Positions 1 through 64,000 of a stretch of 64,000 nt of DNA are shown piece after piece. Both the position numbers and the translations under genes were made by a program. Within the stretch, counting starts at the first letter, position 1. Each line of letters opens with the position of its first letter. Origin of the DNA: Alphaproteobacteria bacterium. Its GTDB lineage: Bacteria > Pseudomonadota > Alphaproteobacteria > UBA8366 > Aestuariispiraceae. Under the pieces are notes generated by a model. The model saw nothing but the letters and a program-made list of their open reading frames with translations, was not told the origin of the DNA and made no database searches. The DNA lies in the NCBI GenBank assembly GCA_033344895.1, contig JAWPMN010000001.1:1798001-1862000 (forward strand), read 5' to 3'.

Positions 1-34
1 GCCCCCAAGCACATGGAACAGAAAGCCTCGCGCG

Positions 35-1078
35 ATGCCCGACGACGCCATTACCCTATCCGGCAGCAATGCCAATCCGCTGACCGTCGAAGTCACCCGC
101 AACGGCGTGGTGGAAAGCCGCCATCGCGGCAGCGCGGCTGTGGTCGACGTGGCCGGAAAGCTGCAGGCCGCCTGGGGTGAAATCGCCCGGCCGACCTATC
201 CGCGTTCCGCCATCAAGGCGATCCAGGCCCTGCCGATGGTCGAAACCGGCGCGGCCGACGCCTTCGGCTTCACCGATGCCGAAGTCGCGCTGGCCTGCGC
301 CTCCCATAACGGCGAAAAGGGCCACACTGACGGCACGGCATCGATGCTGTCCAAGATGGGCCTGTCCGAGGAAGATCTGGAATGCGGGTCGCACTGGCCG
401 TATCGGGAGGCCGACGCCCATGCTTTGGCGCGGGCGGCGGTGGAGCCGAACCAGCTGCACAACAATTGTTCGGGCAAGCATGCGGGCATGCTGGCGCTGG
501 CCAAGCAGCTCGGCGTGCCGACCAAAGGCTACACCGATCAGACCCATCCGGTGCAGCAGCGCATCATGGGCGCGATGGAACAGATGTGCGGCACCGATCT
601 GTCCGGCGTGCAGCCCGGAATCGATGGCTGTTCCGCGCCGAACTGGCCGATTCCTCTGGAAAACCTGGCCTATGGCTTTGCCCGCGTGGCCGATCCGAAG
701 GACCTGCCGGAGGAGCGCGCCAAGGCGGTACGCCGCATCACCTCCTCGGTCATGGCACATCCCTTCATGGTCGCGGGGACGGACCGGTTCTGTACCGAGG
801 TCATGAAGATCCTGGGCACGCGCGCCTTCATCAAGACCGGGGCCGAGGGCGTGTTCTGCGCCGCGCTGCCGGAATACGGGCTGGGCGTCGCGTTGAAATG
901 CGATGACGGCGCAACCCGGGGGGCGGAAACCATGATGGCCGCGCTGCTGCGTGAAATCGGCGTCATCGAGGACGAGCACATGGAGGCCATGGCCCCGTGG
1001 CTCAATCCGAAGCTCAGAAACCGCATGGAAACCGTCGTCGGCGATATCCGCCCGGCCGAGACCTGGCTGGCCTTCTGA
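35..1078 (+). CDS. L-asparaginase II family (AnsA/ReAV-type)
   Basis: This 347-residue protein has the layout of the Asparaginase_II family (PF06089, the thermolabile Rhizobium-type enzymes), which hydrolyse L-asparagine to aspartate and ammonia in the cytoplasm. Visible family motifs are PRSAIK (residues 56-61), ASHNGE (89-94), NNCSGKHAGM (143-152) and DGCSAPN (197-203); Ser and Lys residues in these stretches form the active site in characterised relatives. Length is normal for the family. The ATG at 35 has no good Shine-Dalgarno sequence, so the true start could lie upstream of the window. The next gene starts 1 base after the stop, so the two are probably co-transcribed. The family call is firm; substrate range is inferred. 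Confidence 0.9.
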   Translation: MPDDAITLSGSNANPLTVEVTRNGVVESRHRGSAAVVDVAGKLQAAWGEIARPTYPRSAIKAIQALPMVETGAADAFGFTDAEVALACASHNGEKGHTDGTASMLSKMGLSEEDLECGSHWPYREADAHALARAAVEPNQLHNNCSGKHAGMLALAKQLGVPTKGYTDQTHPVQQRIMGAMEQMCGTDLSGVQPGIDGCSAPNWPIPLENLAYGFARVADPKDLPEERAKAVRRITSSVMAHPFMVAGTDRFCTEVMKILGTRAFIKTGAEGVFCAALPEYGLGVALKCDDGATRGAETMMAALLREIGVIEDEHMEAMAPWLNPKLRNRMETVVGDIRPAETWLAF

Positions 1079-1079
1079 G

Positions 1080-2339
1080 ATGTCGGGCGATCCGGTCCGG
1101 GCCCAGTACGAGGTCTATCCCTATCCGGCCCGCGATCCGAGGGACGAGGCGAAACGCCTGATCACCGGCTCACCCAGCCAGTTGCGGGAACTGACCCATT
1201 GGCTGTTCGCCGGGCGCCTGCCCCAGGGTAAGGCCGCGGGAGAATCCCGGGATCGGCCCTTTCGGGTTCTGGTCGCCGGCGGCGGCAGTGGCGACGCGCT
1301 GACCATGCTGGCGCAGCAGACGGCCGATGCCGGCATCGTCGCCGACATCCACTATGTCGACCTGTCGGAGGCAACCCGCAAGGTCGCCGAGGCGCGGATC
1401 GCGGCGCGCGGCCTGACCGATCGGGTAACCTTCCGGACGGGGTCGCTGCTGGACGCCGCGGAATGGGGGCCGTTCGATTACATCGATTGCTGCGGCGTCC
1501 TGCATCATCTGCCGGTGCCGCAGGACGGGTTCCGGGCGCTGGCCGATGCGCTGGCGCCACAGGGCGGCATGGGCATCATGGTCTATGGCGAGACCGGCCG
1601 GACCGGCGTCTACGAGACCCAGGCGGCGCTGCGCCTTCTGGCGAGGGACGACGAGACCCCGGAAAGAAAGGTCGCGCTGGCGAAGCGCTATCTGAATGCC
1701 TTGCCCGCCAGCAACCGGCTGGTGCGCAATCCGCTGGTGCGCGATCACAAGACGGGGGGCGATGCGGGGCTGTACGACCTGCTGCTGCATTCGACCGACC
1801 GCGCCTATACCGTACCGCAACTGGAGGCGGAGATCGCGGCGGCGGGGCTGCGCACCGTGACCTATATCGATCCCGCCCGCTATGCGCCGGAAACCTATAC
1901 CCGTGAACAGGATCTGCGGAGCCGTGCGGCTGCCATGACGCCGGACGACCGGGCGGCGCTGGCCGAGGCCATGGCCGGAAACATGCCTGTCCATATCGCC
2001 TATCTGACCCGGGCCGACCGGTCGGACGATCCGGTGGCCCGGATCGTGCCGGAGGCGGTGCCTGTTTTCCGGGACGCGGAAACCGAAGCCGAGTTCCGGG
2101 CGATGCCGCCGGGGGCACCGTCGCTGCCGGTATCCGTCGACGGCCTCGACCTCGCCCTGCCGCTGCCGCGCGATGCCAAGCCGATCCTGGATCGGATCGA
2201 CGGGGTGCGCAGTCTGGAGCAGATTCGCGCGGACCTGCCTGCCCAGCCCGACTGGCAGCGGTTCGAAAAAAGCTTTTCCCAGCTTTTCGCCGCCCTGAAC
2301 GGCTTTTCCCGCCTTTTCCTGACCCGGCCGTCCGCCTAG
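1080..2339 (+). CDS. class I SAM-dependent methyltransferase with C-terminal extension
   Basis: The N-terminal half is a Rossmann methyltransferase domain: motif I VLVAGGGSGD (residues 63-72), an acidic residue in HYVDLS (about 94) for the SAM ribose, and motif GVLHHL (139-144). The second half (about 210-419) has no motif I can name and may bind the substrate. I chose the ATG at 1080 because it follows the asparaginase stop by one base and the conserved-looking N-terminus (QYEVYPYPARDP) starts there; a longer reading from 951 would lie inside the asparaginase gene. The N-terminal YPYP stretch is typical of a group of uncharacterised methyltransferases sometimes fused to TPR proteins. The substrate is unknown. 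Confidence 0.8.
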   Translation: MSGDPVRAQYEVYPYPARDPRDEAKRLITGSPSQLRELTHWLFAGRLPQGKAAGESRDRPFRVLVAGGGSGDALTMLAQQTADAGIVADIHYVDLSEATRKVAEARIAARGLTDRVTFRTGSLLDAAEWGPFDYIDCCGVLHHLPVPQDGFRALADALAPQGGMGIMVYGETGRTGVYETQAALRLLARDDETPERKVALAKRYLNALPASNRLVRNPLVRDHKTGGDAGLYDLLLHSTDRAYTVPQLEAEIAAAGLRTVTYIDPARYAPETYTREQDLRSRAAAMTPDDRAALAEAMAGNMPVHIAYLTRADRSDDPVARIVPEAVPVFRDAETEAEFRAMPPGAPSLPVSVDGLDLALPLPRDAKPILDRIDGVRSLEQIRADLPAQPDWQRFEKSFSQLFAALNGFSRLFLTRPSA

Positions 2340-2340
2340 G

Positions 2341-2421
2341 CGTGTTCCTGCGAAAGCAGGAGCCTTCGAGGGTTCGGCACCGTGCCTGGACGAGGAAGGT
2401 TCCTGCTTCCGCAGGAACACG
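2341..2421. repeat. dispersed 81-bp palindromic repeat, copy 1
   Basis: Two 27-base arms in inverted orientation flank a 27-base centre. Each arm is itself a small hairpin built on CCTGC-4-GCAGG, and the outer ends read CGTGTTCCTGC and GCAGGAACACG. Related copies occur at 19728-19806 (degenerate), 19882-19909 (half), 24098-24179, 28043-28123 and 28182-28262. It lies directly after the methyltransferase stop. A second short palindrome of the type CATTC(8)GCGGGAAG follows at 2440-2460. Confidence 0.85.
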
Positions 2422-2510
2422 GCCTTTGGGTTGTCCGTCATTCGCGCGAAGGCGGGAAGCCAGGGCGGTCGGCACGGTCTGTGCGACCAAGCCCCGGTCC
2501 CAAGACGCCA

Positions 2511-2540
2511 AAAAGCCCCCGGGCGATTGCTCGGGGGCTT
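2511..2540 (-). terminator. Rho-independent terminator of the DUF1127 gene
   Basis: On the minus strand an 8-bp stem (AAGCCCCC/GGGGGCTT) with a 12-base loop is followed by a run of T. It starts 35 bases after the stop of the DUF1127 gene and fits simple intrinsic termination of that single-gene transcript. Confidence 0.85.
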
Positions 2541-2574
2541 CGGCGCTGATCCAGGTTTGGGGGTGCGTGGGGAC

Positions 2575-2832
2575 TTACGCGACCCAGATCGGCTTTTTCG
2601 CTTCCTTGTCGGCTTCGGCGCGGTTCAGGCCGATATCCGTCAGGAGGTGGTCTTCCATCTCAGCCAGGCGGCGGCGCTGTTCGGCGCGCGCCTGGTATTG
2701 CGCCAGGGTCGCGATCGGGTTGATCGCAATCGAGCGCAGGCCTTCCAGGGCCGCATCCGTCGCTTCGACCAGAAGATAAGCCAGCGGCGCAAACGGGCTG
2801 CCGGCCCCGTACATTTGCTGCGTGTTCGCCAT
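2575..2832 (-). CDS. DUF1127 domain small protein
   Basis: The 85-residue product ends in a DUF1127-like block, RRRLAEMEDHLLTDIGLNRA followed by EADKEAKKP, at residues 52-80. DUF1127 proteins are short, basic alphaproteobacterial proteins; several studied members bind RNA or link phosphate and stress regulation, but most have no assigned role. The N-terminal 50 residues are less conserved and lack a signal peptide. The start is well supported by AGGAG 7 bases upstream of the ATG. The gene is monocistronic, with its own terminator 35 bases downstream. Confidence 0.8.
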   Translation of the reverse strand: MANTQQMYGAGSPFAPLAYLLVEATDAALEGLRSIAINPIATLAQYQARAEQRRRLAEMEDHLLTDIGLNRAEADKEAKKPIWVA

Positions 2833-3014
2833 TGTCTTTCTCCTATAGCAAACTGCCGTTCACAGATGACACGACCGGATGTCACAAAGGTGTAGTTTAT
2901 CCGAAAGTCTTGTTCATCCCGGGCACCGTTGCCCGACAGGGGGAGAAATAGGGGGGTTCCGTTTTCGGCACAACGGATATATTTTCATTTATCGAATTAA
3001 GAAAATTTATCCGA

Positions 3015-3917
3015 ATGGAGCCTGTCGTGAGCACCCGCCTGCCCCCTCTGAAACCGCTGCCCGCCTTTGAGGCCGCCGCGCGGCTGCTGTCCTTCACGGA
3101 GGCGGCCGAAGAACTTTATGTGACCCAGGCCGCGATCAGCCATCAGATCAAGCAGCTTGAGGAGGCCATGGGGGTGCGGCTGTTCCGCCGATTGAACCGC
3201 GCGCTTCTGCTGACGGAGGAAGGGCAGGCCTTTGCCGGCACCGTGCGTCAGGCCCTGCATCTGATTGCCGATGGGGTCGACCGGGCGAAACGGCAGGATG
3301 AATCCGGCCCGTTGAATGTCAGTTGCCTGCCGTCCTTCGCCTCGGCCTGGCTGGTGCCGCGCCTCGCCCGATTCCGGGCCGATCATCCGGAAATCGACAT
3401 CCGGCTGTCCGCCGATTACGAACTGACGGATTTCGATGCGGAAGACATCGACCTGGCGATCCGCTGGGGCACCGGCGGCTATAACGACCTGCACGAAGTC
3501 CGCCTGATGACGGAAGAAGTCTTCCCCGTCTGCAGTCCCCGCCTGCTTGAGGACCCGGAGAAGCCGCTGGAAAAGCCGGAGGATCTGGCCCAGCACACCC
3601 TGCTGCATGACGACATCCGCACCGACTGGCGGGTCTGGCTGAAGGCGGCGGGTGTGACCGGGGTCAATCCGGACAAGGGTCCGCGCTACAATTTCTCCAA
3701 CCTGGTCCTTCAGGCCGCGATCGCGGGGGAGGGGGTGGCGCTGGGCCGCAGTGCCATCGCTCATGACGCGCTGGAGCAGGGCTTGTTGGTCAAGCCCTTC
3801 GATTTCTCCCTGCCCAGCGACTTCGCCTACTGGATCGTCTGTCCCCAGGACCGCGCCGACCGTCCGAAGATCCGTGCGTTTTCCGACTGGCTGCTGAAGG
3901 AGGCGGAAATCGGCTGA
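3015..3917 (+). CDS. LysR-type regulator, GcvA-like
   Basis: This 300-residue LysR-type protein has an N-terminal winged helix-turn-helix (residues about 15-72; helix-turn-helix around SFTEAAEELYVTQAAISHQI, 26-45) and a LysR substrate domain (about 95-295). The sequence, especially LPPLKPLPAFEAAARLLSFT and the FxxxDIDLAIRWGTG stretch (about 145-160), places it close to GcvA-type regulators, which often act on amino-acid genes. No divergent partner is present: the upstream neighbour on the minus strand is the DUF1127 gene, so the target is not evident. Start at the ATG at 3015; a GTG 9 bases further in is an alternative. Confidence 0.85.
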   Translation: MEPVVSTRLPPLKPLPAFEAAARLLSFTEAAEELYVTQAAISHQIKQLEEAMGVRLFRRLNRALLLTEEGQAFAGTVRQALHLIADGVDRAKRQDESGPLNVSCLPSFASAWLVPRLARFRADHPEIDIRLSADYELTDFDAEDIDLAIRWGTGGYNDLHEVRLMTEEVFPVCSPRLLEDPEKPLEKPEDLAQHTLLHDDIRTDWRVWLKAAGVTGVNPDKGPRYNFSNLVLQAAIAGEGVALGRSAIAHDALEQGLLVKPFDFSLPSDFAYWIVCPQDRADRPKIRAFSDWLLKEAEIG

Positions 3918-4001
3918 TCGTCGAGGTTTTCTTCGCGGCTGGAGATTGCCGCCGAAGCGGTGTATGACGCCCCCGCCGACACACACAGAGGAGACCCGCC
4001 G

Positions 4002-4775
4002 ATGACCCGGATGACCACGCCAGTCAAACCGAAGGACAGGGTTCTCGTCGCCCTCGACACGCCGGATACGGACAAGGCCGTCGCCCTGTCCCGGCAGCTC
4101 GCGGGTCATGTCGGCGGGATCAAGCTGGGGCTGGAATTCTTCAATGCTGCCGGGCCGGACGGGGTCCGCAAGGTGGTGCGCGCCGGGCCGGAGGAAACAC
4201 CGCGGGGCGCTGCGCCGGTGCAGCAGCGGCTGTTCCTCGATCTGAAATTCCACGACATTCCGAACACGGTGGCGGGCGCGGTACGCTCCGTCATGCCGCT
4301 GGGCCCGGCGATCCTGAATGTCCATGCCGGCGGCGGCCCGGCGATGATGAAGGCCGCGCTGGACGCCGCCAATTTCGAGGCCGAACAGCTCGGCACCGTG
4401 CGGCCTATGCTGATCGCCGTGACCGTGCTGACCAGCCTGGACGATGCCGACCTCGCCGCCGTGGGGCAGGCCGGCCCGTCCGGCGATCAGGCCGTGCGCC
4501 TGGCCGCCCTGGCGCGGAAGGCCGGGCTCGACGGCGTCGTCTGCTCATCGAAGGAAATCGCCGCCATCCGCGCCGAATGCGGTCCGGATTTCAAACTGAT
4601 CGTCCCGGGCATCCGCCCCGCCGGCGCCGCGCTGGGTGACCAGAAGCGGGTGATGACCCCGTCCCAGGCCATCGCCGAAGGCGCCGACTTCATCGTCATC
4701 GGCCGCCCCATCACCGCCGCCGAAGACCCCGCCGCCGCCGCCAAGGCCATCGCGGATGAGCTGGGTGGGGCGTAA
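4002..4775 (+). CDS. pyrF: orotidine 5'-phosphate decarboxylase
   Basis: PyrF converts OMP to UMP, the last step of de novo pyrimidine synthesis. The barrel motifs are present: VALDTPD (residues 16-22), GGIKLGLEFF (38-47), the catalytic DLKFHDIPNT (80-89, with Asp80, Lys82, Asp85), and the phosphate-gripping end VPGIRP and VIGRPI. At 257 residues it is slightly longer than usual because of an insertion between about residues 60 and 76. The ATG at 4002 is preceded by GAGGAG with good spacing; an upstream in-frame ATG at 3960 lacks one. It overlaps the next gene by 20 bases. Confidence 0.96.
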   Translation: MTRMTTPVKPKDRVLVALDTPDTDKAVALSRQLAGHVGGIKLGLEFFNAAGPDGVRKVVRAGPEETPRGAAPVQQRLFLDLKFHDIPNTVAGAVRSVMPLGPAILNVHAGGGPAMMKAALDAANFEAEQLGTVRPMLIAVTVLTSLDDADLAAVGQAGPSGDQAVRLAALARKAGLDGVVCSSKEIAAIRAECGPDFKLIVPGIRPAGAALGDQKRVMTPSQAIAEGADFIVIGRPITAAEDPAAAAKAIADELGGA

Positions 4776-5556
4776 CGCGGAACTTCATGGCGCGGTCTCC
4801 GCGCTGTTTGCCGCCATCTTCTGTGCAATCGCCCTCACCTTCGTCGGGTGGGGGCAGGCGATCTTTGGAACGCAGGACGGGCGCGGGTGGCTGCATAGCA
4901 CCGGGTGGACGACGCTGGCCTTCCATGACGTACCGGAATGGATATGGCCGCTACTGCAGGAGGTTTCCTACGCTGCCGCGGTCGTGACGGTGCTCGGCCT
5001 TATGGCAGGATCGGGCCGGCGAGTCTCGCCTGTGCCGTTTCTGGCCACCGCGGCGGCCGCGTTCGTGTGCTACTCCGCCGTCCATTTCATTCTATGGAAC
5101 TTTGGATTCAGGATCGTGATGAAGCTGTCGACGGACAGCTATCTCTGGATCGAACCCGTGTTCTATCTTGTATTGGCCGGGGCCAAGCTTCTGACGCTGG
5201 CAACGCTCTGGCGATCGGTGCGGGATGGGTGCTTCGTGTGGCCTTACGGCGGGGTGACGGTTGTTGAACGAGATCCCATGCCTTTTGTCTGGCTAGTGTT
5301 TGGGACAGTCCTCGTCGCCTGGTTCACGGCATTCCGGAGTCCGCTCTTCCTGGTCGATCCTCATTGGCACTATGATCTTTTCCGCGGCGTCGTTGAGCCT
5401 ATCGACTTGTTCCGGCCTGGCCGGGATCTCGCACGGATCCTGCTGGAAAACACATGGCTGATGGGTGTGCTGTGGCTGTCGGTTCTGCTGTTCCGTCGAT
5501 CTGACCAAAATGACAACCGCCAAGGCCGCGAAGAAGACGCCAAGGGGCTTTTCTGA
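4756..5556 (+). CDS. polytopic membrane protein of unknown function
   Basis: The 266-residue product has about six hydrophobic segments (residues about 10-30, 60-85, 92-118, 128-150, 172-195, 228-248) and no motif I recognise. It begins inside pyrF (20-base overlap), suggesting translational coupling. Codon use looks less GC-biased than in pyrF and trpF. The last 14 or so codons (DNRQGREEDAKGLF) lie inside the left arm of a long inverted repeat (5512-5728), so the C-terminus may have been created or extended by the repeat. It separates pyrF from trpF, which are often adjacent in this class of bacteria. Confidence 0.6.
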   Translation: MSWVGRNAELHGAVSALFAAIFCAIALTFVGWGQAIFGTQDGRGWLHSTGWTTLAFHDVPEWIWPLLQEVSYAAAVVTVLGLMAGSGRRVSPVPFLATAAAAFVCYSAVHFILWNFGFRIVMKLSTDSYLWIEPVFYLVLAGAKLLTLATLWRSVRDGCFVWPYGGVTVVERDPMPFVWLVFGTVLVAWFTAFRSPLFLVDPHWHYDLFRGVVEPIDLFRPGRDLARILLENTWLMGVLWLSVLLFRRSDQNDNRQGREEDAKGLF

Positions 5557-5728
5557 ACGCAGAGGTCGCTGAAGAGACGCAGAGGTCGCGGAGCGAAACC
5601 TGATACGGTGGGTTCCGGGCCGATCCTCATGCCAAACCCTACTCCGCGTTCTCTGCGATCCCTCCGCGCCCTCTGCGTTAAACCGACTTGGCGTTCTTTG
5701 CGCCTGCTTCGCGCCCTTCGCGGTTGTC
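5512..5728. repeat. long imperfect inverted repeat with ~9-base internal periodicity
   Basis: The left arm (5512-5593) and right arm (5642-5728) are reverse complements with scattered mismatches, separated by about 48 bases. Each arm is made of short related units such as GACGCCAAG, GCCGCGAAG, AACGCAGAGG and GTCGCGGAG. The left arm includes the stop codon of the preceding membrane protein, and the right arm ends 40 bases before trpF. The transcript could fold into a long hairpin between the two genes. Confidence 0.75.
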
Positions 5729-5768
5729 CTGCTTGCGGCGCGCGGCATCCCGCTCTATCTATCCGGCC

Positions 5769-6410
5769 ATGGCAGTCGATGCGAAAATATGCGGGATTAC
5801 CGATCCCCAGGCGATGGAAGCCGCCGTGCGGTACGGCGCGGCGCTGATCGGGCTTGTGTTCTTTCCGCCCAGCCCGCGCGCGGTATCCGTCGACGAGGCG
5901 GCGATGCTGGCCTCGCGGGTGCCGGGTCGCGTGGCGCGTGTCGGCCTGTTTGTCGATCCGGATGACGAGTTGATCGATCAGGTCCTGGCCCGGGTGCCGC
6001 TGGACGCGATCCAGCTGCATGGCGACGAGCCGGTGGACCGCTGTGCCGGGCTGAAGGCGCGTACCGGCCGCGAAGTGCACAAGGCGATCAAGGTGCGCGA
6101 TGCCGAGGATCTGGTCGCTGCCGATCGCTATGCAAAGGTCTGCGACCGGCTGCTGTTCGATGCCAAGCCGCCGGCGGATGCGACCCGTCCGGGCGGCAAT
6201 GCCGAGACCTTCGACTGGACGGTGCTGGAAGGGCGCAGCTGGCCCGTGCCGTGGCTGCTGGCCGGCGGGCTGACCCCGGACAATGTGAAATCCGCGATCC
6301 GCATGACCGGCTGTCCCGGCGTCGACGCGTCGTCGGGCCTGGAAAGTGCGCCGGGCAAGAAGGATCCGGCGAAGATCGCCGCCTTCCTCAATGCGGTGCG
6401 CGCGGCCTGA
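5769..6410 (+). CDS. trpF: phosphoribosylanthranilate isomerase
   Basis: TrpF performs the Amadori rearrangement of phosphoribosylanthranilate in tryptophan synthesis. Clear motifs are KICGIT (residues 6-11, catalytic Cys), LVFFPPSPR, VGLFVD, IQLHGDE, LLFDAKPP, LAGGLTPDNV and VDASSGLESAPGKKD near the end. Length (213 residues) is normal. The start at 5769 gives the usual N-terminus; longer readings run into the inverted repeat. trpB and trpA, which commonly follow trpF in this class, are absent; a LysR gene on the opposite strand follows instead. Confidence 0.95.
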   Translation: MAVDAKICGITDPQAMEAAVRYGAALIGLVFFPPSPRAVSVDEAAMLASRVPGRVARVGLFVDPDDELIDQVLARVPLDAIQLHGDEPVDRCAGLKARTGREVHKAIKVRDAEDLVAADRYAKVCDRLLFDAKPPADATRPGGNAETFDWTVLEGRSWPVPWLLAGGLTPDNVKSAIRMTGCPGVDASSGLESAPGKKDPAKIAAFLNAVRAA

Positions 6411-6433
6411 GATTTCCGGAATTCGGACAGAGG

Positions 6434-6475
6434 TTGATTCACGTCAATGCCGGGGGCCTTGGCGCGGCCTAGTCT
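6434..6475 (+). promoter_or_regulatory. FNR/FixK-type box with -10 element (no obvious gene downstream)
   Basis: TTGATTCACGTCAA (6434-6447) matches the TTGA-N6-TCAA palindrome bound by FNR/FixK-family regulators. A TAGTCT element starts 23 bases after the box, which would put the box at about -41.5, the class II activating position. The box at 22114 shows the same geometry to the base. Only about 100 bases lie between this promoter and the convergent LysR gene, so it would yield a short RNA or an antisense transcript of that gene. Confidence 0.5.
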
Positions 6476-6584
6476 TGCCCCATCGCTCTGCGGAGCGGTG
6501 AAGCGTTCGACCGGGCCTATCCCGGAAGACACTTCTATCCCATCCCAACTTTCAACCCCGCGCCGTCGGGCGGCCGGGATCGCT

Positions 6585-7499
6585 TCAGGTCAGGGACTCC
6601 CAGGGCGGCACGGGGTTGAATTTTTCCACCAGGAAGTCGACGAAGGCCCGCACCTTGGGCGACAGGTGCCGGCGCGTCGGGTAGACCGCGTTGATCGGCA
6701 CTTCGACGTCGCGATAGAATGGCGTCAGGATACGCACCAGCTTGCCTTCCTTTACCTCTGGCGCGACCAGGAATTCGGCCAGCCGCGCGATGCCCAGCCC
6801 GGCCAGCACCATCTCGTGGATCGTTTCCCCGTTATTGGCGGTGAAGTTGCCCTCGGCCTTGACCGGAAACTCGGTGCCGTCGGGCAGGCGGAAGATCCAT
6901 TCGTTCAGATGAATCGCGGTGGCGAAGGCAAGGCGGTTGTGCTCCGTCAGTTCCGAGGGATGCTTGGGCTCGCCCTTGCGCTCCAGATAGGCGGGAGAGC
7001 AGCAGATCGCCCGGCGGCTGACCGCGAGCTGGCGCGCAACCATGGAGGAATCCTGCAGCTTGCCGAAACGGATCGCCACATCCTGGCCTTCCTCGACCAG
7101 ATCGGCCAGCGCGTCGGTCAGCGTCATTTCGACATTGACCTCCGGATAGCGTTCCAGGAACTCCGGGATCAGCGGGCTGATCTGGTGCTTGCCGAAGGCG
7201 ACGCCGCAATTGACGCGCAGGGTTCCGCGCGGCGCGCTGTGGCGCTGGCTGACGGCCAGTTCGGCCTCTTCCATATCGGTCAGGATGCGCACACAGCGCT
7301 GATAGAAGGCGTCGCCTTCCTCCGTTGCCGACAATTGCCGTGTGGTCCGGTTCAGCAGACGCACGCCCAGCCGGTCTTCCAGCCGCCCGATCTGTTTGCT
7401 GACCGCCGACGGCGTCAGTTTCAGCGCCCGTGCGGCACTGGAGAAGCTTCCCTCTTCCACCACTTTGGTGAAGACGGCCATTTCACCCGCTCTGTCCAT
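6585..7499 (-). CDS. LysR-type regulator, DmlR/CrgA-like subgroup
   Basis: The 304-residue protein has a LysR N-terminal helix-turn-helix (SFSSAARALKLTPSAVSKQI, residues about 18-37), the RLLNRTTRQLSATEEG linker typical of this subgroup (about 47-62), and a substrate domain with the PRGTLRVNCGVAFG entry motif (about 90-103). Relatives include DmlR, AaeR and many uncharacterised regulators. It is divergent from the small gene at 7784 across 284 bases. A possible FNR-type promoter at 6434 would transcribe antisense to its 3' end. The target is unknown. Confidence 0.85.
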   Translation of the reverse strand: MDRAGEMAVFTKVVEEGSFSSAARALKLTPSAVSKQIGRLEDRLGVRLLNRTTRQLSATEEGDAFYQRCVRILTDMEEAELAVSQRHSAPRGTLRVNCGVAFGKHQISPLIPEFLERYPEVNVEMTLTDALADLVEEGQDVAIRFGKLQDSSMVARQLAVSRRAICCSPAYLERKGEPKHPSELTEHNRLAFATAIHLNEWIFRLPDGTEFPVKAEGNFTANNGETIHEMVLAGLGIARLAEFLVAPEVKEGKLVRILTPFYRDVEVPINAVYPTRRHLSPKVRAFVDFLVEKFNPVPPWESLT

Positions 7500-7783
7500 T
7501 TTCCTGCGACGCTCCCCCGAAAGGCCGTTAGCGCCAGACGGGCGTTTTCGCCTCGCCGGACCGGCAACTCCCTGATTTGTGTCCGTTGCGTTACGGATCG
7601 GTTTATATACGGTCCGACCTATGCCGTCAAAGAATAGATGCTTGGACCATCCACCAGATTAAAAAAGATCGCGCGACTTGTTAAGTTTTTTACCACGGCG
7701 GAACAAACGCCATACCCAGACACCCGCAATCCGATCCTGATGGATCGAAGGGCGGGCGCAGACCCAAGGAAAGGATCTTCGTT

Positions 7784-7981
7784 ATGAGCGAGACCGAAGC
7801 CCTGTTGCGCCGCCACCCGACCGATGCGGAAATCCGCGAAGGCCTGGTTCGTGCCGGCCGCGCGCGCAGCAAAGCCTTCCGCGATGCCGGCATTTCCGTC
7901 GCCGCGGCCTTCAAGGACCTGTTTACGGCGCGTCCGTATCTGACCCTGACGGGTCGTGCGCCGAACTGCGTGGCCTGCTGA
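7784..7981 (+). CDS. small conserved-looking protein of unknown function
   Basis: A 65-residue basic protein, rich in Arg and Ala in its first half (RRHPTDAEIREGLVRAGRARSKAF, partly helical), ending in a Cys-x-x-Cys-like tail (NCVAC). A good ribosome site (AAGGA, about 10 bases upstream) and a strong downstream terminator support a real gene. Its style resembles the small basic DUF1127-like proteins of this class, but no DUF1127 core is present. Function unknown. Confidence 0.6.
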   Translation: MSETEALLRRHPTDAEIREGLVRAGRARSKAFRDAGISVAAAFKDLFTARPYLTLTGRAPNCVAC

Positions 7982-8146
7982 AAGGCCCCGCGGTAGGAGA
8001 CACCGTCGCGGCATTCGCCCCCTTCGCCCGGCATGAAGCTCGCCGGGCGGCCGCGACGGCCCATCCCCCCCGAAGTGCCGGTACACCGGCACTTCACCGC
8101 CCAGCGCCGGATCTCCCTGTACGACCGGCGCAAACTCGTGAGAGAC
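7982..8146 (+). other. structured 3' region between small gene and terminator
   Basis: Two hairpins precede the terminator: CGCCCGGC/GCCGGGCG (8025-8032 with 8042-8049) and a near-perfect palindrome GAAGTGCCGGT-AC-ACCGGCACTTC (8072-8095). With the terminator at 8147-8183 this forms a three-hairpin tail of about 200 bases. It may be the 3' untranslated region of the 65-residue gene, or an independently acting small RNA. Confidence 0.4.
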
Positions 8147-8183
8147 TGATCCCGTATCATTCTGATACGGGGTCTTTTTTTTT
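8147..8183 (+). terminator. Rho-independent terminator
   Basis: A 9-bp stem CCCGTATCA/TGATACGGG with a 3-base loop is followed by GTC and a run of about nine T residues. It ends the transcript of the 65-residue gene just before the L,D-transpeptidase gene. Confidence 0.92.
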
Positions 8184-8209
8184 GGGGGAAAGGGGCTGTG
8201 GAGGTCGGT

Positions 8210-9841
8210 ATGGATCGTAGGCGGGTTCTCGGTGGCGGTGCGGCTCTGTTGGGCACGGCGATGGGCAGCGGATGGCTGAGCCGCAGCGGCAATGCGTCGA
8301 GCGGGCATGTCGATCCCGACCGGCTGGCGGACCTGCTGGTCGACGGCAGCGATCCGTTGATCCGTGCGGCGGTCAGCGATTATCTGCGGGATGGCGTGGC
8401 GCGGCATTATGCGCTGCGCAACTACGCGGCCTTCTGGTTCGGCAAGGACAGTCCGGACGGTCATGCAAGCGCCTTGCTGGCCGGCCTCGCCCATGCGGAT
8501 ACCGACGCGCTGGACCCAAGGGATTACGACCCGTCGCGCCTGCCCAACTGGGATGCCAGTCCGGAACACCGGGAACTGGCCTACAGCTTCTCCGCGGCGC
8601 GCTACGGCATCGATGTGCAGAGCGGCCGCGCCGATCCGAAGCGGGCCGAACCGGACCTGTTCGTCTATCCCCGCGACACGAAGCCGGAATCGGTGCTGCT
8701 GCGGCTGGGCCTCGCAGCCGACCCGCGGGAGGCACTGGCGACCATGGCGCCGAAATCGGCACGCTATCGTACGCTGAGGACCTCCTACGCCGCCTGGCGC
8801 GCCAAGGCCAGCGAGGAGCCGCCGCCAACTGTCGGCGAAGGACCGGCGATCAAGCCCGGGATGGAGGATGCGCGCCTGTCGGCCATCGCCGACCGGCTGA
8901 CCTATCTGGGAATTCCGATCGACGGCGCGGTGGGCACGGTCTACGACACCGGCCTGCAGGCGGCGGTGGCCGCATTCCAGGGCCGCTTCGGGCTGGCCGC
9001 CGACGGGGTGGTCGGCAAGCAGACCCTGGCCACCCTGAATCGGGACGCGGCGGACTGGGCGCAGACCGCGGCCCTGAACATGGAGCGGCTGCGCTGGCTG
9101 CCGGATGATTTCGGCGCGCGCCATGTGCATGTGAACATCGCGGACTTCCATCTGGAATACTGGGAAGACGGGCAGCCGAATCTCGACATGGTGGTCGTGG
9201 TCGGACGCCCCTATCGCCGCACGCCGGTCTTCTCCGACCGCATCCGCTATATCGATTTCAGTCCGACCTGGACGGTACCACCGGGAATCCTGGTCAAGGA
9301 CATGATCCCGAAGATCAAGAAGGACCCGACGGTCATCGAGAAATTCGGCTATCGTTTCTTCACCGGCGGCGACAGCCCGCGTGAAATCGATCCGGCGCAG
9401 ATCGACTGGACCACCGTGGAGGCGCGGGGCTTCCCCTATCAGATCCAGCAGCGTCCGGGCGACGACAATGCGCTGGGCCGGGTCAAGTTCATGTTCCCGA
9501 ACACCCACAATGTCTATCTGCACGACAGCCCGGCCAAGGAGCTTTATGCCCGGCCGGAAAGGGCCTTCAGTTCCGGCTGCATCCGGGTATCGAAGCCGGA
9601 GGCGCTGGCCCGGGCGTTGCTGCGCGACCAGCCGGACTGGACATCGGAACGCATTGCGGATGCCATGAACCGGGACAAGCCCGTGCGGGTGCTGCTGAAG
9701 GAGACGGTGCCGGTTCATCTGACCTATCTGACCGCCTGGGTACCGCCCGGCGCCGATCTGTCGGATCCGCTGTCGGAGGTGCGGTTCCGGCCGGATGTCT
9801 ATGACCGCGACGGCATTCTGCGCACGGCGCTGGGCGCATAG
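8210..9841 (+). CDS. L,D-transpeptidase (YcbB/LdtD-like) with peptidoglycan-binding domain
   Basis: The 543-residue protein carries a Tat-like export signal (DRRRVLGGGAALLG, residues 2-15), a PGBD-type peptidoglycan-binding domain (about 225-285, RLTYLGIPIDGAVGTVYD to VVGKQTLATLN) and a YkuD catalytic domain (about 300-495). The catalytic block ends in HDSPAKELY...FSSGCIRVSKP (about 437-464), with the His and the SSGCIRV nucleophilic Cys present. Such enzymes form 3-3 cross-links or attach proteins to peptidoglycan in the periplasm. The ATG at 8210 has GGAGG 6 bases upstream; a GTG at 8198 is less likely. The next gene, also Tat-exported, encodes a peptidoglycan peptidase-type protein. Confidence 0.93.
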   Translation: MDRRRVLGGGAALLGTAMGSGWLSRSGNASSGHVDPDRLADLLVDGSDPLIRAAVSDYLRDGVARHYALRNYAAFWFGKDSPDGHASALLAGLAHADTDALDPRDYDPSRLPNWDASPEHRELAYSFSAARYGIDVQSGRADPKRAEPDLFVYPRDTKPESVLLRLGLAADPREALATMAPKSARYRTLRTSYAAWRAKASEEPPPTVGEGPAIKPGMEDARLSAIADRLTYLGIPIDGAVGTVYDTGLQAAVAAFQGRFGLAADGVVGKQTLATLNRDAADWAQTAALNMERLRWLPDDFGARHVHVNIADFHLEYWEDGQPNLDMVVVVGRPYRRTPVFSDRIRYIDFSPTWTVPPGILVKDMIPKIKKDPTVIEKFGYRFFTGGDSPREIDPAQIDWTTVEARGFPYQIQQRPGDDNALGRVKFMFPNTHNVYLHDSPAKELYARPERAFSSGCIRVSKPEALARALLRDQPDWTSERIADAMNRDKPVRVLLKETVPVHLTYLTAWVPPGADLSDPLSEVRFRPDVYDRDGILRTALGA

Positions 9842-9933
9842 CTGAGCGGCGACGCATGCGAATTTTACAGATTGCCCAGTGATCACATTCCGGGATATGG
9901 AGAGAGATCGCTGACAAACGGAGCGTGCGCTTC

Positions 9934-10506
9934 ATGACATTCCTTGATCGACGCCGCTTCATCAGCGGCGCCGCTGGCCTGTTCGGTGCGGCGGCAACCG
10001 CCGGGACCTTCCCGGGAATCACGATGGGCACCGCGCATGCTGCGGCGCCGATCCGGCTTCCAGGGGTGGCCCGTCTCTCCTTCGTTCATCTTCATACCGG
10101 CGAAGAGCTGGCGCTGGCCTTCCGCAAGGATGGGGTCTACGACCCCGGCGCCCTGGATGCGCTGAACAACATCCTGCGTGACTGGCGCACGGGTGAGGCG
10201 GTGGAAATGGATGTCGGTCTGCTGGAGCTGCTGGTGCGCCTGCGCCAGAAGCTGGACAGCAAGGGCCCCTTCGAAATTGTCTCGGCCTATCGGGCGCCCG
10301 CGACCAATGCGGCCCTGGCCTCGAAGAGCGGCGGCGTGGCGAAGCGAAGCTATCACATGCGGGGCATGGCGGTGGACATTCGGGTCCCGAATATCCGGGC
10401 CGAACGGGTGTATCCGGTGGCGCGGGCGCTGCAGGCGGGCGGCGTCGGCCTGTACCGCAAGAACGATTTCGTCCATGTCGACACCGGCCCGGTCCGCACC
10501 TGGTAG
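9934..10506 (+). CDS. DUF882/YcbK-type M15 family peptidase, Tat-exported
   Basis: A 190-residue protein with a Tat signal (DRRRFISGAAGLFGAAATAG, residues about 5-24) and a DUF882 domain (Peptidase_M15 superfamily). Zinc-site motifs are visible: SAYRAPATNAAL (about 113-124), SYHMRGMAVDIRV (about 137-149) and FVHVDTGPVRTW at the C-terminus. YcbK/MepK-type proteins cleave 3-3 peptidoglycan cross-links, the bonds that L,D-transpeptidases make, so the pairing with the upstream gene makes sense. The ATG at 9934 has GGAG 10 bases upstream; a GTG at 9925 is too close to it. Confidence 0.9.
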   Translation: MTFLDRRRFISGAAGLFGAAATAGTFPGITMGTAHAAAPIRLPGVARLSFVHLHTGEELALAFRKDGVYDPGALDALNNILRDWRTGEAVEMDVGLLELLVRLRQKLDSKGPFEIVSAYRAPATNAALASKSGGVAKRSYHMRGMAVDIRVPNIRAERVYPVARALQAGGVGLYRKNDFVHVDTGPVRTW

Positions 10507-10523
10507 GCGTCGGCACTGATCCT

Positions 10524-10550
10524 GCGGGCGGCGGTCAGACAGCGCCGCCC
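10524..10550. terminator. possible bidirectional terminator hairpin
   Basis: CGGGCGGCG and CGCCGCCCG form a 9-bp stem with a 9-base loop between two convergent genes. There is only a short T tract on the plus side (GTTTCT), and the stem overlaps the last codons of the minus-strand DUF4864 gene. Confidence 0.4.
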
Positions 10551-10960
10551 GGCAGTTTCTCCAGCTGACAGCCGGCGATGCGCCAACTGCCATCCTCCAT
10601 TTGCTGCATGAAGTAATAGGCCATCCAGGCCGATCCGTCGCTGGCGACCAGCATCACCGCCTGGGTCGCCCGGTTGCCGGCCGCTTCGAAGCGTTGAAAC
10701 TCGACGGCCTGCGGCGCGATCAGCGGCGCGTAGCCGCGGCTGACCATGTCCATGAAGATGTCGGGATTCTGGAATTTCCGCTGGATGAAGGGCGCGGCAT
10801 AGGAATAGGCCTTGGCCCGATCGCCCTCCGCCATCGCGGTCAACTGGTTCTGGATGATGGCGGCAACGGCGTTTCGGCCGTCCCCGTCCTGTGCCTGCGC
10901 GGTGATCGCGCCGACCGCCGCCAGGCCGGCGACAAGTAGCACTGCATAGAAGATCCGCAT
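10535..10960 (-). CDS. DUF4864 domain periplasmic protein
   Basis: A 141-residue protein with a cleavable signal peptide (residues 1-23, ending AQAQ) and a DUF4864 domain: a helical part (AAIIQNQLTAMAEGDRAKAYSYA) followed by an NTF2-like-looking sheet (QAVMLVASDGSAWMAYYFMQQ, SWRIAGCQLEKLPG). DUF4864 proteins are common in alphaproteobacteria and have no assigned biochemical role. It is convergent with the peptidase gene. Confidence 0.8.
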   Translation of the reverse strand: MRIFYAVLLVAGLAAVGAITAQAQDGDGRNAVAAIIQNQLTAMAEGDRAKAYSYAAPFIQRKFQNPDIFMDMVSRGYAPLIAPQAVEFQRFEAAGNRATQAVMLVASDGSAWMAYYFMQQMEDGSWRIAGCQLEKLPGGAV

Positions 10961-11088
10961 GATACGGCCTCCGGCGTCGTTGGGCCCCTATCAGGGGATA
11001 CGCGCCGGAGGGCTGTCGGGATCACTCGGTCGTTCGCGGGCGGGCCCCTTCCGGTCCGGAATCCGCCGATCCGAATGCCGTCGCCGCG

Positions 11089-12243
11089 TCAGCGGACGTA
11101 GAGGTGAACCTCGTTCTGCGCGACGTTGCGCGAATCCGACAGCAGGTTCACCCGGCCCGGCTGGATGCCCATGCTGGTCAGCGTGCGCAGCACCGCCTCG
11201 GCATTGCGCTGGGCCGCCGCCCCGTTCAGCGCGACCTGCGCCGCATTGCCGCGATCCGGGCTGACCGCCACGAGGTCGAACACGGCGTTCGGCTTGGCCG
11301 TCATCGCCTGGTTCACGGCATTGAACAGCGCCTGCTGATAGGGAACGTTCTCGCGATCGAACTTGATGATGACCAGCGGCTCGGCCGACGGGTCGATGCC
11401 CTGACCGGACGCCGCGACGCGGGCCGCCGCATTCTCGGTCAGCTGGAACGAACGGGTGGCGATATTGGCGCCGTAGAGCTGTCCGTTCTTGATGCCTTCG
11501 GCCAGCGTCGTCATGTTGCCGCGCTCGGCGGAGACATAAAGGTTGTGCCGGTTGATCTCCTGCGTGACGTCGGTCAGCATCCGGTCGAGATCGACCAGCG
11601 ACTGGTGCACGGAATCTTCCAGGACGCGCAGGCGGGCGTGATCCTCATCCACCGCGCCGGACAGGCCGTAGGTCGCCTGAACCGTGCTCAGCAGGAACTT
11701 CCCGAAGGCGGCCTGATCCGAGGCATCACTGTGCAGCTTGGACAACGACGGAATGGTCTGCTCGACCTGGGCCAGGGAGTTCTGGGCCTGGTTCCATTGC
11801 TCGACCAGGATCGGGTTGCCCGGGGTGGTGCCGAGCTGCAGGCGCGAGGTGATCGCGGCCTTGTTGCTGTGATAGGTGTTGGCGTTCGACGCGCTGTTGC
11901 CGCGGATCGCGCTCAGCCGGCCCTTCAGGTCGCCGACCTGCCCGGTCAGCTGCCGCAAATCCTGATCCATCTGGGCGATGCGTTCGCCGACCGCCGTGGT
12001 GCCGGAATAGACGGCCTGGGTGCTGGCCGGGACCGGTGCCGCCGCGGGCTGGGCCGTTGCCTGCTGGGCTGCCGGGGCCGGGCTGCTCTGCGATGCGGTC
12101 GTCGGCTGCGAGGTGGCGGTGTCGCCGCCCGCCGGATCCTGCGCGTCGAGTGACGGCCACAACGAGTCGCACCCGCTGAGCATGACGCATGTCGCGCCGA
12201 TCAGTCCAAGCATCCTGAAAGAAGTCGTCATGCCCTGCACCAT
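11089..12243 (-). CDS. lipoprotein with coiled coil and OmpA-like C-terminal fold
   Basis: A lipobox (LSGC, Cys about residue 25) follows a short hydrophobic signal. Then come a Pro/Ala/Gln-rich linker (about 35-75), a long helical region with likely coiled coil (about 82-265), and a C-terminal domain (about 290-384) whose pattern (VIIKFDRENVPYQQALFNAVNQA, then NAEAVLRTLTSMGIQPGRVNL) resembles a divergent OmpA-type peptidoglycan-associated domain. I infer an outer-membrane lipoprotein that contacts peptidoglycan. An internal ATG at 12231 is an equally good start; neither has a clear ribosome site. Specific role unknown. Confidence 0.7.
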   Translation of the reverse strand: MVQGMTTSFRMLGLIGATCVMLSGCDSLWPSLDAQDPAGGDTATSQPTTASQSSPAPAAQQATAQPAAAPVPASTQAVYSGTTAVGERIAQMDQDLRQLTGQVGDLKGRLSAIRGNSASNANTYHSNKAAITSRLQLGTTPGNPILVEQWNQAQNSLAQVEQTIPSLSKLHSDASDQAAFGKFLLSTVQATYGLSGAVDEDHARLRVLEDSVHQSLVDLDRMLTDVTQEINRHNLYVSAERGNMTTLAEGIKNGQLYGANIATRSFQLTENAAARVAASGQGIDPSAEPLVIIKFDRENVPYQQALFNAVNQAMTAKPNAVFDLVAVSPDRGNAAQVALNGAAAQRNAEAVLRTLTSMGIQPGRVNLLSDSRNVAQNEVHLYVR

Positions 12244-12740
12244 GCCTTGTACCGCCCTGTCTTCCTCGGACCCGCCGCTGGGCCGTCGGGCCGGCCCTTT
12301 ATCGGGCAGCCTCAGTCCAGCCTATCGCGGTTTATGCCCCCATGCGACTCAAGATACCGATCCGCACCCGCGCGGCCGTACCCCGACTCGTTGTCCCATG
12401 CCGGTCCGGACCCTTCATGCGGCGCCACCAAACCGGCGCCGCCGGGCCGAACCCGGCAAACTTAGCGCGGATACTACTTGACCCCGCGTTCGGGGACAAC
12501 CCGCATTCTGGGTGGAGGATAGGCCGAATCCCATTGGACTAGCGCGATTTTTTCCGGCCGTTGCGTCTCGGTCTCACCCGCGTGGGCGGCCCGGTGCCGG
12601 CCCCGCATGCGCCCCGTTCGCCGCCGCGAAATCGGCCGGAAGCGCATCTTTGTCATTTTCTTGCAAATCGGCCCTTGCCAATCGTCCCCGCTTGGCCTAT
12701 CAACCGCGCCGCGCCGCCGATCATCGGCCGGCCACACAGC
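12244..12740. other. intergenic region upstream of lipoprotein gene and tRNA
   Basis: About 500 bases with no convincing gene. Short open frames on both strands lack ribosome sites and have low-complexity Arg/Pro-rich products. It should hold the promoter of the lipoprotein gene (minus strand) and of the tRNA (plus strand), but I cannot place either with confidence. Confidence 0.6.
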
Positions 12741-12817
12741 GCGCCCCTAGCTCAACTGGATAGAGCACCTGACTACGGATCAGGAGGTTGGGGGTTCGAA
12801 TCCTCCGGGGCGCGCCA
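12741..12817 (+). tRNA. tRNA-Arg (anticodon ACG)
   Basis: A complete 77-base cloverleaf. The acceptor stem GCGCCCC (12741-12747) pairs with GGGGCGC (12807-12813), followed by a G discriminator and an encoded CCA (12815-12817). The anticodon stem CCTGA/TCAGG frames the loop CTACGGA, giving anticodon ACG (12775-12777), normally edited to ICG to read CGU, CGC and CGA. The T arm contains GGTTCGAATCC. Confidence 0.97.
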
Positions 12818-12993
12818 TTTTCTTTCTGAAAAATCCGGGGCTACCGACTGCGCGTCTATCGGGTGCGCTTGTCGTTCGATTTTCTGATCCGGTGCTCCGG
12901 GTCGGTCGCGTGGCCTGCGTTGGAAGCCGCTGATATCTCGAAGAAAAGAGCGACTGTGTGCCGCGGGCCGGGCGCGGTCGAAAATCGTCCCGC

Positions 12994-13036
12994 TGTGACC
13001 GTCGTCACTGTTCCGCGGGATCGCCCATACTATCTA
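12994..13036 (+). promoter_or_regulatory. CRP-like site and -10 element upstream of the riboswitch
   Basis: TGTGA-CCGTCG-TCACT (12994-13009) differs by one base from the TGTGA-N6-TCACA operator of CRP-type regulators. A TATCTA element at 13031-13036 would give a start near 13043, which puts the centre of the site at about -41.5, the class II activating position. The transcript would then begin about 25 bases before the cyclic-di-GMP aptamer. Confidence 0.5.
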
Positions 13037-13067
13037 TATGCGTATCGGTAGGAAGACGCGGATGTCG

Positions 13068-13159
13068 CGCCTTTCGATCAAGGCAAACCGTCGGTAACGG
13101 CGGGACGCAAAGCCTCCGGCCCCGGCGCGTTCACGGGGTAGCGGGGTTGCCGAAAAGCG
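13068..13159 (+). promoter_or_regulatory. cyclic-di-GMP-I (GEMM-I) riboswitch
   Basis: The segment matches the GEMM-I aptamer closely: AGGCAAACC at 13080-13089, a P2 stem closed by a GUAA tetraloop (13095-13098), the near-invariant GGGACGCAAAGCCUCCGGCC block (13102-13121), and GGUAGCGGGGUUGCCG (13137-13152). P1 can form between CGCCTTTCG (13068-13076) and CGAAAAGCG (13151-13159). The 3' strand of P1 ends about 6 bases before the purine-rich TGGAAA that serves the GTG start at 13177, so control may act on ribosome access rather than termination; I see no terminator hairpin in between. Confidence 0.93.
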
Positions 13160-13176
13160 AAGACTGGAAACAACGC

Positions 13177-13713
13177 GTGACGCCGAAAGCTGTACGCCCG
13201 ATGGGTTTTGACCGCCTGCTTCTCTATACAATGATCGCCTTTTTCGGGGCGTTGCCGATCATCCTGATGCCGTTATTCGGCGACCAGGTCATCGACGCCG
13301 TGGAGGAAATCTCCGACACCGACGACGACCGACCGCGGGATGACGGCGAACCGGTGCGCCTGGTGACCGGCCCGCTGATGAACGTCTCCGGTCGGATCAA
13401 GGACGGCCTTGTGGCGGTGATCGATCTGCCGAACCGCACGACGGCGGATGCCCTGTGCGAGCAATCACCCTATCTGCACGACCGTCTGCAGGTGTTCGCG
13501 GCGGAGCACCCGTCCAGGCTGGATCAGAAGACCCGCATCTCGGGCCGGGACCCGGTCCTGATCCGGGCGCTGCGCGAGAAGTTTCCCGACATTCCGATGG
13601 ACGCCGTCCGGCTGACCGAACCGACGGCCTACAAATCGATCTATCCGAGCCGAGACGTCTATGAATGTCAGGGCCTCAGCTATCGGCGGATCGCCCAGAA
13701 ATCCCATCAGTAG
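13177..13713 (+). CDS. riboswitch-controlled membrane-anchored protein of unknown function
   Basis: A 178-residue protein with one N-terminal transmembrane segment (about residues 15-33, LYTMIAFFGALPIILMPLF), an acidic linker (VEEISDTDDDRPRDDGEP) and a soluble part of about 115 residues, presumably periplasmic. I recognise no family. The layout (one membrane helix plus a small outside domain) recalls FliL-type proteins, but sequence support is weak. The GTG at 13177 has TGGAAA upstream and lies just after the riboswitch; an ATG at 13201 is the alternative and starts nearer the helix. mmcB follows 56 bases downstream with its own promoter. The c-di-GMP aptamer suggests a role in motility, attachment or envelope change. 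Confidence 0.75.
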   Translation: MTPKAVRPMGFDRLLLYTMIAFFGALPIILMPLFGDQVIDAVEEISDTDDDRPRDDGEPVRLVTGPLMNVSGRIKDGLVAVIDLPNRTTADALCEQSPYLHDRLQVFAAEHPSRLDQKTRISGRDPVLIRALREKFPDIPMDAVRLTEPTAYKSIYPSRDVYECQGLSYRRIAQKSHQ

Positions 13714-13749
13714 TTCCCGGTTTGTTTTCCTTTCGGACTCGTCTATTGT
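13713..13749 (+). promoter_or_regulatory. LexA (SOS) box and promoter of mmcB
   Basis: GTTC-N7-GTTT (13713-13727) differs by one base from the alphaproteobacterial LexA operator GTTC-N7-GTTC. It overlaps a plausible -35 TTGTTT (13722-13727), which is 16 bases from a -10 TATTGT (13744-13749). The box begins at the last base of the preceding stop codon. mmcB is a known LexA target in Caulobacter, which agrees with this placement. Confidence 0.65.
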
Positions 13750-13768
13750 GCCCGGAAAGGAGAGCGCC

Positions 13769-14233
13769 ATGTCAGATCTGTCCCTGGAGACAGCCGAGCC
13801 ATCCGGTTTCGGCACGCGGCCCGATGCGACCTTCGCGGTGACGCGGGGCACGACGCGCCTGCTGCGGGAAATGGGGCTGGCCTGCCTGACGGAGGTGCCG
13901 CTGAAGACTGGCCGCCGGGTCGACATCATGGCCCTGGACAAGAAAGGGCAGACGACGGTCGTGGAGGTCAAATCCTCGCTGGAGGATTATGCGGCCGATT
14001 CCAAATGGGGCGAGTATCTGCCGTTCTGCGACCGGTTCTATTTTGCCGTTCCGACGGACTTTCCCATCGATATCTTGCCGGAGGAGGTCGGCCTGATCAT
14101 CGCCGACGCCTATGGCGCATCCATCGAGCGGACGGCAGCGGAAGGCAGCATGAATGCCAGTCGCCGGAAATCCCTGACCCTGCGGTTTGCCCGCCTCGCC
14201 GCGGAACGCTGGATGCGCATGGTGGATGCCTAG
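13769..14233 (+). CDS. mmcB: MmcB family DNA repair protein
   Basis: The 154-residue protein matches MmcB, an alphaproteobacterial nuclease-fold protein needed for mitomycin C resistance. A PD-(D/E)xK-like core is visible: RRVDIMALDKKGQTTVVEVKSS (about 49-70, with Asp and the E-x-K pair), then KWGEYLPFCDRFYFAVP (about 80-96) and GLIIADAYGA. The ATG at 13769 has AAAGGAGAG upstream. A LexA-type box 42 bases before the start supports SOS induction. The C-terminal tail (RRKSLTLRFARLAAERWMRM) is basic and may bind DNA. Confidence 0.92.
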   Translation: MSDLSLETAEPSGFGTRPDATFAVTRGTTRLLREMGLACLTEVPLKTGRRVDIMALDKKGQTTVVEVKSSLEDYAADSKWGEYLPFCDRFYFAVPTDFPIDILPEEVGLIIADAYGASIERTAAEGSMNASRRKSLTLRFARLAAERWMRMVDA

Positions 14234-14265
14234 CGGCCGCGCCGAGTGCCCGGGCCAGCTAGAGG

Positions 14266-15741
14266 TCAACTGCGGTTCAGCTTTGCGATCGTGTTCGTGG
14301 TGGAATGGCCGTCGACCAGATCGGCCAGCACGACCCTGCCCCCCAGGCGTTCGACGACATCGGCGCCGACGACCTTGTCCCGGGTGTAGTCCGCGCCCTT
14401 TACCAGCACATCCGGCTCCAGCGCCGTGATCAGGGAGAGCGGCGTGTCCTCCCCGAAGATCACGACCAGATCGACATCGCCCAGCGCGGCCAGCACCGCC
14501 GCGCGGGCACTTTCCGGCTGAACCGGTCGGTCCGGTCCCTTCAGGCGGGCGACGGAGGCATCGCTGTTCAGGCCGATCACCAGCCGATCGCAGGCCGCGC
14601 GGGCCTGGGCGATGAGCGAAACATGGCCGGGATGCAGCAGGTCGAAGCAGCCATTGGTGAAGCCGACCGATTTGCCTGCCCGGCGCCAGGCGGCGATACG
14701 GTCGACGGCCTCCGCCTGGGTCAGCACCTTGGATTCCCCGGCTTCCAGGCGCTCCTCATGGCTGTCGTTCAGGATCTCGCCCGGATAGGCGACGGCGGTG
14801 CCGGCCTTGGCGACCACGATGCCGGCGGCGCGGTTTGCCAGGGCGGCCGCGTCCCGGGCGTCGAGACCCGCGGCCAGACCGGCGGCCAATGCGGCGACAA
14901 CGGTATCCCCGGCACCGGCGACGTCGAAGACTTCGCGGGCGCGGGCGGGCAGGTGGATGGCGCTTTCGGTCCCATCCGCGGGGTGGCGGTAGAGGGTCAT
15001 GCCCTCCTCTGACCGGGTGGCGAGCACACCGCCCAGGCCGCAGGTGTCGGTCAGATGGCGGCAGGCGGCGATCACCGCCGCATCGCCTTCCGCGGACATG
15101 CCGCTGGCCAGGGTCAGTTCCGCACGGTTCGGCGTCACAAGGTCGGCACCGCGATAGCGGGAGAAATCCCGGCCTTTCGGATCGACGATGACGGGGACGC
15201 CCGCCGCCCGGGCCGCGTCGATCAGCGCGGTGATCAGCGCGTCCGACAGCACTCCCTTGCCGTAATCCGAGAGGATCAGCGTGCCGACGCCGGGAAGGGC
15301 CGCCAGGGCTGCATTCCGAAGCGCGGCGGCGGTCTCGTCAGGGAAGGGGCCTGTGCGCTCCCGGTCGGTTCGTAGCAACTGGGCGCGGCCCGCGATATAG
15401 CGGGTCTTGACCGCCGTCGGCCGGTCCGGCGCGGTGATAGACGCATCCGTGACGCCGGGCAGTTCGGCCAGCATCCCGGCCAGTTCCTCAGCCGCCGGAT
15501 CGTCGCCGACCGCGCCGACCAGGGTGCATTTCGCGCCCAGTGCGGAAAGGTTGCGCGCGACGTTGGCCGCGCCGCCCAGGGCAGGCCTTTCGCGCTGAAC
15601 CGACAGCACTGGGATCGGCGCTTCCGGTGAAATGCGCTCGACCTTGCCTTCGACAAAACGGTCCAGCATCAGGTCGCCCACGCAGAGCACATTGGCCCCG
15701 CCCAGCCGCTCCAGAATTGCCGCCAGATCGGTCTCCGTCAT
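14266..15741 (-). CDS. hldE: bifunctional heptose 7-phosphate kinase / heptose 1-phosphate adenylyltransferase
   Basis: HldE makes ADP-heptose for the lipopolysaccharide inner core. The N-terminal part (about 1-320) is a PfkB/ribokinase-type kinase with GGAANVARNL (56-65) and the anion-hole motif DVAGAGDTVVAAL (about 267-279). The C-terminal part (about 345-491) is a cytidylyltransferase-like domain with TNGCFDLLHPGHVSLI (HxGH type), GLNSDASVARLKGPDRP and KGADYTRDKVVGAD. The length of 491 is typical of the fused form. A phosphoprotein-phosphatase gene lies 37 bases upstream on the same strand. Its presence implies heptose-containing LPS in this organism. Confidence 0.96.
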   Translation of the reverse strand: MTETDLAAILERLGGANVLCVGDLMLDRFVEGKVERISPEAPIPVLSVQRERPALGGAANVARNLSALGAKCTLVGAVGDDPAAEELAGMLAELPGVTDASITAPDRPTAVKTRYIAGRAQLLRTDRERTGPFPDETAAALRNAALAALPGVGTLILSDYGKGVLSDALITALIDAARAAGVPVIVDPKGRDFSRYRGADLVTPNRAELTLASGMSAEGDAAVIAACRHLTDTCGLGGVLATRSEEGMTLYRHPADGTESAIHLPARAREVFDVAGAGDTVVAALAAGLAAGLDARDAAALANRAAGIVVAKAGTAVAYPGEILNDSHEERLEAGESKVLTQAEAVDRIAAWRRAGKSVGFTNGCFDLLHPGHVSLIAQARAACDRLVIGLNSDASVARLKGPDRPVQPESARAAVLAALGDVDLVVIFGEDTPLSLITALEPDVLVKGADYTRDKVVGADVVERLGGRVVLADLVDGHSTTNTIAKLNRS

Positions 15742-15778
15742 GTCCGGACTGTCCTTGATTTCGATGGGGAAAGACGCG

Positions 15779-16528
15779 TCAGCGAAAGTCGCGCGGCCCC
15801 GCGTGAAGGAAGGCCTTTTCGGTACCCCAGAACAATCCCGCCGTCAAATATCCGCCCTTGCCGGCACCGGTATCCACGCAGATTCGATTCGGATGCAGCT
15901 CCGGGTCCGGCGACGGGGTGTGCCCGTGCACCACCAATCCGCCGAAATCGTGGCAGCTGTCCAGGAACGGCTCGCGAATCCACATCATGTCGCTGTCGGT
16001 CTGATCGTCGACGGCGATTCCGGGGCGCAGACCGGCATGGACAAAGATGAAGTCCCCGTCCCGATGGAGGGTCGACAGCCCCTCCAGAAACTGGCGATGG
16101 GGGGCCGGTAATGCGGCGTCCAGATCGCGCCGGCAGCGCTGGAATCCGGCGATGTCGAACGGATCGTCCGGCGGCGTGACGCCATAGCTTTGCACCGTCG
16201 CGTCGCCCCCATTGGCGATCCAGGCCCCGCCGAGACGCAAATCCCCGTCATTGAGGAAACGCAGCATCATTTCCTCATGATTGCCGCGCAGAAAGACCGC
16301 ATCGATCCCCGCCTTGCGCATGTCGATCAGCCGGTCGATGACACCGGCGGAATCCGGGCCGCGGTCGATATAGTCGCCGACAAAGACGAACCGGTCATGC
16401 AGGGCGGCATTGTTGTCGCCGGCTTCGCGGCCGATCCGGGCCAGCAGTTCTTCCAGCAGGTCCAGATGACCGTGAACGTCGCCAACGGCGATCAGCCGCA
16501 CACCGTCCGGTGCGCGGGATCGGTTCAA
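15779..16528 (-). CDS. metallophosphoesterase, PPP-family serine/threonine phosphatase type
   Basis: A 249-residue phosphoesterase with all PPP metal-binding signatures intact: GDVHG (16-20), GDYIDRG (51-57), RGNHE (81-85), FVHAG (about 166-170), VVHGHTP (about 199-205) and DTGAGKGG (about 218-225). Relatives include bacterial Ser/Thr phosphatases and diadenosine tetraphosphatases; the substrate cannot be told from sequence. It lies 37 bases upstream of hldE and may be co-transcribed. It is the functional counterpart for comparison with the motif-poor paralogue at 45645. Confidence 0.88.
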   Translation of the reverse strand: MNRSRAPDGVRLIAVGDVHGHLDLLEELLARIGREAGDNNAALHDRFVFVGDYIDRGPDSAGVIDRLIDMRKAGIDAVFLRGNHEEMMLRFLNDGDLRLGGAWIANGGDATVQSYGVTPPDDPFDIAGFQRCRRDLDAALPAPHRQFLEGLSTLHRDGDFIFVHAGLRPGIAVDDQTDSDMMWIREPFLDSCHDFGGLVVHGHTPSPDPELHPNRICVDTGAGKGGYLTAGLFWGTEKAFLHAGPRDFR

Positions 16529-16584
16529 GGGTTGGGCCGACGGGGCGGATGCCGTCCTGATAGAGCCTCACTCTCCGGCGGACG

Positions 16585-18741
16585 TCACTCGGCAGGGGCT
16601 TTGCCTTCCTCGGCCGGCGGGTCGCCGTAGCTTTTCCACTCGTTGCGTCCCCCCCGGTTATCCAGATAGTTGGCCAAAGCCACCACAACAGATCTGTCAT
16701 ACTTTTTATTGCCATCGGACAGCAGGATATCCAGCGCCTTGTCGAAGCTCATGCCGGCGCGCCAGGCGCGGGCGCTGACCATGCCGACAAAGGCATTGGC
16801 GACGGCCGCGATCCGGGCGGTAACCACAATGTCCTGTCCGGACAATCCATCCGGCGTGCCGCTGCCGTCGAAGTTTTCCTGCAACTGGCGCAGCGTGTCG
16901 TAGACCGGGCCGTCGAAATCGATGTTCGAGACCAGCTCCGCGCTGGTCAGCACCGACTGCTGGATCATCTTGATTTCTTCGTCGGTCAGACCGCCCTGCT
17001 TGGTCAGAACTTCTTCCGGCACCGTGATCTTGCCCAGATTCATCAGGCTGCCGGCGATGGCCGCCGTTTCGGTCAGGACATGCTCGATATCCATTTCCTT
17101 GGACACCGCCCGGGCGACCTCGCCGACCCGGACCGAATGGTTGGCGGAGAACGGGTCACGGCGATCGACGACCGAGACCAGGGTGCCGACCAACTGGCGC
17201 ATCACGGCCTCGCGCTTCTCGCGCTCCTTCACGCTTTCGGTGATGTCCTGACTGACCATCAGGACGCCGGGCGGGAAATCCTCACGCGCCGGCAGCGGCT
17301 GGAAGTCAGAGCGATAGACTTTCGGCCCATCCTCACCCAGTTCCATCGTATGGGTGACGGTCAGGCGCTCGTTCTTGGCCAGGGCCTCCTTGACCCAGGC
17401 GGCAATGCGCTTGCCTTCGACCGGACCCAGAATGGCGGAGACATGCTTGTCGAACATGTCTTTGCGGTCCATGCGCGACAGTTCCAGCGCCGTCTTGTTG
17501 AACCAGCGGTAATGACCGTTCTCGTCCAGGATGACGATCGCGTTCGGCTGACTGTCCGTCACCAGGTGCATGAAGTTGCGCTGTCCCTGGAAACGGTTGG
17601 CCAGTTCCTCGAACTTGTGCGCGGCCTCGGTCGCGCGCTGCGACGTGCCGTAATACCAGAGTGCCAGCATCCCGATCAGCACCAGCACGATGATGGCGCC
17701 GAAGACGACCATCAGCAGCTGGATGCGCTCGCGCGATTCCTTCAGCGCCTCGGCCGTGTCGACCTTGTGCAGCAGGGTCCAGGGAACCTGCTGGAAGGCG
17801 CGGGAGATCGCCAGGACCTCGTTGCCGGCATAATCCGTCACCGTCGCGAAGCCGCCCACGGTGCGGACCGCCCAGGCGCCGGCCAGATTCGGCGTGTCGA
17901 TCGCCAGAGGCTTCTTCAGCGGCGCGGTGCCGTCGGCCCGCGGTGTCAGATACTCGATCTGGTTCTTGGTCTGACGAACGATCAGCGTCTCGGCGGTTTC
18001 CTCCGTCGCGCCCGGCTGCTCCAGCAGCGGGTAGAGCTCGTCGGCGATTTCCTTGATGCCCAGCACGTAACCCAGCTGCGACTCGGCGCTTTCGTCGGCC
18101 TGAATGGCATAGACCGGCACCAGGAAGGCCATGGAGGGCTTGCCGTCGGCATTCAGGAAGATGTCGGAGACCGCCGATACGCCGCGTTCGGTGCTGTCCA
18201 GGAAGGTCCGAACCTCGCCCTTGATCTGGGGGAAGTTCTCGGTGCGGACGATGTATTCGTAATTCAGGTCGATCAGGGCAAGGCCGTGCGTGCCTTCCTT
18301 GGCGATGTTGGCGCCGACCTGCGGTCCGGTATCCTCCGTGCGGAAGCCGGCCCGGTCGGCCACTACCTCCAGCAAATTGCCGAGATAGCCGAGCTCCGCC
18401 TGGGCCTCCTCGCCGCCTCCGCCGCCGGCCTCATGGAAGACGGTCAGATAGAGCTGCACCGACGCATTGTCGGCGATGCCGCGCAGGTCGCCGGTCTGTT
18501 CGTCCAGCCAGCGTTCGATGTCGGTGAAGCGGCTGTCGATGACGATGGACATGCGGCTTTGCCATTGCCGCATCTCGCGGGCCTGTTCCGACGCCTTGAA
18601 CTGCAGCATCAGGAAGATGCCGACGGCGACGAAGATGGCGACACCAACGCCGGTCAGAATCATCTTCATCCGCGCGCTCATGGCTGGTTTGGCGGCCTTG
18701 TCGCTGTCCTTCGCGCCGCCGTCGCTCGTCGTGCTGCTCAC
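16585..18741 (-). CDS. Cache/PAS sensor protein with degenerate HD-GYP domain
   Basis: The 718-residue protein has a short cytoplasmic tail, a membrane helix (about 27-47), a periplasmic Cache-like sensor (about 55-340), a second helix (about 341-364), a PAS domain (about 385-505, ending in the usual VSQDITE) and an HD-GYP-like domain (about 515-700). The last is degenerate: the HD pair is MN (567-568), the HHE motif is LQE (620-622), the GYP motif is GTP (628-630), and another metal His is replaced in IQQSV. Only the first His (NHSVRV, 535) and DG survive. I infer loss of c-di-GMP hydrolysis and a binding or partner role. Start is GTG 18741, with GGGGGGA upstream. Confidence 0.85.
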   Translation of the reverse strand: MSSTTSDGGAKDSDKAAKPAMSARMKMILTGVGVAIFVAVGIFLMLQFKASEQAREMRQWQSRMSIVIDSRFTDIERWLDEQTGDLRGIADNASVQLYLTVFHEAGGGGGEEAQAELGYLGNLLEVVADRAGFRTEDTGPQVGANIAKEGTHGLALIDLNYEYIVRTENFPQIKGEVRTFLDSTERGVSAVSDIFLNADGKPSMAFLVPVYAIQADESAESQLGYVLGIKEIADELYPLLEQPGATEETAETLIVRQTKNQIEYLTPRADGTAPLKKPLAIDTPNLAGAWAVRTVGGFATVTDYAGNEVLAISRAFQQVPWTLLHKVDTAEALKESRERIQLLMVVFGAIIVLVLIGMLALWYYGTSQRATEAAHKFEELANRFQGQRNFMHLVTDSQPNAIVILDENGHYRWFNKTALELSRMDRKDMFDKHVSAILGPVEGKRIAAWVKEALAKNERLTVTHTMELGEDGPKVYRSDFQPLPAREDFPPGVLMVSQDITESVKEREKREAVMRQLVGTLVSVVDRRDPFSANHSVRVGEVARAVSKEMDIEHVLTETAAIAGSLMNLGKITVPEEVLTKQGGLTDEEIKMIQQSVLTSAELVSNIDFDGPVYDTLRQLQENFDGSGTPDGLSGQDIVVTARIAAVANAFVGMVSARAWRAGMSFDKALDILLSDGNKKYDRSVVVALANYLDNRGGRNEWKSYGDPPAEEGKAPAE

Positions 18742-19011
18742 CGGTATTCCCCCCTGATCCCAAAAGGATGCGTGTATCGACGCGGATAATGCCCAAATTC
18801 CGCGACAAGGTACACCCTCACGTTTTAGCGATATTCGTGCAAATTCCGATCCGTACGCTTGGCAGCCGCAGGGGTTATCAAATATGGTTACCGTCGTCGT
18901 TCGGCGGGCTGCGGGCCCCGGGACGACAAGCGACAGCAACGGGGGTGCCGTGTCGCCGCGTCGGGCGACGTCACGGCATGCCGGGAATTCCGGCGGAGTG
19001 GAGTTGATGTC

Positions 19012-19656
19012 ATGATGCGCAGGATGCCCTTACTGACGGTCGCCGCGGCCTTTTCGGCACTGGTCATGTTGTCGCCCAATGCCGGTGCGGCCAGCGTCAA
19101 GCTGTTCGGGACCAAGGAGATCAGTTCCAGCAAGCTCGACAAGTTCGAGAAATGGACCGGTGTCCTGGCCCGCTACGGCGGTGAGAAGGGGGCGGAACTG
19201 AATGCCTGCCAGATCACCGCGACCGAGGCCTGCCACATCGCGAAATGGCGAATCTTCCTGAACAAGCTGAAGAACCATCCGCCCGTCGAGCAGCTGCAAT
19301 ACGTCAACAAGTACCTGAACCAGTACGCCTATATCCTGGACCCGATCAACTACGGGAAGAAGGATTACTGGGCCACGCCGCGGGAATTCATGTACCGCAC
19401 CGGCGATTGCGAAGATTACGCGATCTCGAAATACGTCTCGCTGCTGCATCTCGGCTGGCCCAAGGAGCAGATGCGGATCGTGGTGCTTCAGGACCTGAAC
19501 CTGAACACGCCGCATGCGATCCTGGTGGTTTATGTCGACGGCCAGGCCCTGGTCCTCGACAACCAGATCCCGCAGGTCATCGACGCCAGCCGCATCAAGC
19601 ACTACAAGCCGATCTTCTCGATCAACGAAGACCGCTGGTGGCTCCATCGGGGGTAA
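19012..19656 (+). CDS. BTLCP transglutaminase-like cysteine protease (LapG-like, Peptidase_C93)
   Basis: A 214-residue secreted protein: signal peptide (1-26, ending AGA) and a bacterial transglutaminase-like cysteine proteinase domain (PF06035). The triad fits LapG: Cys133 in RTGDCEDYAISKY, His168 in TPHAILVV and Asp183 in LDNQ; the Asp and Glu flanking the Cys match the calcium site of LapG. LapG cleaves large surface adhesins and is held inactive by the c-di-GMP receptor LapD when c-di-GMP is high. Here the gene is divergent from a Cache/degenerate HD-GYP protein rather than lapD, and no large adhesin is in the window. The ATG at 19012 (or 19015) has GGAG upstream. Confidence 0.88.
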   Translation: MMRRMPLLTVAAAFSALVMLSPNAGAASVKLFGTKEISSSKLDKFEKWTGVLARYGGEKGAELNACQITATEACHIAKWRIFLNKLKNHPPVEQLQYVNKYLNQYAYILDPINYGKKDYWATPREFMYRTGDCEDYAISKYVSLLHLGWPKEQMRIVVLQDLNLNTPHAILVVYVDGQALVLDNQIPQVIDASRIKHYKPIFSINEDRWWLHRG

Positions 19657-19727
19657 GGCTCCGGCCTCGGCCCGCGACCTTCCCGCACAGCCGTGCCGGG
19701 TGCCCTCTCCCGGGGGAAGGGGACTGG

Positions 19728-19806
19728 CGCTTCTGCGATAGCAGGACTGTTGATCGTTCCGGTACCGCGAGAGCCCGTCGAAGGTTCCTGCTTCCGCAGA
19801 AAACGG
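19728..19806. repeat. dispersed palindromic repeat, degenerate copy
   Basis: A left arm (CTTCTGCGATAGCAGGA) and a right arm (GAAGGTTCCTGCTTCCGCAG) in the same arrangement and spacing as the copy at 2341, but the arms have diverged from each other. It lies downstream of the protease gene. A different short palindrome (ATTCCCG-CGGAGT-CGGGAAT) follows at 19825-19844. Confidence 0.6.
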
Positions 19807-19881
19807 AGGTGTTCTGGACCGTCATTCCCGCGGAGTCGGGAATCCGGGGCCGTCTGCACGGGGAGGTCAAGTTTGCATCCT

Positions 19882-19909
19882 CGTGCTCCTGCAGAAGCAG
19901 GGGCCTTCG
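19882..19909. repeat. dispersed palindromic repeat, half copy
   Basis: A single arm, CGTGCTCCTGCAGAAGCAGG plus GGCCTTCG, without a matching second arm. It belongs to the family at 2341 and 24098 and lies just downstream of the AraC-type gene's stop. Confidence 0.6.
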
Positions 19910-19935
19910 CGATATCTGCGCCTCGCGCGCCCGGT

Positions 19936-20721
19936 TCAATCGCCGCGCAGATACCGCGTCGGCGTGTCGCCCAGGGTTCGGCGGAACATGGCGATGAAGG
20001 CGGACGGGCTGTCGTAACCCAGGTCCAGGGCGACGCTGGTGACCGGCACGCCTTCGGACAGGCGCTCCAGGGCGGCGAGCAGCACGCGCTGCCGGCGCCA
20101 GACGCCGAAGCTCATACCGGTTTCCTTCTGGAACAGGCGGGCCAGGGTACGCGGGGCGGCGCCGCTGATCCTGGCGAAATCTTCGAGACCCCTTCGATCG
20201 GCGGGGTCTTCCAGCAGGGCGTCGGTCACGGCGCGCAGACGGGAATCTTCGGGCAGGGGCAGGTGCAGTTCCGCGGGCGGCGCGGCGCGCATCTGGTCCA
20301 GCAGGACGGCCATCAGGCGACCCTGCGGGCCGTCTTCCTGCCAGTCACGCGGGAAGGCGGCGGCTTCCAGGATCAACTGGCGCAGCAGCGGGTCGACATT
20401 CAGGACAGCGCAGCGATCGGGCATGCCGGTCATCGCCTCCGCGCCGACATAAAGGCTGCGGAACTTGGCGTGGCCGACCGGACGGATGTCGTGCATGATT
20501 CCCGGCGGGATCCAGACCGCCATGGCGGGCGGCGCGGTGAAGCGGCCCTGCGGCGTCAGTACGGTCAGCACCCCTTCCGCCGAATAGGTGAACTGCCCCC
20601 AGTCATGGGCGTGCGGCGTCACGGCCTCCCCGACGCTCATGTCGATGGCCCGGACTTCGACCGGTCGAAGCAAGTGCGAGGGGACGGCGTTCCGTGGGGG
20701 CGCTTGGCTGATTCTAGACAT
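19936..20721 (-). CDS. AraC family regulator with cupin-type N-terminal domain
   Basis: The 261-residue protein has an AraC_binding cupin-like domain (about 20-120; HAHDWGQFTYSAEGVLTV at about 37-54) and two C-terminal helix-turn-helix motifs (about 175-258; LEDFARISGAAPRTLARLFQ, then VTSVALDLGYDSPSAFIAMF and FRRTLGDTPTRYL). It looks like the NimR/YdeO-type regulators that control a neighbouring MFS gene. It is divergent from an MFS transporter gene, with about 105 bases between the starts, so it probably regulates that transporter. Confidence 0.88.
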   Translation of the reverse strand: MSRISQAPPRNAVPSHLLRPVEVRAIDMSVGEAVTPHAHDWGQFTYSAEGVLTVLTPQGRFTAPPAMAVWIPPGIMHDIRPVGHAKFRSLYVGAEAMTGMPDRCAVLNVDPLLRQLILEAAAFPRDWQEDGPQGRLMAVLLDQMRAAPPAELHLPLPEDSRLRAVTDALLEDPADRRGLEDFARISGAAPRTLARLFQKETGMSFGVWRRQRVLLAALERLSEGVPVTSVALDLGYDSPSAFIAMFRRTLGDTPTRYLRGD

Positions 20722-20826
20722 CGTTTGTCAGAATAGCGAGAGACAGCCGGGCTGGCGAGGCGTAAATCTCGCCTCATCGGAATGACGCCGCCAAACCAGG
20801 GCGGCCGGATTGAGAAAGCACGCGCG

Positions 20827-22089
20827 ATGAGCCGTTACGTCCCCCGTTTCCTGCAGGGCCCCGAAGGCATGCTGATCCTGATGGCCTTTGCGATGGCGCT
20901 CAGCCTGCAGGGCTGGTTCGCGCTGCTGAACAATTTCGTCGTGGAACGGGCGAACTTCACCGGCAAGGAAATCGGCTTCCTGCAGTCGATCCGGGAGATC
21001 CCGGGCTTTCTGTCCTTCGCGGCGGTCCTGTTGCTGCCCTTCATCCGGGAGCAGAACCTGGCCTTCCTGTCGCTGTTCCTGCTGGGGCTCGGCACCGCGC
21101 TGACGGGGTATTTCCCGACGGAGCTTGGGCTCTATTTGACGACGCTGCTGATGTCGACGGGGTTCCATTACTACGAGACGATGAACCAGTCGCTGACCTT
21201 GCAGATGATCGAAAAGAAGCACGCGCCGATCCATCTGGCGACGCAATTGAAAGCCGCCTCCATCGGCACTTTCTTCATCTTCGTGATCATCATCGCCTTC
21301 TTCAACGATTCCGCCTTCATCCGGATTCAGGAAGGGCTGGGCATCGCCGATCCGCTGACCGGCTTCAATCTGGGCTATGTCCCGATCTATGTGTTTGCCG
21401 GGGTGGCGACCGCCGTCATCGCAGTGTTCTGCAAGCTCTACTATCCGTTCTTCGAGGCGGCAGAGGTTCAGACCAAGTCGCTGTTCCTGCGGCGGCGCTA
21501 TTGGCTGTACTACGCGCTGACCTTCATGGGCGGTGCCCGGCGTCAGATCTTTATGGTCTTCGCGGGTTTCCTGATGGTCCAGAAGTTCGGCTATGACGCG
21601 ACGGCGATCACGCTCCTCTTCATGGTCAATCTGGTGGCGAATATCTGGATCGCGCCCTATATCGGCCGCTTCATCGCGAAGATGGGCGAGCGCCGGGCGC
21701 TGATCGTCGAGTATGTCGGCCTGATCGCCGTCTTCGGCAGCTACGCCGTGGTCGAGGACGCGTCCGTCGCGGCCTTCCTCTACATCGTCGACCACCTGTT
21801 CTTTGCCTTCTCCATGGCGATCAAGACCTATTTCCAGAAGATCGCCGATCCGAAGGACATCGCCTCGACGGCCGGGGTCAGTTTCACGATCAACCACATT
21901 GCCGCGGTCGGCATCCCCGCCGCTTTCGGCTTCCTCTATCTGGAGGACGAGGGGCTGGTCTTCATCCTGGGTGCCGGCATGGCGGTGGTCTCCCTGATCC
22001 TGGCAATGCTGGTGCCGCGCGACCCGGAGGCTGGCAACGAAACGGTGCTGACGCGCCCGACCCCTGTCGCGGCTCAACCGGCGGAATGA
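20827..22089 (+). CDS. MFS transporter
   Basis: A 420-residue major facilitator protein with about 11-12 hydrophobic segments. The first helix follows the short N-terminus MSRYVPRFLQGPEGMLILM; a charged loop between the halves (about 215-235, EAAEVQTKSLFLRRRYW) is typical. Substrate is unknown. The divergent AraC-type regulator suggests inducible export or uptake of a small molecule. ATG at 20827 is chosen; an in-frame ATG at 20782 would add 15 residues. The C-terminal tail (TRPTPVAAQPAE) is low complexity. Confidence 0.82.
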   Translation: MSRYVPRFLQGPEGMLILMAFAMALSLQGWFALLNNFVVERANFTGKEIGFLQSIREIPGFLSFAAVLLLPFIREQNLAFLSLFLLGLGTALTGYFPTELGLYLTTLLMSTGFHYYETMNQSLTLQMIEKKHAPIHLATQLKAASIGTFFIFVIIIAFFNDSAFIRIQEGLGIADPLTGFNLGYVPIYVFAGVATAVIAVFCKLYYPFFEAAEVQTKSLFLRRRYWLYYALTFMGGARRQIFMVFAGFLMVQKFGYDATAITLLFMVNLVANIWIAPYIGRFIAKMGERRALIVEYVGLIAVFGSYAVVEDASVAAFLYIVDHLFFAFSMAIKTYFQKIADPKDIASTAGVSFTINHIAAVGIPAAFGFLYLEDEGLVFILGAGMAVVSLILAMLVPRDPEAGNETVLTRPTPVAAQPAE

Positions 22090-22113
22090 TACGGACGCCG
22101 CGGGGATGGCGGC

Positions 22114-22155
22114 TTGACCCAGGTCAATGACGGGGAGGGGCCGGCGGGATAGTTT
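22114..22155 (+). promoter_or_regulatory. FNR/FixK-type box with -10 element
   Basis: TTGACCCAGGTCAA (22114-22127) matches TTGA-N6-TCAA. A TAGTTT element begins 23 bases after the box, as at 6434, which places the box near -41.5 and predicts activation under low oxygen. The predicted start, about 22162, precedes the 51-residue membrane protein at 22195. Confidence 0.6.
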
Positions 22156-22194
22156 CGGGACGATTTACAACGTCTTTCCCGGGAATTGATCGCC

Positions 22195-22350
22195 ATGGAA
22201 GCCCTGAAACCGATATTGCTGACCCTCGCTGGTGTTCTCGTCATTCTGGGGTTTGCCGCGACATTGTGGTTCGGCCTGGAAGCCGTGTTCTGGGTCGCGC
22301 TGATCCTTGTCCCCGTGGTCTTTGTCCAGACGCTGCTCTGGGGACGATAG
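22195..22350 (+). CDS. 51-residue small membrane protein
   Basis: A short frame encoding a protein made almost entirely of two hydrophobic segments (about residues 7-26 and 28-48) separated by a brief turn with Trp, Gly and Glu (WFGLEA), ending LLWGR. It has no known motif. The case for a real gene is the strong membrane character in one frame, the ATG 33 bases after the predicted FNR-type start, and a clean stop before the next gene. The ribosome site is weak (GGGAATTG). I infer an anaerobically induced membrane peptide. Confidence 0.55.
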   Translation: MEALKPILLTLAGVLVILGFAATLWFGLEAVFWVALILVPVVFVQTLLWGR

Positions 22351-22447
22351 CCGGGCGGCGGCGTCTCGGAGCGCGCCCTGTTCAACTTCCCAAAAATGCA
22401 TAACAGTGCATAATACCCTGAATGGATGTGAGTTCGGGGAGGCGGTT

Positions 22448-23020
22448 ATGCGTGTCATCCTTCCGATCCTGGCGGTCTGTGTGATTGCGTTCTGGGGAGA
22501 GCGCGTCGCGGCCCAGACCCAGCAGACCGACGTCATCTGCTTCTGCGCGGTTTTCTACAACACGGAACCCTGCAAGACGCGCTGCCGCGGCACGCAACCT
22601 GGTACGGGAGGAGGGACCGGTGTTCCCTCCACCTTGCGGCAGGTTGATCCGTTCCTGTTCCCTTCGACCCTGGATCTGGGCGACAAGCCACCTTCCGCCG
22701 TTGAACTGCCGCAGCCGCTGGATGAGATCTTCCGCCATCTCGGGATCGGTCGCCAAGCGTCCAACGATGAGTGGAGTGCGATGACGCAGATCGACTTGCC
22801 GGACACCATGACCGCATCGGAGCTGGAAGTCTTCCGGCAGACGCTGGAGCGGTTGCGGGGTGGTGTTCTGGAGGAGGTTCGCACCGACCTGGACGCCGCC
22901 TATACGAACGGAAAAATCGACCGGGACACCTATGAAGCCGGGCTGGAGCAATACCGGACCGGTATCGAGCTATACAAGGACGGCTTCGGTCTGTACCGCG
23001 AACGCCTGTATGGCAGTTAA
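22448..23020 (+). CDS. secreted Cys-containing protein of unknown function
   Basis: A 190-residue protein with a signal peptide (1-22, ending VAA) followed by a short Cys cluster (ICFCAVFYNTEPCKTRC, about residues 30-46) that could form disulfides. A Gly/Pro-rich linker and a helical second half (about 120-188, charged, coiled-coil-like) follow. No family recognised. The ATG at 22448 gives a clean signal peptide. A direct repeat TGCATAA-3-TGCATAA (22397-22413, 10-base period) lies about 35 bases before the start and may be an operator. The next gene begins 25 bases after the stop, so the two form a likely operon. Confidence 0.6.
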   Translation: MRVILPILAVCVIAFWGERVAAQTQQTDVICFCAVFYNTEPCKTRCRGTQPGTGGGTGVPSTLRQVDPFLFPSTLDLGDKPPSAVELPQPLDEIFRHLGIGRQASNDEWSAMTQIDLPDTMTASELEVFRQTLERLRGGVLEEVRTDLDAAYTNGKIDRDTYEAGLEQYRTGIELYKDGFGLYRERLYGS

Positions 23021-23045
23021 GCCTGGTTCTGAGGGGGACAGGTTC

Positions 23046-23567
23046 ATGGAGTTCGATCCCTGGGAGATACTTTGTACCCGGCTCAAGGATGTGGTGCTGC
23101 CGATGGTCGTGGTCGTCGCCGTGAGTGCGGTGGCCGCGTCCCTGCCGTTCCTGCACAGAATCCGGGACAAGACCGCCTTTCTGGGCACGGTCGCGGCGTT
23201 TGGATTGATCGGCGGCGTGATCGGCCTTTTCACCGGCGCCAGTCGCGATCCCGTGGTCGGCGCCGTTCTGCCCGCCTTCCTGACGCTTGCGGGCGGATTC
23301 GTGACGTACATTCTGGGCCGACAGGAAGCGTCCGCTGCGCCGGATGGTACCCCGGCGCCCGTTTTCGATCCCCCGGATGTCCGCAGGCTTGCGATCTCCA
23401 TCCTGATCGTGATCGCTTTGACCGGCAGTTGGATGGCTTTTTTCGGCAGTTCCCTGCGCACCACGGCCGAAACCCACCACCGTGAGACGGTCGAGAAACC
23501 CTACAAGATCTTCGAATACTGCCTGAGCCACAGCACGGAGCCGTTCTGCGCCCAGTATTTTCAGTGA
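23046..23567 (+). CDS. membrane protein of unknown function, partner of the upstream secreted protein
   Basis: A 173-residue protein with four hydrophobic segments (about residues 16-36, 46-62, 70-90 and 112-134) and a C-terminal part ending KIFEYCLSHSTEPFCAQYFQ with two Cys residues. If the C-terminus is periplasmic, these Cys could pair with each other or with the Cys cluster of the upstream protein. No known family. The start ATG at 23046 follows a purine-rich GAGGGGGACAGG stretch. Function unknown. Confidence 0.6.
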   Translation: MEFDPWEILCTRLKDVVLPMVVVVAVSAVAASLPFLHRIRDKTAFLGTVAAFGLIGGVIGLFTGASRDPVVGAVLPAFLTLAGGFVTYILGRQEASAAPDGTPAPVFDPPDVRRLAISILIVIALTGSWMAFFGSSLRTTAETHHRETVEKPYKIFEYCLSHSTEPFCAQYFQ

Positions 23568-23613
23568 TCTTTCATCACGGCGGATCCGGTCCGGGGCGGA
23601 ATGCCGGTCGCCA

Positions 23614-23982
23614 TTACTGCTGAGGCTTCGGTACCATGCCCTTCATGCTGCGGCCGCCGAAGATGTGGAAATGCAGATGCGGGACTTCCTGGTGGGCGTC
23701 CTTGCCGTGATTGGCGATCAGGCGATAGCCCGGCTCGTCCAGTCCCAGTTGCCGGGCGACGGTGCCGATGGCCTTGAAGAAGCCGGCGATTTCCTCGTCG
23801 CTGGCCTTCGCCGTGAAGTCCGCGGTTGAAACATAGGGGCCCTTCGGGATCACCAGGACATGGACCGGCGCCTGGGGCGCGATGTCGTGAAAGGCGAGGG
23901 CATAATCGTCCTCGTAAACCTTGTTGCAGGGAATCTCGCCCCGCAGGATCTTCGCGAAGATGTTCTGGTCGTCGTAACTCAT
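23614..23982 (-). CDS. HIT family hydrolase, HinT-like
   Basis: A 122-residue histidine-triad protein with the start FAKILRGEIPCNKVYEDD (about 9-26), the middle motif APVHVLVIPKGPY, and the C-terminal triad HLHFHIFGG (His-x-His-x-His, about 102-110). HinT-type enzymes hydrolyse nucleoside phosphoramidates and AMP-lysine. In many alphaproteobacteria this gene follows hisE; here a LysE-type gene and a repeat intervene. The ATG at 23982 gives the standard family N-terminus. Confidence 0.93.
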   Translation of the reverse strand: MSYDDQNIFAKILRGEIPCNKVYEDDYALAFHDIAPQAPVHVLVIPKGPYVSTADFTAKASDEEIAGFFKAIGTVARQLGLDEPGYRLIANHGKDAHQEVPHLHFHIFGGRSMKGMVPKPQQ

Positions 23983-24097
23983 TCGGTCTGTCTCCCGGGC
24001 AAGGTCTTTTGAAGCGTCAGGCGTTGGCCCCGTGCGACTGGACAAAAACTTCACCCATTTTGCAACCGCGTTCGGTTTTCCCGCACGGACCCGCTGT

Positions 24098-24179
24098 CGT
24101 GCTCCTGCGGAAGCAGGAGCCTTCGGGGAGTTTGCTCCGTGCCTGATCAAGAAAGGTTCCTGCTTTCGCAGGAATACAG
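24098..24179. repeat. dispersed ~80-bp palindromic repeat, copy 2
   Basis: Left arm from CGTGCTCCTGC (24098) to GGAGCCTTC, right arm from GAAAGGTTCC to GCAGGAATACAG (24179). The copy ends one base before the stop codon of the LysE-type gene, so on the minus strand it forms the immediate 3' end of that transcript and could act as a terminator or RNA-protecting hairpin. Confidence 0.85.
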
Positions 24180-24180
24180 G

Positions 24181-24825
24181 TCAGGTCCGTCTGCCGCCGA
24201 CCGCGCCGGACAGTTCCGCGCCGATCAGGCCGCTGCCCGCCAGGGCGTAAAAGCCGGCGATCAAACGGTTGAAGACCAGCCGCCGTCCGGCGGACTTCAG
24301 GAAGCGGCTGACCGCCGTTCCGAAGCCGCAATAGCCGACATAGATCACCGCCGTGATCGCCTGCGCGGTCGGCACCAGGATCGCCAGCTGCGGGGTCAGC
24401 GGCCGGGCCGGGTCGACGAATTGCGAGAAGACGGCGGCATAGGCGAGGACCGCCTTCGGGTTGCTGAGCGAGATGAGCACGGAATCGCGCAGGATGCGTC
24501 CGGCGGGCTTCGCGGTTTCCGCCTTCACGGCGACGGCGCGGCCGGATCTGCGCCACATCGAAATCCCCATCCAGATCAGATAGGCCCCGCCGCAGATTTT
24601 CAGGATCGTGAACAGGGTGGCATTGGCCGCCAGCACGGTGGCGAAACCGGCGGACACGGCGGCGATGAACAGGAAGGCGGCGATCAGGATGCCGGCGACG
24701 GCCCAGAGGGCGCGTCGGAATCCGGCATTCGACGAAATCGCGATGCAGTTCAGCGCATTCGGACCCAGGGGAATGCCTGCCAGGAACCAGACCGCGACGA
24801 AGACCAGCCAGAGTTCCCAGGACAT
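24181..24825 (-). CDS. LysE/RhtB family amino-acid exporter
   Basis: A 214-residue membrane protein with about six transmembrane segments and the LysE-type signature GIPLGPNALNCIAISSNAGFRRAL (split: GIPLGPN at 17-23, then NAGFRRALWAVAGI at 33-46) and SLSNPKAVLAYAAVF (about 118-132). The family exports amino acids or homoserine lactones; the substrate here is unknown. It starts 16 bases after hisE on the same strand, so it is probably transcribed with the his operon. Confidence 0.88.
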   Translation of the reverse strand: MSWELWLVFVAVWFLAGIPLGPNALNCIAISSNAGFRRALWAVAGILIAAFLFIAAVSAGFATVLAANATLFTILKICGGAYLIWMGISMWRRSGRAVAVKAETAKPAGRILRDSVLISLSNPKAVLAYAAVFSQFVDPARPLTPQLAILVPTAQAITAVIYVGYCGFGTAVSRFLKSAGRRLVFNRLIAGFYALAGSGLIGAELSGAVGGRRT

Positions 24826-24841
24826 GCGACTTTCCCTTCGA

Positions 24842-25174
24842 TCAGTCTTCCTTGCGTGAGGCCTTTTCCGTCAGTCCGGAGGTGCCTTCGCGGGCGGCAA
24901 GCTTCGCCCAGACCTCGTCGGGCTTCAAGCCCGCATCGGCCCAGAGCACCATCAGGTGGTACAGCAGGTCCGCGCTTTCGGATGCGATGCCCTCGCGCTC
25001 GTCCGCCATCGCCTCGATCACCGTCTCGACGGCTTCCTCACCCAGTTTCTGGGCGATCTTGCCGCGGCCCTTGCCGAACAGCTTGGCGGTATAGGACGTG
25101 TCCGGATCGGCACCCTTGCGCGATGCCACGGTGGCGTAGAGGCGGTCGAGTACCGTCGCGTCGAATTCGCTCAT
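24842..25174 (-). CDS. hisE: phosphoribosyl-ATP pyrophosphatase
   Basis: HisE removes pyrophosphate from phosphoribosyl-ATP, the second step of histidine synthesis. The 110-residue protein has the MazG-like fold motifs: [25 protein letters not shown] (Glu residues for Mg, around 26-50) and [13 protein letters not shown] (about 67-79). It overlaps hisF by 4 bases (ATGA), supporting coupled translation. HisI (cyclohydrolase) is not fused to it and is not in the window. Confidence 0.95.
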
Positions 25175-25971
25175 GCGCCTGCTCCTGAAATCGGGGCGTC
25201 GCTGCCGCCGTCGACCGGACGGACGGGCAGGCCGGCGGCGGCCATATGGGCCTTTGCCTCGGCGATGGAATATTCGCCAAAATGAAAGATCGAGGCCGCC
25301 AGCACGGCGGAGGCGTGACCGTCGCGCACGCCCTCGACCAGATGGTCCAGGGTCCCGACCCCGCCCGATGCAATCACAGGCACCGGCACGGCGTCCGCGA
25401 TGGCGCGGGTCAGCGGGATGTTGAAGCCGGACTTGGTGCCGTCGCGATCCATGGAGGTCAGCAGGATTTCGCCGGCGCCCAGTTCGACCACCTGGCGGGC
25501 AAAAGCGACGGCGTCGATGCCGGTCGGCTCCCGGCCGCCATGGGTGAAGATCTCCCACCGGTCCGGACCGACGGATTTGGCGTCGATGGCGACGACGACG
25601 CATTGCGAGCCGAAGCGTTCCGCCGCTTCCCGGACGAATTCGGGGCGCTTGACGGCCGCCGTGTTGATCGACGCCTTGTCGGCCCCGGCCAGCAGCAGTT
25701 TGCGGATGTCGTCGACCGTGCGCACCCCGCCGCCGACGGTCAGCGGCATGAAGGCGACCGCGGCCGTGCGCGCGACAACGTCATAGATTGTATCGCGGTT
25801 GTCGCTGCTGGCGGTGATGTCCAGGAAGGTCAACTCGTCCGCTCCGGCGGCGTCGTAGATCTTCGCCTGCTCCACCGGATCGCCCGCATCGCGCAGGCCG
25901 ACGAAGTTCACGCCCTTGACGACGCGGCCGTCCTTCACGTCCAGACAGGGGATGACACGGGTCGTCAGCAT
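25171..25971 (-). CDS. hisF: imidazole glycerol phosphate synthase, cyclase subunit
   Basis: HisF, with HisH, converts PRFAR and ammonia to imidazole glycerol phosphate and AICAR. The barrel motifs are clear: [19 protein letters not shown] (5-23, catalytic Asp11), [49 protein letters not shown] (catalytic Asp131 area) and [12 protein letters not shown]. The C-terminus is slightly extended ([12 protein letters not shown]). It lies between hisA (7-base gap) and hisE (4-base overlap). Confidence 0.97.
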
Positions 25972-25978
25972 GGCGAGA

Positions 25979-26704
25979 TCATCCTTTCAGCACCGCGATG
26001 GCCTCGGCCAGATCCATGCGTCCATCGTACAGCGCCCGGCCGGAAATCGCGCCGGCGATGCCGCCCGCCGCCTTCAGCGATTTCAGATCGTCGATGGAGG
26101 ACACGCCGCCGGAGGCGATGACCGGGGTCGACACCGCGTCGGCCAGGGCCTTGGTCGATGCCACATTGACGCCCTGCAGCGCGCCGTCCCGGTCGATATC
26201 GGTATAGATGATCGCGGCGACGCCCTCGTCCTCGAACATCCGTGCCAGGTCCAGCACTTCCAGCTCCGTCGCCTCGGCCCAGCCTTCGACCGCGACCTTG
26301 CCGTCGCGCGCGTCGATGCCGACCGCGACCTGTCCCGGGAAGGCGGCGCAGGCAGCCTTGACGGTGTCCGGATCCTTTACCGCGACGGTGCCCAGAATGA
26401 CCCGCGACACGCCGCGTTCCAGCCAGGACGAGACATGCGAGACGGATCTGATGCCACCGCCCAGCTGCACCTGCGCGCCGGTGCCGACGGCGTCCAGGAT
26501 CGCGGAGACGGCGTCGGCGTTCTCCGACTTGCCGGAAAAGGCGCCGTTCAGGTCGACCACATGGATCCACTCCGCCCCGGCGTCGACAAAGGCGCGGGCC
26601 TGGGCGCCGGGATCGGTGTTGAAGACCGTCGCCGCGTCCATGTCGCCGCGCAACAGGCGCACGCATTCGCCGTCCTTCAGGTCGATTGCGGGATACAGGA
26701 TCAT
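25979..26704 (-). CDS. hisA: phosphoribosylformimino-5-aminoimidazole carboxamide ribotide isomerase
   Basis: HisA opens the ribose of ProFAR in histidine synthesis. The 241-residue half-barrel repeat protein shows [19 protein letters not shown] (3-21, catalytic Asp8), [63 protein letters not shown] (catalytic Asp about 130) and [13 protein letters not shown]. No sign of PriA-type bifunctionality can be judged by eye. Part of hisB-hisH-hisA-hisF-hisE. Confidence 0.97.
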
Positions 26705-26715
26705 GACGCCTCGCT

Positions 26716-27348
26716 TCAGGGTTTCCAGGACAGGAAGTTCGAAATCAGGCGCAGGCCGGCGGCCTGGCTCTTTTCCGGGTGGAACTGGGTGCCGACCATG
26801 TTGTCACGGCCAACGGCGGCGGTCAGCGCCTCCCCGTAATCGACCTGGGCCAGACACTGGTCCGGGTGATCCGTTTTCAGGTGATAGCTGTGGACATAGT
26901 AGCAATAGGCGCCGGGTTCGATCCCGTCGAAGACCGGATGATCGGCGACACGGATCAGGTCGTTCCAGCCCATATGCGGGACCTTCAGCGCCGGGTCGTT
27001 GGGACGGATCGGGGTAACCCGGCCCGGAATCCAGCCGAAGCCCGGGGTCTCGCCATGTTCCTCGCCGAGACCCGCCATCAACTGCATGCCGACACAGATG
27101 CCCAGGAACGGACGACCCTTGTCGATCACCGCGTCCTGCAGGGTTTCGTACAGCCCCTCGACCTTCATCAGGCCCGCGCGGCAATCGGCAAAGGCGCCGA
27201 CGCCCGGCAGTACGATCCGGTCCGCCGCCGCGATTTCCGCGATGTCGTCCGTGACGGAGATTTTATCCGTCGGGCCGGCCATCCGCTCGAACGCCTTCGC
27301 GGCGGAATGCAGATTGCCCGACCCGTAATCGACGATGGTTGTCCGCAT
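26716..27348 (-). CDS. hisH: imidazole glycerol phosphate synthase, glutaminase subunit
   Basis: HisH is the class I glutamine amidotransferase that feeds ammonia to HisF. The 210-residue protein has the catalytic triad: Cys in [11 protein letters not shown] (about 80-90), and His and Glu in [10 protein letters not shown] (about 188-197). The start [20 protein letters not shown] is standard. It is 11 bases upstream of hisA and 6 bases downstream of hisB. Confidence 0.97.
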
Positions 27349-27354
27349 GGCCGA

Positions 27355-27957
27355 CTACAGCGACTCGCCCAGCGTGCCCTTGGTCGAGGGCACCTGGTCG
27401 GCCTTGCGCGGGTCGATGGCGGTCGCCGCCTTCAATGCGCGGGCCAGGCCCTTGTAGCAGCTCTCGGCGATATGGTGATTGTTCTCGCCGTAGAGATTCT
27501 CGACATGCAGGGTCGCGCCCGACGCCTGGGCGAAAGCCGCGAACCATTCCTTGAACAGTTCGGTGTCGAAATCGCCCAGTTTCGGCTTGGTGAAGTTCAC
27601 CTTCCAGACCAGATAGGGCCGGCCGGACAGGTCGATCGACACCCGGGTCAGGGTCTCGTCCATCGGGATATAGGCATGGCCGTAACGCTCGATTCCCTTG
27701 CGGTCGCCCAGCGCCTTCAGCACGGCCTCGCCGACGACATAGCCGCTGTCCTCGGTGGTGTGATGGAAATCGATATGCAGGTCGCCCTCGGCCCGCAGGG
27801 TCAGGTCGATCAGGCTGTGCTTGGAGAGCTGCTCCAGCATATGGTCCAGGAAGCCGATTCCGGTCTGGACGTCATAGACGCCCTCCCCATCCAGGTTCAC
27901 CGACCCGGAAATCTGAGTTTCCTTCGTATTGCGCTCGACCGACGCCTGCCGCATCAC
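27355..27957 (-). CDS. hisB: imidazoleglycerol-phosphate dehydratase
   Basis: HisB (monofunctional, as usual in this class) dehydrates imidazole glycerol phosphate. Metal-binding duplicated motifs are present: [14 protein letters not shown] (about 36-49) and [20 protein letters not shown] (about 59-78), then [23 protein letters not shown] (about 155-177). It is the first gene of the visible his operon. The region upstream (27958-28278) holds two palindromic repeats; no leader peptide rich in His codons is seen. Confidence 0.97.
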
Positions 27958-28042
27958 CGTTTTCCTTCATTCGATCCATCGAATGCGGTGCAAATAGCAG
28001 GCACGGCGCGGAAAGGCTAGACGCACGTGGATTTCGACAATT

Positions 28043-28123
28043 GTGTTCCTGCAAAAGCAGGAACCTTCGCCATAGAGGATGCGTTGCCGGAACAAGGAAG
28101 GCTCCTGCTTCCGCAGGAGCACG
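28043..28123. repeat. dispersed ~80-bp palindromic repeat, copy 3
   Basis: Left arm from GTGTTCCTGCAAAAGCAGG and right arm ending GCTTCCGCAGGAGCACG. Together with copy 4, 58 bases further on, it fills most of the 320-base gap between hisB and the next minus-strand gene. No gene or terminator of another kind is visible in this gap. Confidence 0.85.
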
Positions 28124-28181
28124 TCTCGCCATTTTTTCACGCTTATGCAGGTGGGGTGGGAATGACGAAAAACCCAACCTC

Positions 28182-28262
28182 CGTGTTCCTGCGAAAGCAG
28201 GAACCTTCCTTGCCATAAGTCGGGACCGGGGACGCAGAAGGCCCCTGCTTTCGCAGGGGCGC
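28182..28262. repeat. dispersed ~80-bp palindromic repeat, copy 4
   Basis: Left arm from CGTGTTCCTGCGAAAGCAGG, right arm ending GCTTTCGCAGGGGCGC. It ends 17 bases from the stop codon of the glycine-zipper gene at 28279 and, on the minus strand, would form the 3' hairpin of that transcript. Confidence 0.85.
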
Positions 28263-28278
28263 ATTGCATGGGTCGGCG

Positions 28279-28959
28279 TCAGCTGACGATCTGCCAGGTG
28301 CCGTCCGGGTTGCGGCAGGCGGTGCCGTAGACCTCCTGAACCTGACGGCCGATCGTGCCGGTGGTCACGTATTCGCGGCAGTAGCGGCCGCTATTGGTCT
28401 GCCAGGTGCGCACCGGGGTGATCGACTGCCGGGTCGGCGTCGTGGTGCCGTGCCGGTTCGGGTTCTGCCAGACGACAGGTTGGCCGTCGGGGACCCGCTC
28501 CAGCGTCTGGCTGACGCAGCGCCGATCGCTGGCGTCCATGCTGCCGCCGATGCTGTTGCCGGCGATCAGGCCGACGATGGCGCCGCCGATGATCGCGACG
28601 GTCTTGCCGTCGCCCTTGCCGAACTGGGTGCCCAGGGCCGCGCCCGCCGCGCCACCAATCAGCGCGCCGATCAGATCGCTGTTGCAGCCGAATCCGCCAC
28701 CGCTCAAGGCGTTGCCGCGGGTATGGTGCTGCTGCGGATGGCCGTAATAGTAGTTGTTGGTGACGTTGCGCTGCACGACGCGGTGGTCATGGCGATGATT
28801 GTCGCGGCCATGGTCGTGATAATGCTGTTTCGCGCGCCAGCCATGCGCCGGGGCCCAGCCGGGCGGATCGGCGAAGGCCGCTGCCGGCATCAGGCCGAGG
28901 CCCAGCAGGGCGGCCACGAGTAGACTGGTTGCGCGATGCGAAAGACGGGTGCGGGTCAT
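28279..28959 (-). CDS. glycine-zipper surface antigen-type protein
   Basis: A 226-residue exported protein: signal peptide (1-30, ending AFA), a His- and Asp-rich segment (about 45-75, for example HDHGRDNHRHDHR if read through), an Asn/Tyr/His stretch, a glycine-zipper membrane-like segment (LIGALIGGAAGAALGT and AIIGGAIVGLIAGNSIGG, about 96-143) and a C-terminal surface-antigen domain (about 145-226; QPVVWQNPNR, GRYCREY, GTACRNPDGTWQIV), as in the Rickettsia 17-kDa antigen family. The start has GGGAG upstream. Likely an outer-membrane-associated protein; the His-rich part may bind metal. Confidence 0.82.
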   Translation of the reverse strand: MTRTRLSHRATSLLVAALLGLGLMPAAAFADPPGWAPAHGWRAKQHYHDHGRDNHRHDHRVVQRNVTNNYYYGHPQQHHTRGNALSGGGFGCNSDLIGALIGGAAGAALGTQFGKGDGKTVAIIGGAIVGLIAGNSIGGSMDASDRRCVSQTLERVPDGQPVVWQNPNRHGTTTPTRQSITPVRTWQTNSGRYCREYVTTGTIGRQVQEVYGTACRNPDGTWQIVS

Positions 28960-29104
28960 GATCTGACTCCCAGTTGCCGAACATTCCGGGAGTAACGACG
29001 GGCCAGATGCCGAATTCCGTCGAAAAAGAACTGGGACTTTTTGGGGTAAATCTGCTGCCAACACGTTCTTCAAGTGCGCGCCGGACGGTCTACGCCTGAT
29101 GATT

Positions 29105-29899
29105 TCAGAGAAGAGACGTCCAATAGTCGATGCGTGGGGTGCACGCATGGGCGGGGTTTGCCAGAAACGACTTCGGGTTTTCTACCTGGTCGAAACGCAT
29201 GCGCGACGGCGACCAATTGTACACCTCGTTCCCACCTTCGGCTTCCACCAGAAGAACGCCGTGGAAATACCAGACTTGGCCCATTTTGTATCCGCTCGCC
29301 GTGGTGAAAAAGGAGAAGCCCCTGAGGTCGAGGAACGAAGTCACCTTGTCGTCGCGGAAATGTCCGCCAATACAGAAGCGGCGGTTTTCGGCCAGGGTCT
29401 CAGCCTGAACCACAACGATTGCAACCACTGACAAAGACCAAATAGCTGCGGATACGGCAAAGGCTTGGCACCCGGAAGCGATCCAACGGCGTTTCCGTCC
29501 ACTGCTTTCTGACCTGAATGCCAGGAGAGCCGCGATGATCGCAGCGCCGATTGCGGAACCTTGGAGAAGAACCAGGACGTCTCCGGCGCCGCCCAGCATT
29601 GCGGCGAGTAGCGTCAGAATAGAACCGAAAACCCAGACGCATCCGGCGAGGAAAGAAGCGCAATGCTGCGACATAAGCATTGGGTGGAACCGGTGGAGGA
29701 CAACGAGGAACAGGGGGATCACCGGTGCGATCAAAACAACTAGTGCCGATAGCATGAGACCTTCGGTTCCGTCGGCCTCACGAATGGAGATAACCGATGA
29801 AGGCGTTAACCCGGCAGCCACGACCAAAGCCGAGGCAAGCCGTCGCCGAAATGGGCTACAGGGGACCCGGCGAAGCCATGTTCGTGAAACAGACGTCAT
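29105..29899 (-). CDS. membrane protein of unknown function
   Basis: A 264-residue protein with about five hydrophobic segments (about 20-38, 48-68, 82-105, 108-128, 145-165) followed by a soluble C-terminal part of about 95 residues (GGHFRDDKVTSFLDLRGFSF onward). No known motif. Base and codon composition look less GC-rich than in adjacent genes, which suggests recent acquisition or low expression. It stands alone between genes with their own signals. Confidence 0.55.
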   Translation of the reverse strand: MTSVSRTWLRRVPCSPFRRRLASALVVAAGLTPSSVISIREADGTEGLMLSALVVLIAPVIPLFLVVLHRFHPMLMSQHCASFLAGCVWVFGSILTLLAAMLGGAGDVLVLLQGSAIGAAIIAALLAFRSESSGRKRRWIASGCQAFAVSAAIWSLSVVAIVVVQAETLAENRRFCIGGHFRDDKVTSFLDLRGFSFFTTASGYKMGQVWYFHGVLLVEAEGGNEVYNWSPSRMRFDQVENPKSFLANPAHACTPRIDYWTSLL

Positions 29900-29974
29900 C
29901 GGCGAAAGCTCTAATGTCGATCGCGGGCATTAGGCTAGGAATTTTTGTCGAAATTAGGACACTTATGGGACCAA

Positions 29975-30017
29975 ATGGCACCGGCGCGCGCCGTTTGAGG
30001 CGCGCAGCCGGTGCCAT
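29975..30017 (-). terminator. terminator hairpin after the decarboxylase gene
   Basis: ATGGCACCGGC and GCCGGTGCCAT, extended inward by CGCGCC/GGCGCG, form a long, nearly perfect stem with a 6-base loop, starting about 33 bases after the decarboxylase stop. The following T tract is weak (ATTTGG on the minus strand), so termination may be partial. Confidence 0.6.
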
Positions 30018-30049
30018 GGCCGCCCACTGACTTCAGATAAGCCGGGACT

Positions 30050-31297
30050 TTAGATGCAGACGGCGTCCAGCGGGGGGAAACCGTTGAAGCCGACCGACGA
30101 ATAGGTCGTCGTGTAGGCGCCGGTGCCCAGGATCCAGATCCGGTCGCCGTCCTGCAGGTTCATCGGCAGGCTGTAGGCGGTCTTCTCGTACAGGACATCG
30201 GCGCTGTCGCAGCTCGGGCCCGCGATGACAACCGGGCCCTCCGGGCCGCCACAATCGGGCGTCTCGAAGCGGTAGCGGATGGCTTCGTCCATGGTCTCGG
30301 CCAGGCCGGAAAACTTGCCGATATCCAGATAGACCCAGCGACGGTCGTCGCCGTCGCCTTTTTCCGAGACCAGCACGACTTCCGCGGCGATGCAGCCGGC
30401 ATCCGCGACCAGGCCGCGACCCGGCTCGGCGATCAGGGCGACATTCAGGTCGCCGAAATGGCGCAGGGCGAAAGCCCGGACGGTTTCCGCATAGTCGCGC
30501 GGGTCCTGGGCGGCGGATCGGGTCATGGTGGCGGGGAATCCGCCGCCCAGATTGACCAGGCCGATTTCGACGCCGCGCGCCGCCAGGCGGTCGATCAGCG
30601 CGCGGGCGCGGGCGAAGCAGCGGTCCCAGGCGCCCAGATCGCCCTGTTGCGATCCGACATGGAAGGAAATGCCCGGACGCTGGAAGCCCAGCTCCACGGC
30701 CCGGACCAGCAGTTCTTCGGCCATCGTGTCGGCACAGCCGAATTTCTTGCCCAGGGGCCATTCAGCGCCGGTTCCGTCCACCAGGACGCGACAGTAGACG
30801 CCGGTCCCCGGCGCGGCTTCCGCCAGTTTCTCCAGTTCGGCTTCACTGTCGAAGGCGAATAGCGGCACGCCGGCAGAATGCGCGAAGGCGATGTCGGATC
30901 GGCGTTTGATCGTGTTGCCGAAGGACAGGCGCGACGCGGGGATGCCCAGCGCCAGGCACTGCTCGATCTCACCACGGCTGGCGACGTCGAAATTGCTGCC
31001 TTCGGCGGCCAGGCGGGCGAGGAGCTGCGGCGCCGGGTTGGCCTTGACGGCGTAGTGGATGCGCGCCGGGGACAGGGCGTCCGCCAGCACGCGGTAGCGG
31101 TCGGCGACGGCGTCCAGGTCCATGACCAGGGTCGGTCGGTCGAAACGGGCATCGGCCATGAATTCGGCCAGACGCCCGGTCAGCGCGGTCGGTGCCGGCT
31201 GGCCGCCGTCGATGATGCGCAGGCGGGTGCGGGCACCCAGATCTTCGGAAACAATAGCGGTCTCGGCGGCCGCACGGCCGCCCGTCACAATACCCAT
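30050..31297 (-). CDS. ornithine/lysine/diaminopimelate-type decarboxylase (PLP fold III)
   Basis: A 415-residue group IV decarboxylase. PLP-lysine motif HYAVKANPAPQ (about 81-91, Lys85), FDVASRGEIEQCL, GFQRPGISFHVGSQ (about 210-223), LNLGGGFPATM-like VNLGGGFP, AEPGRGLVADAG and the C-terminal GPSCDSADVLYE (catalytic Cys) all fit alphaproteobacterial ornithine or lysine/ornithine decarboxylases that start putrescine synthesis. The CDSADV motif argues for ODC rather than LysA (which has CESGD). ATG 31297 has GGGAG upstream. A leader of about 240 bases precedes it. Confidence 0.9.
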   Translation of the reverse strand: MGIVTGGRAAAETAIVSEDLGARTRLRIIDGGQPAPTALTGRLAEFMADARFDRPTLVMDLDAVADRYRVLADALSPARIHYAVKANPAPQLLARLAAEGSNFDVASRGEIEQCLALGIPASRLSFGNTIKRRSDIAFAHSAGVPLFAFDSEAELEKLAEAAPGTGVYCRVLVDGTGAEWPLGKKFGCADTMAEELLVRAVELGFQRPGISFHVGSQQGDLGAWDRCFARARALIDRLAARGVEIGLVNLGGGFPATMTRSAAQDPRDYAETVRAFALRHFGDLNVALIAEPGRGLVADAGCIAAEVVLVSEKGDGDDRRWVYLDIGKFSGLAETMDEAIRYRFETPDCGGPEGPVVIAGPSCDSADVLYEKTAYSLPMNLQDGDRIWILGTGAYTTTYSSVGFNGFPPLDAVCI

Positions 31298-31540
31298 ATC
31301 CCGGCACTCCCTTCCGGATGGGGTTCCGCCGTCCCTCATGGGGTGTCCACTTGGGGATCGCACGGTACCCGAGCTGTCCAAAAAGGACGCCTCCGTCGTT
31401 ACATACACCCATCCGGCGATCCAACTCGGACCGGGGGACAGGATCGGGGCGGGCCGGGATATACCAGAACTGTTCTGGAGGCCTCTCCCGATCGCAGGGG
31501 CCAGTGGCACGTGCGTCGAGCGTCAACACGAGATCGCATA
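31298..31540 (-). promoter_or_regulatory. long leader upstream of the decarboxylase gene, possible speF-type element
   Basis: About 240 bases separate a plausible -10 (TTTATAT, near 31540) from the start codon. Within it, an ATG-initiated frame (from about 31411) runs in the gene's upstream region, and a GTCC-TTTTT-GGAC hairpin is visible. In alphaproteobacteria the Rfam speF motif sits upstream of such ornithine decarboxylase genes. I cannot confirm the motif by eye. Confidence 0.35.
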
Positions 31541-31641
31541 TAAAGCCGATCGCGACCGGTGAGATGTCTCATTTCCGGGGAGGAGGAATGCGAAAAATGC
31601 ATGACGCGCATCGATTTTTCGGTCGCCGGCCGCGTCGGCCG

Positions 31642-32598
31642 CTATTGCTGCCCCGGCTGTTCTAGCTGCCAGCGGAATCCGCGATCGGAAAGGCGCCGCT
31701 GGACCCGCCCCGGATAGTCCGAAACGATCGCATCGACGCCGAGATCGATCATCCTGTCGATATCGGCGGCCTCGTTGACGGTCCAGACGGCAATGCACAA
31801 TCCGAGTTCCCTGGCCCGGGCGGCGGTCCTGGCGGTGAGGTCGTCATAGTACGGACACCACAGCATTCCGCCGGCCTCTTTCACCATGTCGGGAACCGCG
31901 TCTTCCCGCCCCTGGAAATCCGGGCTGACGGTCCTGGACGAATCTTCCCCGGCATCGTCCGCCTTGTCCGGAAGCTTTGTCAGATAGGAGGCCGGCATGT
32001 CCGGCGCCTGGCGCTGGCATTCCGCCAAAAGGTTCCAGTCGAAGCTGTGCAGGATCGTGCGCCGGTCGAGATTCGCGCTCCGCACCTCCGCTACAACCAC
32101 CTCCACCAGCGTCTTCCGATAGTCGGCGTCCCCGGCAAGGTCGGGGTCGGATTTCAGCTCGAGCATGAGATGCGCATCGGAGAACCTGGCCTCCGACACC
32201 AGGCGCAGCAGATCTGAAAGTCGGGGGACCCGAACGCCGTCAAACTGCGCCTGATCGGGAAACCGGCGGCCGTAATCCGTCAGCCCGTCCAGCCGTCCGA
32301 TGTCGAACTGTCCGATCTCGTCCAGGGTCAAGGACGATACTTTCGGTTCCTCGCCGACAAGAAACCGGCCGTCCGGGCCGCGGAATGTCGGGGCATGAAG
32401 ACGGTGGTTATGAGTGATGACCGGCACATTGTCACCGGTCAGGACGACATCGAATTCCAGCAGATTCGTGCCTGTCGAGAGCGTGAATTCGAAACCGATC
32501 AGTGAGTTTTCGGGCAGAATGCCGCGTGCGCCACGATGTCCGATGACGCGGATCATGTCGTCACCGCCCCGGAATGCGTCGACCTGAGAGAAACGCAT
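31642..32598 (-). CDS. glycerophosphodiester phosphodiesterase
   Basis: The GDPD domain is clear: HRGARGILPENSLIGF (His21, Arg22, Glu30, Asn31), LLEFDVVLTGDNVPVITHN (Glu48, Asp50, His64) and LMLELKSDP; the C-terminus has CIAVWTVNEAADIDRMIDLGVDAIVSDYP. It hydrolyses glycerophosphodiesters to glycerol 3-phosphate plus an alcohol. Its ATG overlaps the ugpC stop (TGATG), so it is translated with the transporter; an internal ATG at 32556 is an alternative that starts right at the domain. It likely supplies G3P from imported or exported diesters, as UgpQ does. No signal peptide, so cytoplasmic. Confidence 0.93.
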   Translation of the reverse strand: MRFSQVDAFRGGDDMIRVIGHRGARGILPENSLIGFEFTLSTGTNLLEFDVVLTGDNVPVITHNHRLHAPTFRGPDGRFLVGEEPKVSSLTLDEIGQFDIGRLDGLTDYGRRFPDQAQFDGVRVPRLSDLLRLVSEARFSDAHLMLELKSDPDLAGDADYRKTLVEVVVAEVRSANLDRRTILHSFDWNLLAECQRQAPDMPASYLTKLPDKADDAGEDSSRTVSPDFQGREDAVPDMVKEAGGMLWCPYYDDLTARTAARARELGLCIAVWTVNEAADIDRMIDLGVDAIVSDYPGRVQRRLSDRGFRWQLEQPGQQ

Positions 32599-33653
32599 CA
32601 GTTCGGAAGCCTTTGCCCGGTCTGACCGTCAAACAGATGGATATGGTCGGGCTTAACCGAGAACCGCAATTCAATTCCCTTGTCGCCGACCGGGTGCACG
32701 CCGGGCATGCTGATCGTGATGGCATCTCCCGTCGCGGCAAGATTTCCGTGCAGCAACGTGTTGGCGCCCAGCGGCTCCGCCATCAGGACCTTCGCCGCGA
32801 TCGGTCCCTGCTCGTCACGCACCAGGTGCTCCGGCCGGATGCCGAGCTTCACATCGGCCTTCAGATCGGGGGCGGCACCGATTTCGACACCCCCGACCCG
32901 GGCGACACCGCCCTCGAGCCGGGCGTCAAACACGTTCATCGCGGGGCTTCCGATGAACTGTGCCGCAAACAGCGTGTGCGGTGTCTCATAGACTTCCAGC
33001 GGCGTGCCGATCTGCTCCACGACACCGCCATTCATGACGATCATGCGGTCCGCCATTGTCATGGCTTCGACCTGGTCATGGGTCACATAGAGCGATGTGA
33101 TGCCCAGTTTTTCCTGCAGTTCGCGGATTTCGAGGCGCATCTGCACGCGCAGCTTGGCGTCGAGATTTGACAGGGGCTCATCGAAGAGAAAGACCGCCGG
33201 TTCCCGCACAATGGCCCGTCCCATGGCGACCCGCTGGCGCTGACCGCCGGACAGTTGCCGGGGCTTTCGGTCAAGCAGCGGCTCCAGCTGCAGGAGCTTT
33301 GCCGCTTCCTGAACCTTCTGGGCGATCGTTGCCTTGGGGAGGCCCTTGATCTTCAGCCCATAGCCCATGTTCTGGCGCACCGACATATGCGGGTAGAGCG
33401 CATAATTCTGAAACACCATGGCGATATCCCGATCCATGGGTTCCTTTTCATTCGCCAGATCGTCGCCGATGAAGACCTCGCCCGATGTGACGGTTTCCAG
33501 ACCGGCGACCATGCGCAGCAAGGTGGATTTTCCGCAGCCGGAAGGACCGACGATGACGATGAACTCGCCATTCTCGATCGCGACATCGACGCCGTGGATC
33601 ACCTCCGTCGAACCAAAGCTTTTCTTCACATTTCTCAGAGTAACGGTCGCCAT
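32598..33653 (-). CDS. ugpC: ABC transporter ATP-binding protein, Ugp type
   Basis: A 351-residue ATPase of the MalK/UgpC group: Walker [10 protein letters not shown] (36-44), Q-loop in [12 protein letters not shown], signature [14 protein letters not shown] (about 134-147), Walker [13 protein letters not shown] (about 153-164), switch His in [11 protein letters not shown], and a C-terminal TOBE/regulatory domain (about 240-351). It follows the permease genes and overlaps the phosphodiesterase gene by one base. The substrate assignment to sn-glycerol 3-phosphate or its diesters rests on the operon. Confidence 0.93.
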
Positions 33654-33656
33654 GTT

Positions 33657-34514
33657 CTATTTCTCACTATCGACGAGGCCACGGACAAACAGCTTCTGCA
33701 TCGACACGACAACGATCACCGGCGGGATCATTGCGAGGATCGACGTTGCCATGATGACCGGCCAGTCCGCCCAATCGTCCCCCGACGGGAACATCTGCTT
33801 GATGCCCATCACGATCGTGTTCATTTCCGGGTCCGTGGTGATCAGAAGCGGCCACAGATATTGGTTCCAGCCATAGATGAACAGAATGACGAACAGGGCC
33901 GCCACGTTGGTCCGGCTCATCGGGACGACGATGTCGATGAAGAACCGCATCGGGCGCGCGCCATCCACCCGGGCCGCCTCTGCCAGCTCGTCCGGAATGG
34001 TCAGAAAGAACTGCCGGAAGAGGAAGGTCGCCGTGGCCGACGCGATCAGCGGCAGGATCAGGCCGGAATAGCTGTTCAGCATGCCGAACCCGGCAACGAC
34101 CTCATAGGTCGGGACGATGCGCACCTCGACCGGCAGCATCAGGGTGAGGAAGATCAGCCAGAAGAAGGTCGTACGCCCGGGAAAGCGGAAATAGACGATC
34201 GCGAAGGCCGACAGCAGCGAGATGATGATCTTGCCGACCGCGATGCCGACCGCCATCACAAGGCTGTTGAGCAACATCGTCATGACCGGGACGTTCACCC
34301 CGGAAAAGAGCGCCGCCTTGTAGTTCTCAAGGAACCGGTCGCCCGGCCAGATCGGCATCGGAGGAGACACGATATCGGGCTGGGTCACGGTGGAGGCGAC
34401 GAATGCGAGCCAGATCGGAAAGAAGATGACCAGCACGCCCGCGATCATGAACACATGGGTCAGCCACAGACCGGCGCCGCGCTTTTCCACCATGCCGCTG
34501 ACTTGGCGAGACAT
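33657..34514 (-). CDS. ugpE: ABC transporter permease, Ugp type
   Basis: A 285-residue permease with six transmembrane segments and the EAA loop [20 protein letters not shown] (about 183-202). It begins with [20 protein letters not shown]. UgpE-like features include the [18 protein letters not shown] periplasmic part (with [10 protein letters not shown]) and the [27 protein letters not shown] segment (split). Its ATG overlaps the ugpA stop by one base (TGATG). Confidence 0.92.
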
Positions 34515-35395
34515 CAGTAATGCACCTTGCGTTCGATGTATTTGAACTGGACCACCGTCAGCAGGCCGACGACGACCAGGAGGATCACCGACTGGGCCGA
34601 TGAGGACCCGAGATCCTGACCGACGAAGCCGTCCGAGAAGACCTTGTAGACCAGGATGGTCGTCGACTGCTGCGGCCCGCCGGCGGTGATCGTGTGGATC
34701 ACGCCGAAGGTCTCGAAGAATGAATAGACGACATTGACGACCAGCAGGAAGAAGGTGGTCGGCGACAGAAGCGGCAGAACGATGGTGAAGAAGCGTCGCC
34801 AGAACCCGGCGCCGTCGATCGCGGCCGCTTCGATGACCGAGCGTGGTACCGACTGCAGCGCCGCGAAGAAGAACAGGAAGTTGTAGCTGATGCGACCCCA
34901 GGCGGACGCGACGACCACCAATCCCATGGCTTCGCCGCCGTTCAGGACATGGTTCCAGTCATAGCCGAGTTGGCCGAGATACCAGGAAATGACGCCGACC
35001 CGGGTGTTGAACATGAAAAGCCACAAAACGCCAGCGACGGCCGGTGCCACCGCATAGGGCCAGATCAGGAGCGTGCGATACACCCCCGATCCCTTGATCA
35101 GACGATCGGCGACGACGGCGAGAAACAGCGCCGGGACCATCGAACAGAGCGTGACGAGGATCGAGAATACCGCCGTGGTCAGGAACGAGGCGCGGTAGAA
35201 TTTGTCGCTAAGCAGATATTCGAAGTTTCCCAGGCCCACAAATCGGGACGAAAGGCCGAACGGATCCGGGATGAACAGGGATTGCCAGACTGCCTGGGCG
35301 GCCGGATAGAAAAAGAAGACCGCCGAAATGATCACCTGCGGAGCAATCAGCAGGACCGGCAGCCACCAGCCACGAAATGTTACGCGCTTTTCCAT
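34514..35395 (-). CDS. ugpA: ABC transporter permease, Ugp type
   Basis: A 293-residue permease with six transmembrane segments and an EAA loop ([20 protein letters not shown], about 205-224). The start [16 protein letters not shown] at 35395 is the normal UgpA N-terminus; an upstream reading to 35446 would pass through a terminator-like hairpin and is rejected. It pairs with UgpE as the membrane pore. Confidence 0.92.
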
Positions 35396-35411
35396 GTCGG
35401 GAATCCAGAAA

Positions 35412-35437
35412 AATGCGGGCTCCGAAGAGCCCGCATT
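35412..35437 (-). terminator. attenuating hairpin between ugpB and ugpA
   Basis: On the minus strand AATGCGGGCTC-TTCG-GAGCCCGCATT is a perfect 11-bp stem with a stable UUCG loop followed by TTTTT. It lies 12 bases after the ugpB stop and 17 bases before ugpA. Such elements commonly let binding-protein mRNA exceed permease mRNA by partial termination or 3'-end protection. Confidence 0.85.
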
Positions 35438-35449
35438 CAAGATCAAGCC

Positions 35450-36760
35450 TTAGCGGTTCGCCGACTCGAACCGGCGCAACAGGACATCGCCCCGTTCCTT
35501 GGCACTGTCCATGGCTTCCTGTGCGGTCTTGTCACCGGACCAGATCGCCTCGAGTTCTTCGTCGATGATCCCGCGAATCTGATCGAAGGAACCAAGACGA
35601 AGACCCTTGGAATTCGCGGTCGGCTGCTTCGCGGTCATCTGGATGACGGCGATGTCGGTGCCCGGGTTCTGCTCATAGAATCCCGACGCACGGGTCGCTT
35701 CCGAAGCTTCCGCCGTGATCGGGAGGTAGCCGGTGTTCTGATGCCATGCCGCCTGGACATCCGAGGTCGAGAGGTAGCTCAGGAACTCCCCGACGCCCTT
35801 GTATTCGGCATCGTCATGGCCGGCCATGACCCAGAGCGACGCGCCGCCGATGATCGTGTTCTGCGGCTCGTCCACCAGGGACTTCCAGTAAGGCAGGGGG
35901 CGAACGTCGAAATCGAACTTCGCTTCCGCGCTGATCCCGGCATACCCGGCGGAGCTTTCCGTAAACAGCGCGCATTCGCCGGCACGGAAATTGGCGCCCC
36001 CTTCGTTCCGACGGCCGGTGTAGATGAACTTGCCATCCTTTGCCCATTCACCCATCGCGGAGAGATGCGCAACCTGGGCCGGGCCGTTCAGCATCAGCTC
36101 CGTATCCAGCCCGGAGAAACCGTTGTCCTTAGAGGCGAACGGGACGTCGTGATAGGCCGAGAAATTCTCCAGATGGATCCAGCTCTGCCACGCGGTCACC
36201 AGCGGACATTCCTCGCCACCCGCCTTCAACTGGTCCAGAACTTCGCCGACATTTTCCCATGTCGACAGGTCGGTATCGGGATCGACCCCCGCGGCCTTCA
36301 TCGCATCGCGGTTCACCCACAGGACCGGGGTGGAGGAGTTGAACGGCAGGGACAGCATCTGGCCGTCCGTGCTGGTGTAATAGCCTTTGACGGCACCGAT
36401 ATAGGCGTCGGGATCGAAGTTTGCGCCACTTTCGGCCATCACTTCATGAACCGGCTTGATCGCGCCGCCGGCGGCCATCATCGTCGCGGTTCCGACTTCG
36501 AACACCATCAGGATGTGGGGCTGTTCGCCGGCGCGGAAGGCCGCGATGCCGGCGTTCAGGGTCTCGGAATAGTTCCCCTTGTGACTGGCGACGACGACAT
36601 AATCGTCCTGGCTCGCGTTGAACTCCGAAACCTGGGCGGCGACAAGCTCGCCAAGCCGTCCAGTGAACGCATGCCAGAAATTGATTTCCGTTTGGGCCAT
36701 GGCCGTGACGGGCAGAAGTAACGTGGACGCAGCAACAGCGCCCAGTAGCAGCTTTTTCAT
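35450..36760 (-). CDS. ugpB: glycerol-3-phosphate-type ABC transporter substrate-binding protein
   Basis: A 436-residue periplasmic binding protein: signal peptide (1-23, ending AMA), then INFWHAFTGRLGE (about 26-38), typical of UgpB (FWHAM/FWHAF), LPFNSSTPVLWVNRDAM (about 121-137), GWQSWIHLENFSAYH-like AWQSWIHLENFSAYH (about 175-189, resembling the UgpB W-x-x-ENF substrate stretch) and GGASLWVMAGH (about 289-299). It binds sn-glycerol 3-phosphate or glycerophosphodiesters, judged from the family and the GDPD gene. ATG 36760 has GGGAGGAAAC upstream. First gene of ugpB-A-E-C-gdpD. Confidence 0.92.
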   Translation of the reverse strand: MKKLLLGAVAASTLLLPVTAMAQTEINFWHAFTGRLGELVAAQVSEFNASQDDYVVVASHKGNYSETLNAGIAAFRAGEQPHILMVFEVGTATMMAAGGAIKPVHEVMAESGANFDPDAYIGAVKGYYTSTDGQMLSLPFNSSTPVLWVNRDAMKAAGVDPDTDLSTWENVGEVLDQLKAGGEECPLVTAWQSWIHLENFSAYHDVPFASKDNGFSGLDTELMLNGPAQVAHLSAMGEWAKDGKFIYTGRRNEGGANFRAGECALFTESSAGYAGISAEAKFDFDVRPLPYWKSLVDEPQNTIIGGASLWVMAGHDDAEYKGVGEFLSYLSTSDVQAAWHQNTGYLPITAEASEATRASGFYEQNPGTDIAVIQMTAKQPTANSKGLRLGSFDQIRGIIDEELEAIWSGDKTAQEAMDSAKERGDVLLRRFESANR

Positions 36761-36890
36761 GTTTCCTCCCTGCATCATTTTTTGATGCGTCTGTTACGCC
36801 CTCAGGCGGAATGCGCACACTGAACCTTGGAAGTTCATTACGGCGGCATTCAAGCAGGATATAATTCAAGTGACAACTATTGGAGTGAAA

Positions 36891-36907
36891 TATAACATTT
36901 TGTTATA
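36891..36907. promoter_or_regulatory. LysR-type operator between ugpB and its divergent regulator
   Basis: TATAAC-ATTTT-GTTATA is a perfect inverted repeat of T-N11-A type 21 bases before the LysR start and about 130 bases before ugpB. It fits an autoregulatory LysR site. I see no PHO box, which drives ugp in many bacteria. Confidence 0.6.
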
Positions 36908-36928
36908 AAAGTGCAGAAGGGAGACCCC

Positions 36929-37843
36929 ATGAGGCAGGGATTGAGGATTCGGCAGCTGGAGGCCCTGATGGCGGTGTCGGCCAACGGCTCGATAACCGCC
37001 GCGGCGACAGAGCTGGGCATCAGCCAGCCGGCGGTCAGCCGCCTCCTGTCCGACCTGCGGAAAGTGCTCGGGTTTCAGCTGTTCGACAAACGGGACGGGC
37101 AACTGACGCCGTCGCAGGAAGTCCGAATCCTGCAGCCCGACATCAAGAGAGTGCTGGAGCTGATGCGGCAGATTTCCGACGTCAGTCAGGACATCACCAA
37201 GCGCAAGGCCGGGCATATCAATATCGCATGTCTGCCGGGATTCGCGACCAGCCATCTGCCGGGCGTGGTCGCCAGCTTTCTCAAACACCGGCCGGGGGTC
37301 AGTCTGACCATCGAGCCGGATCGCCCTGAGCGGATTCTCGAATGGATGATCGGAGAACAGTACGATTTCGGCATTACCGACGGGTTTTTCGGGCATCCCG
37401 CCGTCGACAGTCAGGTGGTCGAGGTCAACACGGTCTGTGTCTTTCCGACAGGCCACAAGCTGGAAGCCCGGGACAGCATCAGCCCCAGGGATCTGGCAAA
37501 GGAAAGCATCATCCACACCCGGCGCGACAGCGACTTCTTCATTCAACTGTCAAAAGCGTTTCAGGATGCCCATGTCGAGTTGAACTCGCATATCGAAGTG
37601 CGCCAGTTCACGGCGGCCTGTGAGTTGACCTGCGAGCGGGTCGGCGTGGCCGTCGTGAGCGAGCTGGACGCGGTCAAATATGTCGGCAAGGGCTTGAGCT
37701 ACAGACCGTTTCTGCCACGGCTTCCGCATGCCCTGTCCCTTGTCCGCCCGACGCACAAGACGCCGTCGCTGATCGCGTTGGAGTTCATGGAGTATTTCAA
37801 GGAAAGCCTGAAACCCTACGCCTTGGCAGGTCGCCGAACCTAA
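36929..37843 (+). CDS. LysR-type regulator of the ugp cluster
   Basis: A 304-residue LysR-type protein: helix-turn-helix at about 18-37 (NGSITAAATELGISQPAVSR) and a substrate domain (about 90-295; GHINIACLPGFATSHLPGVV at the entry). Its position, divergent from ugpB with a shared 168-base gap, makes it the likely regulator of the transporter. ATG 36929 has AAGGGAG upstream. The effector may be glycerol 3-phosphate or a diester; this is inference. Confidence 0.88.
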   Translation: MRQGLRIRQLEALMAVSANGSITAAATELGISQPAVSRLLSDLRKVLGFQLFDKRDGQLTPSQEVRILQPDIKRVLELMRQISDVSQDITKRKAGHINIACLPGFATSHLPGVVASFLKHRPGVSLTIEPDRPERILEWMIGEQYDFGITDGFFGHPAVDSQVVEVNTVCVFPTGHKLEARDSISPRDLAKESIIHTRRDSDFFIQLSKAFQDAHVELNSHIEVRQFTAACELTCERVGVAVVSELDAVKYVGKGLSYRPFLPRLPHALSLVRPTHKTPSLIALEFMEYFKESLKPYALAGRRT

Positions 37844-37853
37844 AGCGCCTGGG

Positions 37854-39248
37854 CTATTTCAGCATCGTGTTGTTCAGGGCGGCGTTGCCGCGGCGTCGCA
37901 ACAGGTCGGCGGTGTCGGAATTCGTGATCAGTTCGACAAGGCGCACGGTCGTGGCCAGATGCGCCGCGGCCTGGGGCTTATGATCCGGATCGACCTTGGG
38001 CAGTTTCTCGATGATCTTGGCGGCGTATTTCTCCAGATCCTTGCGCAACTGTCCGACCTTGCTCTGACAGGCGGATTGCAGGCCGATCTGTTCGGCGATG
38101 CGGGAGGCCTCGCCGAGGGCGCGGGCGCGCCGCTCCGAAATCTCGAACTTCAGCTCGTCCGGGAAGGTGGTGAAATCGGGCGTGCCGTTCCCCTTGTTGG
38201 GCAGCATGTCCAGAACGGTATCCTGCGCCGTGGCAAGTACCAGATTTTCCACCGCTGCGCTGACTTTGCCGCGGCAGCCATACATGCGCTGCCCCCATTC
38301 GCCGTCGCGCCGGATGCCGATGTCGCTGGTAATGCCCTTGAAGGCGGCGGCGAAGCGCTTGGCTTTCGCGATCACATCGGTTTCCGTCGCTCTCGGGGCG
38401 TCGGCGGCTTCCGCCACGGCGTCGGCATCCTTCTCCAGCGCCGTGATGACGATGTTGCCGGCGATCCCCAGATCCGAATTGGCGGTCAGCGTGTCGTCCA
38501 GCTTGCGCGACAGGGCGCGGAAGACCTTGAGCACCGGGAAGGGCTGCAGCAGGCGCCCGATCAGGGCCAGCAGCAGATAGACCTCGTGATCCGGCGCCTC
38601 GGTCACGACGCGGTCGTAATGGCGTTTGACGATGGTCACCTGTTCCGGCGTGAAATTCAGGATCGGCTTGCGGGGCAGTTGTTCCTTCAGCGACTCGACA
38701 ATATCAGCGATCTCCAGAACCGCGGCCATTTCGCGAATATCTTCCAGGCGTCGGGTGCCGCCGATCTTCTTGGCGGCGGCGCGAATCTCGCCCGGGTCGC
38801 TTCCGAGGCTTTCGTCCCAGGTCTTCAGTGCCTTGGCGGCCATGGCCCAAAGCTGCGACGCGGCGGCATTCTTGCGGTCGTCATCGCCCTTCTTCTGGGC
38901 CCGCACGAAGGCGTCGGCGACCGGTTCCCATTCCGTTCCGATGCGTTCGAGGACCAGATTCCACATCGGGCCGATCGACGCCCGGGCGATTGTCCCGGTC
39001 TGCTTGGGGTCGGGATCGCGGAAGTCCAGCATGTCTTCGAAGGGCAGGCACAGAATCCGCTGCGGCGTGAAGATGCGCGGCGCCCTTATCTCCGCCAGAC
39101 GCGGACGCAACAGGGCCATGATCGCATCATGGGGGATGCCGAAACGGTTCTCCCCGCGGTCCAGTTCGATCTTGACCGCAAGTGTCTTCAGTTCCTTGTC
39201 GGGAAGCTGGTGCAGGAAGGCCCGCAATTGTTCTGCCGCGCTGCTCAT
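37854..39248 (-). CDS. uncharacterised 464-residue protein, coupled to upstream gene
   Basis: A soluble, mostly helical protein with no signal peptide or membrane segment and no motif I recognise. Notable stretches are FLHQLPDKELKTLAVKIELDRGENRFGIPHD in part (about 11-41), IFTPQRILCLPFEDMLDF (about 59-76) and YGCRGKVSAAVENLVL (about 317-332). The central region (about 190-240) is helical with alternating charge. Its ATG overlaps the stop of the preceding gene by one base (TGATG), so the pair is translated together and probably works together. Confidence 0.7.
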   Translation of the reverse strand: MSSAAEQLRAFLHQLPDKELKTLAVKIELDRGENRFGIPHDAIMALLRPRLAEIRAPRIFTPQRILCLPFEDMLDFRDPDPKQTGTIARASIGPMWNLVLERIGTEWEPVADAFVRAQKKGDDDRKNAAASQLWAMAAKALKTWDESLGSDPGEIRAAAKKIGGTRRLEDIREMAAVLEIADIVESLKEQLPRKPILNFTPEQVTIVKRHYDRVVTEAPDHEVYLLLALIGRLLQPFPVLKVFRALSRKLDDTLTANSDLGIAGNIVITALEKDADAVAEAADAPRATETDVIAKAKRFAAAFKGITSDIGIRRDGEWGQRMYGCRGKVSAAVENLVLATAQDTVLDMLPNKGNGTPDFTTFPDELKFEISERRARALGEASRIAEQIGLQSACQSKVGQLRKDLEKYAAKIIEKLPKVDPDHKPQAAAHLATTVRLVELITNSDTADLLRRRGNAALNNTMLK

Positions 39249-40396
39249 CAGGGCTCCTTACGGAACTGTGAGAGCTTGTCCTTGGTATCCTGATCGAGGT
39301 CGGAATCGATCCGGTGCTGGCTGGTCTGGCCCCATCGGGTCTGGCTCTCGCGCAGGGTTTCCCACATCCCGATCTGCTCGCCAACCGCCTCTTCCGGCAG
39401 GATCGGCAGCTGCTGGGCGAAGACTTCCAGCGTATCACGCTGCAGGAACCGATCTCCGGCCCGCGCCGCATTCCAGGTGTCGATCACTCTCTGCCAGCCG
39501 TCCAACATCAGCGCCATACGATGGACGTGGTTCTTCAACGTCTTGTCGACGGCGTCGAAATCGCGCAGCGGTTCCGCCATGTTTCCGGCCAGCGCGTCCA
39601 GGGCCTGCAGATGGAAGCGGGCCTTCTCCGCCGCGCCCCGGGCCGCGGTGACGGTCCGTTGCGCCATTTCGGCGGTTTCCGGCGGTTCCTGGATCAGCCA
39701 TTTGCTCAACTCGTCCGCCAGCCCCTCCAGCGTGACCAGCAGCGTCATCAGATAGCCGGCGACACTGCCGTCGGGCGATCCGACAGGGGCAATCCGGTCG
39801 GCCCAGCTTTCCAGCCGGGCATAGATCTTGTCACCGCGTTCACCGATCGACTGGGCATAGCCGCCCAGGGCATCGCGCGCCAGCTTCATGCCGTCCGGGG
39901 AGGCGATGGTCTTTTCGTTCAGATCCTTCACGCCGGGATGATTCGGCGCCAGCTGCGTGATTGCCATGCGCAGCAGGCCCAGCAGGATCATCGCCGGCTG
40001 TTCCTCGTCGGCGAGGCGTTCCTGTTTGGCACGCTTGGCCAGCGCCGGGCCGCCGAGGCCCGTCATGGCAACGCGGTTGGCGGTCTGTCGGATCATGGCC
40101 GGCGTGATCTCGCGCAGATGCGCCAGTTCTTCGTGCAGCGCCCGGTCGTGCACCGTCAGGTTGATGATTTCCGGCAGTACCTTGTAGGGGATGACATAGG
40201 TTTCCGCACCGCCCGCCAGGCCCGGCATCAGGATTTCCAGCGATCCGCCGGTCGGCCGGCGCAGGCGGGCATAGCTCAGAACGGAGGTGGTGAACGGCAG
40301 ATAGGTGCCGCGTTTCAGAAATGTGGCGGGCAGCAGCGGCGTCTTGCTGCCACGCTTGGTCTTTGGCGCGGTTTCCCCGTTTGCCGGCCTGGCCAT
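39248..40396 (-). CDS. uncharacterised 382-residue protein, first of a coupled pair
   Basis: A soluble, helix-rich protein starting MARPANGETAPKTKRGSK (basic, possibly nucleic-acid or membrane-surface binding), then LPFTTSVLSYARLRRPTGGSLEI (split; about 31-55). Later segments include RQTANRVAMTGLGGPALAKRAKQ (split) and a helical C-terminal part with several Trp residues. No known domain, no Cys or His cluster. ATG 40396 has GGAGG 9 bases upstream; the longer reading to 40501 is not supported. It is divergent from an acetyltransferase gene across 234 bases. Confidence 0.7.
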   Translation of the reverse strand: MARPANGETAPKTKRGSKTPLLPATFLKRGTYLPFTTSVLSYARLRRPTGGSLEILMPGLAGGAETYVIPYKVLPEIINLTVHDRALHEELAHLREITPAMIRQTANRVAMTGLGGPALAKRAKQERLADEEQPAMILLGLLRMAITQLAPNHPGVKDLNEKTIASPDGMKLARDALGGYAQSIGERGDKIYARLESWADRIAPVGSPDGSVAGYLMTLLVTLEGLADELSKWLIQEPPETAEMAQRTVTAARGAAEKARFHLQALDALAGNMAEPLRDFDAVDKTLKNHVHRMALMLDGWQRVIDTWNAARAGDRFLQRDTLEVFAQQLPILPEEAVGEQIGMWETLRESQTRWGQTSQHRIDSDLDQDTKDKLSQFRKEP

Positions 40397-40630
40397 CCGC
40401 CCGATTCCTCCGTCTCCAGGTGCGGTCCCGGAGTAGCTTTTAATACACAATATCTGACCTAAACTGCCCCGCAGTTCAGGTGCAAGCCCCGTGTTTACCA
40501 TAATTCGCGATTGGTGCAGAATATCTTAAAGCCCCGGACCGATCGCCGCCATGGCGGCGTGACAATAGCGGGATTCCACCCTTTGTCCTACCCAAGTCAC
40601 AGCCAGGGCCTGCCGCCGTTACCACCCGGA

Positions 40631-41179
40631 ATGGTGCTGCGCGAGGCGGGTCCCGACGATGTCGTCGGACTGCTGCGACTGGGGCGGTCCCTTCTGAGCG
40701 AAACCGACCATTTCGTGCGCCGGCCGGAAGAGCGGGCGGGCGACCCGTCGGACATGCAGCGCATTGTCGACCATTATGCCCGGACACCCGGCTGGGCGAT
40801 GCTGAATCTCTGGGACGGGGAGCAACCGGTGGCGGAAGGGGTCCTGTCGGTGGGCGCGCTGGCCCGGACGGCACATGTCGGGACGCTGGGTATCGGCGTC
40901 CTGCGACGCTATTGGGGGCGCGGGCTGGGTCGGATCCTGATGGCGGAGCTGGAGCGACGGGCGGTCGAATCCGGGATCGAGCGGCTGGAATTCACGGTGC
41001 TGGATCATAATCGTCGGGCGCGGGACTTCTATCGGCGACTCGGTTATTCTGAGGAAGGACGGCGGGTCCGGTCGGTGCGATACGCCCCGGACGGGCCGTC
41101 CGAACCGGTCCGTTATGGCGACGAGATCGCCTTGGCGAAATGGATCGGGCCCGCCGATTGCATAACCGTCGGCGATTGA
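40631..41179 (+). CDS. GNAT family N-acetyltransferase
   Basis: The GNAT fold spans nearly the whole protein: VLREAGPDDVVGLLRLG at the start, the acetyl-CoA loop in TLGIGVLRRYWGRGLGRILMAEL (split; motif A RRYWGRGLG), then IERLEFTVLDHNRRARDFYRRLGYSEEG (split). The acceptor is unknown. The start is uncertain: in-frame GTG 40559 and TTG 40511 would add N-terminal residues, and none has a clear ribosome site; I use the ATG at the domain boundary. A small unknown gene follows by 23 bases. Confidence 0.82.
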   Translation: MVLREAGPDDVVGLLRLGRSLLSETDHFVRRPEERAGDPSDMQRIVDHYARTPGWAMLNLWDGEQPVAEGVLSVGALARTAHVGTLGIGVLRRYWGRGLGRILMAELERRAVESGIERLEFTVLDHNRRARDFYRRLGYSEEGRRVRSVRYAPDGPSEPVRYGDEIALAKWIGPADCITVGD

Positions 41180-41202
41180 TTGGCAAGAGCTGGAGCGATC
41201 CG

Positions 41203-41637
41203 ATGGTCTGGAACCTGTTCGGCGGAAAAAAGAAGGCCGAGGCGAAGGCAAAGCTTCGCGCGAAATCGGCGATGCCGCCGGTCATGGCACCGGACGAGAC
41301 CGGCACGCCGCCTGAGCGGCAGCGGGCGCTGCGGGAGGATCAGGTCGACGCCCTGACCGTCATGGCGGCGATCGAAAGCGCGAAACAGGAATTGGCCGAA
41401 CGCGAAAACACCTTGCGCCGCCAGGCCCGCAGCCGGGCCGATGCCGGCCTTGCCGATCCGGCGGAAGACCCGGCCCAGGCGGCGGCGCGCAAGAAGCAGC
41501 TGATCCAGGCGGCCATGGCGGTGCACCGCCTGAAACAGTCTTCCTTCGACGGGTTGGACAACCAGTCGCGCGACAAGCTGCGCAAGATGGCGGAAAGCGC
41601 GCTGGGCGTCGGTCAGGGTCCGAAAAAGAGGTCGTGA
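41203..41637 (+). CDS. small charged protein of unknown function
   Basis: A 144-residue, highly charged protein starting [21 protein letters not shown] (split) and dominated by Lys, Arg, Glu and Ala; two helical segments (about 48-75 and 88-125) could form a coiled coil. No known domain. GGAG lies 7 bases upstream of the ATG. It is followed 10 bases later by meaB, so it is probably in the same transcript. Confidence 0.6.
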
Positions 41638-41647
41638 CGGCGCGGGT

Positions 41648-42631
41648 ATGACGGATCTGGTTCAGACGCTTGCGGCGCGGTTGCGCGCCGGTGATCGACG
41701 CGCCCTGGCGAAGGCGGTGACCCTGGTCGAATCGGCCCGGGCCGACCACCGGGAACAGGCCGAGGCGCTGATCGCCGAAATCATGCCTGATACCGGGGGC
41801 GCCATGCGCGTCGGCATCTCCGGGGTGCCGGGCGTCGGCAAATCCACCTTCATCGAAGCCTTCGGCACCCATGTGACCGAACTGGGACACCGGATCGCGG
41901 TGCTGGCGGTCGATCCGAGTTCCAAGCGCGGTGGCGGTTCGATCCTGGGCGACAAGACACGCATGGAACTGCTGTCGCGCAACCGCGACGCCTTCATCCG
42001 CCCCTCCCCGGCCGGCGAAACCCTTGGCGGGGTCGCCCGGCGCACCCGGGAGAGTATGCTTCTGTGCGAGGCCGCCGGATTCGATGTGATCCTGGTCGAG
42101 ACCGTCGGTGTCGGGCAGAGCGAAACCGCGGTGGCGGAGATGACGGACCTGTTCCTGCTGCTGCTGCTGCCGGCCGGCGGCGATGAACTGCAGGGGCTGA
42201 AGAAGGGGATCGTCGAACTGGCCGACATGATCCTGGTCAACAAGGCCGACGGCGCGCTGGCCGATCAGGCGCGGCGCACTGCAGCCGATTATCACGGTGC
42301 GCTCCGGTTGCTCAGCAAGGCCGGGGCCGACTGGACCGTGCCGGTCCTGCCGGTTTCCGCCCAGACCGGCGATGGCATCGCCGATGCCTGGACACGCATG
42401 GAGGCGTTCCGCGCGATGATGGCGGATAGCGGGGCGCTGACGGATCGGCGGGCGCAACAGGCGCGCAACTGGCTGTGGGACGAATTGTTGGCCGAAATGG
42501 CCCATCGCCTGAAATCCGATCCGGCCGTGCGGGATTTGCTGCCCCAGGTTCAGAAAGCGGTCGCGGACGGCGAAACTCCGGCGCCGGTCGGGGCGCGGCG
42601 TCTGATTGCGGCATTGTTGCAGGGCAAATAG
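41648..42631 (+). CDS. meaB: methylmalonyl-CoA mutase-associated GTPase
   Basis: MeaB is the G3E-type GTPase that protects and loads adenosylcobalamin on methylmalonyl-CoA mutase. The 327-residue protein has Walker [10 protein letters not shown] (59-67), [19 protein letters not shown] (about 89-107), a Walker B-like [10 protein letters not shown] (about 154-163) and NKAD (about 198-201). The Arg/Lys-Arg-type acidic tail is normal. The mutase genes are not in this window. Cobalamin-related genes (cbtAB, cobD) lie elsewhere in the window. Confidence 0.95.
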
Positions 42632-42665
42632 GCGCATCCCGCGGGAAGGCGCCAGGTTCCGGTTC

Positions 42666-43616
42666 TCAGAAAGTCGCCTTCAGCGAATCCATCGTGTCGA
42701 CCAGCGCGCGGATGATTCCGGGCTCGGTCGCGGAGTGGCCGGCATCGTCGACAATGCGCAGCCGCGCATCCGGCCAGGCCTGGACCAGATCGTAGGCGGA
42801 GGTCGGCGGGCAGACCACGTCGTAACGTCCCTGGACCACCACACCCGGAATGCCCGACAGGCGCCCGATATTGTCGAGAAGCTGGTTCTCTTCCAGAAAC
42901 AGATTGTGGGCGAAGTAATGCGCTTCCAGCCGGGCCAGCGGCAGGGCCGCGTCGCGAAAGCCGACCGACCGGATGCTGTCGGCATTGGGGCGCAGGGTCG
43001 AACAGACCGCCTCGTAGCGGCTCCAGATCTCCGCGGCGCGGCCATGCACGGCCTCGTCCGGGTCGTTCAGACGCCGATTGTAGCCACCCAGCGGGTCGGC
43101 CCGTTCCTGCGGGTCCAGATGGCCCAGGAACCGGGCATGTTCTTCCGGAAAGAAGGTGCCCATGCCGTGCAGGAACCAGTCGATCTCCTTCTTGCGGCAC
43201 AGGAATATCCCGCGCAGGACCAGCGACATGACGCGTTCCGGATGCGCCTCGGCATAGGCCAGGGCGAGGCTTGATCCCCAGGATCCGCCGAACACGATCC
43301 AGCGGTCGATGTCCAGCATCTTGCGTAGCGCCTCGATATCCTGGATCAGCCGGCCGGTATCGTTGTTGCGGATTTCCGCGGAAGGACGGGACCGTCCGGC
43401 GCCGCGCTGATCATGCAGCACGATGCGGTAGGCATCCGGATCGAAGAAGCGCCGATGTCCCGGAGTCGTGCCCGCCCCCGGACCGCCATGCAGGAAGCAG
43501 ACGGGAATCCCGTTCTGGTTGCCGCTCTCCTCCCAATAGATACTATGCGGAGACTCCACGTCCAGGTGGCCGCGTCGGTTCGGTTCGATGGCGGGATAAA
43601 GCCGGTCTCGGGACAT
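42666..43616 (-). CDS. pip: proline iminopeptidase
   Basis: An alpha/beta hydrolase of 316 residues (family S33) that removes N-terminal proline. Motifs: oxyanion HGGPGAG (43-49), DQRGAGRSRP (69-78), nucleophile elbow GGSWGSSLAL (110-119, Ser112), then catalytic Asp in GRYDVVCPP (about 263-271) and His in DDAGHSA (about 290-296). The S33 lid includes FLHGMGTFFPEEH. Start ATG 43616, divergent from the SNase-like gene by 29 bases. Confidence 0.94.
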   Translation of the reverse strand: MSRDRLYPAIEPNRRGHLDVESPHSIYWEESGNQNGIPVCFLHGGPGAGTTPGHRRFFDPDAYRIVLHDQRGAGRSRPSAEIRNNDTGRLIQDIEALRKMLDIDRWIVFGGSWGSSLALAYAEAHPERVMSLVLRGIFLCRKKEIDWFLHGMGTFFPEEHARFLGHLDPQERADPLGGYNRRLNDPDEAVHGRAAEIWSRYEAVCSTLRPNADSIRSVGFRDAALPLARLEAHYFAHNLFLEENQLLDNIGRLSGIPGVVVQGRYDVVCPPTSAYDLVQAWPDARLRIVDDAGHSATEPGIIRALVDTMDSLKATF

Positions 43617-43645
43617 GAAGGGTCCTGTACTAGAGGGGCCTGTAC

Positions 43646-44512
43646 TTGCGGGGCCTGCTGATAAGAAACAACCGGAAAGGCGTTTTCGCGGTGCAGTATG
43701 CCGACAGGGATCGGGCGGCGCAAAGCCGTTTCTCGCGCCGCTGCTTCGTCGCGGGGCTGGCGGGGGCCCCCTTTGCGTTTGCAACCGGCCGGGCCGGAGG
43801 GGCCGCTCCACCCGGGCCGCCGAGCTTTCTGGCGCGCGCGATCGCCGCGGAGGACGGCCGGATGCTGCGGCTTTCGGACGGTCGGCGCGTGGTCCTGCCC
43901 CATGTGCTGCCGCCGGGTCCCGACCGGCATGAACCGATGGCGGATACAGGGCCGATTCGCGCGGCTGCCCGGCACCTTGCGGACCGAGCCCTGGGGCGTG
44001 AGTTGCGGGTCGATCTGGCCGCGGTGCCGCAGGACCGGTACGGCCGGTTGCGAGCCCGCATTTCGGTGGACGGGCTCGATCTGGCGCAGGCCCTGTGCGC
44101 AGCGGGCACGGTGCGGGTCTTTCCGGAACCCGGCGCGGCGCCGGACCGGATCGCCGACCTGATCCGGGCGGAATCCCGGGCCCGAAAGACGGGTACAGGC
44201 TTCTGGTCCGATGGATTCTTCTCGGTCCTGCAGGCCGTGCCGCCGCCGACGGGCGTGGATCGGTTCGAGATCGTGACGGGAAGGGTGATCGCGGTCACCC
44301 CGGTGGGCGACCGCGACCATCTGGAATTCGGTCCGGATTGGCGTGTGGATTTCACCGCGGGTCTGGCGCGGCGGCTGCGCAGGGTGCTCGCTTCGCAGGG
44401 AAACGATGTCGATGCGCTGCCGGGCCGCCAGGTGACGGTGCGCGGCTGGCTGCGGTCCTGGAACGGACCGTTCATGGAAATCCGGGAGGCGACCGGCCTC
44501 ACGCTTCCATGA
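43646..44512 (+). CDS. Tat-exported SNase-like protein, probably degenerate
   Basis: A 288-residue exported protein: an N-terminal RFSRRCFVAGLAGAPFAF Tat-like signal (about 28-45) and a staphylococcal-nuclease-like region (about 60-215; conserved PQDRYGRLRARISVDG and LDLAQALCAAGTVRVFP). The first catalytic segment of real nucleases (V-R-L-x-G-I-D-A-P-E) is replaced by VVLPHVLPPGPDRHE, so nuclease activity is doubtful. The C-terminal 75 residues (FEIVTGRVIAVTPVG to WNGPFMEIREATG) look like an OB-type domain. A shorter start near 43690 is possible. It overlaps rpoH convergently by 14 bases. Confidence 0.75.
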   Translation: MRGLLIRNNRKGVFAVQYADRDRAAQSRFSRRCFVAGLAGAPFAFATGRAGGAAPPGPPSFLARAIAAEDGRMLRLSDGRRVVLPHVLPPGPDRHEPMADTGPIRAAARHLADRALGRELRVDLAAVPQDRYGRLRARISVDGLDLAQALCAAGTVRVFPEPGAAPDRIADLIRAESRARKTGTGFWSDGFFSVLQAVPPPTGVDRFEIVTGRVIAVTPVGDRDHLEFGPDWRVDFTAGLARRLRRVLASQGNDVDALPGRQVTVRGWLRSWNGPFMEIREATGLTLP

Positions 44513-45383
44513 GCAGGTCCATCGGACGGTCGACACGGCGCTCGATCGAGACCTTCAACTTCTGCATCGCCCGGTGCTCCAACTGGCGCACCCGCTCCTT
44601 GCTGACGCCCAGAACCTTGCCGAGCTCTTCCAGGGTTGCCCCGTCTTCCACGAGACGGCGGCGGTGGATGATGGTCTGCTCGCGTTCGCTCAGTTCCCCG
44701 ATCGCCTCGCGCAGCCAGCGCGACCGGCTTTCCGCGTCCTTCAGGCCGGTGACGACCTCTTCCGGGCTCGGCCCCTCATCGGGCAGGAACCCCATCCATT
44801 CCTCATCGCCCTCCTCACCGACCTGGGCATTGAGGGACTGGTCCGAGGCGGACAACCGGCTTTCCATCTGTTCGACATCGCCGACATTCACTCTCAGCTC
44901 TTCGGCGATGGTCTGGCGCTGCTCCGGCGTCAGCTGTGTCGCCGAGGCATCGGTGATCTTGGCCCGAAGCCGCCGCAGGTTGAAGAACAGCGATTTCTGG
45001 GCGGCCGTCGTCCCGGTCCGGACGATCGACCAGTTGCGCAGCACGTAATCCTGCATGGCGGAGCGGATCCACCAACTGGCATAGGTCGAGAAGCGGACAT
45101 CGCGTTCCGGTTCGAAGCGCGCCGCGGCCTGCATCAGGCCGACATTGCCCTCCTGAACCAGATCGCCCATCGGCAGCCCGTAATTGCGGAAGCGCGACGC
45201 CATGCTGATCACAAGCCGGGTGTAGCAGCTGACCAGTTCGTGCAGGGCATCTTCGTCGCCGTCGTCACGCCAGCGCCGACCCAGCTCCATTTCCAGTTCG
45301 CGCGTCAGAAGCGGCTGCTTCATGGATTGCCGGATGAAACGGACATTCGCGCGTTGTGTTGCCGGATCGTCGAGATGTGCCAT
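44499..45383 (-). CDS. rpoH: RNA polymerase heat-shock sigma factor sigma-32
   Basis: A 294-residue sigma-70 family group 3 factor with the RpoH box KSLFFNLRRLR (about 133-143), region 2 (GLPMGDLVQEGNVGLMQAAARFEPER and FSTYASWWIRSAMQDYVLRNW, split), and region 4 (LEELGKVLGVSKERVRQLEHRAMQKL, split). It directs transcription of heat-shock and, in alphaproteobacteria, some oxidative-stress genes. ATG 45383 has AGGAG 7 bases upstream. I see no ROSE-type thermosensor, though a CCGC/GCGG hairpin lies just before the ribosome site. Confidence 0.95.
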   Translation of the reverse strand: MAHLDDPATQRANVRFIRQSMKQPLLTRELEMELGRRWRDDGDEDALHELVSCYTRLVISMASRFRNYGLPMGDLVQEGNVGLMQAAARFEPERDVRFSTYASWWIRSAMQDYVLRNWSIVRTGTTAAQKSLFFNLRRLRAKITDASATQLTPEQRQTIAEELRVNVGDVEQMESRLSASDQSLNAQVGEEGDEEWMGFLPDEGPSPEEVVTGLKDAESRSRWLREAIGELSEREQTIIHRRRLVEDGATLEELGKVLGVSKERVRQLEHRAMQKLKVSIERRVDRPMDLLMEA

Positions 45384-45644
45384 GGTCCTGCTCCTTTCCG
45401 TGGGCCGCACGGTGGCGGCTCCGGATCCGCGATGACGCCCTGCAGAAATTTGCGGAGGCGATCTTGAACTCCCACCCAGCAATACGGATCGATCCCGTTA
45501 ACGGATCATGGGTGGAGCAGAAATTCAGGGGGATGTGACGCGTTCGTGATCGGAAAAGTGCTGTTCCGACCCGGCATAGACACTTCGACGAAAGAAAAAT
45601 TCGCGCAGGGGATCAGATAGATCGCGGCCGGCCGGTCGCCAGTG

Positions 45645-46448
45645 TCAGACGACGAGGCGTTCCAGAATGTCGCCCTCACCGTTCAGCAGCACTGCCGCCA
45701 GCTGTCCGCCGCGGCCCGCCCCGGCATCCAGCGACAGGGTATGTGCCCCTTCGACGATGCCCGCGGCATCCGGATCATAGCCGCGCACCACCCGGCGGAA
45801 GCCGCGATAGGGGCGGTCGATCTCGTCGAAACTGCGCGCGGCCCACCAGAAGGCATCGGTCTGGCGTGCCAGCGGCTTTTCGATGTCGAGCCCGGCATGG
45901 ACGAACAGCAGCGATCCGTCCTCGGTATAGGCGGCCCGCTTGATCGCGTTCATCAGGGCATCGTGACCGGGCAGGGCGCGTGCCGTTTCGCGCAGACGGT
46001 TTGTCCAGTAGGTCAGGGCCAGCGTCCCTTCCTCCGCCTTCTGCAGCCCTTCCTCCAGATCGAATCCCAGCCCGGCGAGTTGCGCGGCGATGCCGCGGTT
46101 CCCCATCCAGGCCAGGACCTCGCGGGGATTGGGCGCGAACTGAAGCTGCATCAGCTTCCACCACATCTCTTCCTGCGCGCCGCGCAGATAGACGATGTCG
46201 TCGACATGCCTGAAGGGATAGAAGGACAGGAACCAGCGCCGGAAGCTCAGCAACTCCTCCAGGACGGCACTGCCCTGGACGCCATGCCCGAAATAATTGC
46301 CCAGATAGACGATCCGGTCGCCCTGCTGCGTATCCGAGACGATCCGGTCATGCACCTGAATCAGGGCGTCGACCCCGCCATGGATCGCCCCGACCGCCCA
46401 GATGCGGTCGACAGCGCGCAGTACGGTGAATCGTTCCGATTGACTCAT
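45645..46448 (-). CDS. PPP-type metallophosphoesterase homologue lacking metal ligands
   Basis: A 267-residue protein with the frame of the PPP phosphatases but altered signatures: GDxHG is GAIHG (about 20-24), GDYxDRG is GNYFGHG (about 50-56), RGNHE is RGAQE (about 89-93). FVHAG (about 190) and a DAGAGRGG-like end (about 243) remain. Loss of three Asp/Asn/His metal ligands predicts no phosphatase activity. Between these motifs there is a longer helical region than in the active protein at 15779. Possible role: binding protein or regulator. It lies between rpoH and carD with no operon partner. Confidence 0.8.
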   Translation of the reverse strand: MSQSERFTVLRAVDRIWAVGAIHGGVDALIQVHDRIVSDTQQGDRIVYLGNYFGHGVQGSAVLEELLSFRRWFLSFYPFRHVDDIVYLRGAQEEMWWKLMQLQFAPNPREVLAWMGNRGIAAQLAGLGFDLEEGLQKAEEGTLALTYWTNRLRETARALPGHDALMNAIKRAAYTEDGSLLFVHAGLDIEKPLARQTDAFWWAARSFDEIDRPYRGFRRVVRGYDPDAAGIVEGAHTLSLDAGAGRGGQLAAVLLNGEGDILERLVV

Positions 46449-46593
46449 GGATGAACGGAAACCGGGTTGCCGAAATGGAAGCTGCAGGGCGGGCCTGTCC
46501 CGCCTGACCGGACCCTAGTCGAGATTCTCCGGCGGTGGAAGCATCCAGACGCGGGAATCCGCCATCACGACCGTCAGGCGGGCGGAATCGAAA

Positions 46594-46615
46594 CGGGCCC
46601 CGTCATCGGGGCCCG
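46594..46615 (-). terminator. Rho-independent terminator of carD
   Basis: On the minus strand CGGGCCCCG and CGGGGCCCG form a 9-bp stem with a 4-base loop followed by TTTCG. It starts 37 bases after the carD stop. The T tract is short but the stem is strong. Confidence 0.75.
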
Positions 46616-46652
46616 CTCGCTGCCGCATTTCGCGATACGGCGAAAGTCCGGA

Positions 46653-47156
46653 TCAGGCCGCAGCCTTTTCCATCATTTCTTCCAGCTTCAGCGCCGCTTC
46701 TTCTTCGCCCAGGTCCTCGACCGCGGCGAATTCGCGCGCCAGACGGTCCAGGGCCGCCTGATAGAGCTGACGTTCACTGTAGGACTGGTCCGGCTGGTTG
46801 GCGTTGCGGAACAGGTCGCGGACGACCTCCGCGATCGCGACCGGATCGCCCGAATTGATCTTTGCTTCGTATTCCTGGGCCCGGCGCGACCACATGGTGC
46901 GGCGCACGCGGCTCTTGCCCTTCAGGGTCTTCAGCGCACTCTTCATCATCTCCGGCGAGGACAGCTTGCGCAGCCCCGACTTGTCCGCCTTGGCGACGGG
47001 GACGCGCAGGGTCATCCGGTCCTTGTCGAACTCGATAATGATGAGTTCGATCTTCTGGCCGGCGATCTCCTGGTCTTCGACGCCCAGCACCTTGCCGACG
47101 CCGTGCGTCGGGTAGACGACGAAATCACCCTTCGTATAGGCATTTTTCTGAGACAT
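46653..47156 (-). CDS. carD: CarD family transcriptional regulator
   Basis: A 167-residue protein with an N-terminal Tudor-like RNA-polymerase-interaction domain (KGDFVVYPTHGVGKVLGVEDQEI, split; about 9-31, then LIIIEFDKDRMTLRVPV) and a helical C-terminal domain (about 65-165; RRTMWSRRAQEYEAKINSGD). CarD stabilises open complexes at rRNA and other promoters and is often essential. ATG 47156 has AAGGAAGTAGGA upstream. An AT-rich promoter-like region lies about 300 bases upstream. Confidence 0.94.
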   Translation of the reverse strand: MSQKNAYTKGDFVVYPTHGVGKVLGVEDQEIAGQKIELIIIEFDKDRMTLRVPVAKADKSGLRKLSSPEMMKSALKTLKGKSRVRRTMWSRRAQEYEAKINSGDPVAIAEVVRDLFRNANQPDQSYSERQLYQAALDRLAREFAAVEDLGEEEAALKLEEMMEKAAA

Positions 47157-47584
47157 TCCTACTTCCTTATACCCTACCGTCACATCCATCCATATGGCCG
47201 CATCGATCCCGCCGCAGGCGCTCGCCTGCCTTCGCGGTTCCGATCGCGGATGCCGAACCCGGCAGTGGTATTTCCCGGGCCGACGGCGGATACCGGGAAA
47301 TTCCGACCGAAAATCCCTGCGTCGAAACCTTTGCGGATTCGAACGTTGGGATCGTCAGCCTTTGGAAAGTACCGTCGAGAAATCGACGGCATCGGCCCTG
47401 TCGCGGACAAGTGCATTGGCGTCAGGAAGCCGGAAACTCTCCATATCTGCATAGAATATATCACAAAAACTGCGAATTTCCGAGTCCGGAATCGCCGTTT
47501 TCGCGGGTTTTTTGTGCAGCGCACGCAAAAAAGCCGGTCGCGCGCGTATGAAATGCGGTCTGGGGAGGCCGGGGCGCCGGCAGA
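47157..47584. other. intergenic region between fdxA and carD
   Basis: About 430 bases with no convincing gene. An AT-rich stretch near 47440-47470 contains a TATATTCTATGC-type -10 for the minus strand. A hairpin flanked by T and A runs (TTTTTT...GTGC-AGC-GCAC...AAAAAA, 47502-47533) could act as the fdxA terminator. If transcription starts near 47450, carD has a leader of roughly 290 bases, within which I find no known RNA motif. Confidence 0.45.
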
Positions 47585-47923
47585 TCAGCTGCCTTCGCCC
47601 GGCTTTTCAGAGAAGTAGTTCTTGAACTTGTCCGGCACGCCCTGCCATTCGGCGGCATCCGCCGGCGGCGTCCCGATCTGCGTGATGTTCGGCCAGACCT
47701 CGGAATACTGCTTGTTGAGTTCCAGCCACTTCTCGGCTTCGCTTTCGGTGTCGGGCAGGATCGCCTCGGCCGGGCATTCCGGTTCGCAGACGCCGCAGTC
47801 GATGCATTCGTCCGGATGGATGACCAGCATGTTCTCGCCTTCATAGAAGCAATCCACCGGACAGACCTCGACACAGTCCATGTGCTTGCACTTGATGCAG
47901 TCTTCCGTGACGACGTAGGTCAT
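47585..47923 (-). CDS. fdxA: 7Fe-8S ferredoxin FdxA
   Basis: A 112-residue ferredoxin with seven-iron cysteine spacing: Cys9, Cys17 and Cys50 (3Fe-4S) and Cys21, Cys40, Cys43, Cys46 (4Fe-4S), in [17 protein letters not shown] and [12 protein letters not shown]. The long C-terminal tail ([17 protein letters not shown], then [10 protein letters not shown]) is typical of alphaproteobacterial FdxA. ATG 47923 has AAGGGA upstream. It is a low-potential electron carrier; partners are not in the window. carD is downstream on the same strand, 430 bases away. Confidence 0.95.
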
Positions 47924-48042
47924 ATCGATCCCTTCCGTATTCCGGACCCGTTCGGCGCACCCGAACAGCCCTCTCTTTACTTGCCACCGTCTGATATTAG
48001 ACTGAGGTCCGTCTGCGCAACTTTTTTCAACAGGACCGTGAC

Positions 48043-48672
48043 ATGTCGTCCACCGGATCGCGGCGCCACGCGCCGGCGACGTTGCGCAACAGGGACGCCA
48101 TCCTGTCCCGACTGACCGTTCATCTGCCCGATAGCGGCACGGTGCTGGAAATCGCATCCGGCACGGGAGAGCATGCGGCCTATTTCACGCCGCGGCTCGG
48201 GGCCGGGATAACCTGGTGTCCCAGTGACCGGGATCCAGCAAGCCTTGCCGATATCGACGGCTATGCCCGCGACAGCGGCTGCGGGCGCATCGCCCCGGCT
48301 CAGCCGCTGGACGTGTCGCAGCGCGGCTGGGCCCCGGACCGGGCGATCGATGCGATCTTCTGCGCCAACATGATTCATATCGCGCCCTGGTCCGCGGCGC
48401 TAGGCCTGTTCGACGGCGCGGGGCGGTTGCTGCCGGCGGGCGGGCGGTTGATGCTGTACGGGCCGTTCGCAAGGAACGGCCGTCACACCGCGCCCAGCAA
48501 TGCGGACTTCGACGCATCGCTGCGGGCGCGGGACCCGTCCTGGGGGGTGCGGGACCTGGAAGGCGACCTTCTTCCGATCGCCGCCGCCGCCGGATTGCAG
48601 CTTCATGCCGACGATCCGATGCCGGCGAACAATTTCCTCATGGTGTTCGAAAAGGCGGAGCCGGCCCGATGA
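48043..48672 (+). CDS. DUF938 SAM-dependent methyltransferase-like protein
   Basis: A 209-residue Rossmann methyltransferase of the DUF938 family: [15 protein letters not shown] (about 7-21), motif [16 protein letters not shown] (about 34-48), CPSDRDP (about 59-65), [11 protein letters not shown] (about 107-117) and [22 protein letters not shown] (split; about 135-156). No substrate is known for the family. It overlaps the BenE-type gene by 4 bases (ATGA). Confidence 0.88.
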
Positions 48673-49841
48673 GATTTTCCCTGTTCAGCAATGCCCTGGT
48701 GGCCGTTCTGGTCGGCTTCGGCGGCAGCATCGCGATCATCCTGGCCGGTATCCGCGCGGTCGGTGCCTCCCCGGCGGAAACCGCGTCCTGGATCACCGCC
48801 CTGTGCATCGCCATGGCCGTGACAAGCCCTCTGTTGTCGCTGCTGCACCGGATGCCGATCGTCACCGCCTGGTCGACGCCGGGCGCGGCACTGATCGGCG
48901 CCACCATGGTCGCCGGCGCCCCGACCATCGGGATCGAGGCCGCCGTCGGCGCCTTCCTGCTGGCCGCGGTGCTGATCGTGCTCAGCGCCGCGATCAAGCC
49001 GCTGGCGGATGCCATTGCCAGAATTCCGACCGCGGTCGCTGCCGCCATGCTGGCCGGGGTGCTGATCGGGTTTTCCATCGCGGTGTTCGACGCGGCCTCC
49101 GGGGACCCGCTTCTGGTGTTGCCGCTGGTCGCGGTCTTTCTGCTCGTGCGCCTGTTCAGCGCGACCTGGGCGGTGCTGGCCGTCATTGCAGCCGGCGTGG
49201 CCTGGGCCATGGCGCTCGGTCGGGTCGAACCGCTCCAGGGCGAACTGGCGACGGCGACGCTCGTCCTGATCACGCCGGAATTCGATCCGGCGGTCCTGAT
49301 CGGGCTGGGCGTGCCGCTGTTCCTGGTGTCGATGGCCTCGCAGAACCTGCCCGGATTCGCGGTACTTTCGGCCGCCGGTTACACGCCGCCGGCGCGGTCG
49401 ACCTTGGCGGTTACCGGTCTGGCATCGCTGTTCACCGCGCCGTTCGGGGCGCATACCACGACCCTGGCGGCGATCACCGCTTCGCTGTGCACCGGCCCGG
49501 ACACCCATCCCGATCCGGCGCAGCGCTGGAAGGCCGGGCTGTTCTATGGTGCGGGCTATCTGATCCTGGCCGGGGTCGGGGTGACGCTGGTCGCCGGCTT
49601 TGCCGCGCTGCCGCCGGCGGTGATCGTGACGGTGGCGGGGCTGGCCCTGGTCGGGCCGCTGATGGGATCGCTGAGCGCCGCCCTGGCGCCGGAGGAAACG
49701 CGCTTTGCTGCCGTTCTGACCCTGGTGGCCACGGCATCCGGGCTTTCCCTGTTCGGGATCGGCTCCGCCTTCTGGGGGCTGGTGCTGGGATTGCTGGTGC
49801 TCGGCCTGGACGCCCTCACCCGGAAGGTGAAGGCGTCCTGA
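48669..49841 (+). CDS. benE: BenE family transporter
   Basis: A 390-residue membrane protein with about 12 hydrophobic segments and BenE-type motifs: ASWITALCIAM, TPGAALI (about 69-75), FLVSMASQNLPGFAVL (about 219-234) and FGAHTTTLAAITASLCTG (split; about 258-275). BenE proteins are benzoate:H+ symporters, but many homologues lie outside benzoate pathways, and no benzoate genes are near. It is coupled to the DUF938 gene. Confidence 0.88.
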   Translation: MRFSLFSNALVAVLVGFGGSIAIILAGIRAVGASPAETASWITALCIAMAVTSPLLSLLHRMPIVTAWSTPGAALIGATMVAGAPTIGIEAAVGAFLLAAVLIVLSAAIKPLADAIARIPTAVAAAMLAGVLIGFSIAVFDAASGDPLLVLPLVAVFLLVRLFSATWAVLAVIAAGVAWAMALGRVEPLQGELATATLVLITPEFDPAVLIGLGVPLFLVSMASQNLPGFAVLSAAGYTPPARSTLAVTGLASLFTAPFGAHTTTLAAITASLCTGPDTHPDPAQRWKAGLFYGAGYLILAGVGVTLVAGFAALPPAVIVTVAGLALVGPLMGSLSAALAPEETRFAAVLTLVATASGLSLFGIGSAFWGLVLGLLVLGLDALTRKVKAS

Positions 49842-49860
49842 AGCGCAAGGCCGCTGGAAA

Positions 49861-50613
49861 TCAGGCGCTGGCGCCCGAGAACCGCTGATAGAAGGTCCCG
49901 CTGAGCCAGCCCAGCATGGCCCAGAAGATCGCCGCGACGACGATGGAGGCGGCCGCGAAATGGCCGGCGATTTCCGGCGGAACGCCGCCGCCGACCGCGG
50001 CCGGCTGCGGGGCGCCGACGATATGCGGAGCCGCCATCAGCAGAATGCCCAGAATGACGAAGGGCAGCTTGCGGCCGAAGACGGCAAGGGCCAGACCAAT
50101 CCCGGTCGCGATGGCACAGCCGATCCACCAGATCTGACGCGCGCCCAGTTCCGCGGCCATGCTACCGGGCACTTCCGGCGGAAGGCCCAGATTCGGGCCC
50201 AGGGTGAAGACGGTGAACCCGCCGATACCCCAGAGCAGGCCGGTCCGGCCGTTCATCGCGCCGCCATGGACGGCGAAGGCGGCCGTCAGCATCAGGGCGA
50301 AGGCGACGCCCATGACGATGTTGGTGCCGGCGGAATAGAGTGAGCGCTCGAGACCGTCTTCCGGTCCCCAGGCTTCCTCGTCGCCATGGGCCTCGTCGCT
50401 ATGGGCCTTGTAGAGGGTGAACCCGGGGAAGGCCCCGGTGCCGGCGACGCGGAAGACCGCAGCGTCCTGAACGGCCGCCTGTTCTTCGCCCGCATTCTCG
50501 TATTCCTCGGCATGGAGGATGATGGGGGTGGTGGTGAACTCCTGAATCGCGCTGATCGCTAGACCCGCGACGATGCCCGCGGCAAATGCCGCGCCGAAAA
50601 GGCGCTTGAACAT
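49861..50613 (-). CDS. cbtA: CbtA family cobalt transporter subunit
   Basis: A 250-residue membrane protein of the CbtA family, with about five transmembrane segments: the first at 5-25 (LFGAAFAAGIVAGLAISAIQ), then a long acidic periplasmic loop (HSDEAHGDEEAWGPEDGLER) and later segments at about 96-120, 126-142, 160-178 and 182-205. It is the larger part of a predicted cobalt uptake system controlled by B12. It follows cbtB by 18 bases under a cobalamin riboswitch. Confidence 0.9.
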   Translation of the reverse strand: MFKRLFGAAFAAGIVAGLAISAIQEFTTTPIILHAEEYENAGEEQAAVQDAAVFRVAGTGAFPGFTLYKAHSDEAHGDEEAWGPEDGLERSLYSAGTNIVMGVAFALMLTAAFAVHGGAMNGRTGLLWGIGGFTVFTLGPNLGLPPEVPGSMAAELGARQIWWIGCAIATGIGLALAVFGRKLPFVILGILLMAAPHIVGAPQPAAVGGGVPPEIAGHFAAASIVVAAIFWAMLGWLSGTFYQRFSGASA

Positions 50614-50631
50614 GTCGGATTGTCTGGCGGC

Positions 50632-50823
50632 TTAGTGGCAGGGCAGCGCCAGCGCGTGCCGCACGTCATGGGTCGCATTGTGGATCGTGTCCGAATGCGC
50701 GAAGCCCATACCCAGGAACAGGAACGTGCCGAACAGCGCTGCCGCTACGGCAGCAGCCAGCACGTTGGTCCGGGATTCCGTTTCAACCTGATCGGCGGTC
50801 GTGGCCTGAATGCGATCGTTCAT
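50632..50823 (-). CDS. cbtB: CbtB family cobalt transporter subunit
   Basis: A 63-residue single-span protein: hydrophobic helix at about 20-42 and the CbtB tail GFAHSDTIHNATHDVRHALALPCH with several His residues that likely bind metal. ATG 50823 has GGAGGAGA upstream. It is directly downstream of the cobalamin riboswitch and upstream of cbtA. Confidence 0.92.
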   Translation of the reverse strand: MNDRIQATTADQVETESRTNVLAAAVAAALFGTFLFLGMGFAHSDTIHNATHDVRHALALPCH

Positions 50824-50867
50824 TTCTGTCTCCTCCCGTCACACCCGACGGTCGCTTGAGATGGCGC

Positions 50868-51050
50868 TTACGCCTCGGCAGGTTTCCCGGCTCGCGGGTC
50901 GAAGCGACATTCAGCCTTCCCGGCAGCATCTCCGAAACGATCGGAAACCCGGCCAGTGGCGCAGCGAATGCCGCTCACCGCTCACGGTTGCGGGGGCAGC
51001 CCGGGCCTGGACCCCCTGATGGGTAGATCCTTCCCGTGTTCCCTCTTAGC
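50868..51050 (-). promoter_or_regulatory. cobalamin (B12) riboswitch
   Basis: On the minus strand the conserved elements occur in order: GAGGGAACACGGG, GCTGCCCCCGCAACCGTGAGCGG (split here: GCTGCCCCCGC and AACCGTGAGCGG), GCCACTGG, GGGAAGGC, and the B12 box AGCCGGGAAACCTGCC (50877-50892). It ends about 50 bases before cbtB. Adenosylcobalamin binding would shut off cbtBA, as for other B12-repressed cobalt uptake genes. Confidence 0.95.
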
Positions 51051-51229
51051 TCCGGGGCCTTCATGACCCGTTTTGGAGCACCGAAACGCATGTTCAAGCG
51101 TAATGAGTACCGCTGCGGCGGCGCGGAGGTCAAGCGTTCAACCGACAGAGACTGGCATGGGCGCGACGCGCCCGTTCCGGGCCGGGTGGGTACTGGGCGG
51201 CGGCAGGGCGGAACCGAGGGCCGCGACCG

Positions 51230-51886
51230 TCAGCTGGTCGCGGCGGCGGCGACGTAGCGCTGCAGCGCGTTGGCGATCGACTCCGGGTCGGTGCCGCCAT
51301 GGAACATGGTGATGAAATCGCCGTCCGGCCCCATCAGATAAACATAGCCGGAATGGTTCATCAGATAGAACTCGTCGTCGATCTGCTGACCCCGGGCGTA
51401 GTAGACCCGGTATTTCCGGGCGATCTTGTCGATCTCCTCGTCGCTGCCGGTCAGACCGACCAGTCGCGGATGGAAGGCGGGGGCGTAATCCTTCAGAACC
51501 TCGACCGTGTCGCGGGCCGGGTCGATCGTGATCAGGACCGGGGTGATCTGCTGCGCCGCTTCGGCATCCCGTTCGGCCAGAATGTCGATGGCTGCGGCCA
51601 TGCTCGACAATTCCGTCGGACAGACGTCCGGGCAGGAACTGTAGCCGAAATAGACCAGCATGAACCCGCCTTCGAACGTATTCTGCGTGACGGTCTCGCC
51701 CTTGTGATTGACCAGTTCGAAATCGCCGCCGACCTCGAGGCCCGGCGCAACGACGGCTTCGCCGTCTCCGCGGGCGGCGCGGTCGGAACTGCCGGAAAGC
51801 TGATTCCAGACGACGAGGGCCGCCAAACCGATGGCGGCGAGGGCTGCCAGCATGGCGCCGATCAGCGGAATGGTTTTGCGCTGCAT
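51230..51886 (-). CDS. SCO1/SenC family copper chaperone
   Basis: A 218-residue thioredoxin-fold protein anchored by an N-terminal helix (about 8-27). The copper/thiol site is complete: Cys85 and Cys89 in SSCPDVCPTE and His178 in MNHSGYVYLM. SCO1 proteins deliver copper to cytochrome c oxidase CuA or act in periplasmic redox. It stands downstream of lrgAB; the cytochrome oxidase genes are not in the window. The region 51051-51229 between its stop and the riboswitch holds no gene. Confidence 0.94.
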   Translation of the reverse strand: MQRKTIPLIGAMLAALAAIGLAALVVWNQLSGSSDRAARGDGEAVVAPGLEVGGDFELVNHKGETVTQNTFEGGFMLVYFGYSSCPDVCPTELSSMAAAIDILAERDAEAAQQITPVLITIDPARDTVEVLKDYAPAFHPRLVGLTGSDEEIDKIARKYRVYYARGQQIDDEFYLMNHSGYVYLMGPDGDFITMFHGGTDPESIANALQRYVAAAATS

Positions 51887-51975
51887 GGTCTACGAGACCT
51901 CCGCGGAGGGTACATGTCACTGCTTCAAGAGGTACGGATGGCGCGGGCGCGCCTCAAGACGCCAAATCGTCGCGG

Positions 51976-52695
51976 TTACAGTAACAAATGCGCGATCAGC
52001 GGGACAAGGAGGGCGGTGGTCAGGCCGTTCAGACCCATCGCGACCGCGGCGAAGACACCGGCGATCGGGTTGACCTGAAACGCGCGGGCAGTGCCGATCC
52101 CATGGGCTGCGATCCCGACCGCGAAGCCGCGGGCACGCCAGTCCCGGATGCGCATCAGGTTCAGCAGCGGCGTGACCACGATCGCCCCGACAATGCCGGT
52201 TGCGATGACAAGACCGGCCGCCAGGGAAGGCAGGCCGCCGATCCGCTCCGCAATGCCCATCGCGATGGGGGAGGTAACCGATTTCGGGGCGAGCGACAGC
52301 AGGCTCTCCGTTCCCGCCCCCATCAGACCGGCGATCGCCAGGGCGGTGCCGACGGCGGTGACGACCCCGGCTACGAGGGCCGCCAGCATCGGCAGCGCCG
52401 CCCGGCGCACTTTCGGCAGGTGAACATAAAGCGGGACGGCGAGCGCGACCGTGGCCGGACCCAGCAGGAAATGGACGAACTGCGCGCCTTCGAAATAGGT
52501 ATCGTACTCCGTATCCGTCACCACCAGCAGCGCGATCAGAAGGGCGGCGGCAATGGCAACGGGATTGACCGCCGGATTGCTGCCGGAGCGGATGAAGGCG
52601 ACATGGCCGATGCCATAGGCGATCAGCGTGGCGGTCAGCCACAGCAGCGGGGTTTCCGACAGATAGACCCAGATATCCTGCGTCGACGCGATCAT
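51976..52695 (-). CDS. lrgB: LrgB family murein-hydrolase-exporter-like membrane protein
   Basis: A 239-residue protein with about seven transmembrane segments of the LrgB/CidB family: LLGPATVALAVPLYVHLPKV, SLAPKSVTSPIAMGIAERIGG (split) and GIAAHGIGTARAFQVNP are characteristic. LrgAB/CidAB resemble holin systems; other members transport pyruvate or glycolate. Its ATG overlaps the lrgA stop by 4 bases. Confidence 0.93.
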   Translation of the reverse strand: MIASTQDIWVYLSETPLLWLTATLIAYGIGHVAFIRSGSNPAVNPVAIAAALLIALLVVTDTEYDTYFEGAQFVHFLLGPATVALAVPLYVHLPKVRRAALPMLAALVAGVVTAVGTALAIAGLMGAGTESLLSLAPKSVTSPIAMGIAERIGGLPSLAAGLVIATGIVGAIVVTPLLNLMRIRDWRARGFAVGIAAHGIGTARAFQVNPIAGVFAAVAMGLNGLTTALLVPLIAHLLL

Positions 52696-53063
52696 GTCTT
52701 GCGGTCCTCGCCCTCGGCCGGGGTTCCGGTCAGCCGCGAGACCGCGACGAAGACGACGGCACCGGCGGCGATGGCCGCGATCGTGCTGATCAGGACGGCA
52801 GCGGCCAGCGGCAGCCACTCAACCCGCAGGCGGTCGGCATGCTGTATCAGTCCGACGCTGGCCGGTACGAAGAGCAGGGAAAGATGCTTCAGCAGCCCGG
52901 ACGACGTGTCGCGAAGCCAGTCCGGCGCCTGCCTTACACTCAGAAGGCCGGCCAGCAGGAAGGCGAGGCCCAGCACCGGGCCCGGAATCGGCCAGCCGGC
53001 CAGAACCGCGACGGTTTCGCCGAGCAACTGGCAGATGAGGAAGAGGGTGAGGGCGCGCAACAT
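52692..53063 (-). CDS. lrgA: CidA/LrgA family membrane protein
   Basis: A 123-residue protein with four hydrophobic segments and the CidA/LrgA motif PIPGPVLGLAFLL (about 25-37), then LFVPASVGLIQH (about 64-75). It is the smaller partner of lrgB. The gene lies between lrgB and the chrR/rpoE pair, all on the minus strand, but 60 bases separate it from chrR's stop. Confidence 0.92.
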   Translation of the reverse strand: MLRALTLFLICQLLGETVAVLAGWPIPGPVLGLAFLLAGLLSVRQAPDWLRDTSSGLLKHLSLLFVPASVGLIQHADRLRVEWLPLAAAVLISTIAAIAAGAVVFVAVSRLTGTPAEGEDRKT

Positions 53064-53123
53064 GACCCAAGCTTACGGTGACTCCCGCCGCCGCGCGAGC
53101 CCCGCCGATCTGCGCGCCCGCCG

Positions 53124-53828
53124 TCAGACTTTCACGAACAGGTTCAGGATCGCTCCGAGAGGGCCGGTCAGGCGGATCGGGGCGTCGACGACGACCAGAC
53201 AGATGCAGTCTTCATCCGGCTCGGCCACCGGCTGGTGGCGAATCGATCCGTCGCTGATCGCCATGTCGCCGCGCGCAAACCGCCCGATTTCATCATTATA
53301 GGCGCCGCGCAGGATCAGCACGTATTCGTTGCCGGCATGGGTATGGTGCGGCACGGCCTTTCCGGCCGGAACGCGCAGCAGGAAGGCCCGCTTGGCCGGG
53401 GATGCGATCGCAATTTCCGAAGTCTGGACCCCCATTCCGACATTCTTCCAGGTCACGCCATCCAGATCGCCGCCGAGATACCGGCGGAGAACCGCCGGCA
53501 CCTGGGGATTGTCATTCGCCGGCGCGGCATCCTTCCGGACCGGCGCAGACCCTTCGGACGTGCCCTTGTCAAGGCGCGCCATGACCGCATTCAGCGCCCC
53601 CGGCGACATGCCCGCCGGCGCAACGTCATGAAGCATCGCGCCGCCCAGCGCGTCCAGGCGCGCCGCGCGCTTGCGGCATGCCGCACAATAGGTCAGATGC
53701 GTCGCCACGATCAGGCCTGTCGCTTCGTCCAGCGAACCTGCCGCGTAGTCCAACAGCATGTCATCCGAAAGGTGATGCGACGGTCCCGCCGTCCACATAT
53801 CCCCCCCCGATGTCAAAGCAGCCGTCAT
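53124..53828 (-). CDS. chrR: ChrR-type anti-sigma factor
   Basis: A 234-residue zinc anti-sigma factor. The N-terminal ASD has the His/Cys zinc set (His19 area, His44, Cys48, Cys51 in ATHLTYCAACRKR), and the C-terminal part is a cupin (about 125-225, VPHHTHAGNEYVLILRG and a later His). In Rhodobacter, ChrR holds RpoE until singlet oxygen triggers its degradation. It overlaps rpoE by 4 bases (ATGA) and ends the transcript. Confidence 0.93.
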   Translation of the reverse strand: MTAALTSGGDMWTAGPSHHLSDDMLLDYAAGSLDEATGLIVATHLTYCAACRKRAARLDALGGAMLHDVAPAGMSPGALNAVMARLDKGTSEGSAPVRKDAAPANDNPQVPAVLRRYLGGDLDGVTWKNVGMGVQTSEIAIASPAKRAFLLRVPAGKAVPHHTHAGNEYVLILRGAYNDEIGRFARGDMAISDGSIRHQPVAEPDEDCICLVVVDAPIRLTGPLGAILNLFVKV

Positions 53829-54394
53829 AGGTCAGTCTCTCCTAGCAGATTCTTCAATTTGCCCATCGCGAGGCGCAGGCGTGATTTCACGGTGCCCAGC
53901 GGAAGGCCGGTTTCCTCGGCGATCTCGCTATGAGCCTTGTCCTCATAGAAGGCCATCTGCAGCATCCGCACCTGTTCCGCCGGCAAATCCGCCATGGCGG
54001 TACGGATGGCTTCCGCAACCTGGTCTTCTTCCATCTTGTCGTCCTGCATCGGCTCGGCAGCCGGCTGCAGCAGCGGGTCGTCCGGATCGAGTTCCGGTCG
54101 GTTGTTCCGGCGGAAGGCGTCGATGCGCTTGTTCCGCGCGATCGTGAAAACCCAGGTCGCAACCGACGCCTGGGACGGATCGAAACTCGAGGCCCGGCGC
54201 CAGACCATCAACATCGCCTCTTGGGCGAATTCCTCCGCCGCGACGTCGTCCGATCCGCTGCGCATCATGTAGGCCTTGATGCGCGGCGCGAAGTATTCGA
54301 ACAGGGCGGCAAAGGCATCCCGGTCCTCGTCCTCCGCCAGACGTCGCATCATCGCTGCCAGGTCCGTGGCGTCCGGGATGACGGTGTCAGTCAT
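53825..54394 (-). CDS. rpoE: ECF sigma factor RpoE (ECF11-like)
   Basis: A 189-residue extracytoplasmic-function sigma factor paired with ChrR. Region 2 (AFAALFEYFAPRIKAYMMRSG, then EEFAQEAMLMVWRRASSFDPS, split) and region 4 (LPAEQVRMLQMAFYEDKAHSEIAEETGLPLGTVKSRLRLAM, in parts) are clear. It controls the singlet-oxygen/photooxidative response in Rhodobacter. I start at ATG 54394; a longer reading to 54505 would begin inside the predicted promoter. An intermediate ATG at 54436 is possible. Confidence 0.93.
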   Translation of the reverse strand: MTDTVIPDATDLAAMMRRLAEDEDRDAFAALFEYFAPRIKAYMMRSGSDDVAAEEFAQEAMLMVWRRASSFDPSQASVATWVFTIARNKRIDAFRRNNRPELDPDDPLLQPAAEPMQDDKMEEDQVAEAIRTAMADLPAEQVRMLQMAFYEDKAHSEIAEETGLPLGTVKSRLRLAMGKLKNLLGETDL

Positions 54395-54512
54395 CGGCGG
54401 TCGCCCGGCCCGGCGAGGGGGCGTCCTGTCGGCCATCGACAGGGCGGCGCGCGCCGCAATATGCGGGGCGGCGGAGTCGCGGACTGTCAGCACGGCCTGT
54501 TCCATGCTTGGG

Positions 54513-54540
54513 GATACGGGGCGAATTCATCGTCGGATCA
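54513..54540 (-). promoter_or_regulatory. candidate RpoE-dependent promoter of rpoE-chrR
   Basis: On the minus strand TGATCC (54540-54535) and CGTATC (54518-54513) are separated by 16 bases. TGATCC is the -35 element used by Rhodobacter RpoE and its own promoter is one of its best known targets. The predicted start near 54506 leaves a leader of about 110 bases before ATG 54394. Confidence 0.55.
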
Positions 54541-54625
54541 TTGGCAACGTCAAAAAATCGTCCTATTTCTGGGGCACGGTCCGACGCAATCCTTATCATA
54601 GTGTTCTCAGAGTGCGAGGGTGACA

Positions 54626-55165
54626 ATGGCGAATCCCATGCGTACCGCGGTGGCGAAATGGCTGGCGACGGTGCTGGTTCCGGCGACAATCGGTTTCTCG
54701 GCTACCTTGCCCGCTTCGGCGCAGGACCACAAAGATCTTGGTGTGTTCAACGACTGGCAGGCCTACAGCTATACGCAGAGCGGCGGCACTCGATGCACCA
54801 TGGCCTCTCAGCCGCAGAAGGACGAAGGCGATTACAGCAAGCGCGGCGACATCTGGGCCTTCGTGATGCACCGTCCGAAGGAGGGGGCTACCGGCGAGGT
54901 CGGGTTCCACATGGGATATCCGATCAAGGACGGCAGCACGGTCGAGGTGACGATCGGCGGCAGCAAGTTCCGCCTCTATGCCAGCGGGGAAGGCGCCTAT
55001 GCCTGGCGTGACGACGAGCCGAAGCTGATCCGTGCGATGCGCGCGGGCTCGACCATGGTCGTTGTCGGCACCTCGGCGCGCGGGACAAAGACCACTGACA
55101 CCTATTCCCTGTCCGGCTTCACGGCGGCGAATAACGCGATCAACGCGGCCTGTAACGTCAACTAG
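54626..55165 (+). CDS. invasion-associated locus B (IalB) family protein
   Basis: A 179-residue periplasmic protein: signal peptide (1-33, ending ASA) and an IalB domain (about 35-179; FNDWQAYSYTQSGGTRCTMAS, split, FVMHRP, GYPIKDGSTVEVTIGGSKF, split). Two Cys residues (about 56 and the final NACNVN) could pair. In Bartonella IalB contributes to erythrocyte invasion, but the family is widespread in free-living relatives. ATG 54626 has GAGG upstream. It is divergent from rpoE, whose promoter faces away from it, and convergent with the small gene at 55162 (4-base overlap). Confidence 0.9.
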   Translation: MANPMRTAVAKWLATVLVPATIGFSATLPASAQDHKDLGVFNDWQAYSYTQSGGTRCTMASQPQKDEGDYSKRGDIWAFVMHRPKEGATGEVGFHMGYPIKDGSTVEVTIGGSKFRLYASGEGAYAWRDDEPKLIRAMRAGSTMVVVGTSARGTKTTDTYSLSGFTAANNAINAACNVN

Positions 55166-55356
55166 CCGCCGGTCGAGAACTGCCGGTCCAGATAGTCTTC
55201 GAGATCGCGAAGGTCGTCGGGGATCGGTAGGCCCTCGGCGCGCAGGGTGTTCAGCAGTGTGTGCAGGCGCATGTGGATTTCGTGCTCATCCCCCGGATCG
55301 TTGTCGATCTGGGACAGCAGCAGCGCGATTTCTGCTTTATAGTCTTCGAAGGCCAT
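55162..55356 (-). CDS. small acidic protein of unknown function
   Basis: A 64-residue acidic protein, helical by pattern (FEDYKAEIALLLSQIDNDP and HEIHMRLHTLLNTLRAEGL), ending LEDYLDRQFSTGG. A very good ribosome site (AGGAGAAAACCT before ATG) supports a real gene. No domain known. It lies between ialB (convergent) and rlmN (divergent). Confidence 0.65.
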   Translation of the reverse strand: MAFEDYKAEIALLLSQIDNDPGDEHEIHMRLHTLLNTLRAEGLPIPDDLRDLEDYLDRQFSTGG

Positions 55357-55444
55357 AGGTTTTCTCCTCGGTTCTTGCGCCTGTTAGTTTACACGACCGG
55401 GGCAGGGGGAGTATGACCTGCCGCAAACGTGCAGGATTTCGATT

Positions 55445-56626
55445 ATGAGTGATGCAGCATCCTTGCAGGATTTCATGCCCGGCGGCCAGTTGGCGCCGGC
55501 GGTCGATGCGCGCCCGAACCTGATCGGGCTGGATCGCGATGGCCTGACGGCGCTGGTCAAGGATATGGGAGAGCCCGCCTTCCGCGCCAAGCAGCTGTAT
55601 CACTGGATCTACAATCGCGGCGCCCAGCGGTTCGAGGACATGACCAACCTGTCCAAGGCGTTCCGTGCGAAGCTGGAGGAGACCTGCCGCATCGACCGGC
55701 CGAAGGTCTCGATGCATCAGAAATCGAAGGACGGCACCGAAAAATGGCTGCTGCGCTATGAGGACGGGAACGAGGCCGAGATGGTCTTCATCCCGGAAAC
55801 GGATCGCGGCACGCTGTGCATTTCCTCCCAGGTTGGCTGTTCCCTGACCTGCGCCTTCTGCCACACCGGAACCCAGAAGCTGGTTCGGAATCTGACGCCG
55901 GGCGATATCGTCGGACAGGTGATGCTGGCGCGCGACGCGCTGGGCGACTGGGCCCAGACGGAAGAGGCCGGCCGCCGGATCAGCAATATCGTGCTGATGG
56001 GAATGGGCGAGCCGCTGTACAACACCGACAATGTCATGGCGGCGATGCGGCTGGTCTCCGACGGTGACGGCATTGCCATCGGACGGCGCAAGATCACGCT
56101 CTCGACCTCGGGGGTCGTGCCGGATATCCGCCGTGTCGGCGCGGAGCTGGGCCTGTCGTTGGCGATCTCGCTGCATGCGGTGAATGACGAGCTGCGCGAC
56201 CGGCTGGTTCCGATCAACCGGAAATACCCGATCGCCGAACTGATGGAGGCGGTGCGCGGCTATCCCGGTCTGACCACGTCGCGCCGGGTGACCTGGGAAT
56301 ATGTCATGCTGAAAGGCGTGAACGACAGCGATGCCGACGCGCGCACCCTGCTGCGCCTGATGGAGGGCATCCCGTCCAAGGTGAACCTGATTCCGTTCAA
56401 CCCCTGGCCGGGCAGTGAATTCGACTGTTCCGACCCGGCGCGGATCGAGGCCTTCCTGGCGATCCTGCACCGCGCGGGGACGGTGGCGACGATCCGCAAG
56501 ACGCGCGGTCAGGACATTCTGGCCGCCTGCGGGCAGCTGAAATCGGAAAGCGAACGGATCGGCAAGCGCGAACGGCTGCGTCTCGAGGCGCTGCGGGCAG
56601 AAAAGGAAGCCGCGGTCGGGCTCTGA
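55445..56626 (+). CDS. rlmN: dual-specificity RNA methyltransferase RlmN
   Basis: A 393-residue radical SAM enzyme that methylates C2 of A2503 in 23S rRNA and A37 of some tRNAs. The radical SAM cluster C-x3-C-x2-C is at Cys132, Cys136, Cys139 (GCSLTCAFCHTG). Other RlmN motifs are GEPAFRAKQLYHWIYNRG (42-59), GMGEPLYNTDNV, SLHAVNDELRDRLVPINRKYPI (split), VNLIPFNPWPG and the second catalytic Cys in RGQDILAACGQL (near 355). The start MSDAASLQDF has a weak ribosome site. Confidence 0.97.
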   Translation: MSDAASLQDFMPGGQLAPAVDARPNLIGLDRDGLTALVKDMGEPAFRAKQLYHWIYNRGAQRFEDMTNLSKAFRAKLEETCRIDRPKVSMHQKSKDGTEKWLLRYEDGNEAEMVFIPETDRGTLCISSQVGCSLTCAFCHTGTQKLVRNLTPGDIVGQVMLARDALGDWAQTEEAGRRISNIVLMGMGEPLYNTDNVMAAMRLVSDGDGIAIGRRKITLSTSGVVPDIRRVGAELGLSLAISLHAVNDELRDRLVPINRKYPIAELMEAVRGYPGLTTSRRVTWEYVMLKGVNDSDADARTLLRLMEGIPSKVNLIPFNPWPGSEFDCSDPARIEAFLAILHRAGTVATIRKTRGQDILAACGQLKSESERIGKRERLRLEALRAEKEAAVGL

Positions 56627-56650
56627 ACGGCACAAGGCGGGGTGGGGGGA

Positions 56651-58651
56651 ATGGCAGGCTTCAGGGCTGCGACGGGCGGCGCGATTGCGCTGCTGATCGC
56701 GCTTTTTCTCGCAACCGGCGCAGCGGCCGATCCCTTTCAGTTATCGCGGGACATGGCTGTCCAGGCGCCGATGGGGCACGCCGCCCTGCTGGAAGATCCG
56801 GATGCAATGCTGCCGGCCGAGGCCATCGTGGACGGGTCCATGGATAGCCAGTTCGTGCCGGCCGGGGATCGGTCAACCTCCATGGGGATCACCCGATCCG
56901 CCTGGTGGGTTCGGTTCGAGGCCGTCAATCGCGGCGCGGACCCTGTCGACTGGGTGATGAATTTCCCTTTTCCGCTGACCGATTATGTCGACCTTTATCA
57001 CCGGCTCGACGATGGAACGGTCCGCCACATCGCGATGGGCGACCGCCTGCCCTATGACCGGCGGCCGCTGCCGGGCGAAGGTTTCGCGGCGCCACTGACC
57101 ACCGGGCCGGGGCAAACCAGCACGCTCTATGTCCGCCTTCATCATGAACGCGGGGACGGGATCGACGTCTATTTTCAGGTGTCGTCGCCCAAGGCCTATT
57201 CGAAGAAGCAGCACGCGATCTGGATGCTGCTGGGTGTGTTTGCCGGCGGGGCCGGGCTGCTGTTCCTCTATAATGTCGTGATCTTCGCGGTTGTCCGCGA
57301 TCGGGTCTATTTCTGGTATCTGGCCTATTTCGCAGCCACACAGATGGCCTTTGCGTCGGCCTCCGGATTCGGCAACCGCTTCCTGTGGCCAGACTATCCC
57401 GGACTGGGGGAGTTCGGCGCGCCGCTGTTTGCCGCCCTGGCCTTCATGCTGGTGGTTCAGTTCAGCCGCACCTTCCTGGAGACTTGGCGTCTGACCCCGC
57501 GCTTCGACACGGTGCTGCGCCTGGTCATGGCGTATTTCGTGCTGCCGCCGGTGTTGTATCTGCTGGGGGAAGGGGCGTTGGCGGCGCAGTCGGTCATGAT
57601 CGGCGGTCTGGTCCTGACCATGCTGCCGGTCTATGGCGCGATGCTGTGGTGGCGGGGCGTGAAGTCGGCCCGCATCTTCACCCTGGCCTGGGCGGTCTGG
57701 TTCGTCTCCGTCGCGCTATTGATCGGGCGCTTCGTCGGGCTGGCCCCGACCAACGATCTGACCCTGCGCATCGCCTGGATCGGGCTGCTGGGCGAGGCGG
57801 TGCTGTTCGCGCTGGCGCTGGCCGACCGGATCCGCCTGCTGCAGCGTCAGAAGGTGGCCGCGGAACAGCAGGCACGCACCATACTGGAGCGATCCGAGGC
57901 CGAACTGAGACGCGAGGTCGAGGCGCGGACCCGTGAATTGCGGGAGACCAATGACGCGCTGGCGGAGCTGAACGGTCAGAAGGACCGCTTCTTCTCAATC
58001 ATCGCCCATGACCTGATGGGCCCGTTCAACGTCCTGATCGGCATGTCGGATCTGCTGCGCCGGAAGATCGCGACCCTGTCACGCGACCAGATTGCGGAAT
58101 ATGGCGACGACATCCACGCGGCGGCGGGGAACCTGCACAAGCTGCTGGAGAACCTGTTGTCCTGGGCGCGGTTGCAGCAGGGGGCGATGTCCTGCGATCC
58201 GCACCCCTATGCGCTGGCGGATTCGGTCGCGGATGTGACCGACCTGTTCGCCCCGGTCGCGCGTCAGAAGGGGATCGATCTGGTCACCGACCTGCCCGGA
58301 ACCCTGTCGCTGACGGCCGACCGGAAGATGATCGAGACGGTGCTGCGCAATCTGGTCAGCAACGCCCTGAAATTCTCCCGATCCGGCGATACGGTGCGGA
58401 TATCCGCGCTGCGGTCGGATGGCGAGACACGGATAGCGGTGACCGACAGCGGCATCGGGATGGATGCCGGGACGGTTGCCGAGCTGTTTTCGCTGGACCG
58501 GACCCAGTCGGTGCCGGGGACGGAGGGCGAGACCGGAACCGGTCTCGGCCTGCGTCTGTCGCGTGAGCTGGTCGAATGTCATGGCGGCCGGATCGAGGTC
58601 GACAGCGCGCCCGGGGACGGCTCCCGCTTTACCGTCGTGCTGCCGTCATAG
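56651..58651 (+). CDS. 7TMR-DISM sensor histidine kinase
   Basis: A 666-residue kinase: signal peptide (1-26), a periplasmic 7TMR-DISMED2-like domain (about 30-180), seven transmembrane helices (about 185-395), a coiled coil (about 400-440), a HisKA domain with His453 in FFSIIAHDLMGPFN, and a HATPase_c domain (NLVSNALKFS, DSGIGM, GTGLGLRLSRELVE). The DISMED2 domain is thought to bind carbohydrates or other small ligands. No response regulator is encoded next to it. ATG 56651 has GGTGGGGGGA upstream. Its 3' end overlaps cobD by 6 bases, convergently. Confidence 0.93.
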   Translation: MAGFRAATGGAIALLIALFLATGAAADPFQLSRDMAVQAPMGHAALLEDPDAMLPAEAIVDGSMDSQFVPAGDRSTSMGITRSAWWVRFEAVNRGADPVDWVMNFPFPLTDYVDLYHRLDDGTVRHIAMGDRLPYDRRPLPGEGFAAPLTTGPGQTSTLYVRLHHERGDGIDVYFQVSSPKAYSKKQHAIWMLLGVFAGGAGLLFLYNVVIFAVVRDRVYFWYLAYFAATQMAFASASGFGNRFLWPDYPGLGEFGAPLFAALAFMLVVQFSRTFLETWRLTPRFDTVLRLVMAYFVLPPVLYLLGEGALAAQSVMIGGLVLTMLPVYGAMLWWRGVKSARIFTLAWAVWFVSVALLIGRFVGLAPTNDLTLRIAWIGLLGEAVLFALALADRIRLLQRQKVAAEQQARTILERSEAELRREVEARTRELRETNDALAELNGQKDRFFSIIAHDLMGPFNVLIGMSDLLRRKIATLSRDQIAEYGDDIHAAAGNLHKLLENLLSWARLQQGAMSCDPHPYALADSVADVTDLFAPVARQKGIDLVTDLPGTLSLTADRKMIETVLRNLVSNALKFSRSGDTVRISALRSDGETRIAVTDSGIGMDAGTVAELFSLDRTQSVPGTEGETGTGLGLRLSRELVECHGGRIEVDSAPGDGSRFTVVLPS

Positions 58652-59668
58652 CAGCGTCGCCAGGCCCCCCGTCAGGGCCGCGAACCAGACCAGCAGATTG
58701 GCGACGATGTAAAGCGCGCGAGCGCGGTCGATGTCGCGCGGTTCCAGGCGGGCCGGAAATTCCTCGCCGATCCAGACGCCGACGACCTGACCGCCCGGAT
58801 AGGTCCGCGGGCCGCCCAGCGCAACTCCCAGCGCCCCGGCCAGCGCAGCCTCCGGCCAGCCGGCATTGGGTGATTTATGCTTCTTCGCCTCGCGCAGCAT
58901 TGTGCGCAGGGCCTGCAGCGGATAGGCGGTCGGCGTGAAGCAGGCGGCGAGACAGAGCAGCAGCCCGCTGATCCGGGCGGGCACCCAGTTCGCGATATCG
59001 TCCAGCCGTGCCGCGGCGAAACCGAAGGCCCGGTGACGGTCGGTCTTGTAGCCGATCATGCTGTCCAGGGTGTTGATCGCCTTGTAGGCCAGCAGGCCGG
59101 GTAGGCCGAAGACCAGATAGAAGCAGATCGGCGCGATGACGCCGTCGCTGAAATTCTCCGACAGGGATTCGATGCCGGACCGGACGACGCCATGGCGGTC
59201 CAGACTGCGCGGGTCGCGGCTGACGATATGGGCGATCTCGCGCCGTCCGCCCTCCAGCCCGTCGCTGCGCAGGGCCTTGCCGACCCGGCGGACATGATCG
59301 TGCAGGCTGCGGGCCGCCAGAAACACCCCGACGACCACGGCCTCCGCCACCCAGCCCCAGGCATGGCCCGCGAACAGGGCGGCCAGTGCCCAGCCGATCC
59401 CGGTGACGCTTCCGACGATGAACAGGACGGTGACGGCGCCGCGGATCATCCGGTCGGTTTCGGGGCGGCCCTCCCGGTTGAGGCGACGATCCAGGAACCC
59501 GATGGGCTTGCCGATCAGCACGACGGGATGGGGGACATGCCGGTAGAACCAGCGCGGATCGCCGATCACGGCGTCGAACAGGATGCCCAGTGCCAGGATC
59601 AGCGCAATCGGCAGTGTCTGGGGCATCACCCCGGACAGGGTGTCCAGGAAGGCGGCAACCTGTTCCAT
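58646..59668 (-). CDS. cobD: adenosylcobinamide-phosphate synthase
   Basis: CobD/CbiB attaches aminopropanol to adenosylcobyrate in cobalamin synthesis. The 340-residue membrane protein has FDAVIGDPRWFYRHVPHPVVLIG (split; about 31-53), ARSLHDHVRRV, SRDPRSLDRHGVVRSGIESLSENFSDGVIAP (split; about 149-180), NTLDSMIGYK (about 198-207) and SPNAGWPEAALAGALGVALGG (split). The rest of the cobalamin pathway is outside the window. Confidence 0.95.
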   Translation of the reverse strand: MEQVAAFLDTLSGVMPQTLPIALILALGILFDAVIGDPRWFYRHVPHPVVLIGKPIGFLDRRLNREGRPETDRMIRGAVTVLFIVGSVTGIGWALAALFAGHAWGWVAEAVVVGVFLAARSLHDHVRRVGKALRSDGLEGGRREIAHIVSRDPRSLDRHGVVRSGIESLSENFSDGVIAPICFYLVFGLPGLLAYKAINTLDSMIGYKTDRHRAFGFAAARLDDIANWVPARISGLLLCLAACFTPTAYPLQALRTMLREAKKHKSPNAGWPEAALAGALGVALGGPRTYPGGQVVGVWIGEEFPARLEPRDIDRARALYIVANLLVWFAALTGGLATLL

Positions 59669-59679
59669 TTTCGGGCCGT

Positions 59680-60942
59680 CTAGCGGCGCGCCGCGCGCGG
59701 AGCAGGCGCGTTCTTGGACCGGGACATCTGTTGCAGCACGGCGTCCAGATAGCGGCCCTGGAACATGGTGATACCCATGCCCTGACCGGTCCGTACCATC
59801 GCCTCGTTATCGCAGCGCGACAGGATCACGCGGCCCTTGCCGATCCGGTCGACCTGCTTCGCGATCTCCGCCCGCTGCTCCTGGCTGCCACCGGAATCGA
59901 AGACCGACCCGGCCGAAAGCTTGACCAGATCGACCTCCATGAACTGGCGGTCGACGAACCGGGTCAGTTCCGGCGAGATGCCGTCCAGACAGATGCGATA
60001 GCCCTTCTCCCGAACGAAATCGCGGGCGAACACGAAGGAGGAATAGTCGGACAGGATGTCCAGCAGCTGCAGTTCGACCACCAGCGTGCCGCGACTGCCC
60101 ATGCGCAGGCTGGAATCGAAATCCAGGAATTCCGGCGCCAGCAGCGTGCCGACATTGACGTTGATCGAGAAGGAGGAATGCAGGGTCCGGTCGTCGGCCC
60201 GGGCCAGCATCTTCAGCACGCGCCGGTCCAGCGTCTGGGTCAGATGCTGGAACAGCCAGCGGTTGGCGGCCAGGTTGACATCCGGCAGCACCGTCTTCGC
60301 CAGATCGAAGATCGAGATGAACAACTCGTTGAAGATCGGCTTGGGCGGCGACTGCTTGTGGACGACGCTGACCGCCTGGCGCCGGAACACGCTGGACAGA
60401 TCCGCGCGTTCCAGAAACTCCTCCAGCCGGCCCAGCTGTTCCGGCTTCAGCGGCCGGCGCGCATCCTCGAATGTCTCACCTGACTGTTCGGCCATCTGCT
60501 GCAGGCGTTTCTGGCGGGCGCGTTCCTCCTCGAAGACACGCTCGCACAGATCCATGAACTTCGCGTATTGGCCTTCAATGTTGTAGAGCGTCGCGAATCG
60601 GCCGTGGCCTTCATCGGAATCCGGCTCGGCCTGGGTCAGCGGATCGTCGCTGAACAGATAGCGCAGCCGCATGACCGCGTCGTCCATCTGTTGCAGGGTC
60701 GCGCCCTTGACCACGAAGATCAGGTCGTTGTTGCCCAGCAGGAAGGACTGACCCTCAAAGGTCGAGACGAAATCATCCAGCGTGTTCAGGGCGATGCGGA
60801 TATGGTGTTCGCGGCGGTTCTGGGGCTTCAGGCGCGACAGATGCACATGTACGCCGCGCCGCCCGTCGCGGTGGCGTTCCAGACGTTGTGCGTAGTCCAG
60901 CAGCAGATATTCCTGGCTGGCCATGCCCGATTGTTGCGCCAT
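59680..60942 (-). CDS. EAL-like protein without catalytic motifs
   Basis: A 420-residue soluble protein. The C-terminal part (about 185-405) has the EAL-domain scheme but not its active site: the E-x-L motif is absent, the N-x-S/N-V-N segment reads FSINVNVG, ExxE is ELQLL, DDFG is LDGIS, K-x-D is VKLSAG, and the QGY end is FQGRYLD. Between Glu- and Asp-type ligands almost none survive. The N-terminal 130 residues are a separate domain of unknown type, perhaps a degenerate sensor (EGQSFLLGNNDLIFVVKG). I infer a c-di-GMP-independent or c-di-GMP-binding regulator. Start ATG 60942; the frame stays open far upstream over maeB but that is not a gene. Confidence 0.75.
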   Translation of the reverse strand: MAQQSGMASQEYLLLDYAQRLERHRDGRRGVHVHLSRLKPQNRREHHIRIALNTLDDFVSTFEGQSFLLGNNDLIFVVKGATLQQMDDAVMRLRYLFSDDPLTQAEPDSDEGHGRFATLYNIEGQYAKFMDLCERVFEEERARQKRLQQMAEQSGETFEDARRPLKPEQLGRLEEFLERADLSSVFRRQAVSVVHKQSPPKPIFNELFISIFDLAKTVLPDVNLAANRWLFQHLTQTLDRRVLKMLARADDRTLHSSFSINVNVGTLLAPEFLDFDSSLRMGSRGTLVVELQLLDILSDYSSFVFARDFVREKGYRICLDGISPELTRFVDRQFMEVDLVKLSAGSVFDSGGSQEQRAEIAKQVDRIGKGRVILSRCDNEAMVRTGQGMGITMFQGRYLDAVLQQMSRSKNAPAPRAARR

Positions 60943-61161
60943 GTCGTACCGTTGCCTCTTCCCGCCAGCGTTCGTCTTCTCTTGTATCGTCCGATTAACC
61001 CTGTTCCGCAGGATAGGGTGCTTCAACGGCCAAGAAAAGACGGTTGCCGCAACCTTATTGGAAACACTGTCATAATCCCGTTCACATGCTAGACCTATAG
61101 TTTGCGACAACAGAACAAGGTTCGCGGGGACGGTTACCCTGAAGAACCCCGGAGGAGAAGT

Positions 61162-63423
61162 ATGGCCGACAAGAAGATCACCGACGAGGACGCGCTGCAG
61201 TTCCATGCCCAGGGCCGGCCGGGCAAGATCGAACTGGCGCCGACCAAGCCTCTGACGACGCAGCGCGATCTGTCCCTGGCTTATTCGCCGGGGGTGGCGG
61301 CGCCCTGCCTGCGCATCGCGGAAGACCCGGTGACGGCCTATGACTACACCGCACGCGGCAACATGGTCGCGGTGATCTCCAACGGCACGGCGGTGCTGGG
61401 CCTCGGCAATATCGGCGCGCTGGCCTCCAAGCCGGTGATGGAAGGCAAGGCCGTGCTGTTCAAGCGCTTCGCCGATGTCGATTCCATCGATCTGGAAGTC
61501 GGGACCGAGGATGTCGACGAATTCGTGAACTGCGTGCGTTTCCTGGGCCCGTCCTTCGGCGGCATCAACCTGGAGGATATCAAGGCCCCGGAATGCTTCA
61601 TCATCGAGCAGCGCCTGCGTGAGGAACTGGATATTCCGGTGTTTCATGACGATCAGCACGGCACCGCGATCATCGCGGCGGCGGGGCTGATCAACGCGCT
61701 GCATCTGACCGGGCGCGACATCCGGGACACCAAGCTGGTGGTCAACGGCGCCGGTGCGGCGGCCATCGCCTGCACCGAGCTGATCAAGGCGATGGGCATG
61801 CCGGCCGACAACGTCATCCTGTGCGATTCCAAAGGGGTGATCTATCAGGGCCGCAAGGAAGGCATGAACCAGTGGAAATCCGCCCATGCCGCGGTCACCG
61901 ACGCACGCAGCCTGGCGGAGGCGCTGGACGGCGCCGATGTCTTCTTCGGCCTGTCGGTCAAGGGCGCCGTGACCCCGGAAATGGTCAAGACAATGGCGGA
62001 CAAGCCGATCCTGTTCGCCATGGCCAATCCCGATCCCGAAATCACGCCGGACGACGCCAAATCGGTGCGGCCCGACGCGATCGTCGCCACCGGCCGGTCC
62101 GACTATCCGAACCAGGTCAACAACGTCCTGGGCTTCCCCTACATCTTTCGCGGCGCGCTGGATGTCCGCGCGACGACGATCAATGACGATATGAAGATCG
62201 CCGCGGCCGAAGCGATTGCGCGCCTGGCCCGCGAGGATGTGCCGGATGAGGTTGCCAACGCCTATGGCGGGCAGGCGCTGCAATACGGGCCGGACTACAT
62301 CATTCCGGTGCCCTTCGATCCGCGCCTGATCGTCGGCGTCCCTGCGGCGGTCGCCGAGGCGGCGATGAAGTCGGGGGTCGCGCGCCGTCCGATCATGGAC
62401 ATGGAGGGTTATCGCCAGGAGCTGAAGGCCCGGCTCGATCCGACCGCCAACATGCTGCATTTCATCTTCGAACGTGTGCGCCAGAACCCGCAGCGGGTCT
62501 GCTTTGCCGAGGGCGAGGATCCGCGCGTCATCCGCGCCGCCGCGCTGTTCCAGACCTCGGGCTATGGCACGCCGGTTCTGGTCGGGCGCGAAGACCGCAT
62601 TCGCGAGACCACGCGGGAACTGGGGCTGGACGCGTCGATCCAGTTCGAGATCCACAATGCGCGGCTCAGCTCCGACAATGAAGAGTATACCGACTACCTC
62701 TATGCCAAGGTTCAGCGCGCCGGCTATCTGCACCGCGACTGCCAGCGGCTGGTGAACCAGGACCGCAACGTCTTCGCCGCCTGCATGCTGGCCAAGGGCA
62801 AGGTCGATGCCGTGGTGACCGGGGCGACGCGGGCCTTCAATGTCGCCTATGACGGCATCCGCCAGGTCATCGATGTGGCCGACGGCCATACCGCGATGGG
62901 CCTGACCATCATGGTGGCCCGCGGCCGCACGATCTTCATCGCGGATACCTCGGTCAACGAGCTGCCGGATGGCCGCACCCTGGCTGAGATTGCGAAGGAG
63001 GCCGCGGCCTATGCCCGCCGCCTGGGGCATGAGCCGCGCGTCGGCATGCTCTATGCGTCGAATTTCGGCAATCCGGACCGGCCCGGCGGCAAACGGGTGC
63101 GCGATGCGGTCGACCTGCTGGATTCCGAAGGCGTCGACTTCGAATATGACGGCGATATCTCGCCCAGCGCGGCGCTGGACTATGATCTGATGCAGCGGCT
63201 CTATCCGTTCTGCCGGCTCAGCGGCCCGGCTAATGTGCTGGTGATGCCGGGGATCAATTCCGCGCATATCGCCTCACGCATGCTGCAGAGCCTGGGCGGC
63301 GGCACGATGATCGGCCCGCTGATGCTCGGTCTGGCCCATCCGGTTCAGGTCGCCCAGATGGGATCCAGCGTCAGCGACCTCGTGTCGCTGGCGGCACTGG
63401 CTGCGCACGACGCCATCGCCTAG
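61162..63423 (+). CDS. maeB: NADP-dependent malic enzyme with phosphotransacetylase-like domain
   Basis: A 753-residue MaeB: the N-terminal malic domain (about 1-420) has LAYSPGVAAPCL (about 36-47), the metal/substrate-binding FHDDQHGTAI (about 163-172), an NADP-binding GAGAAAIACTELI (about 196-208) and FAMANPDPEITPDDA. The C-terminal 330 residues are a PTA-like domain (VCFAEGEDPRVIRAA onward) that is regulatory, not catalytic, in studied members. It converts malate to pyruvate and CO2 with NADPH. ATG 61162 has GGAGGAGAAG upstream. A PhoR-like gene follows 14 bases downstream. Confidence 0.97.
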   Translation: MADKKITDEDALQFHAQGRPGKIELAPTKPLTTQRDLSLAYSPGVAAPCLRIAEDPVTAYDYTARGNMVAVISNGTAVLGLGNIGALASKPVMEGKAVLFKRFADVDSIDLEVGTEDVDEFVNCVRFLGPSFGGINLEDIKAPECFIIEQRLREELDIPVFHDDQHGTAIIAAAGLINALHLTGRDIRDTKLVVNGAGAAAIACTELIKAMGMPADNVILCDSKGVIYQGRKEGMNQWKSAHAAVTDARSLAEALDGADVFFGLSVKGAVTPEMVKTMADKPILFAMANPDPEITPDDAKSVRPDAIVATGRSDYPNQVNNVLGFPYIFRGALDVRATTINDDMKIAAAEAIARLAREDVPDEVANAYGGQALQYGPDYIIPVPFDPRLIVGVPAAVAEAAMKSGVARRPIMDMEGYRQELKARLDPTANMLHFIFERVRQNPQRVCFAEGEDPRVIRAAALFQTSGYGTPVLVGREDRIRETTRELGLDASIQFEIHNARLSSDNEEYTDYLYAKVQRAGYLHRDCQRLVNQDRNVFAACMLAKGKVDAVVTGATRAFNVAYDGIRQVIDVADGHTAMGLTIMVARGRTIFIADTSVNELPDGRTLAEIAKEAAAYARRLGHEPRVGMLYASNFGNPDRPGGKRVRDAVDLLDSEGVDFEYDGDISPSAALDYDLMQRLYPFCRLSGPANVLVMPGINSAHIASRMLQSLGGGTMIGPLMLGLAHPVQVAQMGSSVSDLVSLAALAAHDAIA

Positions 63424-63437
63424 GACGCGGGTGCGCC

Positions 63438-64000
63438 ATGTCGGGATCCTGGATCAGATCGATACTGCTGGCCACGGCCCCGGCGGCGCTCGTCCTGGCG
63501 TTGATGCTGACGAAGGGCGTGATCCCGGTGCATGCCGCGATCATTCTGGGCGCCGCGATTCTGTTGGGTGCGGGCATCGCGGTACGGCGGCGGCTGACGG
63601 CGGAAACGATCGTCATGCGGCGGCTGAACCGCCTGACCGCCGAGGCCCAGGCCCAGCTCGACGCCCTCAGCTACAAGGCGGCAGTGGCGGACAGGATCGT
63701 CTCCTCGCTGCCGCACCCGATCTTCTTCCTGGATCGCGACCGCCGGGTGGTGCGCGCCAATGCAGTGGCGCATGCGCTGGTCGACAGCGACCTGACCGGT
63801 CGTGACATCGCCGACGGGCTGCGCGACCCGGCCTTGCTGAGCGCGATCGACCGCACCATCGAGGGCCATGGACCGCAATCGGTCGACCTGAAGCTGCCCG
63901 TGCCGGTCGAAACCGAGTTCATTGTCCGTGTGGAGCCGGTGGACCCGCCCCCCGGCATGCCGGCGGGCCGGGACGCGCCGGTCATTCTGATCGACTTTCA
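63438..64000 (+). CDS. sensor histidine kinase, PhoR-like (partial, runs off the window)
   Basis: The frame opens at ATG 63438 and stays open to the window end (about 187 residues). It has two hydrophobic segments (about 8-22 and 30-48), an ARRRLTAE-type basic linker with helix (about 49-85) and a PAS domain (about 88-165: SSLPHPIFFLDRDRRVVRANAVA, split). This is the N-terminal layout of alphaproteobacterial PhoR, the phosphate-sensing kinase; the kinase core lies outside the window. It follows maeB by 14 bases. Confidence 0.8.
   Translation, partial: MSGSWIRSILLATAPAALVLALMLTKGVIPVHAAIILGAAILLGAGIAVRRRLTAETIVMRRLNRLTAEAQAQLDALSYKAAVADRIVSSLPHPIFFLDRDRRVVRANAVAHALVDSDLTGRDIADGLRDPALLSAIDRTIEGHGPQSVDLKLPVPVETEFIVRVEPVDPPPGMPAGRDAPVILIDF

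Follow-up and report, generated by a model that had tools for sequence, protein, structure and literature searches.

Two kinds of described system bear on the locus reported here. On the RNA side stands the Vc2 aptamer, in which, according to the passages of these papers on which we draw, c-di-GMP is contacted by G20, A47 and C92 (PMC4744006), the run C46-A47-A48-A49-G50 surrounds the second of these bases, and an A at position 20 is the change that admits cAMP-GMP (PMC7288161). Canonical contact bases are no proof of tight binding, since the Vc1 aptamer possesses them and yet binds c-di-GMP weakly (a passage of PMC4744006). On the protein side stands FliL. The relevant passage of PMC6426602 describes FliLC as consisting of four helices and a single twisted sheet of four strands, similar to stomatin (4FVJ), and in Caulobacter the level of FliL is lowered by DgrA when the latter is bound to c-di-GMP (as stated in part of PMC4013479).

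In the window (the whole stretch of 64,000 nucleotides that was analysed, from a bacterium of the alphaproteobacterial family Aestuariispiraceae), these two sides appear to meet. Our preferred reading, to which we assign a probability of roughly 0.68, is that a canonical c-di-GMP-I aptamer occupies the presumed 5' UTR of a gene whose product is a second FliL-like (stomatin/SPFH-like) membrane protein, one that contains cysteines. The features concerned are the following.

13073..13155, + strand: c-di-GMP-I class aptamer as delimited by RF03167 (13072-13154 by RF01051); covariance-model matches
13082, + strand: equivalent of G20 of the Vc2 aptamer, G here; RF03167 alignment, numbering transferred
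13109, + strand: equivalent of A47, A here and G in the RF03167 consensus; mismatch column of the RF03167 alignment
13150, + strand: equivalent of C92, C here; RF03167 alignment, invariant in the 11 family aptamers
13166..13169, + strand: GGAA, candidate Shine-Dalgarno sequence, 7 nt before GTG 13177; sequence, identical in the relative G004
13177..13713, + strand, from GTG 13177: gene for the putative FliL-like single-helix membrane protein, 178 aa; open reading frame, dN/dS, homologue starts
13207..13266, + strand: membrane helix predicted over residues 3-22 (170-aa numbering); AlphaFold2 model
13348..13617, + strand: putative FliL-like region, residues 50-139 in 170-aa numbering; hhalign
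13456..13458, + strand: codon of invariant Cys86 (170-aa numbering); all rows of the 11- and 14-row alignments
13666..13668, + strand: codon of invariant Cys156 (170-aa numbering); all rows of the 11- and 14-row alignments
13769..14233, + strand: mmcB-like gene (PF06319), possibly co-transcribed, 55 nt downstream; Pfam match

The RNA is recognized by two covariance models: RF01051 (c-di-GMP-I) gives 70.8 bits, twice its cut-off of 35, and RF03167 (c-di-GMP-I-GGC) gives 66.6 bits, its cut-off being 59 and its E-value, computed for the window, 1.5e-13. Across the 4.64-Mb genome each model has this one match at E <= 0.001. By E-value, cmscan places RF03167 as the best family in the window, whereas RF01051 yields more bits and exceeds its own cut-off by much more. 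The alignment to RF03167 contains the GUAA (GNRA) loop and the conserved P2/P3 core. The original prediction of a GEMM-I class aptamer is borne out, the Infernal check that it proposed with RF01051 having given a score above the threshold and not below. The Vc2 numbering was put onto the window through the alignment, aided by the run C46-A47-A48-A49-G50 mentioned above. Position 47, just 3' of the P2 stem, is a conserved G in the RF03167 consensus and a mismatching A in the window; at position 20, where an A characterizes the cAMP-GMP (cGAMP) variant of GEMM-I, the window has G (13082). As all three contact bases are canonical, we treat the aptamer as canonical c-di-GMP-I: judged from its bases, it is of the canonical type, G20/A47/C92, and the RNA would be expected to bind c-di-GMP. 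The genome contains 21 GGDEF matches.

We take the name "GGC" to denote the base identities at positions 20, 47 and 92. Filing the aptamer under the RF03167 variant was rejected, base 13109 being A and not G. The label c-di-GMP-I-GGC can evidently go to aptamers without the variant base, which matters when orphan riboswitches are counted by best E-value. Those literature passages that name c-di-GMP-I-GGC use it as the name of a model or template and give no ligand there. A separate riboswitch in the window, of the cobalamin class (RF00174, 50860-51100 on the - strand, 91.5 bits), is followed by a long open frame with its start at 50613 that resembles, by eye, the cobalt transporter subunit CbtA.

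Aptamers of the c-di-GMP-I class are uncommon in Alphaproteobacteria, not foreign to them. Of 387 genomes in the class, 34 carry an RF01051 match, as do 22 of 263 genera; the original prediction therefore overstated their rarity. RF03167 gave 28 matches in 20 of 98 genomes (own included), with 13 matches, in 11 genomes, over the cut-off. We examined 51 aptamer loci, which are part of the class-wide RF01051 matches, and parsed 50 of them (L020 was left out); L071, L073, L076 and L078 repeat earlier places and were dropped from the locus set. Among the 50 parsed aptamers, position 47 is A in 47 and G in three (L023, L027 and L028, all from one genus, g11), position 20 is G in 49 and A in L017 alone, and position 92 is C in 49 and U in L010. 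The latter aptamer (L010:1501-1586, G076), with a U at the C92 position, an altered first P2 base and 59.2 bits with RF03167, is a candidate for altered specificity.

The genes found downstream of these aptamers elsewhere in the class include Flp pilins (PF04964; L012, L025, L026), LapG-like C93 proteases (PF06035; L005, L021/L073, L075, L080, L084; the L073 protease matches the NCBIfam LapG model below its cut-off) and a response regulator (L070). Functions of a c-di-GMP type are thus present behind aptamers of the same clan. Other loci have ParA-like ATPases (PF13614), identified by scan at L003, L008, L058, L060 and L065 and by eye at L064, L067, L068 and L077, and at several the downstream gene belongs to no family (for example L059, L061, L062, L069 and L079). 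In two cases (L023/L026 in G038:C416 and L025/L028 in G036:C648) c-di-GMP-I aptamers come in pairs, with some 350 nt separating the two members on a single strand; in each pair an A47 aptamer precedes a Flp pilin gene and a G47 aptamer precedes a short, hydrophobic, tryptophan-rich reading frame. In family f72, c-di-GMP-I aptamers lie immediately 5' of a short reading frame (L061, L066, L083), that of L061 encoding a 56-aa hydrophobic protein which by eye resembles the small L023 protein; genomes of this group have up to five aptamers each. In family f143, such aptamers (L079, L082) stand before the gene of a protein some 245 aa long whose start is signal-like; the L079 protein has no Pfam or NCBIfam family and the L082 protein has chance-level NCBIfam matches only.

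Within the Aestuariispiraceae, aptamer and gene travel together. The gene family is present in 13, and the aptamer in 11, of 14 genomes (own included); the aptamer occurs once per genome, in five of seven genera, and by coordinates all 11 lie directly upstream of a member of the FliL-like gene family, with RF01051 scores of 59.3-72.6 bits and invariant core bases. Whether homologues too would follow GEMM aptamers had been left as a question by the original prediction, and the answer is that they do. Two genomes (G010, G011) have the gene without the aptamer, one from the window organism's own genus (G005) has neither, and two (G008, G013) have extra gene copies without an aptamer of their own. 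These data define a protein family whose riboswitch stayed with it across five genera. No relatives of the window protein were found in viral contigs. Among the relatives of the window genome is Pacificispira spongiicola KN72, of a marine genus (Alphaproteobacteria, Rhodospirillales, Aestuariispiraceae), whose record (L086) encodes a protein that shares 57% identity over residues 19-170 of the window protein. The arrangement there matches that of the window, with an RF03167 match at 2820-2905 and the gene beginning 17 nt 3' of it, at 2923. A protein 85% identical to that of the window comes from a record titled "Mesoflavibacter sp." (L085, CP051228.1). Mesoflavibacter is a flavobacterial name, and the name of the record is probably wrong. 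One aptamer that precedes a homologous gene (L017:1501-1627, G009; 59.3 bits with RF01051) has A20, the change described as admitting cAMP-GMP in the passage of PMC7288161 cited above.

The gene was predicted to encode 178 residues, which agrees with the open reading frame from GTG 13177 to the stop at 13713; its distance from the aptamer, given originally as 18 bases, measures 21 nt. An alternative start at ATG 13201 would yield 170 aa. The stretch between the two starts is conserved in G004, and the ATG position is where the homologues of G002 and G003 begin. Comparison with G004 backs the coding assignment, the two genes differing at 57 synonymous and 27 nonsynonymous codons (dN 0.089, dS 0.797, dN/dS about 0.11): the gene is under purifying selection.

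The protein is likely a distant relative of FliL. As originally predicted, there is a single membrane helix (in the AlphaFold2 model) and no family assignment, the window protein having no Pfam or NCBIfam match even at E 10. None of the 14 family members reaches the Pfam cut-off for FliL (PF03748); at E <= 1, the Pfam model matches only the G010 homologue (E 0.69), the NCBIfam FliL model matches three of the 14 weakly (best E 0.067), and Pfam DUF587 matches two members with a best E of 0.015, better than any FliL match. When the 14 homologues, in which P19, L54, C86, D94 and C156 are invariant, were compared by hhalign with 19 FliL rows from related genomes (19 of 20 strong FliL loci, L105 being left out), the score was 30.2 (probability 53.8); 200 column shuffles, which leave a shared secondary-structure pattern uncontrolled, gave a mean of 11.3 (sd 2.2, maximum 20.0) with none reaching 30.2, and reversed FliL gave 10.4. 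Comparison with six FliL-like paralogues gave 42.4 (probability 89.1), the maximum of 200 shuffles being 17.3; this alignment comprises six of nine weak FliL matches, with L031 omitted as another protein by its look, L111 because it had been read in a wrong frame and L114 because it looked different. Weakly FliL-matching, single-helix paralogues (L108, L110, L112, L113, L115, L116) are present in several genomes of the order and, when profiles are compared, form a link between FliL and the riboswitch-associated family.

The 14-row profile, run against the 387 genomes of the class at E <= 0.01, matched 13 genomes, five in the family and eight outside. Seven of the eight outside matches are FliL proteins over the Pfam cut-off, with E-values from 2e-5 to 2e-3 that are counted per genome over 387 genomes and hence singly weak, the evidence residing in seven of eight being FliL; the remaining match (L123) has no Pfam match and, by eye, two similarly placed cysteines. 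An AlphaFold2 model built from five sequences (mean pLDDT 74, pTM 0.62) orders the chain as a terminal helix, strands 52-55 and 71-76, four helices and strand 135-139, and adds a strand pair, 152-157 and 160-165, that carries C156. Within the limits of a five-sequence model, these helices and strands are compatible with the description of FliLC. Foldseek found nothing in the PDB at E <= 0.001, and five of its 39 matches, not the top ones, are stomatin/prohibitin SPFH domains, 4FVJ included (E 4.5-7.5); by sequence, the best match among solved structures has an E of 0.81, and none is meaningful. Every one of the 14 family genomes also has a FliL over the cut-off, which in the window genome lies at 4.40 Mb, the window gene being at 1.81 Mb. 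Taken at the level of sequence profiles, remote homology of the protein family to FliL, not membership, is likely. The earlier view that the gene is no recognized c-di-GMP output is then probably wrong, given this kinship and the control of FliL by DgrA in Caulobacter (PMC4013479, in the part cited).

A simple scan revealed no terminator-like site between aptamer and gene, and a switch of the terminator type was set aside as unsupported. Folding of the window RNA gave a Shine-Dalgarno accessibility of 0.70 with P1 formed vs 0.71 with P1 forbidden, the start codon being mostly paired in every state. Formation of P1 lowered access to the Shine-Dalgarno zone at 23 of 23 modelled loci outside the family (of 39 parsed) and at eight of 11 family loci, a result partly built in because the "unbound" state forbade exactly the pairings at issue. 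A GGA starting no more than 3 nt from the 3' edge of the aptamer is found at 28 of the 39 parsed outside-family loci and at two of the 11 in the family; since GGA mostly adjoins P1 outside the family, its position makes translational control likely there. The candidate ribosome-binding site of the window is farther from the aptamer than at most of those loci. When partners were permuted, the flanks of P1 paired as well as observed in 161 of 2000 permutations with all 50 loci taken together, in 5 of 2000 with the family's 11 loci and in 1098 of 2000 with the other 39, figures from a weak test, as the family rows are related and the anchor is one base off in some rows.

Several other readings deserve consideration. 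The RNA could represent the orphan variant class c-di-GMP-I-GGC and sense another signal molecule, as might be surmised from RF03167 being the best family in the window by E-value, over its cut-off, and from 13 of its 28 matches (20 of 98 genomes, own included) passing that cut-off. We regard this as very unlikely: RF01051 scores 70.8 bits vs 66.6 with a much larger margin, the base at the A47 position is A here and in 47 of the 50 parsed aptamers, and G47 is limited to the three aptamers of genus g11 (L023, L027, L028). One could also envision a weak or decayed switch that leaves the gene effectively unregulated by the aptamer. Scores of 59.3-72.6 bits with RF01051 and invariant core bases in 11 family members point instead to selection for function and make decay unlikely, even though folding disclosed no clear expression platform in the window, in two family genomes the gene persists although the aptamer is absent, and Vc1 binds weakly despite its canonical contacts (PMC4744006, same passage).

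Other doubts concern the gene. If the riboswitch acted on transcriptional read-through, its main target could be the mmcB-like DNA-repair gene, and the membrane protein would be a passenger. Such an arrangement appears highly improbable, for in G006, G008, G009 and G013 it is the membrane-protein gene that follows the aptamer, with no mmcB found within 1.5 kb, and the simple scan showed no terminator-like site from aptamer to gene; what speaks for it is the position of mmcB, 55 nt downstream and on the same strand, and its presence within 1.5 kb of the gene at seven of 16 family loci. Finally, the protein might be an unrelated periplasmic single-helix protein whose similarity to FliL arose by chance, a reading that we hold to be fairly unlikely. 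It would explain the absence of a curated FliL match, the slightly better, weak DUF587 match in two members and the lack of a significant Foldseek fold match; against it, the profile scores exceed 200 of 200 shuffles for each of the two FliL-type alignments, and seven of the eight profile matches outside the family are FliL.

We return to the reading of a canonical aptamer that controls a FliL-like membrane protein. Under this reading, c-di-GMP would bind the RNA, and binding would stabilize P1 and alter the access of ribosomes, so that control would be exerted at translation initiation. The protein would be anchored in the inner membrane, its domain facing the periplasm and presumably held by a disulphide, and might modulate the flagellar stator, or some other complex of the membrane, as the cell decides between motile and sessile life. 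The locus suggests that c-di-GMP tunes the amount of a FliL-like protein through an RNA, a coupling rendered plausible by the lowering of FliL by DgrA with c-di-GMP in Caulobacter (PMC4013479, as above). What was an unknown protein behind a riboswitch thereby becomes a testable link from c-di-GMP to a FliL-like, stomatin-like membrane protein. A more daring and distinctly tentative extension is that the RNA lets c-di-GMP set directly the dose of a second FliL, held by a disulphide, which would gather around the stators (or around a different ion-conducting complex) and retune them in the motile-sessile switch. In the literature covered by our search, for the most part other than subscription papers, and in the portions of it available to that search, no report of a c-di-GMP-I aptamer with a FliL-like target was found.

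How does the locus compare with what has been described? With RF01051 riboswitches the window aptamer shares its score, secondary structure, GNRA loop and G20/A47/C92; it differs from them in having a FliL-like family as the downstream gene, and it thus adds to a known riboswitch class a member with a new target. It passes the cut-off of the RF03167 variant, with the best E-value, but has A where that variant has G at the A47 position, if the name marks position 47 as we presume. The protein has in common with FliL (PF03748) one N-terminal helix, a linker and a distant match over residues 50-139, and departs from it in falling below the Pfam cut-off, in its two invariant cysteines and extra C-terminal strand pair, and in being encoded far from fliL. 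The DgrA-FliL system of Caulobacter resembles the one proposed here in that c-di-GMP controls how much of a FliL protein an alphaproteobacterium contains; there, however, a PilZ protein does the sensing and FliL itself is the target, whereas in the window the sensor would be an RNA and the target a FliL-like protein. If this is true, the locus is an RNA counterpart of the Caulobacter DgrA-FliL route, so far in one alphaproteobacterial family.
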